Shown here: one piece after another, positions 1 through 64,000 of the stretch
Position numbering within the stretch: the stretch's first letter is position 1
How the letters are laid out: each line of letters starts with the position of its first letter
DNA from: Sphingomonadales bacterium
GTDB lineage: Bacteria > Pseudomonadota > Alphaproteobacteria > SMXS01
DNA length: 64,000 nucleotides
Reading direction: 5' to 3'
Assembly: GCA_022844405.1 (NCBI GenBank)
Contig: JALHLV010000010.1
Location: 62,001-126,000, forward strand
Program-made: the position numbers and the translations under genes
Notes under the pieces: model-generated
The model's database searches: none
Told to the model about the DNA's origin: nothing
What the model saw: the letters and a program-made list of their open reading frames with translations, nothing else

Positions 1-1010
1 TCGGCAACGGCGGCTCGCTCAACGCATTCTGGGGCGGTCTGGACCGCCTGTTCCTGCACGATCTGGACATGAAAACGCTGAGCGGCACCATCCCCGAGAG
101 CGTGTTCATGCTGTTCCAGATGACGTTCGCGATCATCACCCCCGCGCTGATCGCCGGCGCCTTCGCCGACCGCATGAAGTTCTCGGCGATGCTGTGGTTC
201 ATGGGTCTGTGGAGCCTGATCGTCTACGCGCCGATCACCCACTGGGTCTGGGCGCCCGGCGGCTTCCTGTTCGACGAAGGCGTTCTGGACTTTGCCGGCG
301 GTACGGTGGTGCACATCAATGCCGGTGTCGCCGGCCTGGTGGCCTGTATCGTCCTCGGCAAGCGCACCGGCTATCGCCAGGAGAACATGGCCCCCCACAA
401 CCTGACGCTGACGCTGATCGGCGCCTCGCTGCTGTGGGTGGGCTGGTTCGGCTTCAACGCCGGTTCGGCACTGACGGCCGGCGAGCGTGCGGGCATGGCC
501 ATGGTCGTCACCCAGATCGCCACGGCGGCCGCCGCGCTAGCCTGGATGCTGGTCGAGTGGATCGTTCACAAGAAGCCCAGCGTTCTCGGTATCCTGTCGG
601 GTGCCATCGCCGGTCTCGTCGCCATTACCCCGGCGTCGGGCTTCGTCGATCCGATGGGCGCGCTGATCATCGGCCTCGCGGCCGGCGTGGTCTGCTTCTT
701 CGCGGCGACCAGCCTGAAGAAGGCGCTGGGCTATGACGACTCCCTCGACGTGTGGGGCGTTCACGGCGTCGGCGGCATCGTCGGCGCGTTGCTGACCGGT
801 GTCCTGGCCGTCGAGGCCATCGGCGGCGTCGCCGGCAGCATGGAACAGCTCGTGAAGCAGATCGAGGGCATCGGCGCCACCATCGTGTGGAGTGCGTTCG
901 CCACCTTCATCATCCTCAAGGCGATCGATCTCATCATGGGTCTGCGCGTCACCAAAGAGCAGGAAATGGAAGGCCTCGACATCAGCCTCCACGGCGAATC
1001 CCTGCAGTAA
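1..1010 (+). CDS. amt: Ammonium transporter (Amt family), 5' end missing
   Basis: The reading frame is open from base 3 to the TAA at 1008-1010, so the gene begins left of the window; 335 codons are visible. It encodes a polytopic inner-membrane ammonium channel. The two conserved pore histidines are visible in VVHINAG and WGVHGVGG, and the segment AGAFADRMKF matches the Amt signature region. The C-terminal tail ends GLDISLHGESLQ, the cytoplasmic region that GlnK contacts in this family. A strong terminator follows, and a second amt gene lies downstream. In proteobacteria a glnK gene usually precedes amt; that part is outside the window. Family certain; which paralogue is unknown. Confidence 0.95.
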   Translation, partial: GNGGSLNAFWGGLDRLFLHDLDMKTLSGTIPESVFMLFQMTFAIITPALIAGAFADRMKFSAMLWFMGLWSLIVYAPITHWVWAPGGFLFDEGVLDFAGGTVVHINAGVAGLVACIVLGKRTGYRQENMAPHNLTLTLIGASLLWVGWFGFNAGSALTAGERAGMAMVVTQIATAAAALAWMLVEWIVHKKPSVLGILSGAIAGLVAITPASGFVDPMGALIIGLAAGVVCFFAATSLKKALGYDDSLDVWGVHGVGGIVGALLTGVLAVEAIGGVAGSMEQLVKQIEGIGATIVWSAFATFIILKAIDLIMGLRVTKEQEMEGLDISLHGESLQ

Positions 1011-1104
1011 GCCCGTCGGGTCCGGTTCGCGCCTGGCCGCAAGGCCAGCGCGAACCGGCCCGAACCGTTTCTCCCCCGGCTCCTCCCAAGCCGGTCTCTC
1101 CACC

Positions 1105-1152
1105 GGGCCTGCCCAGAACTTCATCGTTCCGGGCAGGCCCGGCCCGTTTTTT
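1105..1152 (+). terminator. Rho-independent terminator after the first amt gene
   Basis: A perfect 10-bp stem (1105-1114 with 1131-1140), a 16-base loop, a GC-rich spacer, then six T at 1147-1152. It lies about 95 bases after the amt stop and separates the two ammonium transporter genes into different transcription units. The 323 bases between the genes (1011-1333) hold this terminator, the sigma54-like promoter described next, and nothing else I recognise. Confidence 0.85.
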
Positions 1153-1245
1153 GAGCAGGCGCCGCTACCCATGCCGCCGGCATATGTGCGGCACCGGCGT
1201 GCCAACATCCTGAAATACCTTCACTTACTTCTCCGCCATGCCACT

Positions 1246-1260
1246 TGGCACGGTTCTTGG
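1246..1260 (+). promoter_or_regulatory. Sigma54-like -24/-12 promoter upstream of the second amt gene
   Basis: TGGCACGGTTCTTGG matches the consensus TGGCAC-N5-TTGC at all fixed positions but the last (GG in place of GC at -12), with the correct spacing between the two elements. It lies about 74 bases before the chosen start codon. Sigma54/NtrC control of amt genes is common in proteobacteria, so nitrogen-responsive expression is likely. The -12 mismatch lowers confidence. Confidence 0.5.
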
Positions 1261-1333
1261 TACTGCTTTGCCGTTGATGCGGTCGCCGTGCCTACGGATT
1301 GACCGTCGGGAGAGGGAAAAAGGGAGAGAGCGA

Positions 1334-2563
1334 ATGGAAGCGTCCGGTCGGGCGGCTGACGTGTTTTTCGTACTGATGGGGGCGATCCTGGTGTTCGCGA
1401 TGCATGCGGGCTTCGCGTTCCTCGAGGTCGGCACGGTGCGGAAGAAAAATCAGGTCAACGCCCTGATGAAGATCCTGGTCGATTTCGCGGTATCGACCAT
1501 TGCCTATTTTTTCGTCGGCTACAGCATCGCCTACGGGGTGCACTTCCTGCAGGGCGCCGACGTCATCTCCGGTGCGGCGGAAGGCGGCGCCTTCGCGGCC
1601 AGCGGCTTCGACCTGGTGAAGTTCTTCTTCCTGCTGACCTTCGCCGCGGCGATCCCGGCGATCATCTCGGGCGGCATCGCCGAACGCGCCCGCTTCACGC
1701 CCCAGCTCATCGCCACCGCCGTCATCGTCGGCCTTGCCTATCCGTTCTTCGAAGGGATGGCGTGGAACAACAATTACGGCTTCCAGGACTTCATGGCGGC
1801 CCAGTTCGGCGCCAAGTTCAACGACTTCGCCGGCTCCATCGTGGTGCATGCCTTCGGCGGCTGGCTGGCGCTGGGCGCCGTGCTGATGCTGGGCGCGCGG
1901 GCCAACCGCTACCGCAAGGACGGGACGGTCATCGGCATTCCGCCATCGAACATCCCGTTCCTGGCGCTGGGCTCGTGGCTGCTGTGCATCGGCTGGTTCG
2001 GGTTCAACGTGATGAGCGCCCAGAGCGTGGCCGGCATCAACGGCCTGGTTGCCATCAACTCGCTGATGGCCATGGCAGGCGGCATCATCGCCGCATGGCT
2101 GGCGGGACGCAACGACCCGGGCTTCACCCATAACGGCGCGCTGGCCGGCCTCGTCGCGGTCTGTGCCGGCTCCAACGTGATGCATCCGGTCGGCTCGCTG
2201 GCGGTGGGCGCCATCGCCGGCGGCCTGTTCGTCTACGCCTTCACCTGGTGCCAGAACAAATGGAAGATCGACGACGTGCTGGGCGTCTGGCCGCTGCACG
2301 GCATGTGCGGCCTGTGGGGCGGCATCGCCTGCGGCATCTTCGGCCAGGCGTCGCTGGGCGGCCTGGGCGGCGTGACCTTCATGAGCCAGTTCGTCGGCAG
2401 CCTGATCGGCGCGGGCCTCGCCCTGGTCGGCGGCCTGGTGATCTACGGCGCGCTGCGCGTCACCATGGGCCTCAGGCTGACCCAGGAGCAGGAGTTCCGC
2501 GGCGCCGACCTGTCACTCCACAGCATCGGCGCAACGCCCGAAGAGGACGTCAGCGGACGGTGA
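1334..2563 (+). CDS. amt: Ammonium transporter (Amt family), second paralogue
   Basis: 409 residues with the full set of Amt membrane helices. I chose the ATG at 1334 because it follows a purine-rich AGGGAGAGAG ribosome-binding region and opens directly into the first helix (ADVFFVLMGAILVFAMH); a frame-open upstream stretch to 1238 overlaps the promoter. Pore histidines lie in SIVVHAFGG and WPLHGMCGLWGG. The tail (TQEQEFRGADLSLHS) resembles that of the first paralogue, which suggests both are regulated by a PII protein. The two proteins are clearly diverged, so this is not a recent duplication. Confidence 0.93.
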   Translation: MEASGRAADVFFVLMGAILVFAMHAGFAFLEVGTVRKKNQVNALMKILVDFAVSTIAYFFVGYSIAYGVHFLQGADVISGAAEGGAFAASGFDLVKFFFLLTFAAAIPAIISGGIAERARFTPQLIATAVIVGLAYPFFEGMAWNNNYGFQDFMAAQFGAKFNDFAGSIVVHAFGGWLALGAVLMLGARANRYRKDGTVIGIPPSNIPFLALGSWLLCIGWFGFNVMSAQSVAGINGLVAINSLMAMAGGIIAAWLAGRNDPGFTHNGALAGLVAVCAGSNVMHPVGSLAVGAIAGGLFVYAFTWCQNKWKIDDVLGVWPLHGMCGLWGGIACGIFGQASLGGLGGVTFMSQFVGSLIGAGLALVGGLVIYGALRVTMGLRLTQEQEFRGADLSLHSIGATPEEDVSGR

Positions 2564-2576
2564 GCGCGTTTGGGCA

Positions 2577-2990
2577 TCAGCCGGCCGCGTGACTCTTGCG
2601 CGGCCGGCCGCCCAACCGGCCGTTCTCACGCGAGGCCGCCGTCTTCACCGCGCTGCGGACACGACCGCCCGCCGCGCCAAGACGCGCCGCCATCCAGCGC
2701 CGCGACCCGAACACGCCTTCCAGCAGCCCCGGAACGTAGAGGTCGGCATCGAGGCGCGGCCAATGCAGGCCCAGCCCCGAGGGCGTGATCTGGATATCGG
2801 CCAGCGCCGCGGGCGGTGCTCCGGACAGACCCTCGGCCATGTGAGGCGGGAACGCCAGCTCCAGGCCGGTACTCAGTCCGACCACGATGCGGCCCCGGCC
2901 CCGGTCATAACGGGCGGACACGGCAACGGGACCGGTCGCGCGTCGGACACCGGCCTCGGTCGCCCGGTCGAATTCGTCTCCCTCAGCCAT
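2577..2990 (-). CDS. DUF2442 domain protein, partner of the upstream DUF4160 gene
   Basis: 137 residues. The central part (about residues 20-85) fits DUF2442: ARYDRGRGRIVVGLSTGLEL followed by a segment reading ITPSGLGLHWPRLDADLYVPGLL. The C-terminus is basic and ends with RLGGRPRKSHAAG, a plausible nucleic-acid-binding tail. Its start overlaps the stop of the DUF4160 gene by 8 bases, so the two are translationally coupled. Function is not established; the pairing recurs in bacteria and looks like a small two-gene module, possibly toxin-antitoxin-like (inference). It ends 13 bases from the convergent amt gene. Confidence 0.85.
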   Translation of the reverse strand: MAEGDEFDRATEAGVRRATGPVAVSARYDRGRGRIVVGLSTGLELAFPPHMAEGLSGAPPAALADIQITPSGLGLHWPRLDADLYVPGLLEGVFGSRRWMAARLGAAGGRVRSAVKTAASRENGRLGGRPRKSHAAG

Positions 2991-3225
2991 GAATCCTGCT
3001 CCATTCGCCGCATAGTCTTTCGAGCTGCCCGGCCAACTCGGCCGCGACGCGTTTCGCGTCCTGCCGGCTAACCCCGAAATTCTCGCGCAGCATCACCGGC
3101 CCGTCCGGGCAATTGAGGTTGAACAGCGCTTCGTTGTCGGCACCGATCACGTGAACATGCGCGGGCTCGTGATCGTTGGGATAAATCACGACACGAAAGC
3201 CATCGATCCACAAAATTCTCGGCAT
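2983..3225 (-). CDS. DUF4160 domain protein
   Basis: 80 residues, the usual length for DUF4160. Typical features are PRILWIDGFRVVIYPNDHEP near the start, then HVHVIG, which places several histidines close together, and a C-terminal helix (AAELAGQLERLCGEWSRIHG). It is the first gene of a two-gene unit with the DUF2442 gene, which it overlaps by 8 bases, and it is divergent from dapC across a 156-base gap. Biochemical role unknown; the domain pair is widespread and patchily distributed, which suggests mobility. Confidence 0.85.
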   Translation of the reverse strand: MPRILWIDGFRVVIYPNDHEPAHVHVIGADNEALFNLNCPDGPVMLRENFGVSRQDAKRVAAELAGQLERLCGEWSRIHG

Positions 3226-3381
3226 CGCCGCCCGCCATAACTAAAGCGGTTAGGTTAATGTCCTATTCCATCGTTGTCCAGCCAACCGGCGCTTGGCATC
3301 TCGCGCCGTTGAATTTTCCGGGGGACTCTTGTCGGGATTCCCGCCGACCGGTACAGTACGGGGCGTTTTGCTTTTGTTCCG

Positions 3382-4614
3382 GTGCGCCGTTTGCTCAACC
3401 CTGTCTTCGCCAATCTGCCAGCCCATACCTGGACGCAACTGCGCGCGCTGCTCGACGGCGTGCCGGCCGGGCGCAACGCGCCGCTCGATCTGACCATCGG
3501 CGAGCCGCGCCACCCGATGCCGGCGTTCATCACCGAGGTGCTGGAGGCCAACAGCGCCGACTATGCCAAATATCCGCCGATCCAGGGCACGCCCGCGTGG
3601 CAGCGGGCGGTGGCGGGATGGCTGGAGCGGCGCTACGGCCTGGCCGGCGTCGATCCGGACCGGCATGTGCTGCCGGTGGCCGGCACCCGCGAGGGGCTGT
3701 TCTCGATCGCCTTCGTCGCCGTGCCGCCGCGCAAGGCCGGGCAGCAGCCGACGGTGCTGATGCCCAACCCGTTCTATCAGTGCTACGCCGCCGCCGCGCT
3801 TTCGGCTGGCGCCGAGCCGGTCTACCTGCCGGCCACCGCCGAGACCGGCTTCCTGCCCGATTTCGCCGCGCTGGGCGAGGACGACCTCGCCCGCGCGGCG
3901 CTGGTCTATCTGTGCACGCCGGCCAACCCGCAAGGGACCGTGGCCGGCCAGGACTATTTCGACGCGCAGATCGGCCTGTGCCGGCGCCACGACATCACCC
4001 TGGTGGTCGACGAGTGTTACGGCGAAATCTACACCGACCAGCCGCCCGTCGGCGCGCTGGAAGCCTGCCGCAGCATGGCGCGGCGCGGCCTGGGCGATCC
4101 GGCCGATCCCTACGCCAACGTCCTCAGCTTCCAGTCGCTGTCGAAGCGCTCGAACGTACCGGGCCTGCGCTCCGGCTTCGTCGCCGGCGATCCGCGGCTG
4201 ATCGCGGCCTACCGCGAGCTGCGCTCCTATGGCGGCGCGCCGTCGCCGCTGCCGGTCTACGCCGCCGCGGCCGCCGCCTGGAACGACGAGGCCCATGTGG
4301 ACGAGAACCGGGTGCTCTACCGCGCCAAGTTCGACGCCGCCGACACCATCCTGCGGGGACGCTTCGGCGCCTACCGGCCGGGCGGCGGCTTCTACCTCTG
4401 GCTCAATGTCGGCGACGGCGAGGCGGCGGCGAGGACCCTGTGGAGCAGGGCCGGCGTGCGCGTCCTGCCCGGAGCGTATTTGGCGCGGCCCGACGCTTCA
4501 GGCTATAATCCCGGAGCGGCCTATATCAGGGTCGCGCTGGTGAACTCGCTGGAGATTACGGAACTGGCCCTGCAGAGCATCCGCGATACGCTCGAGACGG
4601 TGGACGCACGCTGA
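3382..4614 (+). CDS. dapC: N-succinyldiaminopimelate aminotransferase (DapC-type), class I/II PLP aminotransferase
   Basis: 410 residues from a GTG start; the N-terminus LLNPVFANLPAHTW matches where alphaproteobacterial DapC proteins begin. It would transfer the amino group from glutamate in the succinylase branch of lysine/meso-diaminopimelate synthesis. Visible fold I features are NPFYQCY, the CTPANPQGT segment, VVDECYGEIY and the PLP-lysine motif SLSKRSNVPGLRSGF. Its TGA overlaps the ftsK ATG by one base, so the genes are cotranscribed. Substrate assignment is by family resemblance; another succinyl- or acyl-amino acid transaminase is possible. No convincing Shine-Dalgarno sequence precedes the GTG. 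Confidence 0.85.
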   Translation: MRRLLNPVFANLPAHTWTQLRALLDGVPAGRNAPLDLTIGEPRHPMPAFITEVLEANSADYAKYPPIQGTPAWQRAVAGWLERRYGLAGVDPDRHVLPVAGTREGLFSIAFVAVPPRKAGQQPTVLMPNPFYQCYAAAALSAGAEPVYLPATAETGFLPDFAALGEDDLARAALVYLCTPANPQGTVAGQDYFDAQIGLCRRHDITLVVDECYGEIYTDQPPVGALEACRSMARRGLGDPADPYANVLSFQSLSKRSNVPGLRSGFVAGDPRLIAAYRELRSYGGAPSPLPVYAAAAAAWNDEAHVDENRVLYRAKFDAADTILRGRFGAYRPGGGFYLWLNVGDGEAAARTLWSRAGVRVLPGAYLARPDASGYNPGAAYIRVALVNSLEITELALQSIRDTLETVDAR

Positions 4615-7007
4615 TGGCATCGACCGGCACGGCGGCGGCCAAACGATCGTTCCTTCCGGCCGGGTTCGTCACCTTCGTGCGGCGCCGGCTGATCGAGCTG
4701 GGCGGGCTGCTGGTGATCGCCGCGGCCGTCGCCTTCGCCGCCGCCTTGTTCAGCTACGACATCGGGGATCCCAGCACGGACACCAGCATCCGCGACCAGG
4801 CCGTGTTGACCGCCAACTGGCTGGGCACGCCCGGCGCGTGGATCGCCAATATCCTGTTCCAGTGGGTCGGCATCGCCGGCTATGTGTTCCCGCTCGCCAT
4901 GCTCGGCTGGGGCTGGCGGATCATGACCCATCAGGGATTGCGCTCCATCTGGTTTTACCTGGCGCTGCTGCCGCTGTGCGTGGCGCTGGCGGCTTTCGCC
5001 GCCAAGGCGATCGCGCCCGAGCTGGAATGGCCAGTCAGGGGCGGCGCGGGCCCCGGCGGCACCCTTGGCTGGCTGCTCTACGACAAGGCACTGCACCCGT
5101 ATCTGACGCCGGTGCTGCCGGCGCAGCTTCCCGGCCTGCTGCTGGGCGCGGCGGCGATGATGCTGCTGCTGCCGGCCATGGGCTTCAGCATCCGCCACTG
5201 GCGCACCGTGGGTCGCGCGCTGTACTGGCCGATCGGCCATGTCATGAACCGGCACGGCGCGCGGGACGGCGAGGAGCCGCTGGTGGTGCGGCGGCCGACC
5301 GAGCCGCGCGAGACGCGCGAGCGGATCGCGCCGGTGCTGGGCGGCCTGGCCGGGCGCTCCGCGGAGCCCGAGCTGGAGACGCCGCCCAGGGAAAAGAAAT
5401 CGCTGATCTCCCGCGAGCCGAAGAAGGTCAAGGAAGGCAGGCGCGCCGCCGACGAGAAACAGCAGGCGCTGGAGTTCGACGCCAATTCGTCGTCGTTCAC
5501 CCTGCCGCACCTGTCGCTGCTCGAGGAACCCGAGCCCGGGCGCAAGACCGACCGGGTGAACGAGGAGGGGCTGGAGCAAAATGCCCGGTTGCTCGAATCC
5601 GTGCTCGACGATTTCGGCGTCCAGGGCCGCATCACCCAGGTTCGCCCCGGCCCGGTGGTCACGCTCTACGAACTGGAGCCGGCGCCGGGCACCAAATCGT
5701 CGCGCGTGATCGGTCTGGCTGACGACATCGCCCGGTCCATGAGCGCGGTTTCCGCCCGCGTCGCGGTGGTGCCGGGGCGCAACGCCATCGGCATCGAGCT
5801 GCCCAATATAGGCCGCGAGACCGTGCTGCTGCGCGAGCTGCTGGGCGACATGTCCTACGAGAAGACCAGGACGAAGCTGCCACTGGCGCTGGGCAAGGAC
5901 ATCGGCGGCACCCCGGTCGTCGCGGATCTCGCCGCCATGCCGCACCTGCTGATCGCCGGCACCACCGGCTCCGGCAAGTCGGTCGCCATCAACACCATGA
6001 TCCTGTCGCTGCTCTACAAGCTGCCCCCGCAGGACTGCCGGTTCATCATGATCGACCCGAAGATGCTCGAGCTGTCGGTGTATGACGACATTCCGCACCT
6101 GCTGACGCCGGTGGTGACCGATCCGCGCAAGGCGGTCGTCGCGCTGAAATGGGCGGTGCGCGAGATGGAGGACCGCTACAAGCTGATGTCCAAGCTGGGC
6201 GTGCGCAACCTGGCCGCCTACAACGAGCGCATCGCCGAGGCCGAGAAGAAGGGCGAGGCGCTGGTGCGCACCGTGCAGACCGGCTTCGACCCGGCCAGCG
6301 GGCGCCCGATCTACGAGGAGCAGCCGCTGGAGATGAAGCCGCTGCCGCTGATCGTGATCATCGTCGACGAAATGGCCGACCTGATGATGGTGGCCGGCAA
6401 GGACGTGGAAGGCTCGATCCAGCGCCTCGCGCAGATGGCGCGCGCGGCCGGCCTGCACCTGATCATGGCCACCCAGCGCCCGTCGGTCGACGTCATCACC
6501 GGCACCATCAAGGCCAACTTCCCGACCCGGATTTCCTTCCAGGTCACGTCGAAGATCGACAGCCGCACCATCCTGGGCGAGCAGGGCGCCGAGCAGCTGC
6601 TGGGGCGCGGCGACATGCTGTATATGGCGGCGGGTGGCAAGGTGACCCGCGTGCACGGCCCGTTCGTCACCGACGGCGAGGTCGAGGACGTGGTGCGCTT
6701 CCTGAAGGCGCAGGGCGCGCCCGAATACATGTCGAGCGTCACCGAGGAGCCGGACGGCGGCTTCGAAACCATCCTCGACATGGCTGGCGACGGCGGCGAG
6801 GGCGGCAGCGAGGAACAGCTCTACGACCAGGCCGTGGCGCTGGTGGCGCGCGAGGGCAAGGCCTCGACCAGCTTCGTGCAGCGCCACCTGCAGATCGGCT
6901 ACAACCGCGCCGCGCGCATCATCGAGCGCATGGAAAAGGAGGGTGTGGTCAGCGCCGCCAACCATGTGGGCAAGCGCGAAGTGCTGGTGGGCGACCACGG
7001 CGCCTGA
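4614..7007 (+). CDS. ftsK: DNA translocase FtsK
   Basis: 797 residues, typical of alphaproteobacterial FtsK. Hydrophobic helices occupy roughly residues 20-195 and anchor it at the septum. A charged linker follows to about residue 300. The motor has Walker A GTTGSGKS near residue 450, Walker B-like LIVIIVDEMADL, and the ATQRPSVDVITG motif. The C-terminal gamma winged helix (about 735-797) contains QRHLQIGYNRAARIIERME, which reads KOPS sequences and activates XerCD. The linker is short compared with E. coli. It sits between dapC and lolA, a common alphaproteobacterial order. Confidence 0.96.
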   Translation: MASTGTAAAKRSFLPAGFVTFVRRRLIELGGLLVIAAAVAFAAALFSYDIGDPSTDTSIRDQAVLTANWLGTPGAWIANILFQWVGIAGYVFPLAMLGWGWRIMTHQGLRSIWFYLALLPLCVALAAFAAKAIAPELEWPVRGGAGPGGTLGWLLYDKALHPYLTPVLPAQLPGLLLGAAAMMLLLPAMGFSIRHWRTVGRALYWPIGHVMNRHGARDGEEPLVVRRPTEPRETRERIAPVLGGLAGRSAEPELETPPREKKSLISREPKKVKEGRRAADEKQQALEFDANSSSFTLPHLSLLEEPEPGRKTDRVNEEGLEQNARLLESVLDDFGVQGRITQVRPGPVVTLYELEPAPGTKSSRVIGLADDIARSMSAVSARVAVVPGRNAIGIELPNIGRETVLLRELLGDMSYEKTRTKLPLALGKDIGGTPVVADLAAMPHLLIAGTTGSGKSVAINTMILSLLYKLPPQDCRFIMIDPKMLELSVYDDIPHLLTPVVTDPRKAVVALKWAVREMEDRYKLMSKLGVRNLAAYNERIAEAEKKGEALVRTVQTGFDPASGRPIYEEQPLEMKPLPLIVIIVDEMADLMMVAGKDVEGSIQRLAQMARAAGLHLIMATQRPSVDVITGTIKANFPTRISFQVTSKIDSRTILGEQGAEQLLGRGDMLYMAAGGKVTRVHGPFVTDGEVEDVVRFLKAQGAPEYMSSVTEEPDGGFETILDMAGDGGEGGSEEQLYDQAVALVAREGKASTSFVQRHLQIGYNRAARIIERMEKEGVVSAANHVGKREVLVGDHGA

Positions 7008-7051
7008 GCTCATTCATGGAAAAGTCAGCTTTTAACCGCTAGGGTGCGGCC

Positions 7052-7708
7052 ATGATTCGAGTCCTCGCATCGATCCTCGCCGCCAGCCTGCTCGCATCCG
7101 CCGCGCCGGCACGCGCCGCCCCGGCGCCGAAGGAGGCCGTCGAGACGCTGTCGACGACCGAGGCGCAGGACCTGGCGGCCGTCCAGTCCTACCTCAAGAG
7201 CATCACCTCGCTGCGCGCGCGGTTCCAGCAGGTGGCGCCGAACCGGCAGGTGAGTGCCGGCACCATGTCGCTGCTGAAGCCGGGCAGGCTGCGCTTCGAA
7301 TACACGCCACCGACGCCGATCCTGGTGGTGAGCGACGGTACCGTCATCACGTTGATCGACTACGAGCTGAAGCAGGTCACCCGCTGGCCGATCAACGACA
7401 CGCCGCTGCGGCCGCTGGTGCGCAGCGACTTCATGTTCGGCGAGGACGTCGAGGTGCTGGGCATCCGGCGCAACGCCCAGTGGATCAACGTGGCGATCAC
7501 CGATCCCAAGAAGCGCGACGAGGGCAGCATGCTGCTGACGTTCTCGCGCAACCCGCTGACGCTGACCGAGTGGCAGGTGCTGGACGAGCGCGGCCAGACC
7601 ACCATCGTCACCCTCGACGCGCTGCAGACCAACGTCGCGCTCGACAAGTCGCTCTGGACCTGGAAGGACCCGCGTCCGAAACGCGGCGGCCCGGCCACGA
7701 AAAACTAG
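7052..7708 (+). CDS. lolA: Periplasmic lipoprotein carrier LolA
   Basis: 218 residues with a clear signal peptide (cleavage near APARA at residues 18-22). LolA takes lipoproteins from LolCDE at the inner membrane and carries them across the periplasm. The body has the LolA pattern: helix AVQSYLKSITSLRARFQQ, then GTMSLLKPGRLRFEYTPP and repeated beta strands. It lies 44 bases after ftsK, the usual alphaproteobacterial neighbour. The C-terminus is basic (DPRPKRGGPATKN). No LolB is visible, as expected, since alphaproteobacteria generally lack it. Confidence 0.92.
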   Translation: MIRVLASILAASLLASAAPARAAPAPKEAVETLSTTEAQDLAAVQSYLKSITSLRARFQQVAPNRQVSAGTMSLLKPGRLRFEYTPPTPILVVSDGTVITLIDYELKQVTRWPINDTPLRPLVRSDFMFGEDVEVLGIRRNAQWINVAITDPKKRDEGSMLLTFSRNPLTLTEWQVLDERGQTTIVTLDALQTNVALDKSLWTWKDPRPKRGGPATKN

Positions 7709-8212
7709 GGTGCCCGCCAAAATTCGGTGATCCGCGGTCAACCCTGATCGTTTCCGCTCCGGTGCTTTCTTCGCATGCAGGTGCGCATAGATGATGGGCA
7801 CCGGTAAGGCATTGAACCTAAAAAGCGAAATAAGATGCATATCAGTGATGCAAAATTAGGCAAAATCACTGTTGAAAATTTGTGACGTCACCACCAAATA
7901 CAGCCGCAGCGACGTCCTTTGCGGTGCAGTATCACATCCCCTCCCTTGGTGTTCTGCATCTGGCGTTGCCGGTACCGGACCCCCCTCCTGGTACCATGCG
8001 TAACAGCGCAGAGCCCGGTCAGGAATTTTCTCCTGGCCGGGCTTACGCTTTTCCGGGGCACCCGCATCCGCGCTCGACCTGACCGCGCCGGCCCTCCGGA
8101 GCGGTCTCAGCTACCGCTGAACCGCTCCAGCATTTGTCGTCGCGGCTTTCGGGCACCAAGGCGGTTCCGCCTTGGCTGAAAGCGCTCTAGAACAGGGCGC
8201 GGAGGAACTCTC
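7709..8212. other. 504-base intergenic region, no gene recognised, hairpin-rich
   Basis: The part from about 7780 to 7890 is AT-rich compared with its surroundings and contains GCATATCAGTGATGC-like palindromes. From 7940 to 8045 the sequence is hairpin-rich: two GGTACC copies flank a C-rich stretch at about 7970-7995. An 11-bp stem with one G-U pair (8013-8023 with 8032-8042) is followed by TTACGCTTTT, which could be a terminator. No tRNA, tmRNA, SRP RNA or riboswitch was recognised. An unannotated small RNA is possible but unproven. Confidence 0.5.
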
Positions 8213-8800
8213 ATGGATGACGACGACGACGACGATGGCCTGGATGACGACCAGCTCGCGGCGCTGACCGCGATCCGCCGGCTGGGCGAGGTAGTGACCC
8301 GCATCCCCTGGTTCAGCCGCATCGGCCAGCCGCTCAGCGCCGAGGAACTGGACCTGTCGCGGCGCTACCTGGACATGCTGGGCTTTCCCGACGCCTCGCC
8401 CGCGCCGCTGGAGGACTGGACCGAAGCGGGCGACGCCGCCGACAGCACCGACCTGAACAGCGAGGGCTGGGAGGTCGAGGAGCAGCTCCGCGCCGATTTG
8501 AGCCGCGAAGCGCTGGAGTATTTCGACGAGGACACGATATCCGACACGCTCGCCTTCATCACCGAAAGCGCCGGACCCGTGGTGGTCGAGGCGATCGCCA
8601 GCGCCGCATCGCTGTGGCCAGTCGAGGACGACGCGGTGATCGAGGCCGCCACCGGCGCGGCGGTGCAGGCCTGCTACCAGGCCGCGCTGGTACTCGCCGC
8701 CCAGGCGGTCGAGGAACACCCCTTCGCCCTCAAGTTCCGGCTGTTCGAGCTGGGCCGATGGCCCATCGGGCTGAGCGGCCGGTCGTTCAACATCTTTTAG
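8213..8800 (+). CDS. Hypothetical acidic protein upstream of xthA
   Basis: 195 residues starting with a run of seven aspartates (MDDDDDDDGLDDDQLAAL). The ATG follows GGAGGAACTCTC, a good ribosome-binding site. The protein is strongly acidic and predicted to be helical; a hydrophobic helix-like stretch (AAVQACYQAALVLAAQAVEE) lies near residues 150-170, too polar for a confident membrane span. It ends 9 bases before xthA, so cotranscription with the DNA repair nuclease is likely. I do not recognise a domain. Confidence 0.75.
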   Translation: MDDDDDDDGLDDDQLAALTAIRRLGEVVTRIPWFSRIGQPLSAEELDLSRRYLDMLGFPDASPAPLEDWTEAGDAADSTDLNSEGWEVEEQLRADLSREALEYFDEDTISDTLAFITESAGPVVVEAIASAASLWPVEDDAVIEAATGAAVQACYQAALVLAAQAVEEHPFALKFRLFELGRWPIGLSGRSFNIF

Positions 8801-8809
8801 AGGACGCTG

Positions 8810-9604
8810 ATGAGCCTGCGGCTGTCGACCTGGAACATCAACTCGGTGCGCTTGCGGATCAACCTGGTGACCGCGTTCCTCGAGCGCATGCAGCCGGACG
8901 TGATCTGCCTGCAGGAAACCAAGACGCCGGATCCGTTCTTCCCGCTGAAGGCGTTCGAGAAGCTGGGCTACGTGCATCACGTCATCGCCGGGCAGAAGGG
9001 CTATCACGGCGTCGCCATCCTGTCGCGTTGGCCATTCGAGGCCCGCGACCGGCGCAACTGGTGTGGCAAGGACGACGCCCGCCACGTCCACGCCACGCTG
9101 GAGGGCGGCATCGAGGTACACAATTTCTACATCCCGTCGGGCGGCGACATTCCCGATCCGGCGGTGAACGAGAAATTCGCCCACAAGCTGATGTTCCTCG
9201 ACGAAGCCGCCGAGTGGTTCGCCGGACGCTGCCGCCCCGACGGCAAGATGATCCTGGTCGGCGACCTGAACGTGGCGCCGTCGGAATTCGACGTCTGGTC
9301 GCACAAGCAGCTGCTCGACGTGGTCTCGCACACGCCGATCGAGGTGGAGAAGCTGACGCGGCTGATGGGCACCGGCTGGCTGGACGCGATCCGCGAGTTC
9401 CACCCCGAGCCGGAAAAACTGTACTCCTGGTGGAGCTACCGGGCGCAGGACTGGCGCGCGTCCAACCGGGGACGGCGGCTGGACCACATCTGGGTGACGC
9501 CACCGCTGAAGCCGCACCTGCGCTCGGTCCACATCATGGACGAGGCGCGCGGCTGGCAGCAGCCGTCGGACCACGTCCCGGTGACGGTCGATCTGGAGGT
9601 GTGA
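8810..9604 (+). CDS. xthA: Exodeoxyribonuclease III
   Basis: 264 residues, the standard length. It is a metal-dependent AP endonuclease and 3'-5' exonuclease for base-excision repair in the cytoplasm. Motifs run in order: LSTWNINSVRLR at the start, CLQETK with the metal-binding glutamate near residue 30, the GDLNVAP loop near 150, and SDHVPVTVDL with the catalytic Asp-His pair at the end. It lies 9 bases after the acidic hypothetical gene and 2 bases before an acetyltransferase gene, so the three form one transcription unit. Confidence 0.95.
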   Translation: MSLRLSTWNINSVRLRINLVTAFLERMQPDVICLQETKTPDPFFPLKAFEKLGYVHHVIAGQKGYHGVAILSRWPFEARDRRNWCGKDDARHVHATLEGGIEVHNFYIPSGGDIPDPAVNEKFAHKLMFLDEAAEWFAGRCRPDGKMILVGDLNVAPSEFDVWSHKQLLDVVSHTPIEVEKLTRLMGTGWLDAIREFHPEPEKLYSWWSYRAQDWRASNRGRRLDHIWVTPPLKPHLRSVHIMDEARGWQQPSDHVPVTVDLEV

Positions 9605-9606
9605 CA

Positions 9607-10182
9607 ATGGAACTCGGCACGCCGTTGCTGGAGAACGCCTTCGTTCGGCTGGAGCCGCTGGAGGATGTCCACAAGGAATCGCTGCGCGCGGCCTGCGAGG
9701 CTGACCGGGAAATCTGGGAGATTTATCCCTATTCCATGATCGGCCCACATTTCGACCCGTTCTGGGCCCGCACCCGCGCCGAGCAGCAGACCGGGCGCTG
9801 CGTGCCGTTCGCGGTGAAGGCCCGCGGCGTGTGTATCGGGATCACCCGCTATCTTGGAATCGACCCGGTGAACCGGTCGGTGGAGATCGGCGGCACCTAT
9901 TACCGCCCGGACCAACGCGGCGGCACCGTCAATCCGGCCGCCAAGCATCTGCTGCTGGACCATGCCTTCTCCCAAGGCGCGCGCCGGGTGCGATTCAGTG
10001 TCGACGCCATCAATACCCGCTCCCGCGCCGCCATGGTGAAGCTGGGCGCGGTGCAGGAAGGCATCCTGCGCCAGGACCGGGTGTGCTGGACCGGCCGTGT
10101 CCGCGACACCGTGGTGTTCTCGGTGCTGGCCGAGGAATGGCCAGCCGTGCGTGACGGGCTGCTGAAACGGCTGGGCGGGTAG
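9607..10182 (+). CDS. GNAT-family N-acetyltransferase (RimJ/RimL type)
   Basis: 191 residues from the ATG at 9607, two bases after the xthA stop. The layout fits a RimJ/RimL-like GNAT: an N-terminal LENAFVRLEPLEDVHKESLRA, the IGGTYYRPDQRGGTVNPAAK region equivalent to the acetyl-CoA loop, then HAFSQGARRVRFSVDAIN and NTRSRAAMVKLGAVQEGILR. Proteins of this kind modify small amines or protein N-termini; the substrate cannot be read from sequence. An open frame extends far upstream through xthA but is a shadow. Confidence 0.85.
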   Translation: MELGTPLLENAFVRLEPLEDVHKESLRAACEADREIWEIYPYSMIGPHFDPFWARTRAEQQTGRCVPFAVKARGVCIGITRYLGIDPVNRSVEIGGTYYRPDQRGGTVNPAAKHLLLDHAFSQGARRVRFSVDAINTRSRAAMVKLGAVQEGILRQDRVCWTGRVRDTVVFSVLAEEWPAVRDGLLKRLGG

Positions 10183-10185
10183 TCG

Positions 10186-11007
10186 TCAGACCGCCAACTC
10201 CATGCCGTCCATCGCCACCACCGTGCCGGGCCGCGCGGCCTGCGCCTCGGCGGCGACGCCGTCCATGAACGTGTCGTCGTGGCTGGGGTCGTGGTGGAAG
10301 ATGACGAAGGTCTTCACACCGGCGGCGTCGGCGAGCCGCATGCCTTCCTGCCAGGTCGAATGGCTCCAACCCTTGTGGGCCGGGTATTCCGCGTCGGTGT
10401 AGGTGCAGTCGTAGACGAACAGGTCGGCGCCCTCGATCAGCGCGAGGATGTCGCGGTCGAGCCCATCCTCGAACTGCTCGGTGTCGGTGACGTAGCAGAC
10501 CGCCCGGCCGCCGAACTCGACGCGGTAGCCGGTTGCCCCGTTCTCGTGATTGAGCGCGGCGGTGCGCACCCGGATACCGTCGCCCAGGTCGAGCGTCTCG
10601 CCCGGGCGGAAATCGTGGAAGCTCAGCGCGGCGTTGAAGAAGTCCAGTTTCAGCGGGAAGCGCGGCGGGTGCATGAAGTCGGACAGCACCTGCCTGACGC
10701 CCGTGTCGCTCCCGGCGCGACCGGCCCAGATCCGGCAGACGGTTTTCGGATGGTAGAGCGGCGCGCAGGCCGGCAGGCCGATGACGTGGTCGTAGTGGAA
10801 ATGGCTGAACAGCAGGTCGAAATCCTGCGGCCCCTTCATGGTGGCGGCGAGCTGCCGGATGCCGGACCCGGCGTCGAAGACCAGCCGCCGCCCGCCGCAG
10901 CGCATCTCGACGCAGGAGGAATTGCCGCCATAGCGCGCGGTGTCCGGACCCGAACAGGGAATCGAGCCGCGCACGCCCCAGAACCGGACGGTGAACTCAT
11001 CGGCCAT
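10186..11007 (-). CDS. MBL-fold metallo-hydrolase (PhnP/COG1235-like)
   Basis: 273 residues. The metallo-beta-lactamase zinc motif is present as SHFHYDH near residues 89-95, preceded by RFWGVRGSIPCSGPDTARYGGNSS, a stretch characteristic of this cyclic-phosphodiesterase-like branch. Further ligands are likely in ALNHENGATGY, VTDTEQF and FHHDPSHDD. The gene ends 3 bases from the convergent acetyltransferase gene and begins 4 bases after the response regulator stop on the same strand, so it is probably cotranscribed with that regulator. Substrate unknown. Confidence 0.85.
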   Translation of the reverse strand: MADEFTVRFWGVRGSIPCSGPDTARYGGNSSCVEMRCGGRRLVFDAGSGIRQLAATMKGPQDFDLLFSHFHYDHVIGLPACAPLYHPKTVCRIWAGRAGSDTGVRQVLSDFMHPPRFPLKLDFFNAALSFHDFRPGETLDLGDGIRVRTAALNHENGATGYRVEFGGRAVCYVTDTEQFEDGLDRDILALIEGADLFVYDCTYTDAEYPAHKGWSHSTWQEGMRLADAAGVKTFVIFHHDPSHDDTFMDGVAAEAQAARPGTVVAMDGMELAV

Positions 11008-11011
11008 GGCG

Positions 11012-11701
11012 TCAGGGCCGCAGCCGGTAGCCGCCGCCCTCGGTGATCAGGATGGTGGCGTTGGCCGGGTCGCGCTCGAGCTTCTGGCGCAGCCGGTAGA
11101 TGTGGGTCTCCAGCGTGTGGGTGCTGACGCTGGCGTTGTAGCCCCATACCTGGTCGAGCAGCACCTCGCGGCTGACCGAGCCCGCGGCGCGGTAGAGATA
11201 TTTGAGGATGTCGGTTTCCTTGCCGGTCAGGCGCACCTTCTGGCTGCCGCGTTCCTCGTCGACCAGCACCTTCTGGCTGGGCCGGAAGGTGTAGGGACCC
11301 ATACGGAACACCGCGTCCTCGGATTGCTCGAACTGGCGGATCTGCGCCCGCATGCGCGCCAGCAGCACGGCGAAGTTGAACGGCTTCACCACATAGTCGT
11401 TGGCGCCGGAATCGAGGCCCAGAATGGTGTCGGCGTCGGTGGACGCGGCCGTCAGCAGGATGACGGGCATTTTCAGGCCGGACTTGCGGATCAGCCGGCA
11501 CACCTCGCGGCCGTCCAGGTCGGGCAGGCCGATATCGAGCAGGATCAGGTTGTAGTCGCCGGCGCGGGCCCGTTTCAGCCCTTCCGTACCCGTCGAGACT
11601 TCCTCGACGGTGAAGTCGTCGATCAGCGTCAGCTGGTCGGCGAGCGTATGCCGCAAATCGACGTCGTCATCGATCAGCAGCACATGCTTGTGAACCGACA
11701 T
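11012..11701 (-). CDS. OmpR/PhoB-type response regulator, CenR-like
   Basis: 229 residues from the ATG at 11701, chosen because GAGGGGG lies just upstream; the longer open frame to 11812 runs into the ribA promoter region. The receiver domain (1-115) has the acidic pair in LLIDDDVDLR, the phospho-acceptor in LILLDIGLPDLDG and the lysine in VVKPFN. The winged-helix domain ends with HTLETHIYRLRQKLE and TEGGGYRL. The second half resembles CenR, the alphaproteobacterial envelope regulator, but no partner kinase is adjacent, so the name is tentative. It is divergent from ribA across 71 bases. Confidence 0.88.
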   Translation of the reverse strand: MSVHKHVLLIDDDVDLRHTLADQLTLIDDFTVEEVSTGTEGLKRARAGDYNLILLDIGLPDLDGREVCRLIRKSGLKMPVILLTAASTDADTILGLDSGANDYVVKPFNFAVLLARMRAQIRQFEQSEDAVFRMGPYTFRPSQKVLVDEERGSQKVRLTGKETDILKYLYRAAGSVSREVLLDQVWGYNASVSTHTLETHIYRLRQKLERDPANATILITEGGGYRLRP

Positions 11702-11772
11702 GGAAACCCCCTCGCGAAGCGCGTAAATGCTTTCCACTGTTATACGGCTTCTTGCCGCCGTATATAAGTCCG

Positions 11773-12921
11773 ATGAACTGGAACCCGTCACTCGCGCGCG
11801 ATTCCGACGCACGGCACGCCCTGCTGCGCCGCGTGGAGGAGGGTTTCGCCGCCCTCCGGCGCGGCCGGCTGGTCGCGGTGACCGGCGACGGCGGCACCAT
11901 CCTGTGCCTGGCGGCGGAATCCGTGTCGCCCGAGACCATGGGCGACCTGAAGCGCCGGTCCGACGCGACGCCGATGGTGGCGCTGACCGCGAACCGGGCC
12001 GCCGTCCTGCGCATCAACCCGACCGGCGCCGACATCGTCCGCATGCCGGTCGCCGCCCATTTCAACGCCCGGCTGGTCCGCTCGCTGGCGGACCCGACCC
12101 ACGACCTGGACAATCCCATGCGCGGCCCGTTCGCCCGCTCGTGGGATCCGGTGCCGGACACCGCCGGCGCCGCCATCAAGCTGTGCAAGCTGGGCCAGCT
12201 ATTGCCCGCCGTGGTGAGCGTTGCCGTCGACAACGTGCCCAACGAGTCCGTCCCGGCGGTCGCGGTCGCCGACATCGAGGCCTATGACGAGGTAGCCGCC
12301 ATCAGCCTGCATGCGGTGTCGTCGGCGCGCGTGCCGCTGCGCGGCGCCGAGGCGTCGCGGGTGATCGCGTTCCGGCCCGAGGACGGCGGCGTCGAGCATC
12401 TCGCCATCGTCATCGGCGATCCGGACCCGGATCAGCCGGCGCTGATCCGGCTGCATTCCGAATGTTTCACCGGCGACCTGCTGGGCTCGCTGAAATGCGA
12501 CTGCGGCGAGCAACTGCGCGGCGCCATCGAGGCCATCGGCAAGGCCGGCAGCGGCATCCTGCTCTACCTGGCGCAGGAAGGCCGCGGCATCGGCCTGATC
12601 AACAAGCTGCGCGCCTACCATCTGCAGGACGACGGCTTCGACACCGTCGAGGCCAACGAGCGGCTCGGCTTCGACGCCGACGAGCGGCTGTTCCTGCCGG
12701 CCGCCGAGATGCTGCGCGGCCTGGGCTTCGACCGCGTGCGGCTGATGACCAACAATCCGGACAAGGTCGCCGCGCTCGCCCGCTTCGGCATCGAGGTGGT
12801 CGAGCGGGTGCCGCACGAGTTCCCGTCCAACGCCCACAACGAGCTGTACCTGGCCACCAAGGCGCGGCGCAGCGGCCACTACCTGTCGGGGCCGGGCCTG
12901 AAAGCCCGGAGCAAGCGCTGA
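11773..12921 (+). CDS. ribA: GTP cyclohydrolase II with degenerate N-terminal domain
   Basis: 382 residues from the ATG at 11773; an in-frame TTG at 11752 is a weaker alternative. The C-terminal half is a complete GTP cyclohydrolase II, the first step of riboflavin synthesis: RLHSECFTGDLLGSLKCDCG holds the zinc cysteines, followed by LLYLAQEGRGIGLINKLRAY and the conserved TNNPDK. The N-terminal 170 residues sit where RibB (DHBP synthase) is fused in other bacteria, but the acidic RibB active-site cluster is absent, so that half is probably not catalytic. The next gene follows almost at once. Confidence 0.92.
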   Translation: MNWNPSLARDSDARHALLRRVEEGFAALRRGRLVAVTGDGGTILCLAAESVSPETMGDLKRRSDATPMVALTANRAAVLRINPTGADIVRMPVAAHFNARLVRSLADPTHDLDNPMRGPFARSWDPVPDTAGAAIKLCKLGQLLPAVVSVAVDNVPNESVPAVAVADIEAYDEVAAISLHAVSSARVPLRGAEASRVIAFRPEDGGVEHLAIVIGDPDPDQPALIRLHSECFTGDLLGSLKCDCGEQLRGAIEAIGKAGSGILLYLAQEGRGIGLINKLRAYHLQDDGFDTVEANERLGFDADERLFLPAAEMLRGLGFDRVRLMTNNPDKVAALARFGIEVVERVPHEFPSNAHNELYLATKARRSGHYLSGPGLKARSKR

Positions 12922-12926
12922 GTCCG

Positions 12927-13418
12927 TTGATCACCGTCGATCGGGACGGCTGGCTGTCGTGGGACGGCCGCCGGGTGCGCTGCGCCCTGGGCAAGGGCGG
13001 CGTCCGCGCCGACAAGGCGGAAGGCGATGGCGCCACGCCGGTCGGCCGCTTTGCGCTGCGCCGGGTGTATTTCCGGCCCGACCGGATGGAGACGCCAACG
13101 ACGCGGCTGCCGGTGATCCAGCTGTTCCCCGACGACGCCTGGTGCGACGACCCGGACTATCCCACCTACAACACCAAGGTGATCACGCCCTATCCGGCGC
13201 GCACCGAGACGCTGTGGCGCGACGACCATCTCTACGACATCATCGTCGTGCTCGGGCACAACGACGCGCCGGTGGTGCCGGGCGCCGGCAGTGCCATCTT
13301 CCTGCACGTGGCGGCGCCCGGTTACAGCCCGACTGAAGGCTGCGTCGCCGTCGCCATCGAGGACCTGCTCGCCATCCTGCGCGAGGCGCGCAAGGGCGAC
13401 GAGATCGAGGTGCTGTAG
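12927..13418 (+). CDS. L,D-transpeptidase family protein (YkuD-type)
   Basis: About 163 residues. No ATG is available; the TTG at 12927 (giving LITVDRDGWLSWDGRRVRCALG) is the best start, with CTG 12918 an alternative. The YkuD catalytic pattern is present as IFLHVAAPGYSPTEGCVAV, with the histidine and nucleophilic cysteine correctly placed. Such enzymes form 3-3 cross-links in peptidoglycan or attach lipoproteins to it. There is no signal peptide at this start, so either export uses another route or the start is misplaced. It follows ribA by 5 bases and precedes a GST gene by 2. Confidence 0.8.
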   Translation: MITVDRDGWLSWDGRRVRCALGKGGVRADKAEGDGATPVGRFALRRVYFRPDRMETPTTRLPVIQLFPDDAWCDDPDYPTYNTKVITPYPARTETLWRDDHLYDIIVVLGHNDAPVVPGAGSAIFLHVAAPGYSPTEGCVAVAIEDLLAILREARKGDEIEVL

Positions 13419-13420
13419 CC

Positions 13421-14065
13421 GTGATCACCGTCTGGGGCCGCAAAACCTCCCAGAACGTGTTCAAGGTCATGTGGCTGCTCGGCGAGCTGGGGCTGGAGCA
13501 CCAGCGGATCGACGCCGGCGGCCGGTTCGGCGGCCTCGACACGCCGGAATTCGGCGCGCTCAATCCCAACCGCAAGGTGCCGGTGCTGCGCGACGGCGAC
13601 CTGGTGCTGTGGGAGTCCCATACGATCCTGCGCTATCTGGCGGCGCGCTACGGCGCCGGCACCTTCTGGCCGCAAGACCCGGGCGAACGTGCGCTCGTGG
13701 ACCGCTGGACCGACTGGACCGCGACCGCCCTGCAGCCAGCCTTCATGGATGTATTCTGGGGCTATTTCCGCACCCCGCCCGAACAGCGCGATTGGGCTTT
13801 CATAAACGATGGCCTCAAGCGCACCGCGCGGCTGTTCACGCTGATGGACGAGGTGCTGGCCCGGCAGGCCTGGCTGAGCGGCGACCGCCTCACCATGGGC
13901 GACATTCCCGCCGCCTGTACCCTTCACCGCTGGTATTCGCTGGATCTGGAAAAGCCCAGCTTTCCCCATCTGGAAGCGTGGTACGGGCGGCTGCAGGAGA
14001 GGCCTGCCTACCGCGAGCACGTCATGGTATCGTTCGAGGAACTGCGCGGGCGGCTGGCGTTTTAG
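13421..14065 (+). CDS. Glutathione S-transferase family protein
   Basis: 214 residues from a GTG start, 2 bases after the transpeptidase stop. The N-terminal thioredoxin-like domain (1-80) contains NPNRKVPVLRDGDLVLWES, the glutathione gamma-glutamyl contact region (VPVL and ES). The C-terminal helical domain includes LTMGDIPAACTLHRW, the N-capping box of GSTs. The likely catalytic position falls in GRKTSQNVFKV, where a serine or threonine would serve. Substrate unknown. It overlaps yggS tail to tail by 4 bases. Confidence 0.88.
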   Translation: MITVWGRKTSQNVFKVMWLLGELGLEHQRIDAGGRFGGLDTPEFGALNPNRKVPVLRDGDLVLWESHTILRYLAARYGAGTFWPQDPGERALVDRWTDWTATALQPAFMDVFWGYFRTPPEQRDWAFINDGLKRTARLFTLMDEVLARQAWLSGDRLTMGDIPAACTLHRWYSLDLEKPSFPHLEAWYGRLQERPAYREHVMVSFEELRGRLAF

Positions 14066-14748
14066 CCCCGGGCGCCGAAGATGGCCGAGCCGACGCGCAC
14101 ATGGGTCGCGCCCATTTCGGTGGCGGTTTCATAGTCGCCGCTCATGCCCATGCTGAGGCCGGAAAGGCCGTTGCGCCGGGCGAACTTCTTCAGCAGCGCG
14201 AAGTGGGGCGCGGGCGGATCGTCGACCGGCGGGATGCACATGAGCCCGGCCACTTCCAGCAGGCCACGGCATTCGGCGACCAACGCGTCGGTCTCCAGTG
14301 GCATGACGCCGCCCTTCTGCGCTTCCTCGCCGGTGTTGACCTGGATGAAGCAGGGCGCGCGCACGCCCAGTTCGCCGCCCTGCCGGGCGATGGCCTCGGC
14401 CAGCCTGGGGCGGTCGACGGTGTGGATCACGTCGAACAGGGCGAGGGCGTCCCTGACCTTGTTGGTCTGCAGGCCGCCGATCAGATGGAGCACCACGTCC
14501 GGGTATTTTGCTTTCAGCGCCGGCCACTTGGCCTCGGCCTCCTGCACCCGGTTCTCGCCGAAATGTCGCTGGCCGGCGGCGAGCGCCCGCTCGATGACCT
14601 CGGGTGGATGGGTCTTCGACACCGCGATCAGCGTCACGTCGGCGCCGGTGCGCCCACCCTTCCGCGCGGCCTTGTCGATCCGGGCGCGGACTTCGTCCAG
14701 ATGGGCGGCGATCTGCGAGGCGGTCGGGGTCATGCTCGGGCCTGTCAT
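14062..14748 (-). CDS. yggS: PLP homeostasis protein (YggS/PROSC family)
   Basis: 228 residues; the ATG at 14748 and another at 14733 are both possible. The fold III barrel binds PLP and buffers its cellular level; it is not a true racemase. The PLP lysine is in TLIAVSKTHP near residue 45; further family motifs are FGENRVQEAEAKW, HLIGGLQTNK, LSMGMSGDYETA and VRVGSAIFGAR. The gene stands alone on the minus strand, convergent with the GST gene and divergent from thiE across about 30 bases. Confidence 0.95.
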   Translation of the reverse strand: MTGPSMTPTASQIAAHLDEVRARIDKAARKGGRTGADVTLIAVSKTHPPEVIERALAAGQRHFGENRVQEAEAKWPALKAKYPDVVLHLIGGLQTNKVRDALALFDVIHTVDRPRLAEAIARQGGELGVRAPCFIQVNTGEEAQKGGVMPLETDALVAECRGLLEVAGLMCIPPVDDPPAPHFALLKKFARRNGLSGLSMGMSGDYETATEMGATHVRVGSAIFGARG

Positions 14749-14780
14749 TTCCGCCGCCTGTATATTAGCGTCCCCGCCTG

Positions 14781-15401
14781 ATGGCCAGTCCCAAGCTCGA
14801 TCAGTTGTGGCGCCTGTCGAAGGCCGCGCAGAGCCGCGAGGCCCGTGCCCGGGGCCTGCCGCCGCTGTGGTTCATGACCGACCGGGCCCGCGTCGCCGAT
14901 CCGGTGGCGGCGGCCGAAACGCTACCCAGGGGCGCTGGTATCATCCTGCGGGACTACGACGCCGCGGACCGGGCCGGGCTTGCTATGGCGCTGGCCGCCA
15001 CGTGCCGGCGGCGCGGCCTGCTGTTGCTGGTTGCGGGCGACGAGCGTCTCGCCGCCGCTGTCGGCGCGGACGGCTTGCATCTGCCCGAATGGCAGGCGAC
15101 TCGCATTGTGGTTATCCGGCAGCGTCATCCGTCGTGGCTGATCACGGCCGCGGTCCACGGAAAGATCGCATTGCGGCGTGCCGCGCTCGCCGGCGCGGAC
15201 GCCGCGTTCCTGTCGCCGGTGTTCCCGACTCGCAGCCATCCGGGCGCGCCGCATCTGGGCACCGTGCGCTTCGCCGCGCTGGTCCGTTCGACCGACATGC
15301 CGGTCTATGCGCTGGGCGGTGTGGACGGAGGGAACGTTTCCCAGCTTCGGTCCGCCGGAATCGCCGGGGTCGCGGCTATTGGTGCGGTTGCCGGTCCATG
15401 A
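14781..15401 (+). CDS. thiE: Thiamine phosphate synthase family protein (ThiE/TenI)
   Basis: 206 residues. The fold and order match ThiE/TenI: PLWFMTDRARVADP, GIILRDYDAADRAGLA, GADGLHLPEW, then AFLSPVFPTRSHPGAP and YALGGVDGGN with the glycine-rich phosphate loop. ThiE joins HMP-PP and HET-P to give thiamine phosphate. The 25-residue N-terminal extension and an isolated location away from other thi genes leave room for a TenI-like paralogue. No THI-box riboswitch is visible upstream. Confidence 0.75.
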   Translation: MASPKLDQLWRLSKAAQSREARARGLPPLWFMTDRARVADPVAAAETLPRGAGIILRDYDAADRAGLAMALAATCRRRGLLLLVAGDERLAAAVGADGLHLPEWQATRIVVIRQRHPSWLITAAVHGKIALRRAALAGADAAFLSPVFPTRSHPGAPHLGTVRFAALVRSTDMPVYALGGVDGGNVSQLRSAGIAGVAAIGAVAGP

Positions 15402-15406
15402 AATCC

Positions 15407-15485
15407 TGTCATCCCGGCGAAAGCCCGGACCCAGACGGGGAAGGGCTTCGCCCTATGATCCCTGGGTCCCTTCGCCGGGATGACA
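15407..15485. repeat. Palindromic interspersed repeat, family A
   Basis: Terminal inverted arms TGTCATCCCGGCGAA (15407 onward) and TTCGCCGGGATGACA (ending 15485) are fully complementary over 15 bases. The interior also pairs (GGACCCAG with CTGGGTCC; GAAGGGCTTCGCCCT internally). It lies between the stops of thiE and the convergent barrel gene, a usual site for REP-like elements, and could act as a bidirectional terminator in RNA. No coding capacity. Confidence 0.85.
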
Positions 15486-15511
15486 ATATTGAATTGAGGG
15501 AATTGGAGGCC

Positions 15512-16570
15512 TCAGAACCCGAAGCTGGTGCCGACGTAGAAGCTGCCGCCCATGCCGTCGAGGGCGGTGTCGCGGAACACCGTGCGCGAGTCGAAGAACT
15601 TCAGGCGGCCGAGCAGATGGATGCCCGGGCGCAGTTCGTAGGCGGCGCCGATCTCGACGCTGTAGAGCTGGTCGATATCGGACATCTGCAGCAGGCTGAG
15701 CGGATTGCGGTCGGCGAAGTAGCCGCCGACGGCGACGCTGGTCACCCAGCTGCCGAAATTGTAGCTCACGCCCAGGTCGTAGCTTTCGTAGCCGGGCGCG
15801 TCCTCGGCGGTGCCGCGCAGATAGGACGCGGCCAGCGTGAAGCCGCGGTAGCCCATGTTGACGCCCACATTGTAGGCCGACTCGGGATGGGCGAAGGGCG
15901 GCACGCTGGTATAGGCCAGGCTGGCGCCGTCGTACCCGGTGCTCATGGCCGCCGAGCTCAGATAGACCTCGAAACCACGCTCGGCCGGATCGAGGCCCAG
16001 CGGGTCGTCGGCCGAATAGCCGGTGGCGTAGCCGATGCGCAGGCCCGCATAGCGCGGCACCATGGCCTGCGGATCACGCAGCATGGCGACGGTCAGCGGC
16101 TTACTGAGATTGACTGCGGCCGACCTGGCGAACAGCGCCCGGTCGTCGAAGCCGGTGCGCGTCATGGCGGTCGTCGCCGGCGACCCGAACGGCCCTTGCA
16201 CGGCGCCGGCCGAGAACGCCGGCATGGTGCCGATATCCGCCTGGAACGACAGGCGGCTGGCCTCGCGCAGTTCGATCTTGTCGGATTCGTCGAGCTTGAT
16301 GTCGGCGCCGATGCGCATGCCGTCGAGCTTGGGCTTGGCCTGCAGGTGGAACAGGCTATTGTCGGTGCCGGGCGCGGGCGTGGTGATCGTCGCGGCGGTG
16401 CCGGCCTTGTCCTTGGCCAGCGACTGCCAAGGCTGCGGCGCCGGGCGTGTCGGCTCGAGCAGCTGGAGGTCGCCGCCGTCAATGAACTGGATGGACTCCT
16501 GCGCGACCGCCTGGTGCCCGAAGGCCAGCGCCATCACCGATACCAATGCACTTCGAACGAGCCGCCCCAT
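15512..16570 (-). CDS. Outer-membrane beta-barrel protein (porin-like)
   Basis: 352 residues from the ATG at 16570, which opens a signal peptide (VRSALVSVMALAFGHQAVAQ). The rest alternates polar and aromatic/hydrophobic residues as short strands and ends GMGGSFYVGTSFGF, a C-terminal phenylalanine typical of BAM substrates. Repeated strand pairs such as YNVGVNMGYRGFTLAASYLRG and YDLGVSYNFGSWVTSVAVGG support a barrel. The N-terminal 100 residues are less barrel-like and may form a periplasmic or plug segment. No specific family or substrate recognised. Confidence 0.8.
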   Translation of the reverse strand: MGRLVRSALVSVMALAFGHQAVAQESIQFIDGGDLQLLEPTRPAPQPWQSLAKDKAGTAATITTPAPGTDNSLFHLQAKPKLDGMRIGADIKLDESDKIELREASRLSFQADIGTMPAFSAGAVQGPFGSPATTAMTRTGFDDRALFARSAAVNLSKPLTVAMLRDPQAMVPRYAGLRIGYATGYSADDPLGLDPAERGFEVYLSSAAMSTGYDGASLAYTSVPPFAHPESAYNVGVNMGYRGFTLAASYLRGTAEDAPGYESYDLGVSYNFGSWVTSVAVGGYFADRNPLSLLQMSDIDQLYSVEIGAAYELRPGIHLLGRLKFFDSRTVFRDTALDGMGGSFYVGTSFGF

Positions 16571-16918
16571 CTTGTCCGCGACACCATCCCCTTTCGGGAA
16601 GGGCCGCGCTCCTTGTTCGTTTCCTCTGCGTGGACGCGCGGTCACATAGACCAAATTCGCCCAACTCTCAACATGTCTGGACTTGATCTCTATATATTCC
16701 ACTCCAACCTCCTCGGCAAATCAAGAAGACTCACAGGGGACGGCCCTGAAAACATGGACGGTTTCATGGTTATCCACAGCGAATCGGACTGGATGGGCCG
16801 CCATGGCCCCGGAACGCGGAGCCTGCCGCCCTCAAACCGGTTGTTCTATCGGCGGCGCGGCCTGTATAAAGTCCCGGCGGCGCGCCCCGCGACCCCTTCA
16901 CCAAACTGAGGCGAACAG
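16571..16918. other. 348-base divergent intergenic region with one perfect DnaA box
   Basis: This is the shared upstream region of the barrel gene (leftward) and the DUF3576 lipoprotein gene (rightward). TTATCCACA at 16770-16778 is a perfect DnaA-box match, but it is single, so it is not an origin. TCTATATATTCC at about 16689-16700 is the most AT-rich patch and could supply a -10 element. No gene or RNA recognised. Confidence 0.5.
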
Positions 16919-17374
16919 ATGCCGAGGATAGCGTTTCGAGTCATCGTGCTGGCGGGCCTGACCGCCCTGGCCGCGTGCGGCGGCGGCAGCAAGGAAGTGG
17001 CCGACCGCTACCGGCCGGTCCAGCTCGATCAGGCCGCCGACATGCGGGTCAACGGCTATCTCTGGCAGGCGGCGCTCGAAACCCTTCACTTCATGCCGAT
17101 CGTCTCGACCGATGCCACCGGCGGCGTCATCGTCACCGACTGGTACACCGACCCGTCGGCGCCCAACGAGCGGGTGAAGATGCGCATCGCGGTGATGGAT
17201 CCACGCCTGCGCGCCGACGCGCTGAAGGTGGCGATCAACCGCCAGGCCAAGGACCGCAGCGGCGAGTGGGTGGAGCAGCCCGTGCAGCAGGCCACCGTCG
17301 CCGGCGTCGAGGACGCCATCCTGGTCCGGGCCCGGCAAATCCGCATCGGCACCGTGACCGAAAAAGAGGACTAG
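16919..17374 (+). CDS. DUF3576 domain lipoprotein
   Basis: 151 residues. A lipobox at the end of a short signal peptide ([10 protein letters not shown]; lipidated Cys near residue 20) shows a lipoprotein. The mature part matches DUF3576: [18 protein letters not shown], then [21 protein letters not shown], a mostly beta domain. This family is commonly found just upstream of leuS in alphaproteobacteria, as here (23 bases). Function is unknown; an envelope role is implied by lipidation and by lptE downstream of leuS. Confidence 0.88.
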
Positions 17375-17397
17375 TTTCCCAATCAAGAATCAGGGTC

Positions 17398-19953
17398 ATG
17401 AGCCGCTATAACGCCAAGGCCGCCGAGCGGAAGTGGCAGGACATCTGGGCGGAGCGCGACAGCTTCGCCACCCGCGAGGACGCGGACAGGCCCAGCTACT
17501 ACGTGCTGGAGATGTTCCCCTATCCGTCGGGCCGCATCCATATGGGCCACGTCCGCAACTACACCATGGGCGACGTGGTCGCCCGCTACAAGCGCGCCCG
17601 CGGCTTCAACGTGCTGCATCCCATGGGCTGGGACGCCTTCGGCATGCCGGCGGAGAATGCCGCCATGGAACGCAAGGTGCACCCGGCGGCCTGGACCTAT
17701 CAGAACATCGACACCATGCGCGGCCAGCTCAAGAGCCTGGGCCTGGCCATCGACTGGAGCCGCGAGTTCGCCACCTGCAGCCCGGACTACTATGCCCACG
17801 AGCAGGCGCTGTTCCTGACGTTCCTGGAGAACGGGCTGGTCGAGCGCAAGGAAAGCTACGTCAACTGGGATCCCGTCGACCACACGGTGCTGGCCAACGA
17901 GCAGGTGATCGACGGCAAGGGCTGGCGCTCCGGCGCGCCCGTCGAGCGCCGCAAGCTGTCCCAATGGTTCTTCAGGATCACCGACTTCGCCGAGGACCTG
18001 CTGGCCGGTCTCGACACCCTGGACCGCTGGCCCGAGAAGGTGCGCATCATGCAGCGCAACTGGATCGGCCGGTCGGAAGGCGCCCGCGTCCACTTCCGCA
18101 TCGCCGGGACCAACGAGGCGATCGAGGTCTACACCACAAGGCCCGACACCCTGTTCGGCGCCAGCTTCTGCGCCATCGCCGCCGACCATCCGGTCGCCCA
18201 GCAGGTGGCGAAAGGAAACGCCGAGGCGGCCGCCTTCATCGAGGCCTGCAAGCGCACCGGCACCAGCGAGGCCGAGATCGAGACCGCCGAGAAGATGGGC
18301 TTCGACACCGGCCTTCGGGTCACGCACCCGTTCGACCCTGACTGGACCCTGCCGGTCTACATCGCCAATTTCGTGCTGATGGAATACGGCACCGGCGCCA
18401 TCTTCGGCTGTCCGGCTCACGACCAGCGCGACCTGGATTTCGCCCGCAAATACGGCCTGCCCGTGACGCCCGTCGTGTTCCCCGACGGCGAGACGCCGGA
18501 CAGCTTCAGCGTCGCCGACAAGGCGTTCACCGAAGACGGGCGGCTGGGCAATTCGCGCTTCATGGACGGCCTGTCCGTGCCCGAGGCCAAGAAGCGCGTG
18601 CTCGACGAGCTGGAGCGGCTGAATGCCGGCACCCGCGAGGTGAACTACCGGCTGCGCGACTGGGGCGTGTCGCGTCAGCGCTACTGGGGCTGCCCGATTC
18701 CGGTGATCCATTGCGGCGACTGTGGCGTGGTGCCTGTGCCGCGCGACCAGCTTCCCGTGCTGCTGCCCGACGACGTCACCTTCGACGTGCCGGGCAATCC
18801 GCTGGAGCGGCATCCAACCTGGAAACACGTGGACTGCCCGTCTTGCGGCAGCGCGGCGCGGCGCGAGACCGACACCTGCGACACCTTTGTCGATTCGTCG
18901 TGGTACTTCCTGCGCTTCTGCGGGCTGGATCCGGACCAGCCGCTGGACCGCGAGGCCGTCGACCGCTGGATGCCCGTCGACCAGTATATCGGCGGCGTCG
19001 AGCACGCGGTGCTGCACCTGCTGTATGCCCGGTTCTTCACCCGCGCGCTGGAGAGATGCGGCATGGTGTCGCTGGCCGAGCCGTTCCAAGGCCTGTTCAC
19101 CCAGGGCATGGTCAACCACGAGACCTACAAGGGTCCGGACGGCAAGTGGCTGTCACCCGAGGAGATCGTGCGGGCCGGTGACGGACTGGTGACGCGGGAC
19201 GGCCAGCCGGTGGTCGTCGGACGCTCGGAGAAGATGAGCAAGTCCAGGAAGAACACGGTCGATCCCACGGACATCATCGAGACCTACGGCGCCGACACGG
19301 CGCGCTGGTACATGCTGTCAGACAGCCCGCCCGAGCGCGATCTGGACTGGTCGGAAAGCGGCATCGAGGGCGCGTGGCGCCACGCGCAGCGGGTCTGGCG
19401 GCTGGTGAGCGAGGCGGTGGGCCTGCCCGGCGCGGGAACGCCGGCACCCGACGGTCCGAGCGACGGCGCCGTGGCGCTGCGCCGGTCGACCCACAAGGCG
19501 ATCAAGGCGGTGACCGACGGCATCGACAATTTCCGGTTCAACACCGCGGTCGCGCAGATATACGAATTGGCCAATGCGATCAATGGCTTCAAGCCGGCGG
19601 GTCCGGCCGACGGCTGGGCGCTGCGCGAGGCGCTGGAGACGCTGGTGCGGCTGTCCGAGCCGATGATGCCGCATCTGGCCGAAGAAGCCTGGGCCGAGCT
19701 GGGCCACACCGCACCGCTGTTCGAGACCGTCTGGCCCGAGGCCGATCCGACGCTACTGGCGCAGGACTCGGTGACGCTGGGCGTCCAGGTGGGCGGCAAG
19801 TTACGCGACACGATCACCGTGCCGCTGAACGCCGACCAGGCCGCCTGCACGGCTATCGCCTACGCATCCGTCAAGGTGCGGGCAGCGATGGAGGGGAAGG
19901 AAGCCCGGAAAGTGATCCACGTTCCCAATCGTATCCTGAACATCGTAGTCTGA
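17398..19953 (+). CDS. leuS: Leucyl-tRNA synthetase
   Basis: 851 residues from the ATG at 17398 ([16 protein letters not shown]), the conserved bacterial LeuRS start; the frame open from 16975 is a shadow of the preceding gene. The class I HIGH-type motif reads [14 protein letters not shown] near residue 45, the editing domain (about 220-420) contains [12 protein letters not shown], and the KMSKS loop is [13 protein letters not shown] near 613. The anticodon-binding and C-terminal domains are complete. It sits in the DUF3576-leuS-lptE-holA order common in alphaproteobacteria. Confidence 0.97.
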
Positions 19954-19957
19954 CGGA

Positions 19958-20461
19958 ATGCGCCGCGCCGCCGTCATTCTGATGCTCTCCCTCGCCCTGC
20001 CGGGCTGCGGCTTCAAGCCCATGTATGGTGCGGGCGCCACCGCGACGTCCGCTTCGGTCATGGACAAGATGGCGAGCATCGACATCCGGCCGATTCCCGA
20101 CCGTCTTGGGCAGGTGGTCCGCAACGAGCTGGTCGATGCCGTCACGCCGGGCGGGAAGTCCGGCGCGCCGGTCTACGAGCTGGCGCTGAAGGTGGGCGAG
20201 GAGCGCGAGGACGTCGCCATCCGCCAGAACGCCTCGGCGACCCGCGCCAATTACCGCATGAGCGCCAGGTTCGAACTGCGCGAGCTCGCCACCGACAAGG
20301 TGGTGCTGACCGGCACCACCTGGGCCGAGACCGCCTTCGACATCGTGCAGCAGGACTATCCCACCGTCATCGCCCAGCAGAACGCGCAGGAGAAGCTCGC
20401 CGCCGAGCTGGCCGAGGAGATCAAGACCCGCATCGCGGTGTTCTTCGACAAGGGCAAGTAG
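19958..20461 (+). CDS. lptE: LPS-assembly lipoprotein LptE
   Basis: 167 residues, 4 bases after leuS. The signal peptide ends in a lipobox (LSLALPGCGFKPMYG), and CGFxPxYG after the cysteine is diagnostic of LptE. The mature domain is short alpha/beta and ends with a helix (QEKLAAELAEEIKTRIAVFF). LptE plugs the LptD barrel in the outer membrane and delivers lipopolysaccharide to the surface. In most relatives holA follows directly; here a palindromic repeat lies in between. Confidence 0.92.
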   Translation: MRRAAVILMLSLALPGCGFKPMYGAGATATSASVMDKMASIDIRPIPDRLGQVVRNELVDAVTPGGKSGAPVYELALKVGEEREDVAIRQNASATRANYRMSARFELRELATDKVVLTGTTWAETAFDIVQQDYPTVIAQQNAQEKLAAELAEEIKTRIAVFFDKGK

Positions 20462-20550
20462 GCGGATTAAGTCGATCCGTGGTATGCTGGTTGCTCATGA
20501 CCCACTATGGTTTGCGCCTTCCGTGATCACCCGCGCTCTGGATCAGCGTA

Positions 20551-20660
20551 CCCCTCACCCTGGCCCTCTCCCACAAGGGGAGAGGGGATTCTACCGGTGC
20601 ACGGCATCGAGCCCTTCTCCCCTTGTGGGAGAAGGTGGCGCGAAGCGCCGGATGAGGGGT
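20551..20660. repeat. Palindromic interspersed repeat, family B (copy 1), between lptE and holA
   Basis: Left arm begins CCCCTCACCCTGGCCCTCTC and contains CCCACAAGGGGAGAGGGG; the right arm has CTTCTCCCCTTGTGGGAGAAG and ends GATGAGGGGT. It is the same family as the copies at 49989-50082 and 56588-56686. The copy has diverged on the right side (GGTGGCGCGAAGCGCCGGATG inserted). It splits an otherwise tight lptE-holA pair and ends 26 bases before the holA start. Confidence 0.9.
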
Positions 20661-20686
20661 GCCACATGGCCGGAAGGTGCCGGCAC

Positions 20687-21709
20687 ATGAAATTCACGCC
20701 CGCCCAACTCAAGCGTTTCACCGACAGACCGGACGCGCAGCTTCGCGCCATCCTGATCTTCGGCGCCGACGAGGGGCTGGTGCGCGAGCGGACGGCAACC
20801 GTCGCCGCCGCCATCGTCGACGACCCGAAGGATCCGTTCCGCGTCGCCGACCTGGACGCCGCGACGCTGCTGGCCGATCCGGCGCGCCTCGCCGATGAGG
20901 CGGCCGCCATCTCCATGCTCGGCGGGCGGCGGCTGGTAAAGGTTGGCCGCGCCGGCGACCGGCATTCGGGCCTGTTCAAGGAATTCCTTGCCGCGCCGCC
21001 GGGCGACGGCTTCGTTCTGGTGACCGGCGACGACCTGGGCCGGCAGAGCAGCCTGCGCAAGGCGTTCGAGGACGCGCCCAACGCGGCGGCTCTCGAATGC
21101 GGCTACGACAGCGCCGAGACCATCGACAGCCTGATCGACCAGGCGTTGGCCGGGCAGGGGTTGATCGTCAGCGAGGAGGCACGGCTGCATCTGCGCGCCA
21201 GCCTGGGCGGCGACCGCATGATCAGCCGCCAGGAACTGGACAAGCTGGCGCTGTACAAGCTGGGGGGCGACGGCGTGGTCAGCGTCGAGGATGCCCGCGC
21301 TTGTGTCGGCGACAGCTCGGCCGAGGCGTTCGACGCGGTCGGCAAGGCCGCGGCGCGCGGCGACATGAAGGCGTTGATCGCGGCACTCGCCAAGGCCGAG
21401 GAGACGGGCGAGAGCGCCGTCGGCCTGCTGCGGCTCACGGCGCGGCGCATGCAGCGGCTGCATCTGGTCGCCAGCCTGGCCGAGCGCGGCACCCCGCTCG
21501 ACGCCGCTTTCAGGATGCTCAAGCCGCCCGCCTTCCAGAGCGAGGGCAACGAGATGCGCCAGTTGCTGGGCCGCTGGACAACGAGAAAGCTGGCGACGGC
21601 GCTGGCCCTGCTGCTCGAGGCCGAAATGGCCTGCAAGACCACTGGCATGCCCGCCGAGGCCATCACCGCCCGCGCCATGATGCGCCTGGTCGCCGCGGCG
21701 CGGGCGTAG
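20687..21709 (+). CDS. holA: DNA polymerase III delta subunit
   Basis: 340 residues from the ATG at 20687 (KFTPAQLKRFTDRPD), with GGAAGG upstream; the frame open from 20507 runs through the repeat and is not coding. HolA opens the beta clamp as part of the clamp loader. The AAA+-like fold shows LIFGADEGLVRERTATVA at the N-terminus, LLGGRRL-type segment MLGGRRLVKVGRAG, and a C-terminal helical collar (AVGLLRLTARRMQRLHLV, KTTGMPAEAITARAMMRL). Delta subunits lack a working Walker A, as here. Confidence 0.94.
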   Translation: MKFTPAQLKRFTDRPDAQLRAILIFGADEGLVRERTATVAAAIVDDPKDPFRVADLDAATLLADPARLADEAAAISMLGGRRLVKVGRAGDRHSGLFKEFLAAPPGDGFVLVTGDDLGRQSSLRKAFEDAPNAAALECGYDSAETIDSLIDQALAGQGLIVSEEARLHLRASLGGDRMISRQELDKLALYKLGGDGVVSVEDARACVGDSSAEAFDAVGKAAARGDMKALIAALAKAEETGESAVGLLRLTARRMQRLHLVASLAERGTPLDAAFRMLKPPAFQSEGNEMRQLLGRWTTRKLATALALLLEAEMACKTTGMPAEAITARAMMRLVAAARA

Positions 21710-21789
21710 GTTTTCGGGGCACCGAATTCTTTACATAACTATGATTCAAACATTCACGGGTGAATCTTGGGGACGGAGTAAAAAACTTC

Positions 21790-21890
21790 CGTCATTGCGA
21801 GCCGCATAGCGGCGCGGCAACCCAGAAGCAGCGGCGCAGCTCGACCCAACGACTAGGTTGCCGCGTCGGCTTCGCCTCCTCGCAATGACG
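21790..21890. repeat. Palindromic interspersed repeat, family C
   Basis: Terminal 12-base inverted arms CGTCATTGCGAG (21790-21801) and CTCGCAATGACG (21879-21890). This matches the widespread 'cgtcattgcgag' type of bacterial interspersed repeat. It lies between the convergent holA and parB genes, and the interior can fold back (CGGCAACC / GGTTGCCG). No coding capacity. Confidence 0.85.
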
Positions 21891-21922
21891 ATCAAGGAGA
21901 ATAGTTAAGCAAGTAGAACAGC

Positions 21923-22801
21923 TTACCGCTTCGCGGCCAGCCTCGTCGTCACGTCCTCGAGCTGGTCGAGGGTGCCGTATTTGATCACCACGGAACCGCC
22001 TGGACCCTTGTGATCGACAGTAACCCGCAGCCCCAGCGCCTCGGAAAGCTGTTTCTCCAGCGCCCGCGTATCCGCGTCCTTCATGGGCCGGACCGGGCCA
22101 CGCCCCTTCGAGCGCGGTGCCTCGCGGGCCAGATCCTCGGCCTGGCGGACGTTGAGACCGCGGGCGACGATCTCCTGCGCCAGCCACTCGGCGTTGTCGG
22201 AGGTCACCAGCGCGCGGGCGTGGCCCATGGACAGCGCGCCGTTGTCGAGCAGCGCCTGCACCTTCTCGGGCAGGCTCAGCAGGCGGACCATGTTGGCCAC
22301 ATGCGGCCGGCTCTTGCCGACGACCTCGGCCACGTCCTGCTGGTTGTGGCCGAACTCGTCGATCAGCCGCCGGTAGCCGCGCGCCTCGTCGATCGGCGAC
22401 AGGTCCTGGCGCTGCACGTTCTCGACGATGGCGATCTCCAGCGACTCGTCGTCGGACAGCGTCTTCTCGATCACCGGCACGGCATGCAGCCGCGCCCGTT
22501 GGGCGGCGCGCCAGCGGCGCTCGCCGGCGACGATCTCGTATTCGCCCGGCCGCGACGACGACGGACGCACCAGAATCGGTTGCAGGATACCGCGCGCCTT
22601 GATCGACGTGGCCAGGTCCTCGATCGCCGCCTCGTCGAACCGGGTGCGCGGCTGGTAGCGGTTGGGATGCAGCTTCTCGATCGGCAGCTCGCGCGCGCCG
22701 CGCGGCGCGGCGTCGGCCGCCGGATCGTCGCCCAGCAGGGCAGACAGGCCCCGGCCAAGCCCGCCTGGGCGGCGTTTCGCGATCTTGTCGTCCTGTGCCA
22801 T
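21923..22801 (-). CDS. parB: Chromosome partitioning protein ParB
   Basis: 292 residues. The N-terminus (RRPGGLGRGLSALLGDD) carries the ParA-activating segment. The ParB/Srx CTP-binding domain follows (LPIEKLHPNRYQPRTRFDE, GERRWRAAQRARL) and then the helix-turn-helix (GHNQQDVAEVVGKSRPHVANMVRLL), which reads parS. The C-terminal dimerisation domain ends GGSVVIKYGTLDQLEDVTTRL. It follows parA by about 20 bases. Two parS sites lie 1.4 and 3.4 kb upstream. Confidence 0.97.
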   Translation of the reverse strand: MAQDDKIAKRRPGGLGRGLSALLGDDPAADAAPRGARELPIEKLHPNRYQPRTRFDEAAIEDLATSIKARGILQPILVRPSSSRPGEYEIVAGERRWRAAQRARLHAVPVIEKTLSDDESLEIAIVENVQRQDLSPIDEARGYRRLIDEFGHNQQDVAEVVGKSRPHVANMVRLLSLPEKVQALLDNGALSMGHARALVTSDNAEWLAQEIVARGLNVRQAEDLAREAPRSKGRGPVRPMKDADTRALEKQLSEALGLRVTVDHKGPGGSVVIKYGTLDQLEDVTTRLAAKR

Positions 22802-22821
22802 GCCGGTCTAATTCCTTGATA

Positions 22822-23658
22822 TCACGCGGGAACCAGTTTCTTTTCGCGCTTCAGCAGCTCCGAGGCCAGCTTGATGTAGGCCATGCTGCCGGGACAGCGC
22901 ATGTCATAGACGAGGGCCGGCTTGCCGTGGCTGGGCGCCTCCGACAGCCGCACATTGCGCGGAATTACGGTCTTGAACACCGCGTCGCCCATGAAGTCGC
23001 GCACGTCGTCCTCCACCTGGCTCGACAGCCGGTTGCGCCGGTCATACATGGTCAAGACGATGCCTTCGAGGCGAAGGTCCGGATTGAATGCGCCCCGCAC
23101 CCGCTCGATGGTCTTCATCAGCAGGCTGAGGCCTTCCAGCGCGAAGAATTCGGTCTGCAACGGCACCAGCACCGTGTCGGCCGCCACCAGGGCGTTGAGG
23201 GTCAGCAGGCCAAGCGAGGGCGGCGAATCGATCAGCACGTAATCGAAGGCGTCGAGCGCTTCGCCCGACTCGCCGTCTCGCAGCGACTGGCGCAGCCGCT
23301 GGGCGCGCTCCTCGGCGCTGACCAATTCCAGCTCGGCGCCCGCCAGATCGACCGTGGAGCAGACCAGCTTCAGGCCCGGGATCGCCGTCTGGATCAGCGC
23401 CTCGCCCAGATCGTGGTCGCGCATCAGCACATCGTAGATGCTGACCTTGCGCGCCGCCCGGTTGATGCCCAGGCCGGTGCTCGCGTTCCCCTGCGGGTCC
23501 AGGTCGATCATCAGCACCGACTTGCGGATCGCCGCCAGCGCCGTCGCCAGGTTGATCGCCGTCGTGGTCTTGCCGACGCCGCCCTTCTGGTTGGCCACGG
23601 CGATGATCCGGCCGCCGTGCCGCTTCCTGCGCTTGCCGTCAATGCCCAGGGACAGCAC
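22822..23658 (-). CDS. parA: Chromosome partitioning ATPase ParA
   Basis: 278 residues from a GTG at 23658, preceded by AGGA eight bases upstream; the frame is open to 23976 but that part is antisense-free overlap with rsmG. No ATG is available near the expected N-terminus. The start lies inside the last codons of rsmG (20-base overlap), implying translational coupling. The deviant Walker A is ANQKGGVGKTTT; LMIDLDPQGNAST and VLIDSPPSLGLLTLNAL complete the ATPase core. ParA moves ParB-parS complexes during segregation. Confidence 0.95.
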   Translation of the reverse strand: MLSLGIDGKRRKRHGGRIIAVANQKGGVGKTTTAINLATALAAIRKSVLMIDLDPQGNASTGLGINRAARKVSIYDVLMRDHDLGEALIQTAIPGLKLVCSTVDLAGAELELVSAEERAQRLRQSLRDGESGEALDAFDYVLIDSPPSLGLLTLNALVAADTVLVPLQTEFFALEGLSLLMKTIERVRGAFNPDLRLEGIVLTMYDRRNRLSSQVEDDVRDFMGDAVFKTVIPRNVRLSEAPSHGKPALVYDMRCPGSMAYIKLASELLKREKKLVPA

Positions 23659-24270
23659 GGGCAATATCCTGAAGTTGAATGACTTTCGCCTCGGGGTCCG
23701 TGGCGCTGGAGAAGGTTTCGGCGCGGAAACTCCACTGCCCGCGCGCCTCGGCCAACTCGGACCCGGCGTCCCGCCCCTTGAGGAAGAACGCGCTGCCGCC
23801 CGCCGCCAAAAGCGGCGCGGCGTAGCCGAGCAACTTGCCGAGTGGCGCCAATGCGCGTGCCGTGACGATGTCCGCGATGACGCCCTCCATTGCTTCGAGA
23901 CGCGACGGGAGCAGCTTAACAGAAACCCCGGTGACGCGGGCGGCTTCTTGCAGAAAAACCAGCTTCTTCCGGTCACTGTCGATCAGCGTCCAGCCGCCCA
24001 CGCCCATGATCGCCAGCACCATCCCCGGAAAACCCGCGCCGGTACCGATGTCGGCGCAGCGCGGTGCCGGATTCGCCGCCAGGATCAGCGGCGCAAGCTG
24101 GGCCGAATCGAGGAAATGACGCCGCCAGAGCTCGGGCAGCGTGGCGGACGACACCAGATTGTGGGAACGCTGCCACTTCACCAGCAGCGCCGCATAGGCT
24201 TCCAGTCTATCTAATGTTTCACGTGAAACATCGGTCGCGCGCCGGAACGCGGCGGAATCGAACCCTTCGC

Positions 24271-24274
<4 letters not shown>
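23639..24274 (-). CDS. rsmG: 16S rRNA (guanine527-N7)-methyltransferase
   Basis: 211 residues. RsmG methylates G527 of 16S rRNA using S-adenosylmethionine. The cofactor site is [16 protein letters not shown] near residue 75, preceded by [27 protein letters not shown]. The start overlaps the mnmG stop by 4 bases and the end overlaps parA. A perfect parS lies inside codons 15-20 (encoding DVSRET), a placement common in bacteria because the palindrome can be read as protein without cost. Confidence 0.96.
24215..24230. promoter_or_regulatory. parS centromere site 1, inside rsmG
   Basis: TGTTTCACGTGAAACA, a perfect 16-bp match to the bacterial parS consensus and fully palindromic. It lies within the first 60 bases of the rsmG coding region. 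ParB loads here and spreads along the DNA. The site is about 12 kb to the left of the putative oriC. Confidence 0.97.
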
Positions 24275-26157
<1,883 letters not shown>

Positions 26158-26216
26158 GCCTGCTCCGATTTGCGCGCAATCTATGCGCGCGGCGGCTTCA
26201 GGGCAAGGGACAGGGA

Positions 26217-26232
26217 TGTTTCACGTGAAACA
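26217..26232. promoter_or_regulatory. parS centromere site 2, upstream of mnmG
   Basis: TGTTTCACGTGAAACA, identical to the site inside rsmG and again a perfect palindrome. It lies in the mnmE-mnmG gap, 60 bases upstream of the mnmG start. It is about 10 kb from the putative oriC. Two perfect copies 2 kb apart is a typical alphaproteobacterial arrangement. Confidence 0.97.
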
Positions 26233-26281
26233 TTGCTTTGACCGCGTCAGGAACCAGATGCCAATCTCCCCCTTTACCGTA

Positions 26282-26345
26282 TCCCTGAGCTTGTCGAAGG
26301 GCATTGCACGAGCGCTGGTGCAATGCCCTTCGACAAGCTCAGGGA
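26282..26345. repeat. 28-bp perfect inverted repeat, family D, between mnmG and mnmE
   Basis: The left arm starts TCCCTGAGCTTGTCGAAGGG (26282-26309) and is perfectly complementary over 28 bases to 26318-26345, with the 8-base loop GAGCGCTG. The TGAGCTTGTCGAAGGG core is known from interspersed repeats in many proteobacteria. It sits 37 bases past the mnmE stop, so the RNA would form a very stable hairpin there, without a T tract. Confidence 0.92.
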
Positions 26346-26382
26346 CACGGATGAGTAGGAGCGCCGCTCATGCAAGAAGGGC

Positions 26383-27684
26383 TCACTTGCCGATGCAGAA
26401 CTCGCCGAACACCACGTCGAGGATGTCCTCGACGTCGACGCGGCCAGTGATGCGGCCCAGCGCACGGGCCGCGAGGCGGACGTCCTCGGCGACAAGCTCG
26501 GGTTCCAGGTCACCCGCCACACCAGCGCACGCCCGGTCCAAATGAGCCGCCGCATCCTCCAGCGCGCGGCGATGGCGCGACCGCGTCAGGCTGGGCGTGT
26601 CGCGCAGGCCCATCATGGCGACGACCCTTTGCTCCAACGCCGCCAGCAGTGTGTCGATGCCTTCGCCGGTGCGCACCGAGATCAGGAACACGCCGGGCAT
26701 CGGCGAGGGGCGTGAGACATCCACCTTGTTGATGACGACCAGAGCGTCCGGCTGGACGGCGCCGACACCCTCGCCGGCCTCGTGCACATTCAGCCGCAGA
26801 TCCGCTGTCTCGGCGCGGGCGCGCGCCCGGCGCACGCCCTCCCGCTCAATGACATCATCCGAGTCCCGCAATCCGGCGGTATCGACCAGCGTCACCGGAT
26901 AACCGCCGAGGTCCAAGCGCACCTCGACGGCATCTCGCGTGGTGCCGGCGATCTCCGAGACGATGGCCACGTCGCGCCGCGCCAACGCATTGAGAAGACT
27001 GGATTTTCCTACATTCGGCGCGCCGGTGATGACGACCTGGAAGCCGTCCCGCAACGCCTCACCGCGCCGGTCGTCGGCCAGATGCGCGCGGATGTCCGCG
27101 GTCAGCGGCTCGAGCGCCGGCAGAACCCGGACCGCGAGGCCACCGGGCAGATCCTCGTCGGGGAAATCCAGGTCGGCCTCGAGAAAGGCGAGCGCCCGGA
27201 TCAGGTCGCCGCGCCAGCCCTCATAGACCGCGCCCAGCGCGCCGTCCATCTGCCGCAGCGCCTGGATGCGCTGCGCCTCGGTCTCGGCGTTGACCAGGTC
27301 GGCGATGCCCTCGGCCTCGGTCAGGTCCAGCTTGCCGTGCTCGAACGCCCTGCGGCTGAACTCGCCCGGCTCGGCCGGCAGCAACCCGAGCCCGTCGAGC
27401 GCCGCGACCATGGCCGAAATAACCGCCGGGCCACCATGCAGGTGCAGCTCGGCCACGTCCTCACCGGTGAAGCTGGCCGGCGCCGGAAACCAGAGGGCAA
27501 GGCCCCGGTCGATGACGACGCCGGTTTCCGGATCGGTGAACGAGCGCAGCGCCGCCTGCCGCGCGGGTGGGACGTCCTTGCCGGTGAGGCTGGCAAGCGC
27601 CGTGCCGGCGTCCTCGCCCGACAGCCGCATCACAGCGACGCCGGCACGGCCCTTCGCCGACGCCAGCGCGTAGATCGTGGTCAT
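26383..27684 (-). CDS. mnmE: tRNA modification GTPase MnmE (TrmE)
   Basis: 433 residues. It has an N-terminal folate-binding domain (MTTIYALASAKGRAGVAVMRLSG begins it), a helical domain, an inserted G domain (GAPNVGKSSLLN near residue 225, then DTAGLRDSDDVIE) and the C-terminal CIGK tail whose cysteine is needed for activity. It acts with MnmG on tRNA U34. Its start overlaps the ferredoxin-like gene by 4 bases; mnmG lies 225 bases downstream, after a hairpin repeat and a parS site. Confidence 0.97.
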   Translation of the reverse strand: MTTIYALASAKGRAGVAVMRLSGEDAGTALASLTGKDVPPARQAALRSFTDPETGVVIDRGLALWFPAPASFTGEDVAELHLHGGPAVISAMVAALDGLGLLPAEPGEFSRRAFEHGKLDLTEAEGIADLVNAETEAQRIQALRQMDGALGAVYEGWRGDLIRALAFLEADLDFPDEDLPGGLAVRVLPALEPLTADIRAHLADDRRGEALRDGFQVVITGAPNVGKSSLLNALARRDVAIVSEIAGTTRDAVEVRLDLGGYPVTLVDTAGLRDSDDVIEREGVRRARARAETADLRLNVHEAGEGVGAVQPDALVVINKVDVSRPSPMPGVFLISVRTGEGIDTLLAALEQRVVAMMGLRDTPSLTRSRHRRALEDAAAHLDRACAGVAGDLEPELVAEDVRLAARALGRITGRVDVEDILDVVFGEFCIGK

Positions 27685-28040
27685 TTTTCGGTGGGTTCGG
27701 AGAGCGGGGTCTGGTCAGGCCGCAGCATCAGCCGCTCGACCCGCTCGCCCCTGAGCAGGTGCCGCTCCAGGATCTCGTCCAGATCGGCCGTGGTGTCGTA
27801 GTGGTACCAGACGCCTTCGGGGTAGATCACCATGGTCGGCCCCAGCTCGCAGCGGTCCAGGCACAGGCTGGCGTTGATCCGAACGCCCTTGATCTTCAGT
27901 TCCTTGGCGCGCTTCTTCATATAGTCGCGCAGCGGCTCCGAGCCCTTGGCCTTGCACGAGCCGCGCGGATGGCCCTCCGGCCGCTCATTGGTGCAGCAGA
28001 ACACGTGTCCGGCGAAGTACAGCGGCGGGTCTTTCGGCAT
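27681..28040 (-). CDS. Thioredoxin-like [2Fe-2S] ferredoxin domain protein
   Basis: 119 residues. The cysteine pattern fits a thioredoxin-like 2Fe-2S ferredoxin: FCCTNERPEGHPRGSCKAKG near residues 14-33, then NASLCLDRCELGPTMVIYPEG near 56-76. Such proteins carry electrons in the cytoplasm; the partner is not evident. It overlaps the mnmE start by 4 bases, and the DUF6489 gene lies 3 bases upstream, so the three genes form one leftward unit. Confidence 0.9.
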   Translation of the reverse strand: MPKDPPLYFAGHVFCCTNERPEGHPRGSCKAKGSEPLRDYMKKRAKELKIKGVRINASLCLDRCELGPTMVIYPEGVWYHYDTTADLDEILERHLLRGERVERLMLRPDQTPLSEPTEK

Positions 28041-28043
28041 AAC

Positions 28044-28310
28044 CTATTTGGTTTCCTTGTCTTTTTCCGTCTTGTTGCGGGCGCCGCCGGTCGCCATGCG
28101 CCAGAACAGACCCTGCATCTCCTCCAGCCCGGGAATGCCGGTGGGGAAAAACGCCTTCATCATCGCCTCGGGTCCCAGCGTATCGATGGTTTTCTGCACC
28201 TGGCCCTGCATCTTGTCCATCATGGCGTCCTGGAACGGCTTGACGTCCGGCAGGCCGAGGAAGGTTCTGGCTTCCTCGGGGGTGCAGTCTATGTCTATCG
28301 TCACCTTCAT
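28044..28310 (-). CDS. DUF6489-like small protein
   Basis: 88 residues from the ATG at 28310; the frame is open to 28463 but would overlap the divergent gene. The N-terminus MKVTIDIDCTPEEARTFLGL and the segment DVKPFQDAMMDKMQGQVQKTID match a small alphaproteobacterial family of unknown function. The C-terminus is rich in K, E and T. It is the first gene of the unit with the ferredoxin and mnmE, 74 bases from the divergent thioredoxin-domain gene. Confidence 0.8.
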   Translation of the reverse strand: MKVTIDIDCTPEEARTFLGLPDVKPFQDAMMDKMQGQVQKTIDTLGPEAMMKAFFPTGIPGLEEMQGLFWRMATGGARNKTEKDKETK

Positions 28311-28384
28311 CGGCGTAACCTCTCGCGGCTGACAGGGCGGGTGGTCCAGACCGAAACCGTACACCAATCGGTCCCGGAAACCCA

Positions 28385-30427
28385 ATGACCCGCAATCTGC
28401 TCGACCAGGAAACCAGCCCCTACCTGCTGCAACACAAGGACAATCCGGTGCACTGGCGGCCATGGGGTCCGGCGGCGCTGGCCGAGGCGCGGGCGGCCGG
28501 CAAGCCGATCCTGCTGTCGATCGGCTATGCGGCGTGCCACTGGTGCCATGTGATGGCCCATGAAAGCTTCGAGAACCCGGCGATCGCCGCGGTGATGAAC
28601 GACCTGTTCGTCAGCATCAAGGTGGACCGCGAGGAACGGCCCGACATCGACGCCATCTACATGTCGGCGCTCCACCTGCTGGGGGCGCAGGGCGGCTGGC
28701 CGCTGACCATGTTCCTGACACCAGACGGCGAGCCGTTCTGGGGCGGCACCTATTTCCCGCCGGAATCGCGGTGGGGACAGCCCGGGTTCGTCGATATCAT
28801 GAAGCGGATCGACCAGGTCTGGCGCGAGGAACGCGAGACCGTCGACCAGAACCGCGTGGCGCTGGTCCAGCGCCTCGGCCTGATGTCGGCGGGCGCGGGA
28901 GACGGCGGCACGCTGCGGCCGGATTCGGTCGAACAACTCGCCGCCAGGCTGATCAACAGCGTCGATTTCGCCCGCGGTGGCCTGTCCGGCACCCCGAAAT
29001 TCCCCAATCCGCCGATCTTCCGGCTGTTCTGGCTGGCCTACCGCAAGACCGGCGAGCCCAGCTACAAGCGCGCCGTCGACCTGCTCCTCGACCGCACGTC
29101 GGAAGGCGGCATCTACGACCACATCGGCGGCGGCTATGCCCGCTATTCGGTCGACGACCGCTGGCTGGTGCCGCATTTCGAAAAGATGCTCTACGACAAC
29201 GCCCAGATCGTCGAGCTGCTGACCCAGGCCTGGCTCGACGACCGCAACCCGCTGTTCGAGCAACGCCTGCGCGAGACCATCGGCTGGGTGGCGCGGGAGA
29301 TGATCGCCGAAAACGGCGCCTTCGCCGCCAGCCAGGACGCCGACAGCGAGGGCGAGGAGGGCAAGTTCTACGTCTGGTCGGCCGCCGAGCTGCAGGAATG
29401 CCTCGGCACCAACGCCGACCTGTTCGCGCAAATCTACGACGTCACGCCGCGCGGCAATTTCGAGGGCCACACCATTCTCAACCGGCTGCACCTCCGCCAG
29501 AAGCCGGATGACGAGACCGAAACGCTGATGACCGAGATTCGCGGCCTGCTGTTCAAGCTGCGCCACGCCCGCGTCCATCCCGGCTGGGACGACAAGGTGC
29601 TGGCCGACTGGAACGGGCTGATGATCGCGGCGCTCGCCGGGGCGGCGACGGCGTTCGACGAACCGGACTGGCTGGCGCTGGCCGAGACGGCGTTCGCCGC
29701 GGTGATCCACGACCAGACCCGCATGGATTCGGCGGGAAACAGCCGTTTGCTGCACTCTTACCGCGCAGCAAAAGCGCAGCATGAAGGCATGCTCGACGAC
29801 TACGCCAACATGGCCCGCGCCGCGCTCGCGCTGCATGAAGCGACGGGGAAGGCGGCCTATCTGCACCACGCCGAAGCCTGGGCACGCACGCTCGGCGCGC
29901 GCTTTTGGGACGACGAGAGCGGCGGCTACTTCTTCACTGCCGACGATGCCGAGGCGCTGATCGTCCGCTCGCGCAACGCCACCGACAACGCCGTGCCAGC
30001 CGGCAACGGTGTCATGGTCGAGGTGCTGGCGCGGCTGGCGCTGCTCACCGGCGACGACGCCTGGCGCGAGAGGGCAGAGCAACTCGTCTCGGCCTTCGCG
30101 TCCGCCGTCGCCGGCCAGGCGCCGTCCCACGCCACGCTGCTGTGCGGCTTCGACCTGCTGCTGGGCGCCGACCAGACCGTCATCGTCGGCGACCGCGGTG
30201 AGCCGGATACACAGGCCATGCTGCAGGCGGTATTCGAGGTGTCGCAGCCCAACCGGGTGCTGCAGGTCGTTGCCGATGGCGCGGCGCTGCCGCCCGGGCA
30301 TCCGGCCAGCGGCAAGACCCAAGTGGGTGGCAAGGCGACCGCCTACATCTGTCACGGCCAGACCTGCTCGCTGCCCATCACCGATCCATCGGCATTGCGC
30401 GACATACTGAACAGGACCGCGCCATGA
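28385..30427 (+). CDS. Thioredoxin-domain protein (YyaL/DUF255 family)
   Basis: 680 residues. Residues 1-165 are the DUF255 thioredoxin-like domain: [19 protein letters not shown], then the redox pair in [11 protein letters not shown] near residue 56. The rest is an alpha/alpha toroid like N-acylglucosamine 2-epimerases ([36 protein letters not shown]). The family is widely conserved, but its substrate is unsettled. Its stop overlaps the ogt start (ATGA). Confidence 0.93.
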
Positions 30428-30873
30428 CCCAGCTTTCCCTGCACAGCCCGCTGGGCGACCTGACGGTCAGCGAGGACGAGGGCGCCATCGTGTCGGTCGA
30501 CTGGGGCTGGGGCGCCATGCAGACCGAAACGCCGCTGCTGCTGGCAGCCAAACGCCAGCTCGAGCGCTATTTCGACGGCGACCTCAAACGGTTCGACCTG
30601 CCGCTGCGGCCCTACGGGACCAAATTCAAGAAGCAGGTTTGGGACGCCATGCTCCGGATTCCCTATGGCGACACCGCGACTTACGGAAAGATCGCCGCCG
30701 CCGTCGGTTCGCCGGCGCGGGCGGTCGGCGGCGCCTGCGGCGCCAATCCCATCCCGATCATCATACCCTGCCACCGCGTCCTCGCCGCCGGCGGCGGGCT
30801 CGGCGGTTACTCCGGCGACGGCGGCACCGAGACCAAAGTGTTCCTGCTGCGGCTCGAGGGCGCGCTGCTGTAG
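30424..30873 (+). CDS. ogt: Methylated-DNA-[protein]-cysteine S-methyltransferase
   Basis: 149 residues. It repairs O6-alkylguanine by moving the alkyl group to its own cysteine. The active-site motif PCHRVL is present (IIIPCHRVLAAGGGLGGYSG near residue 118), preceded by the recognition helix IPYGDTATYGKIAAAVGSP and the NPIP turn. It is short, lacking an Ada-type regulatory domain, so it is the constitutive Ogt-like form. It overlaps the upstream gene by 4 bases. Confidence 0.93.
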   Translation: MTQLSLHSPLGDLTVSEDEGAIVSVDWGWGAMQTETPLLLAAKRQLERYFDGDLKRFDLPLRPYGTKFKKQVWDAMLRIPYGDTATYGKIAAAVGSPARAVGGACGANPIPIIIPCHRVLAAGGGLGGYSGDGGTETKVFLLRLEGALL

Positions 30874-30946
30874 CCGCGCCAACAGCCTTGAGGCCCATTC
30901 CTCCTCCGACTAGAGTTCCTGCACCACCGGGCAGAGGAGAGCATCG

Positions 30947-31645
30947 ATGAGCGAGATCAATATCCAGGCGACGGACGGCGGCGGCACCTTCATGGGTTAC
31001 CTGGCCAAGCCGGCGGGCGGCAGGGGGCCGGGCATCGTCGTCATCCAGGAGATCTTCGGCGTCAATGGCTTCGTCCGCGAGACCGCCGACTGGCTGGCGT
31101 CGCAGGGTTATGTCGCGCTGGCGCCGGACCTGTTCTGGCGGCAGGAACCGGGCATCCAGCTCACCGACAAGACCGAGGCCGACTGGGCCAAGGCGTTCGA
31201 GCTGTTCAATGGCTTCAACATCGACAAGGGCATCGAGGACATCGGCGCCACCATCGACGCGCTGCGCAACATGGACGGCTGCACCGGCAAGGTCGGCGCC
31301 GTCGGCTATTGCCTGGGCGGCCTGCTGGCCTACCTGACCGCCGCGCGAACCAGCATCGACGCCGCGGTCGGTTATTACGGCGTGTCGATCAACGACCGGC
31401 TGTCCGAAGCCTCGGGCATCCGGAAGCCGCTGCTGCTGCATGTGGCGTCCGAGGACGGCTTCGTGCCGAAAGAGGCCCAGGCCGCCATGCATGCGGGCCT
31501 CGATTCCAATCCCCGGGTAACGCTGCACGACTATCCCGGCCGCGACCACGCCTTCGCCCGCACCGGCGGCGAGCACTACGACAAGCAGGACGCCGACCTG
31601 GCCAACAAGCGGACGCTGGATTTCTTCGCCGCCAACCTCCGCTAA
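30947..31645 (+). CDS. Dienelactone hydrolase family protein
   Basis: 232 residues, with a good ribosome-binding site (GAGGAGA). This is an alpha/beta hydrolase: the oxyanion region is [16 protein letters not shown], the nucleophile elbow is [12 protein letters not shown] with Cys near residue 123, and the acid and base are in ASEDGFVP and GRDHAFAR. This is the dienelactone hydrolase triad, though no aromatic degradation genes are nearby, so the physiological substrate is unknown. The segment 31646-31814 after it holds no supported gene. Confidence 0.92.
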
Positions 31646-31814
31646 CGGCCGATCGAGGCCATCCGCCGCACGAAAATCGATTCGCCCGGCCGCGTCGGCG
31701 ACATCGTTCAGTTGCATCGCGACGCGGAAGACCGCAAACATACCGGGTCAACCGTCATCCTGCCTTGACGAGCCGGCCTGACGTCCGCCCGATCCCTTCC
31801 AGGCCAGCAGGCCA

Positions 31815-32762
31815 ATGAACCGCAGAACCGTGCCCAGCGTGTCTCCCTACCGGAACTTTACCCGCACCGAATGGTCGCGGCTGCGCGAGGACACGCCGCT
31901 CACCCTGTCGCCCGACGAACTCGACCGGCTGAAAGGCCTGAACGAGCCGATCTCCATGGACGAAGTGGTCGACATCTACTTGCCCATGTCGCGCCTGATC
32001 AACCTGCACTATGCCGCCTCGCAGCAGCTTTTCCGTGCCACAAACGAGTTCCTGGGCCTGGAAAAACGCAAGGTGCCCTACGTCATCGGCATGGCGGGCA
32101 GCGTCTCGGTGGGCAAGAGCACCACCGCCCGCATCCTGCGCACCCTGCTCAGCCGCTGGGCCGACCATCCCAAGGTGGATCTGGTGCCCACCGACGGCTT
32201 CCTGCTGCCCAACGCCGAGATGGAACGCCGCGGCATCATGAACCGCAAGGGTTTCCCCGAGAGCTACGACCTGCACGCCATGCTGGCGTTCATGGCCGAC
32301 GTGAAGGGCGGCGAACGCGACGTCTCCGCGCCTACCTATTCGCATCTTGTCTACGACGTGCAGCCCGACAGGCGGCTGGTGGTCGACCGGCCGGACATCC
32401 TGATCGTCGAGGGCCTCAACGTGCTGCAGACCAGCCCGGCCGGCGCCGAGCCCATGCCCTATGTGTCGGATTTCTTCGATTTCTCGATCTATATCGATGC
32501 CAGCGAGGACGACCTGCTCAAATGGTACGTGGAGCGCTTCCTGCGGCTGCGCGAAACCGCGTTCCGCGACCCGCAGTCCTATTTCCACCGCTATGCGGTG
32601 CTGACCGAGAGCGAGGCGAGGGAAACCGCCACGTCGATCTGGGAGACCATCAACCTGGTCAATCTGCGCCGCAACATCCAGCCGACCCGCCAGCGCGCCG
32701 ACCTGATCCTGCGCAAGGGCAGCGACCACACGATGGAATCGGTAGCGCTCAGGGGCGCGTAG
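31815..32762 (+). CDS. coaA: Pantothenate kinase, type I
   Basis: 315 residues, the usual length. It phosphorylates pantothenate, the first committed step of coenzyme A synthesis. The P-loop is [17 protein letters not shown] near residue 95; other family blocks are [29 protein letters not shown] (split here: [10 protein letters not shown] then RKGFPESYD), [11 protein letters not shown] and [10 protein letters not shown]. In many alphaproteobacteria coaA follows hisE; here it is 18 kb away on the other side of the origin. A palindromic repeat follows the stop. Confidence 0.95.
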
Positions 32763-32780
32763 ACTCCGCACTCCCTCTAT

Positions 32781-32912
32781 TGTCATCCCGGATTTATTCC
32801 GGGATCCGTCTCTACGCGAGCAAGATCATCAATGTTTTGCATCGATGTCGATGCGGACCCCTATGACGTATCCTGTGGAGGCACAGACCCCGGAATAAAT
32901 CCGGGGTAACAA
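32781..32912. repeat. Palindromic interspersed repeat, family E, after coaA
   Basis: Outer arms are TGTCATCCCGGATTTATTCC at 32781 and its imperfect complement ending GGGGTAACA near 32912; the core CCCGGAATAAATCCGGG occurs on the right, and its complement on the left. About 70 bases of unrelated sequence separate the arms. It lies between the convergent coaA and rho genes. The 'gtcatcccgg' end is shared with family A at 15407. Confidence 0.85.
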
Positions 32913-32933
32913 CGAGGGTAGGGCAAAGGAATG

Positions 32934-32958
32934 AAAAAGGGGCGCTCGTGGCGCCCCT
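32934..32958 (-). terminator. Rho-independent terminator of rho
   Basis: On the minus strand, AGGGGCGC pairs perfectly with GCGCCCCT (32938-32945 and 32951-32958) around a 5-base loop, followed by five T (complement of AAAAA 32934-32938). It lies 29 bases after the rho stop. This is a textbook intrinsic terminator. Confidence 0.9.
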
Positions 32959-32986
32959 CACGTGCCTTTCCGAATCGCAGAAACCC

Positions 32987-34255
32987 TTACGTATTCATCG
33001 ACTCGAAGAAGTCGGCGTTGTTCTTGCTGTCCTTGACCTTGCTGAGCAGGAACTCGATGGCGTCGACGGTGCCCATCGGGTTGAGGATACGGCGCAGCAC
33101 CCACATCTTCGACAGAGTGCCCTTGTCGACCAGCAGTTCTTCCTTGCGGGTGCCGGACTTCAGGATGTCGATGGCCGGGAACACGCGCTTGTCCGAGACC
33201 TTGCGGTCCAGGATGATTTCCGAATTGCCGGTGCCCTTGAACTCTTCGAAGATCACCTCGTCCATGCGGCTGCCGGTGTCGATCAGCGCGGTGGCGATGA
33301 TGGTCAGCGAGCCGCCTTCCTCGATGTTGCGGGCGGCGCCGAAGAAACGCTTGGGCCGCTGCAGGGCGTTGGCGTCCACGCCGCCGGTCAGCACCTTGCC
33401 CGACGACGGCACCACGGTGTTGTAGGCGCGCGCCAGGCGGGTGATCGAATCCAGCAGGATGACCACGTCGCGCTTGTGCTCGACGAGCCGCTTGGCCTTC
33501 TCGATGACCATTTCGGTGACCGCCACATGCCGGGTCGCCGGCTCGTCGAAGGTCGAGCTGATGACCTCGCCCTTCACCGAGCGGGCCATGTCGGTCACTT
33601 CCTCGGGCCGCTCGTCGATGAGCAGCACGATCAGGTAGACCTCGGGATGGTTGGCGGTGATCGAGTGGGCGATGTTCTGCAGCAGCACTGTCTTGCCGGT
33701 GCGCGGCGGCGCCACGACCAGGGCGCGCTGTCCCTTGCCCAGCGGCGAGATGATGTCGATGATCCGCGAGCTCATGTCGTCGCTCTTCGAATCGCCCTTG
33801 GCGTCGCTGCGGTCGAGCACCAGGCGCTCGTCGGGATAGAGCGGCGTGAGGTTGTCGAAGTTGACCTTGTGACGGGCCTTCTCCGTATCCTCGAAATTGA
33901 TGGTGTTGACCTTGAGCAGCGCGAAATAGCGCTCGCTGTCCTTGGGCGCGCGGATCGGCCCCTCGATGGTGTCGCCGGTGCGCATGCCAAAGCGGCGGAT
34001 CTGGGTGGGGCTGACATAGATGTCGTCCGGACCCGGCAGATAGTTGGCGTCCGGCGAGCGCAGGAAGCCAAAACCGTCCTGCAGCACCTCGAGCACGCCG
34101 ACGCCGGTGATCTCTTCACCCTGGAAGGCAAGCTGCTTGAGGATCGCAAACATCATGTCCTGTTTGCGCATGTTCGAGGCGTTCTCGATTTCGAGCTCTT
34201 CGGCGAACGCCAGCAAGTCAGGCGGAGACTTGCCCTTAAGTTCTTGTAGATTCAT
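32987..34255 (-). CDS. rho: Transcription termination factor Rho
   Basis: 422 residues. It has an N-terminal helical domain ([20 protein letters not shown]), then a cold-shock-like RNA-binding domain ([23 protein letters not shown]). The ATPase has Walker [17 protein letters not shown] near residue 175, [14 protein letters not shown] and [13 protein letters not shown]. It is a hexameric RNA helicase that ends unprotected transcripts. A 246-base leader separates it from hemJ; rho genes are often autoregulated through such leaders. Confidence 0.97.
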
Positions 34256-34501
34256 CGGAATATCCGATTACCTTCTGGAAGGATGGAACTGTTGCGACCG
34301 ATCCGGGAATAAGCGGCGAACATCCGCTCACTGTGTCCCACCGTTCGGTCGTACTGGTTCTTGTGGAGAAGTTTTTCCGAAGAGACCCCGGAAAGGGGTG
34401 TGACAGCGCGTGTTACTGCCGTGGGATATGGGCACAATGGCCAATGGTTCAAGCCTTGTCCAGCAAAAATGGAGAGTCCGGAAAAGGACTTGCGGCCGGT
34501 G

Positions 34502-34954
34502 TCACGAGCGGCTGCCGACGACCACAAGCAGGACGATGGCGATCATCAGCACGGTGGGAATCTCGTTCATCACCCGGTAGTAGCGGGCGGTCCGGGCGCG
34601 CTGATCTTCCCGGAAACGGCGCACATGGCCCACCATGACGCCGTGAACCGCACCCAGCAGCAGCACCAGCGCCAGCTTGGCATGCATCCAGCCATGCTTG
34701 AAATGCACCCAGTCCCCGGCCCACAGCAGCAGCACGCCCAGAACGACGGTGGCGATCATGGCCGGGTTGATGATCGCCTTCAGCAGCCGGCGCTCCATGA
34801 CCTTGAAGATTTCCGACGCCTCGGACCCAGGCATGGTGCCCGAGTGATAGACGAACAACCGCGGCAGGTAGAGCATGCCGGCCATCCAGGCAATCATCGC
34901 GATGATGTGCGCGGCAAGAAGCCAGGGTTGGATATCGGCCAGAAACAGGGTCAT
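34502..34954 (-). CDS. hemJ: Protoporphyrinogen oxidase HemJ
   Basis: 150 residues with four predicted membrane helices. HemJ oxidises protoporphyrinogen IX in alphaproteobacteria and cyanobacteria. Conserved features are AAHIIAMIAWMAGMLYLPR with its histidine near residue 16, LFVYH, KLALVLLLGAVHG and RYYRVMNEIPT. It lies 19 bases downstream of hemE on the same strand, so the two haem genes form an operon leading away from the putative origin. Confidence 0.95.
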   Translation of the reverse strand: MTLFLADIQPWLLAAHIIAMIAWMAGMLYLPRLFVYHSGTMPGSEASEIFKVMERRLLKAIINPAMIATVVLGVLLLWAGDWVHFKHGWMHAKLALVLLLGAVHGVMVGHVRRFREDQRARTARYYRVMNEIPTVLMIAIVLLVVVGSRS

Positions 34955-34973
34955 CTCACAAAGTCTCCGTGGA

Positions 34974-36023
34974 TCAGCTGGTGCGCCAGTCCCTGATCAG
35001 ATCGGACAGGGCCGCCACATGCTCGGGCGGAGTCTGCGGCACGATGCCATGGCCCAGGTTGAAGATGAAGGGGCCATAGGACAGCGCCTCAAGAATGTGC
35101 CGTGCCTGATCCTCCATGACCCGGCCGCCGGCGACGACCGCCAGCGGGTCCAGATTCCCCTGCACGGCAACCGTGGCCTGCAGCGTGCTCGCCGCCCAGC
35201 GCGGCGGCATGGTCGTATCGATCCCGACGCCGTCGATGCCCGTGGCCGCGGCATATTCCGGCGTCTTGGACCCGGCGCCGCGCGGAAAGCCGATGACCGG
35301 CACGTCCGGATAGCGCAGCTTCAGCCGGCCCACGATCGATCGTGTCGGCACCGTGCACCAGCGGGTGAACTGGTCCTCGGACAGCACCCCCGCCCAGCTG
35401 TCGAACAGCTGTACCGCATGGGCGCCCGCCTCGATCTGCCGCGACAGGTACTCGATGGTGGCTTCGGTCAGCACGTCGATCAGCGCGCCGAAGCCCTGCG
35501 GATCGCGCATGGCCCACAACCGTGTCTCCTGGAATTCCTTCGACCCGTGGCCTTCCACCATGTAGCTGGCAACGGTCCACGGCGATCCGGCGAACCCGAT
35601 CAGCGCCGTCCCATCGGGCAGCGCGCCGGCTACGCGCTCAACGGTCTCGTAGACCGGCGCGAGGCGCTCGTGGATCCGCTCCGGCTTCAGCGCGGCCAAG
35701 GCGGCGCCGTCGCGGACCGGTTGCAGGACCGGACCCTCGCCTTCCCTGTACTCCAGCTTCTGGCCCAGCGCATCCGGGATCAGCAGGATGTCGGCGAACA
35801 GGATCGCGGCGTCCATACCATAGCGCCGGATCGGCTGCAGCGTCACTTCCGCCGCCGCCGTCGGCGTGTAGCACATTTCCAGAAAGTCGCCGATCTGCGC
35901 CCTGACCTTGCGGTATTCGGGCAGATAGCGTCCCGCCTGGCGCATGAACCAGAATGGCGGACGGTCGACGGGACGGTCGGTCAGCGCATCGATCAGACGC
36001 TTGCCGGAGGAAGGGTTGTTCAC
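34974..36023 (-). CDS. hemE: Uroporphyrinogen decarboxylase
   Basis: 349 residues. It decarboxylates uroporphyrinogen III to coproporphyrinogen III in haem synthesis. Signatures are PPFWFMRQAGRYLPEYR near residue 22, GFAGSPWTVASYMVEG near 145 and QLFDSWAGVLSEDQF near 210. It is the left flank of the putative chromosomal origin, as in Caulobacter and Rickettsia, and is transcribed away from it with hemJ. Confidence 0.97.
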   Translation of the reverse strand: MNNPSSGKRLIDALTDRPVDRPPFWFMRQAGRYLPEYRKVRAQIGDFLEMCYTPTAAAEVTLQPIRRYGMDAAILFADILLIPDALGQKLEYREGEGPVLQPVRDGAALAALKPERIHERLAPVYETVERVAGALPDGTALIGFAGSPWTVASYMVEGHGSKEFQETRLWAMRDPQGFGALIDVLTEATIEYLSRQIEAGAHAVQLFDSWAGVLSEDQFTRWCTVPTRSIVGRLKLRYPDVPVIGFPRGAGSKTPEYAAATGIDGVGIDTTMPPRWAASTLQATVAVQGNLDPLAVVAGGRVMEDQARHILEALSYGPFIFNLGHGIVPQTPPEHVAALSDLIRDWRTS

Positions 36024-36403
36024 GCGCCCTTATCCTTAAGATTTTTCTAAAGAGAAAGGTTGAAGAGGTAGTGGATGCCTGTGAGTCACGGGGGCAGCGC
36101 AGTCATACAATACTTGTCCTCGCGCTGGCCACTTTTATGCCTCGACGGCGGGGGACGCCGCCAGGGCGGTGGACAAGCATGCGCGGGCCATGCCTGACGC
36201 GGTGTGGCAACATCTGAGTCATGGGGATATCCGGTGCAGCCGGCAGCGCAACCTCCGTGACTCACAGCCAGTGCGCCGGGGTTGTTCAACAGGGCCACGG
36301 GTTGGCGGACTTATCCCCGCTGAACCGCGTCCCATGCGGGACATTGCCAAGAGATGCAGGTTATGCACAGTTCATCCACCGTGGCTTCACGTTGGGCGAT
36401 ACC
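36024..36403. other. Putative chromosomal replication origin (oriC) between hemE and ppsR
   Basis: A 380-base gap between divergent hemE and ppsR, the junction that forms oriC in Caulobacter and Rickettsia. TTATGCACA at 36361-36369 is a perfect DnaA box; weaker two-mismatch boxes are TTATCCCCG (36311-36319) and TTGTCCACC on the minus strand (36168-36176). An AT-rich patch at about 36028-36066 could be the unwinding element and contains TTAAGATTTTTCTAA, close to a CtrA site. TGAGTCAYGG occurs three times (36082, 36215, and 36255-36264 inverted). Confidence 0.75.
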
Positions 36404-37228
36404 ATGCAGCGTTTCCATCTCCATCTGGTTTCCGACGCGACCGGCGAGACACTCAGCGCCGTGGCCAAGGCGGCGCTTGCCCAGTTCGAAGGCTTCGACG
36501 CCATGGAACATCTGCATGCCATGATCCGCAGCCCGAAGCAGATGGAACTGGCGCTTGCCGCCATCCAGCGCACGCCCGGCCTGGTGCTCTACACGCTGGT
36601 CGACCGCGAGCTGCGCGCCCAGCTCGAGGAAGGCTGCCGGGCGCTGGGATTCCTGTCGATCGCCGTGCTCGATCCGGTGATGGACGCCTTCGGCCGGTTC
36701 CTTGGCGCTAAGAGCCTGGGCCGTCCCGGCCAGCAGCACGAAATGAACGCCGAGTATTTCGGCCGCATCGAGGCCATGGGCTTCACCATGGCCCATGACG
36801 ACGGTCTGCGGACCGACGACCTGCACCAGGCCGACATCATCCTGCTGGGCGTCTCGCGCACCTCGAAGACGCCGACCGGCATCTATCTCGCCAACCGCGG
36901 CTTGAAGGTGGCCAACGTCCCGGTCGTACCCGGCGTGCCGCTGCCCGAGGAGCTGGACGGGCTGAAGAAGCCGCTGATCGTGGCGCTGACCGTCTCGCCG
37001 GACCGGCTGGTGCATATCCGCCGCACCAGGATGCGGGCGCTGTCCGAACCCGAGGATACCGCCTATGCCGATCCGGAAGCAGTGGCCGAGGAGATCACCG
37101 CCGCGCGGCGGCTCTACCTGAAGCGCGGCTGGCCGATCATCGACGTGACGCGGCGTTCGATCGAGGAAACCGCCGCGGCGATCTACAGCCTGTACCAGCG
37201 CCGCCAGGAAGAGCGGGCCGGGGAATGA
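36404..37228 (+). CDS. ppsR: PPDK/PEP synthase regulatory protein (kinase/pyrophosphorylase, DUF299; RP001 homologue)
   Basis: 274 residues from the ATG at 36404 (QRFHLHLVSDATGETLSAVA), the family's usual start; the frame open from 36221 runs through the origin region. The family phosphorylates and dephosphorylates pyruvate phosphate dikinase or PEP synthase. The P-loop-like segment is ILLGVSRTSKTPTGIYLA near residue 150, and VSPDRLVHIRRTRMR follows. It heads a rightward run ppsR-maf-aroE-coaE-dnaQ with 1-4 base overlaps. Confidence 0.94.
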   Translation: MQRFHLHLVSDATGETLSAVAKAALAQFEGFDAMEHLHAMIRSPKQMELALAAIQRTPGLVLYTLVDRELRAQLEEGCRALGFLSIAVLDPVMDAFGRFLGAKSLGRPGQQHEMNAEYFGRIEAMGFTMAHDDGLRTDDLHQADIILLGVSRTSKTPTGIYLANRGLKVANVPVVPGVPLPEELDGLKKPLIVALTVSPDRLVHIRRTRMRALSEPEDTAYADPEAVAEEITAARRLYLKRGWPIIDVTRRSIEETAAAIYSLYQRRQEERAGE

Positions 37229-37815
37229 GCCGGCTGGTGCTGGCGTCGGGCAGCAGGGTGCGCGCCACATTGCTGCGCCAGGCGGGGCTGGAATTCGAGA
37301 CACTGCCGGCCGACGTGGACGAATCCATCGCCAAGCGCGAGATGGCGGGCGCCGATCCCATGGCGATCGCCGAGGCGCTGGCCGCCATCAAGGCGCGGGC
37401 GGTATCACCGTCACGGCCGGGTGCGCTGGTGATCGGCGCCGACCAGGTGCTGGTCTGCGAGGGCGACCTGTTCGACAAGCCGCAAACTATCGACGAGGCC
37501 CGCGGCCATCTGCGCCGGCTGCGCGGCTGGACCCACCATCTCTGCACCGCAACTGTCGTCGTGCGGGACGGCGAGGTGCTGTGGCGGCACAGCGAACGGC
37601 CCGAGCTCGTCATGCGGCCGTTCAGCGACCGTTTCATCGAGGATTATCTGGCCGCGGTCGGCGCGGATGCGCTGCTCAGCGTCGGCGCCTACCAGCTCGA
37701 AGGCCGCGGCGCGCAGCTGTTCGAGCGGGTCGCCGGCGACTTCTTCTCGATCCTGGGCTTGCCTTTGCTGCCGCTGTTGGCTTTTCTGAGGCACCAGAAA
37801 CTGATTGAGGCCTGA
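37225..37815 (+). CDS. maf: Maf-family nucleoside triphosphate pyrophosphatase
   Basis: 196 residues. Maf proteins hydrolyse dTTP, UTP or modified nucleotides and prevent their misincorporation. The N-terminal SRLVLASGSRVRATLLRQAGL is the signature; VIGADQVLV and the FDKPQTIDEARGHLRRL segment are further motifs. In most bacteria the first block reads LASxSPRR; here it reads LASGSRVR. Its start overlaps ppsR by 4 bases and aroE begins immediately after its stop. Confidence 0.92.
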   Translation: MSRLVLASGSRVRATLLRQAGLEFETLPADVDESIAKREMAGADPMAIAEALAAIKARAVSPSRPGALVIGADQVLVCEGDLFDKPQTIDEARGHLRRLRGWTHHLCTATVVVRDGEVLWRHSERPELVMRPFSDRFIEDYLAAVGADALLSVGAYQLEGRGAQLFERVAGDFFSILGLPLLPLLAFLRHQKLIEA

Positions 37816-38736
37816 GTGTCTTCCACAGCACCCATCAAGGCGGGCGTCATGGGCTGGCCCGTCGCCCACTCCCGTTCGCCGCTGATCCACGGCTACTGGC
37901 TGAAGAAGCACGGCATCGCCGGCTCCTACGACCTGCTGCCGGTGAAGCCTGAGGATGCGGTGGCGGCGATCCGCGCCCTGCCGAAACGGGGCTTCGCGGG
38001 CTGCAATTGTACGGTACCGCACAAACACGCCGCGCTCGCCGCCGCCGATGTGGTGGATGATCTGGCCCGGCGCATCGGCGCGGCCAACACCATCGTGGTC
38101 CGCGACGGCGTGATCCACGCCACCAACACCGATGCCGAAGGCTTCCTGCGCAATCTGGTGACGGCGGCCAATGGACTGCTGCGGACCAAATTCGTCGATG
38201 ACGCCACAGGTGTCGGCCATGCGGGCTTCCTGGTGAACGCGCCCGAGTTCCGGCCTGGCGCCGGTCCTGCCGTGGTGCTGGGTGCGGGCGGCGCGGCGCG
38301 GGCGGTGCTGGTGGCCTTGCTCGACGCGGGCGTACCGAAGATTCTCCTCGCCAACCGCACCCGTGCTCGCGCCGGGGAGCTGGCCGCCGAGCTGGGGCAG
38401 GGCAGGGTCGAGGTGGTCGGTTGGGACGAGCGCGAGGCGGCGCTGGCAGGCGCCGCGCTGCTCGTCAATACCACCAGCATGGGCATGCAGGGAAACGAGC
38501 CCCTGCCGCTGCGGCTCGACGACCTGCCGGCTGACGCCCTGGTCAACGACATCGTCTACGTGCCGCTGGAAACCGGCCTGCTGGCGGCGGCGCGGGCGCG
38601 CGGCAACATGGCCGTCGACGGCCTCGGCATGCTGCTGCACCAGGCCGTGCCGGGCTTCGAGGCCTGGTTCGGCGTCCGGCCGGACGTGACGCCGGAACTG
38701 CGCGACATCATCGTTCGGGACCTGGGGGGAAAATGA
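37816..38736 (+). CDS. aroE: Shikimate dehydrogenase
   Basis: 306 residues from a GTG start directly after the maf stop. It reduces 3-dehydroshikimate with NADPH. The substrate site is SRSPLIHGYWLKKH and CNCTVPHKHAAL with the catalytic lysine near residue 73; NTDAEGFLRNL and the NADP loop VLGAGGAARAVLVAL follow. About 20 residues more than E. coli AroE are accounted for by an insert near 120-140 (NGLLRTKFVDDATGVGHAGF). The end overlaps coaE by 4 bases. Confidence 0.95.
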   Translation: MSSTAPIKAGVMGWPVAHSRSPLIHGYWLKKHGIAGSYDLLPVKPEDAVAAIRALPKRGFAGCNCTVPHKHAALAAADVVDDLARRIGAANTIVVRDGVIHATNTDAEGFLRNLVTAANGLLRTKFVDDATGVGHAGFLVNAPEFRPGAGPAVVLGAGGAARAVLVALLDAGVPKILLANRTRARAGELAAELGQGRVEVVGWDEREAALAGAALLVNTTSMGMQGNEPLPLRLDDLPADALVNDIVYVPLETGLLAAARARGNMAVDGLGMLLHQAVPGFEAWFGVRPDVTPELRDIIVRDLGGK

Positions 38737-39368
38737 TCCTGATCGGACTGACCGGCTCCATCGGCATGGGCAAATCGGAAACCGCCCGCATGTTCCGCCG
38801 CGCGGGCGCGCCGGTCTACGACGCCGACGCGGCGGTCCACGCGCTGATGCGCCGTGGCGGCGCGGCGGTGAAGCCCGTCGAGGCGGCGTTTCCCGGCGTC
38901 GTGAAGGACGGCGCCGTCGACCGGCCCGAGCTGGGCAAGCGGGTGTTCGGCAAGCCCGAGGAACTGCGCCGGCTGGAGCGCATCATCCATCCGCTGGTCG
39001 GCCAGGCCCAGCGCCGCTTCCTGCAACGGGCGCAGGCGCGCGGTGCGCCGGTCGTGGTGCTCGACATCCCGCTGCTGTTCGAGACCGGCGGCAACCGCTA
39101 TGTGGACTATTCGGTGGTGGTGTCCGCGCCGCCCGAGATGCAGCGACGCCGCGTGCTCGCCCGCCCCGGCATGACCGAGGACAGGCTCAGGCACGTCCTC
39201 GCCCAGCAGACGCCCGACCGGGTCAAACGCAAGAAGGCCGACTTCGTCGTGCATTCCGGCCTCGGCAAGGCCTATGCGCGCAGCGCCGTCGAGCGTATCC
39301 TGAAAACCGTCCGGGAAACCGGCCGCGCCCGGGTCTGGCCGGGCCGGATCCTGCTGCGGCGGAGATAG
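38733..39368 (+). CDS. coaE: Dephospho-CoA kinase
   Basis: 211 residues. It catalyses the last step of coenzyme A synthesis. Walker A is IGLTGSIGMGKSETARMF at the N-terminus; VYDADAAVHALM and VVLDIPLLFETGG are the substrate and lid regions. The C-terminus is slightly extended and basic. It overlaps aroE by 4 bases, and dnaQ starts at the base after its stop, a conserved alphaproteobacterial order close to the origin. Confidence 0.95.
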   Translation: MILIGLTGSIGMGKSETARMFRRAGAPVYDADAAVHALMRRGGAAVKPVEAAFPGVVKDGAVDRPELGKRVFGKPEELRRLERIIHPLVGQAQRRFLQRAQARGAPVVVLDIPLLFETGGNRYVDYSVVVSAPPEMQRRRVLARPGMTEDRLRHVLAQQTPDRVKRKKADFVVHSGLGKAYARSAVERILKTVRETGRARVWPGRILLRRR

Positions 39369-40037
39369 ATGCGCGAAATCGTCCTCGATACGGAAACCAC
39401 CGGCCTCGACCCGCTGCAGGGCCACCGCGTGGTGGAGATCGGCTGCCTCGAGCTGGTCAACCACATGCCGACCGGCCACAGCTTTCATGTCTATCTCAAT
39501 CCGGATCGCGACATGCCTGCGGGCGCGTTCCAGGTGCACGGTCTGTCCGAGGAATTTCTCGCCGACAAGCCGCGCTTTCCCGAGGTGGCGGACGATTTCC
39601 TCGCCTTCATCGACGACGGCGCGCTGATCGCCCACAACGCGTCGTTCGACATGGCCTTCCTCAACGCCGAGCTGCAGCGCGCCGGCCGGCCGCTGATTCC
39701 GGGCGACCGGGTGATCGACACGCTGGCGCTGGCGCGGCGGAAGTTCCCTGGCGCCAACAACGGCCTCGATGCGCTGTGCCGCCGCTTCAATGTCGACAAC
39801 AGCAGTCGCACGCTGCACGGCGCGCTGCTCGATGCCGAGCTGCTGGCCGAGGTCTATCTGGAACTGATCGGCGGCCGTCAGCCCGGCCTGGTGCTGTCGG
39901 TGCAGGCGACGCAGGTCACCGTCGCCGTCCAGCGCAACATCCGCCCGCCGCGTCCGCACGCGCCGACCGAGGCAGAGCTTTCCGCCCACGCCGCGTTCGT
40001 CGCGACGATCGCGGGCGCGCTCTGGCTGCAGGAATAG
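39369..40037 (+). CDS. dnaQ: DNA polymerase III epsilon subunit (proofreading exonuclease)
   Basis: 222 residues. It is a DEDDh 3'-5' exonuclease: Exo I IVLDTETTGLDPLQGHRVVEIG, Exo II ALIAHNASFDMAFLNAEL, Exo III HGALLDAELLAEVYLEL. The C-terminal 40 residues bind the alpha subunit. It ends the ppsR-maf-aroE-coaE run and converges on secB across 7 bases. Confidence 0.96.
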   Translation: MREIVLDTETTGLDPLQGHRVVEIGCLELVNHMPTGHSFHVYLNPDRDMPAGAFQVHGLSEEFLADKPRFPEVADDFLAFIDDGALIAHNASFDMAFLNAELQRAGRPLIPGDRVIDTLALARRKFPGANNGLDALCRRFNVDNSSRTLHGALLDAELLAEVYLELIGGRQPGLVLSVQATQVTVAVQRNIRPPRPHAPTEAELSAHAAFVATIAGALWLQE

Positions 40038-40044
40038 GGCGTAC

Positions 40045-40521
40045 TCAGTTCGGCTTGGTGCCTGTCTCGGCGTTGGCCAGGTGCTGGGCGCGGTAGAGGG
40101 CGCCGAAGTCGACGGGCTCCAGCAGCACCGGCGGGAAGCCGCCGTCGCGGATGGCATCGGCCAGCACGCGGCGGGCGAACGGGAACATCAGCCGCGGGCA
40201 CTCGACCAGCAGCACCGGCGGCAGATGCTCCTCGGGGACGCCCCTGACACCCCACAGGGTGCCGTATTCCAGCTCGACGAGGAAGGCGGCCATCTCGCCG
40301 CTCATGGCCTTGACGTTGATCGTCATCACCACCTCGAAGCCTTCCGGACCCACCTGGTTGACGCGGACGGACACGTTGACGTCGATGCGCGGCTTGTGCT
40401 CCTCGTTGGCCTGGAAGATCGCCGGGGTGTTGGGGCTCTCGAACGACAGATCCTTCACATACTGCGTCAGCAGGACGACCTGGCCGCCCTGGTTCTCCGC
40501 CTGCTCGTTCTTGTCGTTCAT
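40045..40521 (-). CDS. secB: Protein-export chaperone SecB
   Basis: 158 residues from the ATG at 40521 (NDKNEQAENQGG); the frame is open a little further. SecB holds preproteins unfolded and hands them to SecA. Family blocks are LTQYVKDLSFESPNTPAIF, VEVVMTI-type strands, GTLWGVRGVPEEHLPPVLLVECPRLMFPFAR (first half ends HLPPVLL), and FPPVLLEPVDFGALY near the C-terminus. Preceded by the fxsA-like gene in the same direction. Confidence 0.95.
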   Translation of the reverse strand: MNDKNEQAENQGGQVVLLTQYVKDLSFESPNTPAIFQANEEHKPRIDVNVSVRVNQVGPEGFEVVMTINVKAMSGEMAAFLVELEYGTLWGVRGVPEEHLPPVLLVECPRLMFPFARRVLADAIRDGGFPPVLLEPVDFGALYRAQHLANAETGTKPN

Positions 40522-40583
40522 GGGACCCTCGCTGGAATGAAGCGCGCGGACTGTAGCGGCGGCGGCGTGGCGCTTCAACCGGC

Positions 40584-41060
40584 TTATGGCGCGGGCGGAA
40601 GCCGTGGCCCGGCATCAGGCCGGTCAGGCGCGCGGGAGCCCTCGACGACCTCGAACGCGCCGTCGACCACGCTCGTGGCGCCGGATCCCGGACGTGCCGC
40701 GGCGGGCTTCAGGGCGCGGTACAGCAGCGCGTGGCCCAGGGTCCGCCGAATCCAGGGAACCAGCAATAGCAGCCCTACCAGGTCGGTGAAGAACCCCGGC
40801 AGAATCAACAGACAGCCGGCCGCGGCCAGCGCCAGCCCGTCCAGCACCTCGGCCACCGGCGCCACGCCACGCCGCAAGCCGTCCCGCGCCCGGCCGATCG
40901 CGCGCGGCGCCTGCGTGCGGATGACCGCCACGCCCACGCCTGCCGCCAGGAAGGCCAGTGCGACGGTCGGACCCGCGCCAATCAGCGCGCCGACCCGGAT
41001 GAAGAGATAGATTTCCAGCGCCGGGACCGCGATGAATATCAGGATCAGGGCAATCAGCAT
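40584..41060 (-). CDS. fxsA: FxsA-family inner-membrane protein
   Basis: 158 residues from the ATG at 41060; an ATG at 41081 adds seven residues but FxsA proteins begin MLIALILIFIAVPALEIYLF as here. Predicted membrane helices are at about 1-45 and 70-105, with GALIGAGPTVALAFLAAGVGVAVI in the first half. FxsA in E. coli limits F exclusion of phage T7. The C-terminal tail is long and disordered. Position next to secB and the Tim44 gene is conserved in alphaproteobacteria. Confidence 0.88.
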   Translation of the reverse strand: MLIALILIFIAVPALEIYLFIRVGALIGAGPTVALAFLAAGVGVAVIRTQAPRAIGRARDGLRRGVAPVAEVLDGLALAAAGCLLILPGFFTDLVGLLLLVPWIRRTLGHALLYRALKPAAARPGSGATSVVDGAFEVVEGSRAPDRPDAGPRLPPAP

Positions 41061-41201
41061 GCTTGTTCTTTCGACAGCCACGAATTATCTATGTTCGATG
41101 CGGCCATGCGCCTCGCGGGCGGCCCGCCGATACCTCGTCAGCCGAGGTTGAGGCACGGTTCCTCCCCGCGGGTGCCGAAGTGAAAGGCTACACGTACTAA
41201 C

Positions 41202-41885
41202 ATGGGCGGCGGACTCGATCTCATACTTCTGGCATTGCTCGCGGGATTCATCATCCTGCGTCTCGTCAGCGTGCTCGGCCGGCGCACCGGCAACGAGCGC
41301 CGCCAGGAGAATCCAGCCGGCCTCGAGCGCGCCCCGACGCCCGGCGACGCCAAGCCCGTCGATCTTCCCGGCCGCGACCGCGCGCCGCCGGCAGCGCAGC
41401 CCGGCGCCACCGCCAGCTTCGACCGCGACACGCCGCTGGGCAAGTCGCTGTCGCGCATCATGATGGCCGACCACAGCTTCGATCCGGACGGGTTCCTCGA
41501 AGGCGCGCGCGGCGCCTACGAGATGATCACGCCGGCCTTCGCCGAGGGCGACCGCGAGACCCTGCGCTCGTTGCTCAGCCCGGACGTGATGCGGGATTTC
41601 GACTCCGCTATCGCCGAGCGCGAGGCCGCCGGCCATACGATGCAAACCAAGATCGTCGATGTCCTGCAGAACGAAATCACCGACGCCAGACTGGAGAACG
41701 GCACGGCCGAGGTGACCGTCACGTTCAAGGTCGAGTTGATCAGTGTCGAGCGCGATGGCGAGGGCCGGATCATCTCCGGCAATCCGTCGGACACCGAGAC
41801 GGTGACCGACGTCTGGACCTTCGCCCGCCAGGTCAAGGCGCGCGACCCGAACTGGCTGCTCGTCGCCACCGACTCCAACGACTGA
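41202..41885 (+). CDS. Tim44-domain membrane protein (TimA)
   Basis: 227 residues. An N-terminal anchor helix (LDLILLALLAGFIILRLVSVL) is followed by a low-complexity linker rich in R, P and A to about residue 85 and a Tim44-like domain (residues 95-225) with FLEGARGAYEMITPAFAEGDRETLRSLLS. It is related to the mitochondrial import subunit; alphaproteobacterial TimA proteins sit at the inner membrane. It precedes mltA by 24 bases. The order fxsA-timA-mltA-smr is conserved. Confidence 0.9.
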   Translation: MGGGLDLILLALLAGFIILRLVSVLGRRTGNERRQENPAGLERAPTPGDAKPVDLPGRDRAPPAAQPGATASFDRDTPLGKSLSRIMMADHSFDPDGFLEGARGAYEMITPAFAEGDRETLRSLLSPDVMRDFDSAIAEREAAGHTMQTKIVDVLQNEITDARLENGTAEVTVTFKVELISVERDGEGRIISGNPSDTETVTDVWTFARQVKARDPNWLLVATDSND

Positions 41886-41909
41886 CCGGGCCGCGAGGGC
41901 CGGCCGGCG

Positions 41910-43138
<1,229 letters not shown>

Positions 43139-43142
<4 letters not shown>

Positions 43143-43708
43143 CCCGCAAGCCGCTCAGACCGGAGGACGCCGCGCTGTGGGCGGCGGTGACCAGGGACGT
43201 GGCGCCACTCAGGGGCGCCAGGCCCGTGCGCTTCGACGCCTGGCGTTCCCCCCGCGACCTCCCCGTCCGCGACCATCCGGCCCGCCGCCGGGCGGCCGAG
43301 CCGCTGTTCGACATGCCGCCGCGCCAGCTCGTCCCGGCGCCGCAGTCGCTGACCGGCCTCGACGGCTCGCGCGCCAGGCGGCTGCAGCGCGGCCAGCTCG
43401 CCGTCGAAGCGCGGCTCGACCTGCACGGCATGACCCAGGACAAGGCCTGGCGCGCGCTCGGCCCATTCCTCGCCCGCTCGCAGGAGGCGGGCAAGCGCGT
43501 GGTGCTGGTGGTCACCGGCAAGGGCGGCGCCAGGAAGGACGGCATCGAGGACATGTGGACCGAACCGCGCACCGGCATCCTGCGCAACCTGGTGCCGCAA
43601 TGGCTCGCCGAGGGCGAGAACGCCGCCCGGGTGGTCGCCTGGCATCCCGCCGCCCAGCAGCACGGCGGCGACGGCGCGCTCTACGTGGTGATCAGGCGGA
43701 TTCGGTGA
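43139..43708 (+). CDS. Smr-domain protein
   Basis: 189 residues from the ATG at 43139, overlapping the mltA stop by 4 bases; the longer open frame is a shadow of mltA. Residues 100-189 are a Smr (small MutS-related) domain: ARLDLHGMTQDKAWRALGPF near 100, then VVLVVTGKGG near 135 and GALYVVIRR at the end. Smr domains nick or cleave nucleic acids. The N-terminal 90 residues are proline- and arginine-rich. A low-GC insert follows directly. Confidence 0.92.
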
Positions 43709-43727
43709 ACCGAGGGTGTCGCCGATA

Positions 43728-44051
43728 TCAGTCGTCGATGGGCTTCAATGATCGAATGTTGCCATTCGAGAGGCGTTTTTGGCGGGCTTTTTCATACCTC
43801 TCTTTGACGCCGGCGTTGGCGGCTAGTTCCGCGTCGATGTAGAAGTCGAGCGCTGCACGAATAACTTCTTTTTGTGGCGCGTTAAGATAAGCTGCACAGA
43901 AATCCGCGAGCTTCCCTGCCCAAGGTTCTCCGAGTTGAAGCTTTGCGTCTTTGGAACTGGGAGGCATCAGCGCCATCTCACGCATAAGGTACCTTAAGGT
44001 ACCTTCGGGTACTTTCAGGTTGAATTGAGGGCCACAACGTGTAAGATGCAT
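43728..44051 (-). CDS. Small protein of the low-GC insert, possibly ribbon-helix-helix type
   Basis: 107 residues from the ATG at 44051; TTG at 44072 and ATG at 43985 are alternatives. The segment CGPQFNLKVPEGTLRYLMRE resembles the Arc-type strand-helix opening of ribbon-helix-helix DNA-binding proteins, and APQKEVIRAALDFYIDAEL is a strong amphipathic helix. Base composition is well below the flanking genes. It is divergent from the next gene with about 40 bases between starts. Three 10-base repeats lie inside or just upstream of its start, depending on which ATG is used. Family call is low confidence. Confidence 0.55.
   Translation of the reverse strand: MHLTRCGPQFNLKVPEGTLRYLMREMALMPPSSKDAKLQLGEPWAGKLADFCAAYLNAPQKEVIRAALDFYIDAELAANAGVKERYEKARQKRLSNGNIRSLKPIDD
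43986..44015. repeat. Three 10-base tandem repeats with a 20-bp perfect palindrome
   Basis: Reads AAGGTACCTT twice, then CGGGTACTTT. The first two units make a perfect 20-bp palindrome. A 10-base period is the helical repeat, as in operators bound by arrays of ribbon-helix-helix dimers. It overlaps the 5' part of the adjacent leftward gene (encoding PEGTLRYL) or lies immediately upstream of its ATG at 43985. Whether it is an operator or only coding sequence is undecided. Confidence 0.6.
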
Positions 44052-44090
44052 ATGTTTGGGATCTGTTGTCAACCTGGGGCGAGGGTTACC

Positions 44091-44366
44091 GTGACAAAGC
44101 TAGGGGAAGGCTCATTAATTGCCGTTCGATGTGAGGTTAAGCCGGGACCGTTTTCTGAAGATCGCTTGATCAGTTTCGAGACTGTCGATGGTCCGGTTTC
44201 GGGCTTTGTGCGGGAAAACGAGCTTCGCGAAGAATCTGGACAATGGTATGTACGTGCGGTCGTTCAGTCGATAGAAGCGGACCTTATAACCGTGTGGATT
44301 CGAGGTTCATTCTTTACTACGAACGGCATTGCAACTATTCCTGCAGATATGGCCTTAGCAGCCTAG
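44091..44366 (+). CDS. Hypothetical protein of the low-GC insert
   Basis: 91 residues from a GTG at 44091 preceded by GCGAGGG at good spacing; ATG at 44052 or 44046 and TTG at 44025 would overlap the divergent gene. The protein looks all-beta (GSLIAVRCEVKPGPF, VSGFVRENEL, WYVRAVVQSIEADLITVWIRG). No domain recognised. It reads toward the dCTP-deaminase-like gene, 38 bases downstream, and shares its low GC, so the two may be one unit. Confidence 0.6.
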   Translation: MTKLGEGSLIAVRCEVKPGPFSEDRLISFETVDGPVSGFVRENELREESGQWYVRAVVQSIEADLITVWIRGSFFTTNGIATIPADMALAA

Positions 44367-44404
44367 ATTCATGATCCTCTGGCACTTTTTAGCTTGGGAA
44401 GCGC

Positions 44405-44998
44405 ATGATCCTTTCTCAACCTCAAATACGCGACGCAGTTAAGAAAAGTGAAATTAGATTTGACCCACCGCTCCAAGAGCGTCAGTGGGGAGAAGCGTCC
44501 GTAGATCTGAGACTTGGTTTAAAATTCACAAAACTCATACCCGCTCCAAATGTTACTTTTTCTATGGCCCAAGGGATCACAGCTGTTGCTGATACGGGTT
44601 TATGGCACGAGGAGGTATTTCCAATTAAAGACGGCTTTGGAAAACGCCGCACCTATATTCTAGAACCAGGTGAATTTATCCTCGCTCAAACTTATGAGCA
44701 TATTTATATGCCGAGGAATCTTATAGCAATGGTTGAGGGGCGTAGTACATATGCCCGGGTCGGTCTATCGATGCATCAAACAGCACCATGGATTCAGCCT
44801 GGATGGGACGGCCATATTACCTTAGAAATACGGAATAGTGGACAATTCAAGATTGAATTGACGCCATTAGATGATATGCCATGCCAACTTACGTTCTTTC
44901 AATTAACTAGTGAGCTAGCTGAAAACACAGCCTATGGCTCTCGGGCAACTGACGTTTTTCAAAATCAAACAAGTGCTCTTCCTAAAACTAAACCGTGA
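44405..44998 (+). CDS. dCTP deaminase family protein
   Basis: 197 residues with GGAAG before the ATG. The Dcd/dUTPase fold is clear: MILSQPQIRDAV and EASVDLRLG at the N-terminus, PGEFILAQTYEHIYMP, then EGRSTYARVGLSMHQTAPW near 112 and the IQPGWDGHITLEI motif containing the catalytic glutamate. The arginine/serine contacts of GRS are kept, so it is likely active on dCTP (or a related nucleotide). GC content is far below the neighbours, indicating transfer. Stand-alone dCTP deaminases can be housekeeping or antiphage; which applies here is inference. Confidence 0.85.
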   Translation: MILSQPQIRDAVKKSEIRFDPPLQERQWGEASVDLRLGLKFTKLIPAPNVTFSMAQGITAVADTGLWHEEVFPIKDGFGKRRTYILEPGEFILAQTYEHIYMPRNLIAMVEGRSTYARVGLSMHQTAPWIQPGWDGHITLEIRNSGQFKIELTPLDDMPCQLTFFQLTSELAENTAYGSRATDVFQNQTSALPKTKP

Positions 44999-45019
44999 TT
45001 AACATTAGATACTATTAAG

Positions 45020-45526
45020 TTAAATTCCGAACGCCCGTTCCATCATCAGGATGTCGACGTAGCGGCCGAACTTGAAGCCGGCCTCCGTCAGCTCGCCCAC
45101 GCTCCTGAATCCGAATTTGTCGTGCAGCGCCACCGAGCCGGGATTCGGCTGGGCGATCATGGCGATGGCGCGGTGCAGTTCCGGTTCCTGGTCGAGGGCG
45201 GCGAACAGCGCGCCATAGAGCGTGCTGCCGATGCCCTGCTCGTCGGCGTGGGGCGCCAGATAGATGGCGACCTCGACGGTCCGCTCATAGGCCTGCTTGT
45301 CGCGGAACGGGGTGGAATAGGCGAAACCCTGGATGACGTTGCCGGCGCCGGCCGCCACGAAGATCTGGTGCGGCCCCCGCGGCGCGAACTGGTGGAACCA
45401 GCCCAGCCGGTCCGACGCGCGCAGCGGCCTGGTGTCGAAGGTGATGACCGTGTTGGCGACGAAATAGTTGTAGATCTCGGTGATCGCCGCCAGGTCCGCT
45501 TCGGTGCCGTGGCGGGCGGTCGCCAT
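45020..45526 (-). CDS. GNAT-family N-acetyltransferase (phosphinothricin acetyltransferase-like)
   Basis: 168 residues. It resembles the Pat/Bar branch: IYNYFVANTVITFDTRPL near the N-terminus, then EVAIYLAPHADEQGIGSTLYGALF, whose Q-x-G-I-G-S loop binds acetyl-CoA, and QPNPGSVALHDKFGFRSVGEL. Many such proteins acetylate methionine derivatives; phosphinothricin activity cannot be inferred. High GC, so it belongs to the chromosomal backbone, not to the insert. Its start abuts the hslU stop. Confidence 0.88.
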   Translation of the reverse strand: MATARHGTEADLAAITEIYNYFVANTVITFDTRPLRASDRLGWFHQFAPRGPHQIFVAAGAGNVIQGFAYSTPFRDKQAYERTVEVAIYLAPHADEQGIGSTLYGALFAALDQEPELHRAIAMIAQPNPGSVALHDKFGFRSVGELTEAGFKFGRYVDILMMERAFGI

Positions 45527-46839
45527 TACAGGATGTGCTTCGACAGGTCGGTGTCGCGCACCAGCGCGCCCGCATGGGCGTCCACATAGGCGGCGTCGAC
45601 GGTGACCGTGGTGCCCGGCCTGTCGGTCGCCTCGAAGCTGATCTCGTCCAGCACCAGCTCCAGGATGGTGTGCAGCCGCCGTGCGCCGATGTTCTCGACC
45701 GACAGGTTCACCTCGTGGGCGGTCGCCGCCAGCGCGTCGATGCCGTCTTCGGTGAAGTCGAGCGTCACGCCCTCGGTTTCCATCAGCGCCTTGTACTGCT
45801 TGATCAGCGAGGCTTCCGGCTCCGTGAGGATGCGGCGGAAATCGTCGCGGCTCAACGCCTTGAGCTCTACCCGGATGGGAAGGCGGCCCTGCAATTCCGG
45901 CAGGAGGTCCGACGGCTTGGCCAGTGAGAACGCGCCCGAGGCGATGAACAGCACATGGTCGGTGCGCACCGGGCCGTATTTGGTGCCGACCGTGGTGCCC
46001 TCGATCAGCGGCAGCAGGTCGCGCTGCACGCCCTCGCGCGACACGTCGGCGCCGCTGCGCTCGCCCGAGCGGGCGGTGATCTTGTCGATCTCGTCGAGGA
46101 ACACGATGCCGCTCTGCTCCACGGCGTCGATGGCGGTGCGGGTGACGTCCTCGTCGTCGAGCAGCTTGTCGCTCTCTTCGGCCACCAGCATGACATGGCT
46201 TTCGGCGACCGTCGTGCGCTTGTCCTTGGTGCGGCCGCCCATCATCTTGCCGAACACGTCGTTCAGGTCGAGCATGCCCATCTGGGCGCCGGGCATGCCC
46301 GGGATGTCGAAGGTGGGCAGGCCGCCGCCGCCGGTGTCGGCCACCTTGATGACGATTTCCTTGTCGTCCATCTCGCCGGCGCGCAGCTTCTGGCGGAACT
46401 TGTCGCGGGTGTCGGGCCTTGCGTCGGTGCCGACCAGCGCGTCGAGCACCCGCTCCTCGGCGGCCAGCTCGGCGCGGGCGCGCACGTCCTTGCGCTTCTT
46501 CTCGCGCACCATGACGATGGCCGATTCCAGCAGGTCACGGATGATCGACTCCACATCGCGGCCCACATAGCCCACCTCGGTGAACTTGGTCGCCTCGACC
46601 TTGATGAACGGCGCTTCGGCCAGCTTCGCCAGCCGGCGCGAGATCTCGGTCTTGCCGACGCCGGTCGGGCCGATCATCAGGATGTTCTTGGGCAGCACCT
46701 CGTCGCGCAGGCTGTCGGGCAGCTGCTGCCGGCGCCAGCGGTTGCGCAGCGCCACGGCCACGGCCCGCTTGGCGTCGTTCTGGCCGATGATGTAGCGGTC
46801 GAGCTCGGAGACGATCTCGCGAGGGGAAAAGGCGCTCAC
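45526..46839 (-). CDS. hslU: ATP-dependent protease ATPase subunit HslU
   Basis: 437 residues. It is an AAA+ unfoldase that feeds HslV. N-terminus [34 protein letters not shown] is split by family norm at RNRWRR; Walker A is [15 protein letters not shown] near 57; Walker [10 protein letters not shown] near 245 and the sensor region [19 protein letters not shown] follow. The substrate-recognition I domain (110-230) is present. It ends in HIL as needed to dock on HslV. The start overlaps hslV by 4 bases. Confidence 0.97.
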
Positions 46840-47384
46840 TGGGCTTCCAGTATTTCGACGGTGACGTTCTCGTTGGTGAAGACGCAGATGTCGGCGGCGA
46901 TCTTCATGGACTTGCGCACGATCTGCTCGGCGCTCAGCTCCATGTCGTACAGCGCCTTGGCGGCGGCCAGCGCATAGTTGCCGCCCGAGCCGATGGCGAT
47001 GATGCCGTCGCCGGGCTCCAGCACGTCGCCGGTGCCGGTCAGCAGCAGGCTGACGTCCTTGTCGCCTACGGCGAGCAGCGCTTCCAGGCGCCGCAGGTAG
47101 CGGTCGGTGCGCCAGTCCTTGGCCAGCTCGACGCAGGCGCGCGTGAGATTGCCGCTATGCTTTTCCAGCTTCCCCTCGAGCCGTTCGAACAGGGTGAAGG
47201 CGTCGGCCGTGGCGCCTGCGAAGCCGGCGATGATGCTGCCGTCGCCGATCCGTCGCACCTTCTTGGCGTTCGGCTTGACGATGGTGTTGCCCATCGACAC
47301 CTGGCCGTCGCCCGCCATGACGAGCGTGCCGGCCTTGCGGACCGAAAGGATGGTGGTACCGTGCCAGGAGGGTGTGTCGGACAT
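46836..47384 (-). CDS. hslV: ATP-dependent protease proteolytic subunit HslV
   Basis: 182 residues. It is a threonine protease: after removal of MSDTPSWHG the chain begins [10 protein letters not shown] with the catalytic threonine. [13 protein letters not shown] and [14 protein letters not shown] match the family. The eight-residue prepeptide is longer than in E. coli. The only usable ATG (47384) has no Shine-Dalgarno sequence, and a heat-shock-type -10 lies just 7 bases upstream, so the transcript may be leaderless. Confidence 0.96.
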
Positions 47385-47391
47385 GGCTGGT

Positions 47392-47420
47392 TACATAGGG
47401 AGGTTGGAGAAGGGTTGCAA
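47392..47420 (-). promoter_or_regulatory. Probable heat-shock (sigma32-type) promoter of hslVU
   Basis: On the minus strand, TTGCAA (47420-47415) is followed after 17 bases by TATGTA (47397-47392). The -35 is flanked CTGTTGCAACCC, similar to the alphaproteobacterial sigma32 pattern CTTG followed by C-rich bases. The spacing equals that of the dnaK promoter in this window. The predicted transcription start falls at or next to the hslV ATG. Confidence 0.5.
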
Positions 47421-47504
47421 CAGGGGAACCGGAGACCCGCAGACCTTGTCCCGCCGGAAAACAGAACTACACAATATCCGCCGTTCCCGGTATGAGAATG
47501 CGAC

Positions 47505-48104
47505 ATGCGCACCGCCAAAATCGAACGCAACACCAAGGAAACCCGGATATCCGTCGAGGTGAACATCGACGGGACCGGCGTCTATGATGTCGAGACCGGT
47601 ATCGGCTTCCTCGACCACATGCTGGAGCAGCTGTCGCGGCACTCGCTGATGGACCTGACGGTCCGCGCCGAGGGCGACTTGCACATCGACTTCCACCACA
47701 CCACCGAGGATACCGGCATCGCCATCGGCGAGGCGGTGTCGCTGGCGCTGGGCGACCGCAAGGGCATCGAGCGCTACGGCTCGGCGATCATTCCCATGGA
47801 CGAGACCTGCACCCGCGTGGCGCTCGACATGTCGAACCGGCCCTACCTGATCTGGAAGGTGGACTTCTCCAAGCCCAAGCTGGGCGACATGGACACCGAA
47901 CTGTTCAAGGAATGGTTCCAGGCGTTCTCCCAGTCGGCCGGCTGTACGCTGCACATCGAGAACCTGTACGGCGAGAACAACCACCACATCGTCGAAAGCT
48001 GCTTCAAGGGCATCGCCCGCAGCCTGAAGCAGGCGCTCGCCATCGATCCGCGCAAGGCCGACGCCGTGCCGTCGACCAAGGGCGTGCTCGGCGGGAGCCT
48101 CTGA
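47505..48104 (+). CDS. hisB: Imidazoleglycerol-phosphate dehydratase
   Basis: 199 residues, a monofunctional HisB as in alphaproteobacteria. It catalyses step six of histidine synthesis. The manganese ligands are in [17 protein letters not shown] near residue 35 and [21 protein letters not shown] near 60, repeated in the second half as [21 protein letters not shown]. It is divergent from hslV across 120 bases and overlaps the next gene by one base. Confidence 0.97.
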
Positions 48105-48532
48105 TGGCCGCGACCAGGCTCTACACGGTCCATGAAAAGGGCGGCCTGGAGGGCGAGGTCGAGTTCGTCCGCGAGGGCTTCAGCATCCTCGCCTTCATAT
48201 TCACCGTGCTGTGGCTGTGGGTGCACCGGGCCTGGCTCGCCGGCTTCGTGGTGCTGGGCGTCTACCTGTTGCTCGGCTTCGGCCAGACCATGCTGGGCGT
48301 GCCAGAATATCTGAACTGGGCCATCCAGGTGGCGGTCGCCATGGGCGTCGGCATCTTCGGCCGCGACTTCCAGCGCGCGGCGCTGGCGCGGCGCGGCTTC
48401 GTCGAGACCGGCGTCTCGACCGGCGAGTCCATCGAGGAGGCCGAGATGCGCTATTTCGGCAAGCGTATAAACCAGCTCGCCGCGGCGCCGGCGCCGGAAA
48501 TCCATAGCACCACGCCGGTGATCCCGGCGTAG
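48104..48532 (+). CDS. DUF2628-type small membrane protein in the his cluster
   Basis: 142 residues from the ATG at 48104, overlapping the hisB stop by one base. A basic/acidic N-terminus (TRLYTVHEKGGLEGEVEFVREG) precedes two or three membrane helices between residues 25 and 85 and a cytoplasmic tail. The pattern fits DUF2628, often found between hisB and hisH in alphaproteobacteria. It has no known role in histidine synthesis. The tail ends PEIHSTTPVIPA. Confidence 0.85.
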   Translation: MAATRLYTVHEKGGLEGEVEFVREGFSILAFIFTVLWLWVHRAWLAGFVVLGVYLLLGFGQTMLGVPEYLNWAIQVAVAMGVGIFGRDFQRAALARRGFVETGVSTGESIEEAEMRYFGKRINQLAAAPAPEIHSTTPVIPA

Positions 48533-48597
48533 TTTGAGCTTGTCATGCCCGCCTGATGTGGGCATATGCCCCCGCAACCAAACCCCGCGAGAAAGCC

Positions 48598-49251
48598 ATG
48601 GCCACGGCTGAAACCGTCGCGATCATCGATTACGGCTCGGGCAATCTGCGCTCGGCCGAGAAGGCTTTCGCCCGTGCCGCCGCCGAGGCGGGCACCGGAC
48701 AAGACATCGTCGTCACCGCCGATCCGGCGGTGGTGGCGGCCGCTGGCCGCTTGGTGCTGCCGGGTGTCGGCGCGTTCGCCGACTGCCGCCAGGGACTGCT
48801 CGGCATCGCCGGCATGGGCGAGGCGCTCGAGCAGGCCGTCCACGGCCGCAAGGTGCCGTTCTTCGGCATCTGCGTCGGTATGCAGCTCATGGCCGAATGG
48901 GGACTTGAGCATGGCCGCCATGCCGGCTTGGGCTGGCTGAAGGGTACCGTCGCGCCGATGGAGCCGTCGAACCCGGCGCTGAAGATTCCGCATATGGGCT
49001 GGAACGACCTGAACCTGCGCGCGGCGCATCCGGTGCTCGATGGTATCGCCACCGGCGAACACGTCTATTTCGTCCATTCCTATGCCTTCCAGCCCGGCGA
49101 TCCGGCCGATCTGCTGGCCACCGTCGACTATGGCGGGCCGGTCACGGCGCTGGTCGGGCGCGCCAACATGATCGGCAGCCAGTTCCACCCGGAGAAGAGC
49201 CAGGCGGCGGGACTGCGGCTGATCGCCAACTTCCTGAGGTGGATGCCGTGA
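48598..49251 (+). CDS. hisH: Imidazole glycerol phosphate synthase, glutaminase subunit
   Basis: 217 residues from the ATG at 48598, within a longer open frame. It releases ammonia from glutamine for HisF. The triad is visible: nucleophile in [15 protein letters not shown] near residue 86, and His-Glu in [19 protein letters not shown] near 195. The N-terminus [18 protein letters not shown] is typical. It overlaps the chosen hisA start (GTGA). Confidence 0.97.
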
Positions 49252-49967
49252 TCCTGTTCCCCGCCATCGACCTGAAGGACGGCAAGTGCGTGCGCCTGCT
49301 CTACGGCGACATGGACAGGGCGACCGTCTATGGCGACAACCCGGCCGAGCAGGCGAAGACATTCGAGGATGCCGGCTTCCTATGGCTGCACCTCGTCGAC
49401 CTCGACGGCGCGGTCGAGGGCAAGCCGGCCAACGCGCCCGCCGTCGAGGCGATCCTGAAGGCGACCTCGCTGCCGGTGCAGCTGGGCGGCGGCATCCGCG
49501 ATATGGCCACCATCGGGATGTGGCTGGACAAGGGCGTGCGCCGGGTGATCCTCGGCACCATGGCGCTGCGCGACCCGGCCACGGTCAAGGAAGCCTGCCG
49601 CCGCTTCCCCGGCCGCGTCGTCGTCGGCATCGACGCGCGCGGCGGCATGGTGGCGGTGGAAGGCTGGGTCGAAACCTCGACCATCACCGTCGTCGACCTG
49701 GCCCGCCGGTTCGAGGATGCCGGCGTCGCGGCGATCATCTACACCGACATCGACCGCGACGGTGCGCTGACCGGCGTCAACGTCGAGCAGACCGCCCTGC
49801 TGGCGCGGGCGACGAGCATCCCGGTGATCGCCTCGGGCGGCGTCGCGTCGCTGGACGACCTGAAGGCGCTGAAGGCCACGGGCGCGCCGTTCGAAGGCGT
49901 GATCTCGGGCCGGGCGCTCTATGACGGAAGGCTCGATCCGAAAGCGGCGCTGGAGCTGCTGAAATGA
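49248..49967 (+). CDS. hisA: ProFAR isomerase HisA
   Basis: 239 residues from the GTG at 49248, which overlaps the hisH stop and has GAGGTGG upstream; an ATG at 49239 would add three residues. It is a TIM barrel: [20 protein letters not shown] with the catalytic aspartate, [30 protein letters not shown] with the second aspartate, and [15 protein letters not shown] palindromic repeat separates it from hisF. Confidence 0.96.
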
Positions 49968-49988
49968 GGCTGGTGTGTGTGGATGGAA

Positions 49989-50082
49989 CGCCCCTCACCC
50001 TAGCCCTCTCCCAGAGGGAGAGGGGATCCGGGCGCGGGACGGAAAAGCCCTCTCCCTCTGGGAGAGGGTTGGGTGAGGGGCG
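49989..50082. repeat. Palindromic interspersed repeat, family B (copy 2), between hisA and hisF
   Basis: Left arm CGCCCCTCACCCTAGCCCTC followed by TCCCAGAGGGAGAGGG (49989-50024); right arm is its near-perfect complement, 50048-50082, ending GGGTGAGGGGCG. The arms span about 35 bases each around a 23-base loop. It splits the hisA-hisF pair and ends 24 bases before the hisF ATG. This copy is nearly symmetrical, so it may be the youngest of the three. Confidence 0.93.
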
Positions 50083-50106
50083 TTGCCTGCCCCGGGCGAT
50101 ATCCCC

Positions 50107-50874
50107 ATGCTGAAGGCGCGTATCATCCCCTGCCTCGACGTGAAGGACGGCCGCGTGGTCAAGGGCGTCAACTTCGTCAACCTGCGCGACGCGGGCGATC
50201 CGGTCGAGCAGGCGACGGTCTACGACGCCGCGGGCGCCGACGAACTCTGCTTCCTGGACATCACCGCCAGCCACGAGAACCGGGGCATCATCCTCGACGT
50301 CGTGCGCCGCACCGCCGAGCAGTGCTTCATGCCGCTGACCGTCGGCGGCGGCATCCGCACCGTCGACGATGTGCGCAGGCTGCTGCTGGCGGGCGCCGAC
50401 AAGGCCTCGATCAACACCGCCGCCGTCAACAACCCGGACTTCGTGCGCGAGGCGGCGGAGAAATTCGGCTCCCAGTGCATCGTCGTCGCCATCGACGCCA
50501 AGCAGGTGGCGCCGGGCCGCTGGGAGATCTTCACCCATGGCGGCCGCACCGCCACCGGCATCGATGCGGTCGGGTACGCCCGCCAGGCCGAGCGCAACGG
50601 CGCCGGCGAGATCCTGCTCACCTCCATGGACCGGGACGGCACCGGCCAGGGCTTCGACATCCCGCTGACCCGCGCCATCGCCGACGCGGTGCGCATCCCG
50701 GTGATCGCCTCGGGCGGCGTCGGCACGCTCGACCACATGGTCGCGGGCATCCGCGACGGCCACGCGACGGCGGTGCTGGCCGCGTCGATCTTCCACTTCG
50801 GCACCTATTCGGTGGCCCAGGCCAAGGCGCATATGACGGCGGCGGGCGTTGCCATCCGGCCCGTCGGCCCATAA
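50107..50874 (+). CDS. hisF: Imidazole glycerol phosphate synthase, cyclase subunit
   Basis: 255 residues from the ATG at 50107; the frame opens slightly earlier inside the repeat. It is a TIM barrel: [21 protein letters not shown] with the catalytic aspartate, [18 protein letters not shown], and [20 protein letters not shown] with the second aspartate. With HisH it makes IGP and AICAR. hisE follows by 9 bases. The preceding repeat puts translation-coupling to hisA out of reach. Confidence 0.97.
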
Positions 50875-50883
50875 GGTTTCGCC

Positions 50884-51207
50884 ATGGCCCAGCAACACAT
50901 GATCGACAAGCTGTTCGCGCTCATCGAGTCCCGCAAGGGCGGCGACCCGGACAAGAGCTATGTCGCCAAGATGCATGACCGGGGCCTCAACAAGATCGCC
51001 GAGAAGATGGGCGAGGAGGCGATCGAGACCATCGTCGCCGCCGTCGCCAAGGACAAGGGCGAGACCATCGCCGAATCCGCCGACCTGGTGTTCCACCTGA
51101 TGCTGCTGTGGTCGGCCAAGGGGGTTACCCCGAACGAGGTGTTCGCCGAGCTGGCGCGCCGCGAAGGCGTCTCCGGCATCGAGGAGAAGAAGGGGCGCAA
51201 GAAGTGA
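50884..51207 (+). CDS. hisE: Phosphoribosyl-ATP pyrophosphatase
   Basis: 107 residues. It hydrolyses phosphoribosyl-ATP, step two of histidine synthesis. It belongs to the all-alpha MazG-like NTP pyrophosphatases: DPDKSYVAKMHDRGLNKIAEKMGEEAIET (short reading: KMGEEAIETIVAA) contains the metal-binding glutamates, and ESADLVFHLMLLW completes the site. The start of the HIT gene overlaps its stop (GTGA). Confidence 0.96.
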   Translation: MAQQHMIDKLFALIESRKGGDPDKSYVAKMHDRGLNKIAEKMGEEAIETIVAAVAKDKGETIAESADLVFHLMLLWSAKGVTPNEVFAELARREGVSGIEEKKGRKK

Positions 51208-51581
51208 CGGCCTACGACCAGAACAACATCTTCGCCCGCATCCTGCGCGGCGAAATCCCCTGCCGGAAGGTCTACGAGGACGACAGCGCGCTTGCCTTTC
51301 ACGACATCAACCCGCAGGCGCCGTTCCACGTTCTGGTGATCCCGAAAGGACCGTATGTTTCCATGGCCGACTTCACGGCCAACGCGCCCGATGCGCTCGT
51401 GCTGGGCTTCTTCCGCGCCGTCGGCAAGGTCGCGGCCGAGCTGGGGCTGGTCGATCCGGGCTACCGGATCCTCGCCAACCACGGTCCCGATTCGCACCAG
51501 GAAGTGCCCCACCTGCACATCCACATCTTCGGCGGCAAGCGCCTCGGCCCCATGCTGGTCAGGGACTGGCCGAAGGCGTAA
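51204..51581 (+). CDS. Histidine triad (HIT) family hydrolase
   Basis: 125 residues from a GTG that overlaps the hisE stop by 4 bases. The histidine triad is HQEVPHLHIHIFGGKRLGP near residue 98; YDQNNIFARILRGEIPC opens the domain. It resembles HinT-type purine nucleoside phosphoramidases. In related genomes coaA often occupies this place after hisE. A short stretch with a run of T at about 51590-51598 follows, which could aid termination. Confidence 0.93.
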   Translation: MTAYDQNNIFARILRGEIPCRKVYEDDSALAFHDINPQAPFHVLVIPKGPYVSMADFTANAPDALVLGFFRAVGKVAAELGLVDPGYRILANHGPDSHQEVPHLHIHIFGGKRLGPMLVRDWPKA

Positions 51582-51684
51582 AGGCACCAAACCTTTTTAC
51601 CGGACTTTTCCGGACACTTTCCGCTCGCCTCGACGTTACCACCCGTGATCCGACAACCACGGGTTGTTCAACGTCGAGGAGTTG

Positions 51685-52251
51685 ATGGGCAGTTTGGACG
51701 CATTGGCCGACGACGCGGTTGAGCGGGACGTTACCGACATCACCGCGCTCGCGGACGATGTCTTTGCTCGCACGCTGGAAGAGGTGATCCCGCACCTGCG
51801 CGGCTATGCGCGCAGCCTGTGCCGGTCGGCCGCTCTTGCCGACGACCTGGTTCAGGATGCGTTGCTGCGGGCCTGGTCGGCCCGCGGCCGCTTCCAGGCC
51901 GGCACCAACTTCAAGGCCTGGATGTTCGTCATCCTCCGCAATGCCTTCCTCAGCGGCATCCGCCGTCGGAAATTCGAGCAGGAGACCACGGGCAACGAAC
52001 CGGACATCGTCGCGCCCGCCGCCCAGCCCGGCCACATGGAGCTGCTCGCGGTGCGCGACGCGCTCGCCAAGCTGTCGCCGTCGCGGCGCGAGGCGCTGAT
52101 GCTGGTCGGCGCGGCGGGCATGTCCTACGAGGAAGCGGCCAAGGTGTGCGGCTGCGCCGTCGGCACCATCAAGAGCCGGGTGAGCCGCGCCCGCGCGGAG
52201 CTCCAGCTTCTGCTGGAGGGCGAGAGCCCGGAACCCGATCCGGCAGGCTGA
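51685..52251 (+). CDS. ECF sigma factor, EcfG (ECF15)-like
   Basis: 188 residues from the ATG at 51685 (AGGAG three bases before it); a TTG at 51664 is the alternative. Region 2 has ARSLCRSAALADDLVQDALLRAW and FKAWMFVILRNAFLSGIRRR; region 4 has LMLVGAAGMSYEEAAKVCGCAVGTIKSRVSRAR (key part: YEEAAKVCGCAVGTIKSRV). The wording is close to EcfG, the general stress sigma factor of alphaproteobacteria, but nepR and phyR are not adjacent, so it could be a paralogue. Acts in the cytoplasm on RNA polymerase. Confidence 0.85.
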   Translation: MGSLDALADDAVERDVTDITALADDVFARTLEEVIPHLRGYARSLCRSAALADDLVQDALLRAWSARGRFQAGTNFKAWMFVILRNAFLSGIRRRKFEQETTGNEPDIVAPAAQPGHMELLAVRDALAKLSPSRREALMLVGAAGMSYEEAAKVCGCAVGTIKSRVSRARAELQLLLEGESPEPDPAG

Positions 52252-52253
52252 TT

Positions 52254-53237
52254 CTATCCCAGCTTTTCCTTAACCAGCGCGGCCAGGTCGGCCTGGGGCC
52301 GGGCGCCGATGTGGCTGATCGCCTCGGCGGCGGCGATGGCGCCCATGCGGCCGCAATCCGCCAGCGGCCGGCCACGTGTCAGGCCCGACAGGAAGCCGGC
52401 GGCGTAGAGGTCGCCGGCGCCGGTGGTGTCGATCACGGTCACGCCGCGTTCGGCGCCGATCACATGCACGTCGTCGCCGTCGAGGATCACCGAGCCCTGC
52501 TCCGAACGGGTCAGCACGGCGAGCGCGCCGGCCTTGCGGACGGCATGAAGCGCCTCGTCGAAGGTGGCGACCTGGTAGAGCGACAGGATCTCGGCCTCGT
52601 TGGCGAAGACGATGTCGACCTGGTCCACCAGGGCGCGGAACTCGTCCCGGTGCCGGTCGACGCAGAACGAATCCGACAGGGTCAGCGCCACCTTGCGCCC
52701 GGCGCCATGGGCGATGTCCAGCGCCTTGCGGAAGGCGGCCTTGGCGTCTGGCGGATCCCAGAGATAGCCCTCCAGATAGGTCACCTGGGCGGCGCGGATC
52801 ACCTCCGGGTTGACGTCCTCCGGCGTCAGGTCGTTGGCGGCGCCCAACAGCGTATTCATGGTGCGCTGCCCGTCGGGCGTCACCACGATGAGGCAGCGGC
52901 CGGTGGGCGGACCCTCGAGCGCGGGCGGCGTCATGAAGCTGAGGCCGATGGAGCGGATGTCGTGGGCGAACACCTCGCCGAGCTGGTCGTCGCGCACCTT
53001 GCCGACGAACGCGCCCTTGCCGCCCAGCGCCGCGATGCCGGCCATGGTGTTGGCCGCTGAACCGCCGGAAATCTCCACCCCCGGCGGCATGGCGGCGTAG
53101 AGCCGGCCCGCCCGCTCGGCGTCGACCAGCATCATGGCGCCCTTGGTCAGGCCGTGGCGGTCGAGGAACTGGTCGTCGGCCTGGCAGAGAACGTCGACGA
53201 TGGCGTTGCCGATGCCGACAACATCGATTTCGTGCAT
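52254..53237 (-). CDS. Adenosine kinase (PfkB family)
   Basis: 327 residues from the ATG at 53237 (HEIDVVGIGNAIVDVLCQAD); a longer open frame upstream is noise. The PfkB signatures are GGSAANTMAGIAALGGKGAFVGKV near residue 56 (short: GGSAANTMAGIAALGG) and TTGAGDLYAAGFLSG near 275, whose aspartate is the catalytic base. The length and first block match the adenosine kinases of alphaproteobacteria; other sugar or nucleoside kinases are less likely. Convergent with the sigma factor, divergent from the EI24-type gene. Confidence 0.9.
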   Translation of the reverse strand: MHEIDVVGIGNAIVDVLCQADDQFLDRHGLTKGAMMLVDAERAGRLYAAMPPGVEISGGSAANTMAGIAALGGKGAFVGKVRDDQLGEVFAHDIRSIGLSFMTPPALEGPPTGRCLIVVTPDGQRTMNTLLGAANDLTPEDVNPEVIRAAQVTYLEGYLWDPPDAKAAFRKALDIAHGAGRKVALTLSDSFCVDRHRDEFRALVDQVDIVFANEAEILSLYQVATFDEALHAVRKAGALAVLTRSEQGSVILDGDDVHVIGAERGVTVIDTTGAGDLYAAGFLSGLTRGRPLADCGRMGAIAAAEAISHIGARPQADLAALVKEKLG

Positions 53238-53337
53238 GAGGGGACCTTCTGGCGGTTGCGTCGGGGCGAGTATAGGCTGGGATGACCGACGTGCAACCGC
53301 GCGGAGCAAAGGGCATTTCCGGCATGCCAGGCCAACG

Positions 53338-54018
53338 ATGATCGAGGCGCTGCGCAAGAGTTTCGGCCTGTTCGCCGCGCCGGCCTTCTGGGCCACGGCG
53401 CTGAAGTCGCTGCTGCTGACGTTGCCGCTGGCGGCGCTGGCGTTCTGGGCCGGCCTCGAGCTGGCCGGGCTGCTGCCGGACAGCCCGAACCGCGTGCTGC
53501 AATGGATTCTGCAGGTGGCGGGCGTCGCCGCCGCGCTGTTCGGCGCCCTGCTGCTGTTTCCGGCGCTGGCGAGCCTGGTCGTCGGCCTGTTCCTCGACGA
53601 CATCGCCGAGGCGACCGAGCGGAAGTACTATCCGGGCGATCCGCCGGGCCGCGAACTGCCGCTGGTGACCGGCGCGATGCAGGGCGTGCGCATGGGTGTC
53701 CGGGTGATCCTGATCAATCTGCTGGCGCTGCCGGTCTACCTGATCTTGCTGGTGATCCCGCCGTTCGCCGCCGCGTTCTGGCTGGCGGTCAATGGATGGT
53801 TGCTCTCGCGCGAATATTTCGGGATGGTGGCGAGCCGGCACATGGACGCCGCGTCGGAGCGGGCGCTCAGGCGGCGGGCCTCCGGGCGGGTGTTCCTGGC
53901 CGGATGCCTGATCGCGGTCATGTTCGGCGTGCCGGGGCTCAATCTGGCGGCGCCGCTGATCGGGACGGCGCTGATGGTGCATGTGTTCAAGGGAGTGGCG
54001 AAGGTTGCGAGGACTTAG
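53338..54018 (+). CDS. EI24/CysZ-family membrane protein
   Basis: 226 residues from the ATG at 53338; the frame is open earlier but overlaps the divergent kinase gene. Four or more membrane helices are predicted (ALKSLLLTLPLAALAFW, QVAGVAAALFGALLLFPALASL, VILINLLALPVYLILLVI, GCLIAVMFGVPGL). The layout fits the EI24 domain, which includes sulfate uptake protein CysZ. The specific substrate is unknown. The next gene starts within its last codons. Confidence 0.85.
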   Translation: MIEALRKSFGLFAAPAFWATALKSLLLTLPLAALAFWAGLELAGLLPDSPNRVLQWILQVAGVAAALFGALLLFPALASLVVGLFLDDIAEATERKYYPGDPPGRELPLVTGAMQGVRMGVRVILINLLALPVYLILLVIPPFAAAFWLAVNGWLLSREYFGMVASRHMDAASERALRRRASGRVFLAGCLIAVMFGVPGLNLAAPLIGTALMVHVFKGVAKVART

Positions 54019-54532
54019 GACCCTGGTGTTGGCATCGGCGATCGCCGCCGTTTCGGCGAACGCAGCCGACGCCAGGAGGAAGAAGGAAGAGACGCCGCCG
54101 GTGCCGGTCCAGCAGGCGCCCGCGCAACCGGCCAAGCCCGTCGTTGTCGACGTCAGCACCCGCGCCAGGGAGCTGATGGACCTGGACGCGGAGTCCGTCC
54201 GCGCCCGCTACGGCCAGCCGCGCCTGCTGCGCAAGGAATCGCCCGCCCAGGTCTGGCAATATGCCGACGACATTTGCGTGCTGCTGGTGGTGCTCTACGA
54301 GCCCAAGGACGGCAAGGGCAGCCCGCGGGTGAAATACGCCCAGGGCCGCATGCTGCCGGGACGCGAGACCGAGGCCGCCAACTGTCTCACCGGCCCGCGC
54401 CCGGGCACGCCGGCCAACGCCTCGGCGCTGCCGCTCGCCAGCCCGGCTGCCATGCCCCGACGGCCGCTGTCCGGCACGCCGGTCTATTCACCGGGCGACC
54501 CGGTCCCGCCAGGCGCTGCCGCGCCGAAATAG
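54005..54532 (+). CDS. Hypothetical secreted protein
   Basis: 175 residues from a TTG at 54005 with AAGGGAG upstream; no ATG is available after the signal peptide begins. The start overlaps the EI24-type gene by 14 bases. A signal peptide (LRTLVLASAIAAVSANAADA) is followed by a proline/alanine-rich stretch and a compact domain: ARELMDLDAESVRARYGQPR and VWQYADDICVLLVVLYEP. The C-terminal 40 residues are rich in P, A and S. The compact domain recurs in other alphaproteobacteria but has no known function. Confidence 0.75.
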   Translation: MRGLRTLVLASAIAAVSANAADARRKKEETPPVPVQQAPAQPAKPVVVDVSTRARELMDLDAESVRARYGQPRLLRKESPAQVWQYADDICVLLVVLYEPKDGKGSPRVKYAQGRMLPGRETEAANCLTGPRPGTPANASALPLASPAAMPRRPLSGTPVYSPGDPVPPGAAAPK

Positions 54533-54533
54533 G

Positions 54534-55175
54534 CTAAATCGTCTTCGCCTTGTAGGCGCAGAGATCCTCGACGATGCATTTCGGGCATTCGGGCTTGCGC
54601 GCCTTGCAGATGTAGCGGCCGTGCAGGATCAGCCAGTGGTGCGCGTGCAGCTTGAAGCGGTCGGGCACCGCTTTGTTCAGCTTGGCCTCCACATGCAGCG
54701 GCGTCTTGCCAGGCGCCAGGCCCGAGCGGTTGCCGACCCGGAAGATATGGGTGTCGACGGCGATGGTCGGCTCGCCGAAGGCTACGTTCAGCACCACGTT
54801 GGCGGTCTTGCGGCCGACGCCGGGCAGCGCTTCCAGCGCCTCGCGGTCGCGCGGCACCTCGCCGCCATGCCTGTCGATCAGGAGTTGCGACAGGGCGATG
54901 ACGTTCTTCGCCTTGGCGTTGAACAGGCCGATGGTCTTGATGTAGCCGCGCAGCCGGTCCTCGCCCAGCGCCACCATCTGCGCCGGCGTCGTCGCCAGCT
55001 TGAACAGCGGCCCGGTCGCCCGGTTGACCCCCACGTCGGTGGCTTGCGCCGACATCACCACCGCGACCAGCAGCGTGTACGGATTGATGTAGTCGAGCTC
55101 GGTGCGCGGCGCGCTGTCCGCGCCCTGCAACCGGGTGAAGAATTCCTCGATGTCGGCCTTTTTCATGGGTGCCAT
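54534..55175 (-). CDS. nth: Endonuclease III
   Basis: 213 residues. It is a DNA glycosylase/AP lyase for oxidised pyrimidines. The helix-hairpin-helix is ALPGVGRKTANVVLNVAFG near residue 117 with the catalytic lysine, the second catalytic residue is in AVDTHIFRVGNR, and the [4Fe-4S] cluster cysteines are CKARKPECPKCIVEDLC near the C-terminus with C-x6-C-x2-C-x5-C spacing. It is convergent with the secreted hypothetical protein gene. Confidence 0.97.
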   Translation of the reverse strand: MAPMKKADIEEFFTRLQGADSAPRTELDYINPYTLLVAVVMSAQATDVGVNRATGPLFKLATTPAQMVALGEDRLRGYIKTIGLFNAKAKNVIALSQLLIDRHGGEVPRDREALEALPGVGRKTANVVLNVAFGEPTIAVDTHIFRVGNRSGLAPGKTPLHVEAKLNKAVPDRFKLHAHHWLILHGRYICKARKPECPKCIVEDLCAYKAKTI

Positions 55176-55222
55176 ATTAAAGCCGCATGACGCCCGGGCA
55201 AGCGACGGCCTATGCTTTCCCC

Positions 55223-55693
55223 ATGACCGACTCCGCCGTGCATTTCGACGCGGTGCTGCATCCGCACCGGTCGCTCAGCCGCAAGGCCTTCCTGATCGTG
55301 ATGATCCTGGTGGGCGGGCTCAGCTTCGCCGGCGGCATGGTGTTCTTGCTGCTGGGCGCCTGGCCGGTGTTCGGCTTCTTCGGACTCGACGCGGCGCTGG
55401 TCTACATTGCCTTCAAGCGCAACTTCCGCGACGGCAGGTGCTACGAGCGGGTCCGCCTGGACGCCGCCAGCCTCGAGGTGCTGCAGGTGGCGCCCGGCGG
55501 CGCCGAGACGCGGTCAACGTTCCCGCCTTACTGGACCCGCGTGCTGGTCGATGATGACGGTTGCCTGGTGCTGCGTTCCCACGGCAAATCCATGGAACTG
55601 GGCCGGTTCCTGGCGGGCGACGAGAAGGAAAGTTTCCGCGCGGCGTTGGATCGGGCGTTGCGCGGGTTGCGCCGCGGCCCCGCTACAGCTTGA
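55223..55693 (+). CDS. DUF2244 domain integral membrane protein
   Basis: 156 residues from the ATG at 55223; the frame is open from 55187. It begins FDAVLHPHRSLSRKAFLIVM, typical of DUF2244, has two membrane helices (about residues 25-70), then a mostly beta cytoplasmic domain (VLDAA-type, LVDDDGCLVLRSHGKSMELG). Function unknown; in other genomes it can sit near cytochrome oxidase or nth genes. Its end overlaps the dapB end by 11 bases, tail to tail. Confidence 0.9.
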   Translation: MTDSAVHFDAVLHPHRSLSRKAFLIVMILVGGLSFAGGMVFLLLGAWPVFGFFGLDAALVYIAFKRNFRDGRCYERVRLDAASLEVLQVAPGGAETRSTFPPYWTRVLVDDDGCLVLRSHGKSMELGRFLAGDEKESFRAALDRALRGLRRGPATA

Positions 55694-56489
55694 GCACGTC
55701 CTGCATGGTGTAGTAACCGGCCGGCTTGCCCGCCGTCCACAGCGCCGCGTGCACCGCGCCGCGGGCAAAGATGATGCGGTCGCCGGCCTTGTGGCTCAGC
55801 TCGATGCGTTCGTCGTCGGCCGCGAAGATCACCGTGTGGTCGCCCGCCACGTTGCCGCCGCGCAGCACGCCGAAGCCGATATGGCCGCGCTTGCGCGCCC
55901 CGGTGATGCCGTCGCGGCCCCGGTCGGCCACGTGTTCCAGTGAGACACCGCGCCCCTCCGCCGCGGCGCGTCCCAGCGCCAGCGCCGTGCCCGAGGGTGC
56001 GTCCACCTTGTGGCGGTGATGCATCTCGACGATCTCGATGTCGAAGCTGTCGTCGAGCACCTCGGCAAGGCGCCGGGTCAGCGCGATGGTCAGGTTGACA
56101 CCCAACGAGAAATTGGCCGCCTGCACGACGACGGCGCGCGTTCCCGCCTCGGCGATCACGGCCTGCTGCTCGGGCTCGAGGCCCGTGGTGCCGACCACAT
56201 AGGCCGTGCCGGTCTCGGCGGCGATGCGGGCGTTCGCGGCGGTGACCCTGGGAATGGTGAAGTCGATGATCACGTCGGCCTTCTGGAACAGCGCCCTCAC
56301 GTCATCGGTCAGCACCGTGCCGAGCGGATCGATGCCAGCGAGCACGCCCAGATCCTTGCCGAATTCCGGATTGCCGGGCGCGTCGACGGCGCCGATGACG
56401 TGGCAGCCCTTCGCCTCGGTGACCGCGCGCACCAATGCCCGTCCCATGCGGCCCGCGCCACCCAGGATGCCCACTGCAAGATCGCTCAT
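55683..56489 (-). CDS. dapB: 4-hydroxy-tetrahydrodipicolinate reductase
   Basis: 268 residues. It is an NAD(P)H-dependent step of lysine/diaminopimelate synthesis. The Rossmann motif is VGILGGAGRMGRALVRAV near residue 6; the catalytic His-Lys block is EMHHRHKVDAPSGTALALG near 155 and the substrate strand GVLRGGNVAGDHTVIFAAD follows. It pairs functionally with dapC at the other end of the window. A palindromic repeat lies about 100 bases upstream. Confidence 0.96.
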   Translation of the reverse strand: MSDLAVGILGGAGRMGRALVRAVTEAKGCHVIGAVDAPGNPEFGKDLGVLAGIDPLGTVLTDDVRALFQKADVIIDFTIPRVTAANARIAAETGTAYVVGTTGLEPEQQAVIAEAGTRAVVVQAANFSLGVNLTIALTRRLAEVLDDSFDIEIVEMHHRHKVDAPSGTALALGRAAAEGRGVSLEHVADRGRDGITGARKRGHIGFGVLRGGNVAGDHTVIFAADDERIELSHKAGDRIIFARGAVHAALWTAGKPAGYYTMQDVLKL

Positions 56490-56587
56490 GTGTCGTTCTC
56501 CGCTTATGGAAGCGGTGGCTTACGCCAGTGAGTGGCGCCTCGCAACATGATGGTGAAGAAACAGGGAGGTCCGTGATGCGGAGGGAT

Positions 56588-56686
56588 CGCCCCTCACCCT
56601 GGCCCTCTCCCAGAGGGAGAGGGAATTCATGAAGCACCACAACCACTTGAACCCTCTCCCTTTGGGAGAGGGTAGGGTGAGGGGCG
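56588..56686. repeat. Palindromic interspersed repeat, family B (copy 3), between dapB and dnaJ
   Basis: Left arm CGCCCCTCACCCTGGCCCTC then TCCCAGAGGGAGAGGGA; right arm CCCTCTCCCTTTGGGAGAGG then GTAGGGTGAGGGGCG, ending 56686. The loop (about 25 bases) differs from the other copies. It lies downstream of the dnaKJ unit and upstream of dapB on the minus strand, so RNA hairpins could form at the dnaJ 3' end. Confidence 0.93.
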
Positions 56687-56710
56687 TTGTCGATGGAGGG
56701 CCGCGCCCGG

Positions 56711-57850
56711 CTAATCCTTGATCAAATCGCCCCAGAACTCCTTCGCCCTGGCGAAGAAGCCTTCGGATTCGGGGCTGGACTTGCCGCCACCGGCGGCCTC
56801 GAACTCGCGCAGCAGGCGCTCCTGCTCCTTGGTCAGGTTGACCGGCGTCTCCACGCCCACATGCACGAACAGGTCGCCCACGCCGCCGCGCTGCAGCCGG
56901 GGCATGCCCTTGCCGCGCAGGCGGAACTGGCGGCCGGTCTGGGTGCCGTCGGGGATGGTGACCTTGGCCTTCTTGCCGTCGATGGTCGGCACCTCGATGG
57001 AGCCGCCCAGCGCCGCGGTGGTCATGGGGATCGGCACGCTCATGTGCAGGTCCATGCCCTCGCGCTCGAAGATGCGGTGGGGTTTCACCGACAGAAAAAT
57101 GTAGAGGTCGCCCGCCGGGCCGCCGCGCGTCCCGGCCTCGCCCTCGCCGGACAGGCGGATGCGGGTGCCGTCCTCGACGCCGGCCGGGATGGCGACCGAC
57201 AGGGTCTTGTCGCGGTTCACATGGCCGGCGCCGTGGCAGGACGCGCAGGGATCGCTCACCGTCTGGCCGGCGCCGTGGCAGGTCGGGCAGGCCCGCTCGA
57301 CGGTGAAGAAGCCCTGCTGGGCGCGCACCTTGCCCAAGCCGCGGCAGGTCGGGCAGTCGACCGGCTTGGAGCCGGGCGCCGCGCCGGTGCCGGCGCACGG
57401 TTCGCACGCGACCGAGGTGTTGACGCTGATCTCGGCCTGCTTGCCGGCGAACGCCTCCTCCAGCGTCACCGCATAGTCGAAGCGCAGGTCGGCGCCGCGC
57501 TGCGGGCCGCCGCGGCGCTGGCCGCCGCGCTGGCCGAAGGCGCTGCCGAACAGATCCTCGAAGATGTCGCTGAACGAGCCGTTGAAGTTGAAGTCGAACC
57601 CGCCGCCCGGCCGTCCGCCGCTATTCTCGAACGCGGCATGGCCGAACTGGTTGTAGGCGGCGCGCTTCTGCGGATCCTTCAGGATCTCGTAGGCCTCGTT
57701 GACTTCCTTGAACTTGCGCTCGGCCTCGGCGTCGCCGGGGTGCCGGTCGGGATGGCAGTCCATGGCCTTGGCGCGGAACGCCTTCTTGATCTCGCCATCG
57801 TCGGCCTCGCGGCTGATGCCGAGCATCTCGTAGTAACAAACCTTGGCCAT
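56711..57850 (-). CDS. dnaJ: Chaperone protein DnaJ
   Basis: 379 residues, type I DnaJ. The J domain (1-70) has the [10 protein letters not shown] motif with HPD near residue 33. A glycine-rich region (75-125) follows, then the zinc-binding domain with four CxxCxGxG-type repeats ([36 protein letters not shown]). The C-terminal client domains are complete. It stimulates the ATPase of DnaK, encoded 69 bases upstream on the same strand. Confidence 0.97.
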
Positions 57851-57919
57851 CCGCGCGTCCCTGGCAAACCCTCGAAACGACGGGCGGCAGGGGATGCCCG
57901 CCGCCCGGTCACATCCGTG

Positions 57920-59842
<1,923 letters not shown>

Positions 59843-59938
59843 GTCGTCGTTCTCCTCTTTTTCCTTGTGGCGGACCGGGGCAGCCACGTCGTGCACCGCG
59901 CCGGCCCCCTCGGGAGCCTCGAATTTTAGTTCGGCCGT

Positions 59939-59967
59939 TATATAGTGAGGCGGTTTTTGGGCTACAA
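59939..59967 (-). promoter_or_regulatory. Probable heat-shock (sigma32-type) promoter of dnaKJ
   Basis: On the minus strand, TTGTAG (59967-59962) and TATATA (59944-59939) are separated by 17 bases. The context GGTTGTAGCCC and CTCACTATATAA fits the alphaproteobacterial sigma32 pattern of a CTTG-like -35 followed by C residues. The start of transcription would be about 90 bases before the dnaK ATG. No CIRCE element (HrcA operator) is visible. Confidence 0.55.
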
Positions 59968-60030
59968 CCACTGATGACTCGAAATTCGTGAATCAGCGGA
60001 ATGCCTTGGTTCCGCCCGAAAAGGACTTCC

Positions 60031-60453
60031 ATGGACGAGGCCTCGGAAATCATCGCCCGACTCGGGCTCCAGCCGCACCCCGAAGGCGGCCACTACCGCG
60101 AGATGTTCCGCGCGGGCGGAGAGGGCCGCGGCCCGGTCTCGTCGATCTACTATCTGCTCCGCGAAGGCGAGCGCTCCCACTGGCACCGCATCGACGCCAC
60201 CGAAATCTGGCACTGGTACGCCGGCGCGCCGCTCCTGCTGTCGATCTCGGCCGATGGCGGCGCGGTGAGCCGCCACATCCTCGGCAACCAGCTCGATCTG
60301 GGCCAGCGCCCCCAGGCCATCGTCCCGCCCCACGCCTGGCAGGCGGCGGAAAGCCAGGGCAACTGGTCGCTGCTAGGCTGCACCGTCGCCCCCGGCTTCG
60401 AGTTCTCAGGCTTCGAGATGGCGCCGGAAGGTTGGCGACCGGGACAGGGGTAA
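60031..60453 (+). CDS. Cupin-fold protein, DUF985 family
   Basis: 140 residues from the ATG at 60031 with AAAGGA upstream; the frame is open from 60001. The cupin metal site is SHWHRIDATEIWHWYAG near residues 52-68, preceded by LGLQPHPEGGHYREMFRA, a DUF985 hallmark. The C-terminus SLLGCTVAPGFEFSGFEMA also matches. The family is of uncertain function, perhaps sugar or nucleotide-sugar isomerisation. The left repeat of the GIY-YIG unit begins 16 bases after its stop. Confidence 0.92.
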   Translation: MDEASEIIARLGLQPHPEGGHYREMFRAGGEGRGPVSSIYYLLREGERSHWHRIDATEIWHWYAGAPLLLSISADGGAVSRHILGNQLDLGQRPQAIVPPHAWQAAESQGNWSLLGCTVAPGFEFSGFEMAPEGWRPGQG

Positions 60454-60468
60454 GGTATTAAAAATACA

Positions 60469-60514
60469 ACAATAATCGTCATCCCCGCGCACGCGGGGAC
60501 CCAGCTCTTCATAG
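60469..60514. repeat. Left 46-base inverted repeat flanking the GIY-YIG gene
   Basis: Begins ACAATAATCGTCATCCCCGC and ends CAGCTCTTCATAG. It matches the reverse complement of 60922-60967 at 42 of 46 positions. Each copy also contains its own inner palindrome (CCCGCGCACGCGGG). The cgtcatccc ends resemble repeat families A and E elsewhere in the window. Confidence 0.92.
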
Positions 60515-60540
60515 AGCACCGGCGCTGGTGACCTCTACCT

Positions 60541-60834
60541 TCAAGGGATGGCGATGTCGTCGTATAGGTCGCGCCACTGCGGATTGTTGTCTTCGATCAA
60601 CTGCAGCTTCCAGCTTCGCCGCCACTTCTTGAGCATCTTCTCACGCCAGATCGCGCCCTGAATGCTGTCATGGGCCTCGTAGTAGACCAGCATCTTCACG
60701 TTGTAGCGCGACGTGAATCCGTCGACTGCATCCGTTCTGTGTTCGTAGATGCGTTTGGGAAGATTTGAGGTGACGCCGATATAAAGCGTGCCGTTGCGCT
60801 CGCTGGCGAGAATGTAAACGAAGGCATCGAACAT
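60541..60834 (-). CDS. GIY-YIG domain nuclease (COG2827-like)
   Basis: 97 residues. The fold is complete: FVYILASERNGTLYIGVTSN holds the GIY-YIG-type pair as VYI and YIG, followed by LPKRIYEHRTD with the arginine and histidine, and NVKMLVYYE and AIWREKMLKKWRR with the catalytic glutamate of the REK motif. Stand-alone proteins of this size are often mobile and lie within palindromic repeats, as this one does. The biological role is unknown. Confidence 0.93.
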   Translation of the reverse strand: MFDAFVYILASERNGTLYIGVTSNLPKRIYEHRTDAVDGFTSRYNVKMLVYYEAHDSIQGAIWREKMLKKWRRSWKLQLIEDNNPQWRDLYDDIAIP

Positions 60835-60921
60835 AAGGGGTTTCCGACTGATCTGCCTTACACGAGCGTATCGTCATCCCTATGGGCCATCATGCAACGG
60901 AAAATCCAGGAGAACCGAGCC

Positions 60922-60967
60922 CTACGAAGAGCTGGGTTCCCGCGTGCGCGGGAATGACGATAATTGT
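60922..60967. repeat. Right 46-base inverted repeat flanking the GIY-YIG gene
   Basis: Reads CTACGAAGAGCTGGGTTCCC and ends GGGAATGACGATAATTGT. It is inverted relative to the left copy with four mismatches. It lies 88 bases upstream of the GIY-YIG start and 15 bases from the pyrE stop. Together the pair bounds a unit of 499 bases. Confidence 0.92.
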
Positions 60968-60981
60968 ATGATTTGAACGGC

Positions 60982-61563
60982 TTACCCCTTCAAAAACGTC
61001 TCGGCCCTGAACACCGACAGCAGCTCCAGCCCTTCCCTGGCCAGCTCCTCGGCCGCGCCTTCCTGGCGGTCGACGATGGTCAGCACCTTCGTCACCTCGG
61101 CGCCCATCTCGCGCATGGTGCGCACCGCCTTCATCACCGAGCCGCCGGTGGTGGTGACGTCCTCGATCATCAATACCTTGGCGCCCTTCAGCGCATCCTC
61201 GGACGGCAGGCCCTCGATCGGCAGGCGGGTGCCGTGCTCCTTGGGCTGCTTGCGCACGATCAGGCAGGGCACCGGCGCGCCGGCCAGCCAGCTCGCCATG
61301 GTGGCGCAAGCGAGCGGCGGCACCGCGCCCAGCTCCAGCCCGGCGATGAAGTCGGGCTTCTCCCGCGTCATCACCTCGACGAAGGCGGCGGCGATCAGCG
61401 CCGAGCCTTCCGGGTCCAGCATGGTCGGCTTCATGTTGAAGTAGAAATTGCTCTCGCGCCCCGACGCCAGCCTGATGATCTTGCCCATGCCGAACGACTT
61501 GGCGCGGATGATCTCTGCAAGGCGCGCCGGGTTGGGCGCAAGGATGCTGGCGGCGTCGGACAT
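60982..61563 (-). CDS. pyrE: Orotate phosphoribosyltransferase
   Basis: 193 residues. It joins orotate and PRPP to form OMP. The PRPP-binding motif is KVLMIEDVTTTGGSVMKAV near residue 120, with LIVRKQPKEHGTRLPIEG holding the flexible-loop lysines. The N-terminus reads MSDAASILAPNPARLAEIIR. Its first codons and upstream leader are duplicated in front of the acetyltransferase gene at 62626. It ends next to the GIY-YIG unit. Confidence 0.96.
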   Translation of the reverse strand: MSDAASILAPNPARLAEIIRAKSFGMGKIIRLASGRESNFYFNMKPTMLDPEGSALIAAAFVEVMTREKPDFIAGLELGAVPPLACATMASWLAGAPVPCLIVRKQPKEHGTRLPIEGLPSEDALKGAKVLMIEDVTTTGGSVMKAVRTMREMGAEVTKVLTIVDRQEGAAEELAREGLELLSVFRAETFLKG

Positions 61564-61701
61564 GGCGGAACCTCGGTGCTGGGAAGGTAACCGGGTTTAT
61601 CAGTCACCCGGTCCTACAGCAAGAGACCCGGCTGGGACATAATGCTGGAATTGTGGGGAAACTGCTTCATCCAGAGCAGTCAATTTAATGGCAGCGTGTT
61701 G

Positions 61702-61947
61702 CTATGGTTCATCGTCAATCGCGGACATGACGACCGACTTAATGAAGCGGATGAATAGGTAGAAAGGACCGGAAAACAGGACGAAAATCCCGCAGAATTT
61801 CACAAGGTCGATATCAATAACGTCTTTCGACCCAAACAGGTATGCGATGGCCGAATATATCAACACCGCGATACTCAGACTGAACATGATGCCCAACGGA
61901 ATCACGGTCCATTGCCAGTTCCGCTCGACAAATTCTTTTTTTGTCAC
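61702..61947 (-). CDS. Hypothetical two-helix membrane protein, low GC
   Basis: 81 residues. Two hydrophobic helices are clear (VIPLGIMFSLSIAVLIYSAIAY and LVKFCGIFVLFSGPFYLFIRF, each about 20 residues) with a lysine-rich N-terminus and an acidic C-terminus (SAIDDEP). GC content is well below the neighbouring genes, which suggests acquisition. It lies between pyrE and the acetyltransferase whose leader copies that of pyrE. No family recognised; small toxic or regulatory membrane peptides are possible. Confidence 0.6.
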   Translation of the reverse strand: MTKKEFVERNWQWTVIPLGIMFSLSIAVLIYSAIAYLFGSKDVIDIDLVKFCGIFVLFSGPFYLFIRFIKSVVMSAIDDEP

Positions 61948-62002
61948 GGCAGATAGCGCCTTCGTTGCCTGCTGTTCATCATATCAAATGACAGACGCCC
62001 GG

Positions 62003-62626
62003 TCAGCCGCGTTTCAATTCCGCCAGCCTCTCGAACAGCCTTGGCGCATCCGCTCGCGTCACGTGCCGATGGTTGAACTCGCCCGGGCCGGCGATTCCAT
62101 CCGGCTTCTCCACCCAGACCGTCTCGGCGATGGGCAAGAACTTGTCCAGCATCCGATTGACGCCGATGTTGCGCGGCCTCGTCTGGTGGGTCAGGCGGTT
62201 CATGTCGCACACCGCGCAATACATGGCGATCCGGTGCGGATAGAGCGCGGTCGAGATGCCCGTCCTGCGCGCGAGCGGGTTGGTCAGGTGCCAGTGGGAG
62301 AAGTTGCTGTCCGCGCCGTAGCGGTTCAGCAGGGTGTAGCCCACGAACGTGTCGTCGAGGGTGATGGCGAACGCCATGGAGCGCTGGTCCGGGTCGCCGG
62401 TGCGCAGCGCCCGGTGGAAGCGGGCGCGAGTGTCGTCCTCGGTGCCCAGGCGGGCCTTGTCGATGCCAAGGAAGGCGAGATACTCGTCAGTGCTGTCGTA
62501 CCAGTAGCGCACGATGGCCTCGATATCGCCTTCAATCAGATCGCGAAAAGCGGCATGGCCGGCTGCGATGGTCTCGCCGCCGTACCGCGCCGGATCAGGC
62601 GCAGGGATGCGGGCGGCGTCGGACAT
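62003..62626 (-). CDS. GNAT-family N-acetyltransferase with pyrE-like 5' end
   Basis: 207 residues. Residues 25-205 fit a GNAT protein: RFHRALRTGDPDQRSMAFAI, DDTFVGYTLLNRYGADSN, TNPLARRTGISTALYPHR (the acetyl-CoA loop region) and RPRNIGVNRMLDKFLP. The first 14 residues (MSDAARIPAPDPAR) and about 60 bases of upstream sequence match those of pyrE. This N-terminal peptide looks like a graft rather than part of the GNAT fold. Substrate unknown. Confidence 0.8.
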   Translation of the reverse strand: MSDAARIPAPDPARYGGETIAAGHAAFRDLIEGDIEAIVRYWYDSTDEYLAFLGIDKARLGTEDDTRARFHRALRTGDPDQRSMAFAITLDDTFVGYTLLNRYGADSNFSHWHLTNPLARRTGISTALYPHRIAMYCAVCDMNRLTHQTRPRNIGVNRMLDKFLPIAETVWVEKPDGIAGPGEFNHRHVTRADAPRLFERLAELKRG

Positions 62627-62786
62627 GGCGAACCTCTGCTGGGGGAACTCGACAGGTCATATCAGTCCGATCGAAGAGCGGCAACGCCCGCTGTGCATCG
62701 ATCCACAGCGGTGGTGCTTATTGCCACATTGATCGTTGGCGGCTGTAAGCGGATCGTATCGCCGAGTAATGGATGGAGGGGCGGTC

Positions 62787-63521
62787 ATGCGCGTGCAGTT
62801 CATCGGCACCGGCGACGCCTTCGGGACGGGAGGGCGCTTTAACACCTGCTTCAAGGTGGAGCGGCCCGGCGGCGACTTCCTGATCGATTGCGGCGCGTCC
62901 AGCATGATCGCGCTGCGCAAGCTGGGCATTGACCCGAACGGCATCAAGACGATCTTCATTTCCCATCTGCACGGCGACCATTTCGGCGGCCTGCCGTTCT
63001 TCATCCTCGACGCCCAGTTCAACAGCCGGCGCATCGAAACGCTGACCCTTGTCGGCCCGCCCGGCTTCCGCCAGAGGCTGACGGAAGCGATGGACGTATT
63101 CTTTCCTGGGTCTTCCAATGCCGTGCGGAAGTTCCTGATCGAGATTCATGAGGTTGCGCCCGGTGATAGCCTCTCCGTGAACGGCATCGGGTTGGAGACG
63201 GTAGAGATGCGCCACGCATGCGGCGCACCGCCGCTGGGTCTGCGCTTTGCCTGCAATGGTCGCACTGTCGCCTATTCTGGCGACACGGAGTGGACCGACG
63301 CGCTCATTGCGCTCGGCCGCAATGCCGATCTCCTGATTGTCGAAGCGCTAACCTGGGAGCGGAAGATTTCCCAGCATCTGGACTATGCCTCGGTGCTGGC
63401 CAACGAAGCCCGGATTGGGGCGAAGCGCATCGTCCTGACGCATTTCGGTCCCGACATGCTCGCCAAGCTCGGCGGTGCGCGCCACGAGTATGCGGAGGAT
63501 GGAAAGATCATCGACTTCTAA
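62787..63521 (+). CDS. MBL-fold metallo-hydrolase (RNase Z-like)
   Basis: 244 residues from the ATG at 62787 with GGAGGGG upstream. The zinc motif is IFISHLHGDHFGG near residue 57. Other ligands are in MRHACGAPPLGLRF, AYSGDTEWTDALI and VLTHFGPDML. The architecture is that of ribonuclease Z/arylsulfatase-like hydrolases (COG1234), although it lacks the exosite arm of RNase Z, so tRNA processing is unproven. It diverges from the acetyltransferase gene. Confidence 0.88.
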   Translation: MRVQFIGTGDAFGTGGRFNTCFKVERPGGDFLIDCGASSMIALRKLGIDPNGIKTIFISHLHGDHFGGLPFFILDAQFNSRRIETLTLVGPPGFRQRLTEAMDVFFPGSSNAVRKFLIEIHEVAPGDSLSVNGIGLETVEMRHACGAPPLGLRFACNGRTVAYSGDTEWTDALIALGRNADLLIVEALTWERKISQHLDYASVLANEARIGAKRIVLTHFGPDMLAKLGGARHEYAEDGKIIDF

Positions 63522-63552
63522 TGCCCCAGCGTTCTTTGGCGGGCGCAACCGC

Positions 63553-63948
63553 TTAGCGATCCCAGGAAGCCCAGGGGCACAGCCGACCGAACTTCCTCAT
63601 GATTTTATGCGGAAAGCGCGTGCGGAACCAGGACAGCTCCTCCCTTGCATCGGGATAGGTGCGGGCGGCGCGGGCCAGCCAGTACCGGTAACGGCCCAGG
63701 TCGCCTCTATTGCGATACTCGATGGCGAGATTGTAGGTGCAGCCGGGATCACGCAGGCGCACGCCTGTCCGAAGCAGCTCCAGCGCTCGGCGCGGGGTTA
63801 CGAAATCCCCTAGTACGCTAAGCGCAGGCGGATAGCGTCGCAGGGCGAGGGCCTCCAGAATCGGGATCGCGAAGCCGTAGGCTCTTCCGTCGAGGATATC
63901 GAGCGCGCGGACGTACTGGCTTTCGTCCTTGTCCGCAACCGGGCTCAC
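63553..63948 (-). CDS. Hypothetical protein with Sel1/TPR-like helices
   Basis: 131 residues from a GTG that overlaps the stop of the next upstream gene (GTGA), supporting the start. The chain looks helical, with repeat-like segments (AIPILEALALRRYPPALSVLGDF, RALELLRTGVRLRDPGCTYNLAIEY, RYWLARAARTYPDAREELSWF in pieces) resembling Sel1 repeats. The C-terminus is basic with two tryptophans. It is convergent with the metallo-hydrolase gene. Function unknown. Confidence 0.7.
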   Translation of the reverse strand: MSPVADKDESQYVRALDILDGRAYGFAIPILEALALRRYPPALSVLGDFVTPRRALELLRTGVRLRDPGCTYNLAIEYRNRGDLGRYRYWLARAARTYPDAREELSWFRTRFPHKIMRKFGRLCPWASWDR

Positions 63949-64000
63949 TTCCCCGCGTCGGCTTTCGCCGGCGCCTTGGTCACGCCGACCATGGCGGGGC
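63945..64000 (-). CDS. 3' end of an unidentified gene, cut by the window edge
   Basis: On the minus strand the frame reads AMVGVTKAPAKADAGK and stops at TGA 63947-63945, overlapping the GTG start of the previous entry. Only about 17 codons are visible. The alanine/lysine-rich tail is typical of the C-terminus of many high-GC genes and gives no family. The stop/start overlap supports it being a real gene in the same unit. Confidence 0.4.
   Translation of the reverse strand, partial: PAMVGVTKAPAKADAGK

Follow-up and report, generated by a model that had tools for sequence, protein, structure and literature searches.

Does the intergenic gap between the divergent genes hemE and ppsR hold the replication origin of this chromosome and, if so, what is the motif TGAGTCAYGG that recurs in it? 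The initial annotation had named the junction as a probable origin with few DnaA boxes and had left the motif without a known protein. We examined both points in the 64-kb window (the whole stretch of DNA analyzed), in the genomes of close relatives, and in the gaps between the same two genes at 88 alphaproteobacterial loci, at which gene order is conserved.

Elements of the hemE-ppsR gap

The gap comprises 377 bp and is bordered by rho, hemJ, and hemE on one side and by ppsR, maf, aroE, coaE, and dnaQ on the other (NCBIfam assignments). Its elements are as follows.

34974-36023, minus strand: hemE (NCBIfam)
36024-36400, no strand: hemE-ppsR intergenic gap, predicted oriC (from gene identities, the similar gap length in relatives, parS, and DnaA-type words in the 88 homologous gaps)
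36030-36060, no strand: AT-rich patch beside hemE, probable unwinding element, holding TTAAGATTTTTCTAA (from the sequence and from AT richness at the same place in relatives)
36061-36071, plus strand: C-poor TGAAGAGGTAG stretch, DnaA-trio-like; class relatives have GTAGTAGTAG there
36069-36077, minus strand: first of the degenerate DnaA boxes, TAGTGGATG (CATCCACTA in reverse), at a distance of 11 bp from motif copy 1
36078-36093, minus strand: motif copy 1, CCTGTGAGTCACGGGG, orthologous to the DnaA box TTATCCACAGG or the G-box TGATCCACAGG
36215-36230, minus strand: motif copy 2, TGAGTCATGGGGATAT, a degenerate box joined to a TGGGGATA box (TTATCCCCA type) that is conserved
36255-36268, plus strand: motif copy 3, inverted, CCGTGACTCACAGC, aligning with TTATCCACAGG in sibling G002
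36311-36319, plus strand: TTATCCCCG box, a class-wide origin word
36361-36380, plus strand: TTATGCACA DnaA box followed by TCATCCACC, conserved in the genus
36401-37228, plus strand: ppsR (NCBIfam)

The three copies of TGAGTCAYGG reported initially, two direct and one inverted, were found at 36082-36091 (plus strand), 36215-36224 (plus), and 36255-36264 (minus) and are the sole exact matches within the window. The entire 3.78-Mb genome holds seven, three of them inside the 377-bp gap, and in all seven genomes searched the long form of the motif was nearly restricted to the origin. A perfect off-origin match on contig C4 of the genome of the window, located where an unrelated coding frame starts, was treated as chance. 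Copies 1 and 3 form the arms of an inverted repeat (36076-36100 versus 36246-36270); the inversion described earlier therefore stands, while its extent is 25 nt with 84% complementarity rather than 13 bases. The core of the motif, GAGTC, is a GANTC site, i.e., a target of CcrM, the adenine methylase of the cell cycle.

The box at 36361-36369, TTATGCACA, had been called perfect; it fits the relaxed consensus TTATNCACA and has one mismatch from the strict TTATCCACA. The statement that the gap has few DnaA boxes holds when the strict consensus is applied, in part owing to the alteration of two orthologous positions of boxes. Other words of the gap recur in the class, with GTAGTGGAT present in 11 of the 88 gaps (0.23 expected) and TTATCCCCG in 28 (approximately 0.5 expected). 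A DnaA-trio phase was not significant, the triplet counts in the three phases being 45, 37, and 50 of 240.

The motif copies occupy positions of DnaA boxes

Alignment of the gap across relatives, the check proposed in the initial annotation, revealed that the motif is retained among close relatives. Seven genus members could be compared for copy 1, which read CCTGTGA[G/A]TCA[C/T]GGG in all seven (CCTGTGAGTCACGGG in five and CCTGTGAATCA[T/C]GGG in two). This stretch, located just inside the AT-rich patch and 11 bp past a GTGGAT half-box, showed 95% identity, placing it in the 93rd percentile of conservation within the gap. For copies 2 and 3, six sequences of the genus were aligned, full-length in the comparison of copy 3. 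Copy 3 read TGA[C/T]TCACAG or GGACTCACAG in five of them, and the sixth (locus L013, from sibling G002) carried a perfect DnaA box, TTATCCACAGG, at the same place.

Across the 88 origins of the class, the position of copy 1 was occupied mostly by CCTGTGGATAA, the reverse of TTATCCACAGG (L020, L023, L049, and others). Zavarzinia (L085) had TGTGGATCACGGGG there, several Roseomonas-type loci (L080, L100, L106, and L114) had TGTGGATCATGGGG, which is the Caulobacter G-box TGATCCACA, and their relative L102 had TGTGAATCATGGGG. Copies 1 and 3 still have the CACAG end of the ancestral box or G-box. Since both these copies align with DnaA boxes of relatives, the view that the TGAGTCAYGG copies are derived DnaA boxes with an altered core is well supported by the alignments, and the motif that had been left without a protein can be placed among DnaA boxes, with a CcrM target as its core.

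The derived form TGACTCACA has three mismatches from TTATCCACA, so DnaA may bind it very weakly or no longer at all. An altered specificity of DnaA was not supported, as DnaA has the ordinary DNA-reading motif GGRDHTTVMHA intact. Strict searches for DnaA boxes undercount the boxes in origins of this kind.

GANTC is retained inside the boxes

The GANTC site of copy 1 (36083-36087) was kept in 7/7 genus members and that of copy 3 (36259-36263) in 5/6 aligned sequences, with C or T as the middle base, while copy 2 had GANTC in only 3/6. Copies 1 and 3 each present a methylation target conserved inside an initiator box. As a control, all 16 gapped palindromes with the structure XYNY'X' were compared in the alignment of six genomes, and GANTC alone had columns that are conserved although the middle base varies. 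There were three such columns (36083, 36259, and 36292), two of which belong to copies 1 and 3; the third, at 36292, is lost in the window and lies outside any clear DnaA box. The five full-length sibling origins contain 5 to 7 GANTC sites each, and at least five were found in less than 0.3% of 377-bp windows of the sampled G002 and G005 sequence. The gap of the window itself has three, a count reached in 2.8% of the windows of its contig. This pattern matches what selection for a methylation site would be expected to leave, the six genomes being close relatives that represent few independent events.

Over the 88 gaps, GANTC reached 544 oriented counts, compared with 306 ± 19 expected from shuffles. 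Outside the genus, its occurrence within a box was sporadic, with a weak excess (nine sequences, P = 0.014), and a class-wide rule by which box variants become GANTC was not adopted. The literature searched, which covered subscription journals only in part, yielded no account of GANTC sites within the DnaA boxes of a chromosome.

The general enrichment of GANTC in alphaproteobacterial origins, together with the conserved column at 36292 outside any clear box, would also suit a reading in which the motifs are decayed DnaA boxes having no present role and GANTC reflects an overall richness of origins in this word, related for instance to transcription timing or duplex stability. The conservation of copy 1, which ranks with the highest in the gap, is not what decayed sites would show, and we consider this reading improbable.

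CcrM, GcrA, and CtrA

A CcrM-type methylase with a RAMA domain was detected in eight of the nine family genomes searched, the ninth genome being 78% complete, and GcrA in all three genus members searched. With GcrA present, the motif might be a palindromic operator, CCYGTGANTCACRGG, for a dimeric origin regulator or for GcrA acting on methylated GANTC, its likeness to DnaA boxes being secondary. The near-palindromic form of copies 1 and 3 and the 25 nt of inverted complementarity that links them agree with such an operator. Against it, strong conservation among the siblings is limited to the CACAG half, the opposite half being variable, and L013 has an ordinary DnaA box in place of copy 3. Moreover, unlike the operator of a regulon, the long motif hardly occurs outside the origin in these genomes. 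An operator of this type appears quite improbable to us.

The search for CtrA retrieved full-length orthologues with 68 to 77% identity in four other class members. No recognizable orthologue was found in any of the eight family relatives searched, the best matches having 37 to 38% identity. In the genome of the window, a CtrA fragment with 77% identity forms one end of a 9.6-kb contig (C41, 9,647 bp; locus L226), where ctrA and chpT-like genes occupy positions 9021-9647. Because the genes of this contig have no close counterparts in the siblings, its sequence is likely assembly contamination. A loss of CtrA has a precedent in Granulibacter (PMC2877005).

A near-CtrA site had been noted in the AT-rich patch. 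The sequence is as described, TTAAGATTTTTCTAA at 36036-36050 having one mismatch from TTAA-N7-TTAA, which is perfect in the gaps of two siblings. A role in CtrA binding is another matter: since the eight family relatives searched lack a recognizable CtrA and TTAA-N7-TTAA showed no enrichment in the 88 origins, it is probably not a CtrA site, and regulation of the gap by CtrA was rejected as a likely explanation.

Position of the origin

Three further features of the window belong to the surroundings of the gap.

21923-23610, minus strand: parB and parA
24216-24229, no strand: perfect parS GTTTCACGTGAAAC
26218-26231, no strand: perfect parS GTTTCACGTGAAAC

The genome has no perfect parS sites other than these two, which are located 10 to 12 kb from the hemE-ppsR gap and adjoin parB, parA, gidB, mnmG, and mnmE, an origin-type gene cluster. 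A nearby parS characterizes hemE-linked alphaproteobacterial origins, as does a cluster of DnaA boxes, which is represented here by TTATGCACA, TTATCCCCG, and the derived boxes and is accompanied by class-wide enrichment. In the 88 gaps, TTATCCACA occurred 40 times versus 0.4 expected from shuffles and TTATCCCC 80 times versus 2.1, and CCTGTGGAT was far more frequent than in shuffles. Siblings G002 and G006 (L013 and L014) have a third perfect parS, GTTTCACGTGAAAC, at the end of the gap beside the start of ppsR, a position at which the window carries a degenerate CTTCACGTTGGGCG instead.

GC skew had been suggested earlier as a check. It was too weak in the window, in its contig, and in sibling G002 to place the origin, and, skew being weak throughout the genus, the strand-skew switch could be placed only within a zone of approximately 100 to 400 kb. 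The best-fit switch of G002 was 250 to 380 kb from hemE, while in sibling G005, whose hemE is at 762 kb, the sign changed between approximately 760 and 860 kb. The polarity of the KOPS-like octamer GGGNAGGG in G002 flipped sharply at approximately 690 kb of contig C1, which is the probable replication terminus; when the two contigs of G002 are taken as one circle, the antipode of this point lies approximately 130 kb from hemE. Near hemE itself the polarity was diffuse over more than 100 kb, with no sharp switch. Skew thus neither pinpoints nor refutes the hemE-ppsR site; it gives a coarse position for the origin, in the region of that site. Within the window, positions 44001-46000 have a GC content of 0.56, compared with approximately 0.67 elsewhere, and a positive GC skew that ranks among the strongest.

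It is very improbable that the gap is only a regulatory region between divergent genes. Such a reading could draw on the weak genus-wide skew, the distant best-fit switch of G002, and the lack of a sharp KOPS switch at hemE. It is opposed by the two perfect parS sites within 12 kb, which have no equal elsewhere in the genome, by parAB and the origin-type cluster, by the DnaA-box words of the homologous gaps, by the antipode of the G002 terminus, and by the sign change of G005. The proposal that the junction is the origin has gained support from synteny, parS, and motif content across the 88 relatives, and with synteny, parS, and box content carrying the case, the gap is very probably oriC.

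A possible mechanism

The reading that we favor, with a probability of roughly two in three, is that the gap is the origin and that the motif combines an ancestral DnaA box with a CcrM target, the copies being weak boxes whose affinity may follow methylation. The position of the copies, their homology to boxes, the preferential conservation of GANTC within the genus, and the presence of DnaA, CcrM, and GcrA are all observed; continued binding of DnaA to copies 1 and 3, methylation of these copies, and an influence of that methylation on initiation are what we infer. The variable part of an ancestral box, TTATCCACAGG or the Caulobacter-type G-box TGATCCACAGG, would have become GA(N)TC. Copy 1 would be the box next to the AT-rich patch, at the very place that DnaA has to occupy for unwinding of the origin, and the copies would act as weak, tunable sites that DnaA reaches cooperatively from the stronger boxes TTATGCACA and TTATCCCCG. 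Methylation would be full before initiation, the sites would become hemimethylated after passage of the fork, and CcrM would restore the full state late. The methylation state would alter either the affinity of DnaA or the stability of the duplex, with an effect in either direction, and newly replicated, hemimethylated origins would not refire, which would help to limit firing to once per cycle. In this way methylation would take over a task for which CtrA, which usually blocks the origin, is unavailable if it is indeed absent.

The strongest version of this idea, that in a family lacking CtrA the DnaA box at the unwinding site is a CcrM switch through which methylation acts directly on DnaA binding, replacing CtrA as the once-per-cycle gate, is tentative, and we regard it as rather unlikely. 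Several points count against the favored reading as a whole: the three mismatches of TGACTCACA from TTATCCACA, the presence of GANTC in copy 2 in only half of the aligned sequences, its sporadic appearance in boxes outside the genus, the close relationship of the genomes compared, and the finding that in Caulobacter, which has CtrA, CcrM methylation is not needed for the control of initiation (PMC3973325). A genus that has no recognizable CtrA and keeps GANTC inside the DnaA boxes of its origin offers a clean test of a direct effect of CcrM on DnaA.

Comparison with known systems

The oriC of Escherichia coli has dense Dam targets (GATC) in and near its DnaA sites, acting with SeqA; the gap shares the methylation targets at DnaA sites and differs in having GANTC and CcrM. 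At the origin of Vibrio cholerae chromosome 2, the initiator sites (RctB 11- and 12-mers with GATC) contain the adenine methylation target and RctB binding is methylation dependent, so that methylation can act directly on the binding of the initiator (PMC2865523). It differs in relying on RctB and Dam and in being another type of replicon, and the effect of methylation was measured there, whereas here it is inferred.

The Cori of Caulobacter crescentus is likewise a hemE-linked origin, with weak G-boxes (T-to-G DnaA boxes) and W-boxes at key places (PMC4468827) and with GANTC (PMC3973325). Cori, however, pairs its G-boxes with CtrA sites, whereas the altered boxes described here hold GANTC and no CtrA orthologue was found in the relatives. 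For Caulobacter, CcrM is reported to be unnecessary for initiation control. The basal origin unwinding system (BUS) of Bacillus subtilis and other bacteria, composed of DnaA boxes and DnaA-trios, resembles the gap in its pair of boxes beside an AT-rich patch and in a TAG-rich, C-poor strand (PMC8287927); here, the trio phase is not statistically visible, and copy 1 occupies the place of a box. Clusters of GANTC also occur at the replication origins of alphaproteobacterial repABC replicons, at which RepC binding was reported to be methylation independent and which are not DnaA-box chromosome origins (PMC6090056).

Apart from the motif copies, TTATCCCCG/A words were as frequent as canonical DnaA boxes in the 88 gaps, and TGGGGATAA was present in 37 of them; TTATCCCCG/A constitutes a second type of box that deserves its own name.
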